The notes beneath the pieces are model-generated. The model did not search any database and was not told the DNA's origin. It saw only the letters and a program-made list of their open reading frames with translations. Of a DNA stretch of 7,520 nucleotides, positions 1-7,520 are shown piece after piece; within the stretch, counting starts at the first letter, position 1; every line of letters starts with the position of its first letter. The DNA is from a bacterium (GTDB taxonomy: Bacteria > SM23-31 > JAUVVT01): positions 1 through 7,520 of the forward strand of contig JAUWXV010000184.1 of NCBI GenBank assembly GCA_030616165.1, read 5' to 3'. Position numbers and translations under genes: made by a program.

Positions 1-20
1 TTTATGATTAAATATATTGT

Positions 21-45
21 AGGGACAGGACATTGTCCTGTCCTT
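21..45. repeat. Near-perfect palindrome (hairpin) upstream of the first permease gene
   Basis: Arms GGACAGGACA (23-32) and TGTCCTGTCC (34-43) are exact reverse complements around one central T. The pairing extends outward by a G-T (22/44) and an A-T (21/45). In RNA it would form a hairpin of about 8-10 bp with a small loop. No T-run follows, so it is not a standard intrinsic terminator. It could be a dispersed palindromic repeat or a 3' end stabiliser for an upstream gene outside the window. The rest of 1-178 is AT-rich and shows no credible gene; 138-155 has only a small TAGCT/AGCTA inverted word. Confidence 0.7.
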
Positions 46-178
46 CTGTATAAAGTAAAAGTTGATTTTATGTCATTTATTATTTCTCATTTCAAAAAAT
101 GTCAAGAAAATATATATCATTTATTATTTAATAAGGCACTAGCTTTTAGCTATTAGCCATAATAGATGGAGAAAAGTT

Positions 179-1591
179 ATGGTATGGACAATTATTAAAA
201 AAGAGATATTAACGAACATAACCAGTCTGAGGTTTGTCCTTACTTTGCTGCTTGTAATTGCTGTTTTTATTGTCAGCGGATTTGTCTTTGTGAACAGATA
301 CAACCAGGAAATCGAGGATTTTGCGACAAAATCCAACGAGAACCTGTCTGGACTGAACGAGTCGGCAAATAATCTGAGCAGTGTTGCCCATTATGTCCAG
401 ACTATTCACAAACAGCCCAAACTAACTCAGCTTTTCTGTGAGGGATTTGAAAAGTCGCTACCAAACACTTTTAAGACGGACGTCTTTTCAATACAAAATC
501 CAGAAGTTGTAGGGAGAACAAACTTCTTATTTCCAAGATTTGCTGATATTGACTGGGTCTTTATTATCTCGCTGATTTTAAGTTTTGTTGCATTACTCCT
601 GACATTTGACAGTTTTTCGGCAGAAAAAGAAAGAGGGACACTTTCCCTTGTTGTGTCCAATTCCATCCCAAGAGATAAGGTGATATTAGGGAAATACATA
701 AGTGCGATTTTAACTCTAATGATTCCGCTTTTTGTCGGACTGTTAATAAACCTTATTATTGTCAATATATCAGGGTTTGCTATGAGTGGAAATCAATGGC
801 TGAAAATCGCTGTATTTGTGGGAATATCAATATTATATCTTTCAATTTTTTTACTTCTGGGAATCCTGGTGTCGAGCAGAAGTGCAAAATCATCGAGCAG
901 TATTGTGATATTATTGTTTATATGGGTTTTTTTGGTAATGATAATCCCTGCCTTTGGAAGAATAGTCTCGGAGAGATTTGCTTATGTACCTACCCGTCCG
1001 GAAGTGGATAGAAGGATATCTGAAGCCTCTCGTGAGATATGGGATAATTCCGAGAGATACGGCAAGAATGCAGGAAACTGGACAAGTAGCGGAATACCTG
1101 ACTGGGTGAACCCACCAGCAAGGTCAAGACTATACAATGCAATAGCCGATTCGAGAAATCGTATTAATGAGGAATATATTAACCAGATAATAGCCCAGGC
1201 TAATTTAGGTCGCAACATCACCAGGATTTCACCTGCAACAATTTATCAATCTGCATCAGAGTCGATAATTGGCACCGGTGTTTCAAGATTCCGCAGTTTA
1301 TATGACCAGTTGAAAAGATACAAAGAGACACTCAGAAGTTTTATTATAGATACGGATAAAAGTGACCCTGACAGCTGGCATCTTTTAACACCAGGAAGAG
1401 GTCATCGTATATTGATTTCCCAGAAGCCTGTTGATTTCAATGCTATTCCCAGGTTTTCTGAATCAGATGCCTTAATGATTGGAGCTTTGAAAAATGCTGC
1501 CTGGGATGTCGGTGCTTTAATTTTATTAAACATATTTCTTTTTATGGCAGTTTATGTTTCGTTTCTGAGATGTGATGTAAGACAACGATGA
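179..1591 (+). CDS. ABC-2-type transporter permease with large extracytoplasmic loops (NosY/DUF3526-like)
   Basis: A 470-residue inner-membrane permease, probably the membrane half of an ABC exporter. Six TM segments are visible at about 19-38, 127-146, 173-197, 207-231, 239-259 and 443-463, which puts both ends in the cytoplasm. The loops at about 39-126 and 261-441 would be extracytoplasmic, and the second is unusually large. The cytoplasmic loop after TM2 carries the family signature DSFSAEKERGTLSLVVSNS (144-162), shared almost word for word with the two permeases downstream. The RISP-containing stretch (349-375) and the C-terminal FLR.DVR also recur in the second permease. The start is supported by GGAG at 168-171, 7 nt before ATG. 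No ATPase gene is next to it within the window. Assignment to the ABC-2 superfamily is strong; the substrate is unknown. A role as an assembly or gliding-type (GldF-like) permease cannot be excluded. Confidence 0.87.
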   Translation: MVWTIIKKEILTNITSLRFVLTLLLVIAVFIVSGFVFVNRYNQEIEDFATKSNENLSGLNESANNLSSVAHYVQTIHKQPKLTQLFCEGFEKSLPNTFKTDVFSIQNPEVVGRTNFLFPRFADIDWVFIISLILSFVALLLTFDSFSAEKERGTLSLVVSNSIPRDKVILGKYISAILTLMIPLFVGLLINLIIVNISGFAMSGNQWLKIAVFVGISILYLSIFLLLGILVSSRSAKSSSSIVILLFIWVFLVMIIPAFGRIVSERFAYVPTRPEVDRRISEASREIWDNSERYGKNAGNWTSSGIPDWVNPPARSRLYNAIADSRNRINEEYINQIIAQANLGRNITRISPATIYQSASESIIGTGVSRFRSLYDQLKRYKETLRSFIIDTDKSDPDSWHLLTPGRGHRILISQKPVDFNAIPRFSESDALMIGALKNAAWDVGALILLNIFLFMAVYVSFLRCDVRQR

Positions 1592-1593
1592 AG

Positions 1594-1648
1594 ATTTACG
1601 ATTTACGAATGTTGAATTTTCACTTTTACCAAATTGTAAATCGTAAAT
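1594..1648. repeat. Inverted repeat of the ATTTACG family in the spacer between permease and TolC genes
   Basis: The left arm ATTTACGATTTAC (1594-1606) and right arm GTAAATCGTAAAT (1636-1648) are exact 13-base reverse complements separated by 29 nt. The element begins two bases after the permease stop codon and fills most of the 94-bp spacer. The same words recur in the next two spacers. There is no T-tract after the stem, so intrinsic termination is not indicated; a dispersed repeat or an intercistronic mRNA stem both fit. Confidence 0.85.
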
Positions 1649-1685
1649 ATTATTAAGTTTATTATAAAGAAAGGAGTGAGTAAAA

Positions 1686-3233
1686 ATGAAAAGGTCATTT
1701 TTTATAAAATTTATTATCTTCAGTTTCATTTTACAAACGTTAATCTGTAACCCAATCTGGGGACAGCAGGTAAGAGTTTTAACTTATGATGAAGCTATTA
1801 ATATTGCATTAAAAGAAAGTTATACGGTAAAATCATTTCAGGAAAAAAAGATGGCGATGCAGCAATTTTTTAATTACTATAAGGCAATGTTTAAACCAAG
1901 ACTCGATTTCAGCATTTTTTCGCCGTCGTGGAATGAAAATGTCATCGATATACAGAGGGCAGATGATTTACCAGTTTACAATTCATTCGGGACAATGAGA
2001 TTTGGCGGAAATTTCCAATTTACATATATCATACCAACAGGTGGAAATATTGCTCTATCTTCCAGAATGTATCGTGAGGATTTAAAGACAGTTCTGGCAC
2101 TGAAAAATTATGAACAATTGAGTAATAAACAGGCATACAGCAATCTTAGTTTAAGTTTTAACCAGCCGATATTTACAACTAATACACTCCGTGAAAATTT
2201 AGATGAGGCAAGATATTTATACGAACAATCTTCGAGTCAATTTACACGAGGGCAAATGGATATTATTTACAGTGTGACCGAAGGTTTCTACTCACTTTAT
2301 CGTGCGACAAGAGAGGTTGAAATTGCAATAGAAAAATTGAAGAATTCAGAAGAGGCGCTCCGAATAGCAAAATTAAAATCTGAAACAGGCCGTATCCCTG
2401 AAGGTGATGTTTTAATTGCTGAAATTTCAGCCGCACAAAACAGAGCCAATCTTTCTGAAAGTGATGGTAACTTAGAGCGTTCAAAAGATTCTTTTAAGCA
2501 GTTGATCGGACTGAGCCTGGATGAAGATATTCAGATAATAACAGATTTAAAATACGATACCCTTAAAATTGATTTAAATAAAGCAATTGAAGAAGCATTA
2601 AAAAACCGATTAGAAATCCACGAATCAGAAATTAATATTGAACTCCAGGATATAAAGGTTGACCGTGCGAAAAGAATACGGGAATTCAGCGGAAACATTT
2701 CTGCTTATTATGACCTGACAGGAGTCAGTACAATACAAGGAGGTTCCATAGGTTCACTATTTGAATCATCATTCGATAATTTTATTGAGCGTCCGCCAAA
2801 CAGAGGAATTACATTAACATTATCTTATCCTATTTTTGATTGGGGGCGAGGTTCAGCAAGAGTACAGCAAGAAGTGGCTAATCTGAAAGAATCGGAACTC
2901 AGTCTGGAAAACACGAAAATGACTATCACTCGCGAAGTGAGGGATATTGTACGGAGTGTTGAAGAAGCTAAAAATCGGTTAGAAATACATGAAAAAAATC
3001 AGCAGGTTGCTCAACGAAGTTATGAAATTAGTCGCCTGCGCTTCGAAAACGGCGATATTACCAATCAGGAATTAGGTATAGAACAGGAACGACTGGCTGA
3101 TACACAAATAGATTATCTCAATGCATTTATAACTTATCAATTGGCTGATGCAGATTTAAAAAGAAAAACGTTGTGGGATTTTAAAAATAACTGGAGTTAC
3201 TTGAAAACTGATTATCTTTTAGAAAATGAGTAA
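1686..3233 (+). CDS. TolC-family outer-membrane efflux protein
   Basis: A 515-residue outer-membrane channel subunit; TolC-family trimers form a beta-barrel in the outer membrane and a long alpha-helical tunnel through the periplasm. Residues 1-26 form a signal peptide (KRSFFIKF, hydrophobic core, likely cut near IWG/QQ). The mature part starts with the family motif LTYDEAINIALKES (32-45). Two outer-membrane-efflux repeats follow. Repeat 1 has the strand NLSLSFNQPIF (153-163) and a helical hairpin with LKSETGRIPEGDVLIAE (230-246). Repeat 2 starts at LNKAIEEALKNRLEI (297-311), with strand ITLTLSYPIFDWG (375-387) and hairpin RLRFENGDITNQELGIEQE (450-468). Length is slightly above the usual TolC size. 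The start is set by AAGGAGTG (1671-1678). Its position between a permease gene and the hairpin/NEW3 gene argues that it is the dedicated exit duct of this export locus. Oddly, KNRLEIHE occurs twice (306-313, 429-436). Confidence 0.95.
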   Translation: MKRSFFIKFIIFSFILQTLICNPIWGQQVRVLTYDEAINIALKESYTVKSFQEKKMAMQQFFNYYKAMFKPRLDFSIFSPSWNENVIDIQRADDLPVYNSFGTMRFGGNFQFTYIIPTGGNIALSSRMYREDLKTVLALKNYEQLSNKQAYSNLSLSFNQPIFTTNTLRENLDEARYLYEQSSSQFTRGQMDIIYSVTEGFYSLYRATREVEIAIEKLKNSEEALRIAKLKSETGRIPEGDVLIAEISAAQNRANLSESDGNLERSKDSFKQLIGLSLDEDIQIITDLKYDTLKIDLNKAIEEALKNRLEIHESEINIELQDIKVDRAKRIREFSGNISAYYDLTGVSTIQGGSIGSLFESSFDNFIERPPNRGITLTLSYPIFDWGRGSARVQQEVANLKESELSLENTKMTITREVRDIVRSVEEAKNRLEIHEKNQQVAQRSYEISRLRFENGDITNQELGIEQERLADTQIDYLNAFITYQLADADLKRKTLWDFKNNWSYLKTDYLLENE

Positions 3234-3240
3234 AAAATGA

Positions 3241-3330
3241 ACCGCTTTAATATTTACGATTTACGATTTACGATTTACGAATGATGAATTTTTTCTTTTG
3301 ACAAATCGTAAATTCTGTGTTTCTGCGGTA
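3241..3330. repeat. Composite nested repeat: four tandem ATTTACG units, inverted arm, and GCGGT-ending element
   Basis: The 152-bp spacer between the TolC and NEW3 genes contains four perfect tandem 7-mers ATTTACG (3252-3279). After a short AT-rich loop, the reverse-complement arm AAATCGTAAAT (3303-3313) follows. Outside these, ACCGC (3241-3245) pairs with GCGGT (3325-3329), so the block is a nested palindrome. The right flank (3314-3333) resembles a shortened copy of the element at 4994-5038, lacking its middle. Bases 3334-3377 are plain AT-rich leader. No T-run terminator is seen. Confidence 0.8.
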
Positions 3331-3378
3331 AAAAAGAATTTAAATAAAAACACAGATTAATTTTTAACTAATAATATA

Positions 3379-3391
3379 GGAGAAAATGATG
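3379..3391 (+). promoter_or_regulatory. Ribosome binding site and ambiguous double ATG start
   Basis: GGAG at 3379-3382 is followed by two adjacent in-frame ATG codons at 3386 and 3389. The first lies only 3 nt from GGAG, the second 6 nt. The second (protein starting MKNLSQ) therefore has the more usual spacing and may be the true start. The difference is one methionine and does not affect the signal peptide. Confidence 0.6.
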
Positions 3392-4879
3392 AAAAATTTA
3401 TCTCAAATTACGTTAATTTTTATAATCGTTAATCTGATATTTTTTCTACCAAATGAAGTAATTGCTCAGGAAGACCAGGCATCTTTGCTGTTAGATTTAA
3501 AAAAAGCCAGAGCATCTTATGAAATCGCTAAACAAAAAGTGGAAAATGATGAAAAACTTTTCGAGAACAAGGCTATTTCAGAGGACGAGTACAATAAATC
3601 GAAGAATGAATTTCTGAGCAAGGAGGTCGATTATCAGAAACTAATTCTCAAAGTGATGGCACAGCAGTCTTATATTATTGTAGAAAAAGCAATCAAGTAT
3701 CGAACCCAAACGGGAGAAAAGCGGGTAAAAGTAACTATTCGCAGTACTATGGAGGGTAACCAGGAGTATCTGAATCAATTCCAGGAACACTTCGATATTT
3801 TTACACCTGAGATGCGGTCGAGTAAAATTTATAACATATTTGTCTCATTAATTAATATAGAAAACAAAACCATTATAGGCACTCCTTACGAGATAAGAAT
3901 CCCTGTGCTTGAATTAGGGAAAACGGTGGACGCCGATTTTGGCTTGTTACGGGACGTCGAAAACTTGCAGGTCAGCTTGAATTACAGCGGGAAAAAAGAT
4001 GAAAAGAATATCTACCTGGAAAAGGATGCCAGTGCCAATATCGTGGATATTATTTCCTCCGAGTTCTCACAGGAGACTGACCTCGGTTCCCAGGCAACCT
4101 TCGACCTCACATTAGAACGATTTTCAGATACTGATGATGTATATAGACTGACAGTATTAAACTTACCAAGGCAAATCAGTTATGACTTCATCGATTCTGA
4201 AACCAATGCCCGTCTTTCCCAGATTAAGTTTATGCAGGGAATCAACATTAAAAAATTGGCTTTAAAAACCTATCTCCCAGACAGATATGATGAACAGATT
4301 GTTATCGACAAACCTCTTGTGTTTCATGCGCTTGTGTTAACAAGAGACCAATATGAACAGTTGGGAAATATCAGTGATAAATATTTTAATGAAAAAGAAA
4401 TGGATGCAATTCAGGGTGGGAAGGTAACATTAGAACTTATTCCAAGAGGTGTTGGACGGATTGAAGTTCGTGCACTGAGCCTCTATCACGAAATAACTGT
4501 TGGCGACAGTGTGAAAATGGATATCACCATCCGCAATGATGGTACACGTCGGCTGGACAATATTAAAATATCAACAGATAATCCACTCCGATGGCGCTCC
4601 TTTATCCAGCATGATTTGATTAGATCACTGGAACCGGAAAAGGAAGAAATTATACACCTAATTATTGTTCCGCCACCTGATGTCGGGGTGGGAGCTCAAG
4701 AGGTTAAAATTAAAACTGAAGCCCTGGCTGATAATCGTCTTGTAGAAACAGAAGACAAAACTGTTCGGATTCAGGTTAAGGCAAAGACGCAGATTTTGTG
4801 GACAGCAGTGTTAATATTACTCCTGATAGGGCTTGTGTTAGGTATTGTTATTTTCGGGATAAAGATAAGTAGAAGATAA
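3386..4879 (+). CDS. Membrane-anchored periplasmic protein with HlyD/AcrA-like alpha-hairpin and NEW3 domain; candidate exporter adaptor
   Basis: A 497-residue protein. A signal peptide covers about 1-27 (cut after VIA). Residues about 30-95 read as two charged helices joined by the turn NKAISEDEY (61-69), the pattern of the alpha-hairpin that membrane-fusion proteins use to touch TolC. In the RLS tip motif known from AcrA-type adaptors, L58 and S65 have the correct 7-residue spacing, but the arginine position is N54. I see no biotinyl-lipoyl half-motifs around the hairpin. Residues about 95-350 are beta-rich, and about 230-320 resembles a weak NEW3-like sandwich (inference). Residues about 358-466 fit the NEW3 fold (VGDSVKMDITIRNDGTRRLDN, then a VPPPDVGVGAQEVKI strand). 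One TM segment (about 471-492) ends with KISRR, placing the C-terminus in the cytoplasm. It sits directly after the TolC gene. NEW3 membrane proteins (COG1470 type) are, as I recall, often near ABC permeases. The adaptor role is inferred. Confidence 0.85.
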   Translation: MMKNLSQITLIFIIVNLIFFLPNEVIAQEDQASLLLDLKKARASYEIAKQKVENDEKLFENKAISEDEYNKSKNEFLSKEVDYQKLILKVMAQQSYIIVEKAIKYRTQTGEKRVKVTIRSTMEGNQEYLNQFQEHFDIFTPEMRSSKIYNIFVSLINIENKTIIGTPYEIRIPVLELGKTVDADFGLLRDVENLQVSLNYSGKKDEKNIYLEKDASANIVDIISSEFSQETDLGSQATFDLTLERFSDTDDVYRLTVLNLPRQISYDFIDSETNARLSQIKFMQGINIKKLALKTYLPDRYDEQIVIDKPLVFHALVLTRDQYEQLGNISDKYFNEKEMDAIQGGKVTLELIPRGVGRIEVRALSLYHEITVGDSVKMDITIRNDGTRRLDNIKISTDNPLRWRSFIQHDLIRSLEPEKEEIIHLIIVPPPDVGVGAQEVKIKTEALADNRLVETEDKTVRIQVKAKTQILWTAVLILLLIGLVLGIVIFGIKISRR

Positions 4880-4881
4880 CT

Positions 4882-4995
4882 CCATTTACAATTTACGATT
4901 TTAGATTTGCGAATAACAATTTATTTATAACTAAAAGTTTATAACTAATAACCAATAGTTAATTCACCAAATCGTAAATCGTCATTCGTAAATTC
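4882..4995. repeat. Degenerate ATTTACG-family inverted repeat with AT-rich filler
   Basis: In the 172-bp spacer before the second permease gene, ATTTACGATTT (4891-4901) is the exact reverse complement of AAATCGTAAAT (4969-4979). A further degenerate pair is ATTTGCGAAT (4904-4913) and ATTCGTAAAT (4985-4994). Between the arms lies filler with the word TATAACTA twice. It is the third and longest copy of the repeat family in the window. Its right side runs directly into the GCGGT-ending repeat at 5001-5032. Confidence 0.75.
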
Positions 4996-5000
4996 TATGT

Positions 5001-5032
5001 TTCTCCGCGTCCTTGCCCTTTGGGTCTGCGGT
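5001..5032 (-). repeat. Left copy of a 32-bp inverted repeat flanking the second permease gene
   Basis: The reverse complement of this segment starts ACCGCAGACCCAAAGGGCAA and matches 6525-6556 at 30 of 32 positions by direct comparison. The GCGGT end is 11 bases before the GGAG of the permease gene, so the repeat lies in its immediate 5' leader. A shortened relative is at 3314-3333. Confidence 0.85.
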
Positions 5033-5120
5033 AAAATAATAAGGGAGAAAAATGTTTAAAACATTAATCTTAAAAGAAATCCGGGAGACTTTCCATAATT
5101 TCCACTTTCTCATTGCAACG
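5028..5120 (+). repeat. Direct repeat, first copy: leader, RBS and first 23 codons of a permease gene
   Basis: Aligned at a constant offset of 1580 bases, 5028-5120 and 6608-6700 differ at 7 of 93 positions, with an unbroken identical run at 5043-5081. It includes the tail of the GCGGTAAAATAAT element, the GGAG site and the first 23 codons. Beyond 5120 the match falls to about half within the next 40 bases. The pattern points to a tandem duplication or a gene-conversion tract. Confidence 0.85.
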
Positions 5121-6518
5121 CTCCTCTGCCTCGTACTTATACCTCTGGGGATGTATGTGACATTAAAGGATTATGAACAGAGATTCTCCGATTATCAGGA
5201 CTCGGTGAGGCTCTACCAGGAACGCTCCGAGGGAAGGATCAACAGCAGTTTCAACGCTGAGGGGTATCGTCCACCATCTGCTATGAGCATTTTTTCTTTA
5301 GGTCTCGAATACTTCCTTCCCACAAAAGTCGTCACTTCCCCGGATGGTCAGTTCAAGATGTTAGATGAATCAGGAATTAATAATCCTCAGTCCCTTCTTT
5401 CCGGTAAAGTAGATTTTCTATTCATTGTGAGTTTTGTTCTGTCGATACTGGCACTGATTTTCACCTTCAGCAGTATATCCGGTGAGAAAGAAACAGGCAC
5501 CCTCAGTCTCATTATATCAAACTCGGTTCCGCGATGGAAAATTATCTTAGCAAAGGTTCTGGGAAACTACGCTGTCTTTTTAGCCCCATTTATCATTGCG
5601 CTCCTCATTGCGATTTTAATTGTCAACATCTCAGGTGTAGTTTCAGTTTTATCCGGAGAGATTTTTCCGTCTTTCCTCGTGATTCTTTTCGTTACTCTGC
5701 TCTTTATTTTCTCCATGTTCAACCTTGGGATGTTAGTTTCCACACTTACACACCGTTCAATAATTTCAATGATAACTCTACTTTTCGTTTGGGTTGTTCT
5801 TGTACTTGCGGTGCCTAAAATCTGTCCTATGGTAGCCGAAATTCTCTATCCGGTGAAGTCACAGCAGGTAGTAAACAACGAGAAACAAGCAATCAGAGCA
5901 AATCTTGAAAGTGAACTTGACCAAAAAAGGCGTGAATTGTTTGACAGGACTATGATTGATTACGGATTAGACCCCCGAAATATAGACAAATTGAGATTAG
6001 CCCCAGCATGGAACAAAGCATCCGCACAGTATAATGAAGACAAAATATCCCTTGAAGAGGATTACCAGGAGAGAATCGTTACTGCAACCGAGAGAATAGA
6101 ACAGGATTACTCCAACAGGCGAAACATTCAGGATGCAATTGCAAAGAATCTTTCAAGGATTTCCCCGGTGAGTTGTTATACGTACATTCTTTCCGAACTA
6201 TCGGGCTCCGGTGTTATGGAAATGAACAATTTTCTTGAACATGCACGAAGATTTCGAGACCAGGTAAAACAAGAAATTTATGATAATATCATCTTGACAG
6301 AATATGCAAATACATTCGGGCAGATATTGGTTGATGCGAGACTTGCCGATGGATTTAATCCCCGAAGCGTATCCGTTCCGCATATATCTGACTATCAGCA
6401 TACAAATCTCGACCAGGCATTAAAAGCCGAATGGATGGATATCGTGCTTCTGTCTCTATTCTCCATACTGTTCTTTGCAGCGAGTTTTGTGGGATTTTTG
6501 AGGTATGATGTAAGGTAA
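5052..6518 (+). CDS. ABC-2-type transporter permease, paralog of the first permease
   Basis: A 488-residue inner-membrane permease with the same design as the gene at 179. TM segments are at about 18-37, 121-140, 170-194, 205-229, 237-256 and 461-482. A first extracytoplasmic loop spans about 38-120 and a second about 257-458. The second loop is rich in charged residues and likely largely helical over about 270-360 (for example NLESELDQKRRELFDR, 284-299). The signature SSISGEKETGTLSLIISNS (140-158) lies in the cytoplasmic loop after TM2. LSRISP (367-372) and the C-terminal GFLRYDVR match the first permease. GGAG at 5044-5047 is only 4 nt from the ATG, a tight spacing shared with the third permease gene. 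It follows the NEW3 gene and is bracketed by inverted repeats (5001-5032, 6525-6556). It could pair with either neighbouring permease as a heterodimer; this is inference, as is the export direction. Confidence 0.9.
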   Translation: MFKTLILKEIRETFHNFHFLIATLLCLVLIPLGMYVTLKDYEQRFSDYQDSVRLYQERSEGRINSSFNAEGYRPPSAMSIFSLGLEYFLPTKVVTSPDGQFKMLDESGINNPQSLLSGKVDFLFIVSFVLSILALIFTFSSISGEKETGTLSLIISNSVPRWKIILAKVLGNYAVFLAPFIIALLIAILIVNISGVVSVLSGEIFPSFLVILFVTLLFIFSMFNLGMLVSTLTHRSIISMITLLFVWVVLVLAVPKICPMVAEILYPVKSQQVVNNEKQAIRANLESELDQKRRELFDRTMIDYGLDPRNIDKLRLAPAWNKASAQYNEDKISLEEDYQERIVTATERIEQDYSNRRNIQDAIAKNLSRISPVSCYTYILSELSGSGVMEMNNFLEHARRFRDQVKQEIYDNIILTEYANTFGQILVDARLADGFNPRSVSVPHISDYQHTNLDQALKAEWMDIVLLSLFSILFFAASFVGFLRYDVR

Positions 6519-6524
6519 AAGTAA

Positions 6525-6556
6525 ACCGCAGACCCAAAGGGCAAGGGCGCTGAGAA
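6525..6556 (+). repeat. Right copy of the 32-bp inverted repeat flanking the second permease gene
   Basis: This copy starts 6 bases after the permease stop codon and is in opposite orientation to 5001-5032 (30 of 32 bases match). The pair encloses the whole permease gene, but there are no visible target-site duplications and no transposase. The same block also serves as the left half of a local hairpin with 6588-6612. Confidence 0.85.
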
Positions 6557-6602
6557 GCAGAGATAAAATAATATAAGTTCTGAAATTCTCTGTCTCTCAG
6601 CA
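6549..6602. repeat. Imperfect 15-bp hairpin in the leader of the third permease gene
   Basis: GCTGAGAAGCAGAGA (6549-6563) pairs with TCTCTGTCTCTCAGC (6588-6602) at 13 of 15 positions, the two mismatches being central. The loop is 24 nt and AT-rich. An outer pair, ACCGC (6525-6529) with GCGGT (6608-6612), extends the structure. It ends about 20 bases before the GGAG of the downstream gene. No T-run follows, so it is more likely two facing copies of the repeat family than an intrinsic terminator, though it could affect expression of the downstream gene. Confidence 0.75.
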
Positions 6603-6607
6603 TCTCG

Positions 6608-6700
6608 GCGGTAAAATAATATGGGAGAAAAATGTTTAAAACATTAATCTTAAAAGAAATCAGGGAGACCTTGCATAATTTCCAGTTTCTCATTGCCACA
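6608..6700 (+). repeat. Direct repeat, second copy: leader, RBS and first 23 codons of the third permease gene
   Basis: Partner of 5028-5120, with 86 of 93 positions identical. It carries the same GGAG-to-ATG spacing of 4 nt and the same N-terminus MFKTLILKEIRET. After this point codon choice shifts sharply towards A and T at third positions. Confidence 0.85.
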
Positions 6701-7520
6701 CTATTGTGTATTTCACTTATTCCTTTGGGGATATATTTTTCTGTAAAGAATTATGAAAAGCAAGTTTATGAATATAATAAAAATATTGAAGATTATCAAA
6801 AGGAATCAGAAAAGAGAATTAATGCAACCTTTGTAGCAAAAGGATTTAGAAGACCATCTCCTTTAATTATTTTTTCAAATGGAATAAATGATATTATTCC
6901 TTCCCAAGTAAATGTATCAAGATATGGCATTACAACAGTAATTAAATCTTATAATAAAAATCCATTTTCTGCTTTATTTGGTAATATAGATTTCGAATTT
7001 ATAATGATTTATTTCATATCAATTTTTTCTATAATAATTTCTTATGACAGCATTTCTGGTGAAAAAGAAAAAAATACACTTGGATTATTTTTATCTTATT
7101 CAGTTCCAAGATGGGTGATAATAATAGCAAAATTATTTATTAATTTTATTATTCTTATAATTCCTACTATACTGGCTCTTTTAATATCTTTTATAATAAT
7201 AAATGAGAATTTTTTTACAATTTTATTTTCTAAAGATTTATTCATGAGGATTTTATTTATATTTATTATTTCATTAATTTTCATTTTTATAAATTTAAAT
7301 CTTGGAATGTTGATATCTTCAAGAACTTATATCCCAACGTCTTCAATAGTGATTCTTTTATTGTGTTGGTGTTTTTTTACTCTTTTTATTCCAAAAATAA
7401 GTCCAATGATAGCAAAAATTATTTATCCGATTAAATCTCAACAAATAATTGACATCGAAAAAAGTATGGTAAAACAAAATCTTAGAAAGGAATGCATAAA
7501 AGAAGAGAGTAAAATTCTTG
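6632..7520 (+). CDS. ABC-2-type transporter permease, third paralog (partial, runs off window end)
   Basis: Open from ATG at 6632 to the last base, giving 296 codons with no stop; the 3' part lies outside the window. Reading the codons directly gives a protein starting MFKTLILKEIRETLHNFQF. It aligns along its whole length with the permease at 5052: TM1 at about 18-37, the loop motif with RINATF and GFRRPSP (62-76), TM2 at about 121-138, SISGEKEKNTLGLFLSYSVPR (140-160), further TMs at about 166-190, 203-228 and 236-254, then KISPMIAKIIYPIKSQQ (255-271), which starts the second extracytoplasmic loop. By analogy about 190 more residues are expected, including the last TM. The body of the gene is far more AT-rich than its paralog: 10 of 60 bases are G or C at 7141-7200, against 25 of 60 at 5581-5640. 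The conserved signature suggests a working protein despite that shift. Confidence 0.9.
   Translation, partial: MFKTLILKEIRETLHNFQFLIATLLCISLIPLGIYFSVKNYEKQVYEYNKNIEDYQKESEKRINATFVAKGFRRPSPLIIFSNGINDIIPSQVNVSRYGITTVIKSYNKNPFSALFGNIDFEFIMIYFISIFSIIISYDSISGEKEKNTLGLFLSYSVPRWVIIIAKLFINFIILIIPTILALLISFIIINENFFTILFSKDLFMRILFIFIISLIFIFINLNLGMLISSRTYIPTSSIVILLLCWCFFTLFIPKISPMIAKIIYPIKSQQIIDIEKSMVKQNLRKECIKEESKIL

Follow-up and report, generated by a model that had tools for sequence, protein, structure and literature searches.

A NEW3-domain protein beside tolC with a hairpin of the membrane-fusion-protein type: a probable adaptor of an ABC-2 exporter

The 497-residue protein encoded by the open reading frame at 3386–4879 (+ strand) of a bacterial contig of 7520 bases, analysed in its entirety and called the window here, probably does the job of a membrane fusion protein (MFP). 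Judged from its sequence and its predicted structure, it would serve a TolC-dependent ABC-2 exporter as periplasmic adaptor, on a scaffold unlike that of HlyD, AcrA or MacA. The support consists of the MFP type of its hairpin, the conservation of the hairpin tip, the order of the surrounding genes, the absence of an MFP gene and the anatomy predicted by AF2. We also favour, a little more cautiously, the view that it represents a second class of TolC adaptor, in which a NEW3/Ig-type ABC-2 subunit has, at its free N-terminus, a docking hairpin of the MFP type.

AF2 was run twice, with 9 and with 34 homologues, and both models show the same anatomy of the adaptor candidate: a signal-peptide helix, a hairpin, three beta-rich domains and a C-terminal helix. 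The model based on 34 homologues has a mean pLDDT of 84.5, with values of about 88–90 in the helices. The signal peptide comprises approximately residues 1–27 (3386–3466); it is recognised in the sequence and modelled as a helix at 4–19 followed by a low-confidence stretch at 21–29. Directly behind it, where a first, sequence-only reading had placed a helix-turn-helix, AF2 predicts helix 1 (residues 30–60; 3473–3565), a turn (residues 61–65, NKAIS; 3566–3580) and helix 2 (residues 66–92; 3581–3661). The two helices would pack in an antiparallel fashion, to judge from the five-residue turn and the homology to MFPs. Two beta-rich Ig-like domains follow (residues 96–210, 3671–4015, and residues 219–319, 4040–4342), both defined by AF2 strands and by matches to tandem Ig-like chains. 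They are succeeded by a NEW3 Ig-like domain (residues 345–465; 4418–4780) and a C-terminal TM helix (residues 470–496; 4793–4873; AF2 and sequence) with the end KISRR, all on the + strand and all in the succession originally read. The NEW3 domain (NPCBM_assoc) is recognised by Pfam PF10633 at residues 371–443 with 29.8 bits, above the gathering cut-off of 24.4 (E 7e-7), and residues 357–465 superpose on the Ig-like domain of a Micromonospora sialidase with a VIA Z of 12.3 and an rmsd of 2.0 over 99 residues. Foldseek and VIA searches with the whole model return Ig-like chains only, the list being taken up by matches to the beta domains.

At E values up to 1, Pfam finds neither a lipoyl nor an HlyD domain in the adaptor candidate. 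In the AF2 model the signal peptide alone lies upstream of the hairpin, which is thus not inserted between two lipoyl halves, in agreement with what had been read from the sequence. The MFP beta-barrel has no Pfam match; the structural matches listed are to Ig-like domains, and others are possible. Neither an N-terminal TM segment nor a lipid anchor is found: the signal peptide has no lipobox cysteine, and the TM helix lies at residues 470–496 instead. The KISRR tail and the positive-inside rule suggest that the C-terminus is inside. The candidate would be MFP-like in function and lies outside the HlyD/AcrA fold family; it is not filed in that family because the hairpin-split lipoyl domain, a defining feature, is absent.

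By its sequence, the hairpin is of the MFP type. The NCBIfam model TIGR00999 (CzcB adaptors) matches the window protein on its own at residues 27–87 (E 2e-4) and 29 of the 34 family members (best 6e-7); RND_mfp, also from NCBIfam, matches 17. When a profile of 32 hairpins was run against 177,635 PDB sequences, the top nine were all periplasmic adaptors, and the matches include 4l8j (3e-5), AcrA 2k32 (6e-4) and MacA 4dk0 (1e-3). With hhalign, the hairpin aligns to MFPs at a probability of 97.6 and E 3e-12; the comparison with MFP profiles that the sequence-only reading had called for thus places it, together with TIGR00999, among the MFP hairpins. For bit scores, we built an HMM from 20 MFPs that were not selected for their hairpin. 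It gives the window hairpin 25.8 bits and the family hairpins 13.7–39.3 bits; the maximum for shuffled sequences is 12.5 bits, and 23.4 bits (mean 2.1) when the hydrophobic pattern is retained. The exact RLS/RLT motif occurs in 20 of 32 hairpins and in 5% of shuffles. Chance or composition bias as the source of the MFP match is ruled out by the shuffles.

Among 89 ORFs from MFP loci, which were again not selected for a hairpin, the top matches are all MFPs, with TolC-type proteins below them. Across 395 genomes of the Parabacteroides gordonii phylum, the family profile finds 25 relatives of full length and, behind them, many matches limited to the hairpin. All 24 hairpin-only matches inspected are MFP-like in sequence with a tip of the RLS type or near it, and the hairpin-only ORFs run against Pfam carry HlyD domains in six of six cases.

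RxxxLxxxxxxS has been defined as the adaptor motif that binds TolC (PMC3391258). The tip of the window protein reads N-L-S, with N54 and L58 in helix 1 and S65 as the last residue of the turn, so that leucine and serine are present and the arginine is absent. The family alignment thereby bears out the proposed positions of these residues and of the turn, including the L/S spacing of RLS and the asparagine in place of arginine. Within the family, the tip leucine is conserved in 30 of 33 members and the serine in 28 of 33, while adjacent exposed positions are variable. The arginine position holds R in 25 of the 26 relatives outside the tolC-linked clade, which have no adjacent tolC, and N in all seven readable members of the tolC-linked clade, to which the window belongs. 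In the same clade, the tips of the TolC proteins (that of the window is encoded at 1686–3233) read TGR/NGD, as against a VGL-like tip in other channels, and accompany the N-for-R exchange as one inherited event. When the lost arginine and the TolC tip were compared for co-variation, the signal was not clear enough to claim.

As first read, the gene stands beside tolC and among permeases. The TolC-family outer membrane channel, its proposed docking partner, is encoded at 1686–3233 (PF02321 E 2e-40; TIGR01844), and the pair is flanked on both sides by ABC-2 permeases at 179–1591 (PF12679 E 2e-33), 5052–6518 (PF12679 E 4e-31) and 6632–7519 (PF12679 E 7e-18), the last one cut by the contig end; all are on the + strand. 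The third permease coincides with a drop in G+C, down to 0.25 at 6501–7500 and 0.33–0.41 elsewhere. Leaving the ATPase aside, the cluster of permeases, adaptor candidate and tolC corresponds to the YbhGFSR-type feature set.

No ABC ATPase is encoded on the 7520-base window contig. In the same genome, contig C343 and contig C192 each carry an ATPase 75–76% identical to the Parabacteroides one. That on C343 (76% identical to the P. gordonii one) is the only ATPase amid about eight same-direction ABC-2 permease ORFs (L163, 302–12046), of which one has a broken reading frame near 9206–9263. It is likely to be the ATPase partner of the window system, and we infer that contigs C285, C321 (the window) and C343 of this genome (G000) form one locus. 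Two related loci (L007 and L167) have five permeases each as against the usual two. Contig C285 (L165, 137–2883) encodes a histidine kinase with a GAF domain and a sigma-54 regulator of the NtrC type, divergent from a permease. Regulators of these kinds also lie beside the operon of P. gordonii. The pair, divergent from the operon and present at L008 (2969–5709) too, is conserved between the window genome, Parabacteroides, Tannerella and others. Membership of a defence system was considered and rejected, the PADLOC matches being limited to the generic ATPase.

In related loci, the gene order varies. tolC adjoins the adaptor gene in the window and in seven other loci (L008, L009, L011, L012, L013, L167 and the very divergent L169); the TolC-family gene is directly upstream of the adaptor in the window, Parabacteroides, Tannerella, a dysgonomonad, a Prevotellaceae bin and genome G548. 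In G548, a single contig carries genes for TolC, adaptor, three permeases, ATPase and two further permeases. The majority of relatives, 28 loci, have no adjacent tolC and usually present the order PDZ-domain protein, adaptor, ABC ATPase and two ABC-2 permeases. In all 12 genomes with such a tolC-less operon that were checked, at least 12 TolC-family matches lie elsewhere. ATPase and permeases are within the operon in most relatives. The PDZ protein is secreted and occupies the same slot in most tolC-less operons; in L051 it is encoded at 5576–6292, directly upstream of the adaptor (PDZ_2 E 1e-19). The remote relative at L169 (4941–9653; 29% identity) has a TolC-family neighbour (PF02321 E 5e-23) and no ABC gene in the 18 kb viewed. 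It also adjoins a gene for a 413-residue protein that looks metallophosphoesterase-like by eye.

Searched with the MFP model, neither the window nor any of the 37 related loci contains a canonical MFP gene. In 36 of these 38 loci the model matches the adaptor's own hairpin, over the hairpin only; L007, which is truncated before the hairpin, and L169, which is too divergent, give no match. Elsewhere in the genome of the window there are about ten MFP loci.

NEW3-TM proteins also exist in a hairpin-less form. These proteins are mostly about 380–400 residues long and immediately precede an ATPase and one ABC-2 permease. Their hosts are Bacteroidota, Thermus-like genomes and a Dehalococcoidia bin, and their loci are free of TolC-type and MFP genes; a search for homologues that lack the hairpin and keep tolC gave none. 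The NEW3-TM/ATPase/permease trio itself (L071–L078, L107, L014, L174–L178) is widespread in diderms and is present in the Dehalococcoidia bin. In the ATPase tree, one branch (96/94) sets apart the sequences from hairpin operons, and another (95/85) those from hairpin-less ones. The tree is consistent with a single gain of the hairpin, with loss as the alternative since the root is not firm. The idea of a differently built adaptor is supported, with one refinement: rather than NEW3 domains having taken the place of lipoyl domains in an adaptor, a NEW3-TM subunit of the ABC-2 transporter, which also occurs in a hairpin-less form, appears to bear an MFP-type hairpin. Three points on which the sequence-only reading depended, namely a predicted hairpin, an operon free of a canonical MFP and a tolC neighbour confined to hairpin-bearing relatives, all turned out in its favour, and its interpretation is thus supported.

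The hairpin might instead be a coiled-coil for self-association or permease contact in a NEW3-TM accessory of an inner-membrane ABC-2 exporter, with TolC incidental. Such a role would suit two observations: NEW3-TM proteins without a hairpin are common next to an ATPase and a permease, and tolC is missing from most operons with a hairpin. However, the R, L and S positions of the tip are conserved far above the adjacent surface positions, known adaptors use this motif to bind TolC (PMC3391258), the hairpin match is specific to MFP profiles, and TolC-family neighbours occur only at hairpin-bearing members, the remote L169 included. We therefore regard this explanation as unlikely.

Still less probable is that another locus of the genome encodes the true adaptor, a canonical MFP, and that the NEW3 hairpin protein is a helper. 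The MFP loci of the genome could supply one, but the two inspected (C228 and C80) have an RND pump and TolC-type genes of their own alongside, and a canonical MFP is missing at all 38 related loci. Least probable is that the hairpin is a fragment of TolC type rather than MFP type, acting as a channel plug or regulator. Given the hairpins by themselves, Pfam OEP does match 14 of the 32 (best 9e-6), and the pattern is common to TolC tips; yet the same family hairpins that score 13.7–39.3 bits with the MFP profile reach only 0.9–12.6 bits with the TolC-family profile, and hhalign, at 3e-12 against MFPs, gives 1e-4 against the TolC family. A derivation of the hairpin from TolC is disfavoured by the same values.

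For the adaptor function that we prefer, the hairpin would dock on TolC. Several copies would be anchored in the inner membrane through the C-terminal TM helix, the NEW3/Ig part would contact the ABC-2 permeases, and the hairpin tips would reach the periplasmic TolC tip and open the channel, so that substrate could exit across both membranes, driven by ATP. Counting against this reading are the asparagine at the tip arginine position across the tolC-linked clade of the window, the 28 loci in which tolC is not adjacent, and the missing lipoyl ring. In known adaptors, this ring helps to seal and oligomerise.

The candidate shares with HlyD, AcrA, MacA and EmrA a hairpin with RLS spacing, TolC and inner-membrane transporter neighbours and an inner-membrane anchor. 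In contrast to them, its hairpin is N-terminal and has no lipoyl domain, Ig-like/NEW3 domains follow, the anchor is a C-terminal TM helix, and the tip arginine is N in the clade of the window. E. coli YbhGFSR-TolC is an ABC-2 exporter with YbhG, a predicted member of the MFP family (PMC7190983). Both systems combine two ABC-2 permeases, an adaptor or adaptor candidate and TolC; the ABC ATPase of YbhGFSR has a counterpart in the operons of most relatives, the window contig itself being without one. Here, in contrast, the adaptor candidate is of NEW3/Ig type and the cluster has no canonical MFP. The hairpin-less NEW3-TM set has the NEW3 domain, the C-terminal TM helix and the ABC-2 operon in common with the candidate, and differs in having neither hairpin nor TolC-type neighbour and a single permease. 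BesA of Borrelia (PMC3807786) is likewise an adaptor off the standard domain set: it has the MFP body but no hairpin, the reverse of the window protein.

In the passages available from two adaptor reviews (PMC4446572, PMC13328181), the hairpin-bearing lipoyl domain is part of the common architecture. Adaptors without a hairpin (BesA) or without the membrane-proximal domain (EmrA) are named in these passages, and none with a hairpin and without a lipoyl domain. We found no relevant paper on a NEW3 protein with TolC or ABC permeases in the open-access literature; an earlier description elsewhere is possible.

With its RLS-tipped hairpin on an unrelated scaffold, such a family would uncouple docking from the remaining adaptor parts. 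If our reading is true, the hairpin that docks on TolC is a module that can be moved to another scaffold and functions without a lipoyl ring or barrel, and the adaptor family would be a clean test case for tip-to-tip docking. The reading also proposes a role for a protein family that is widespread, though unnamed, in Bacteroidota and related bacteria.
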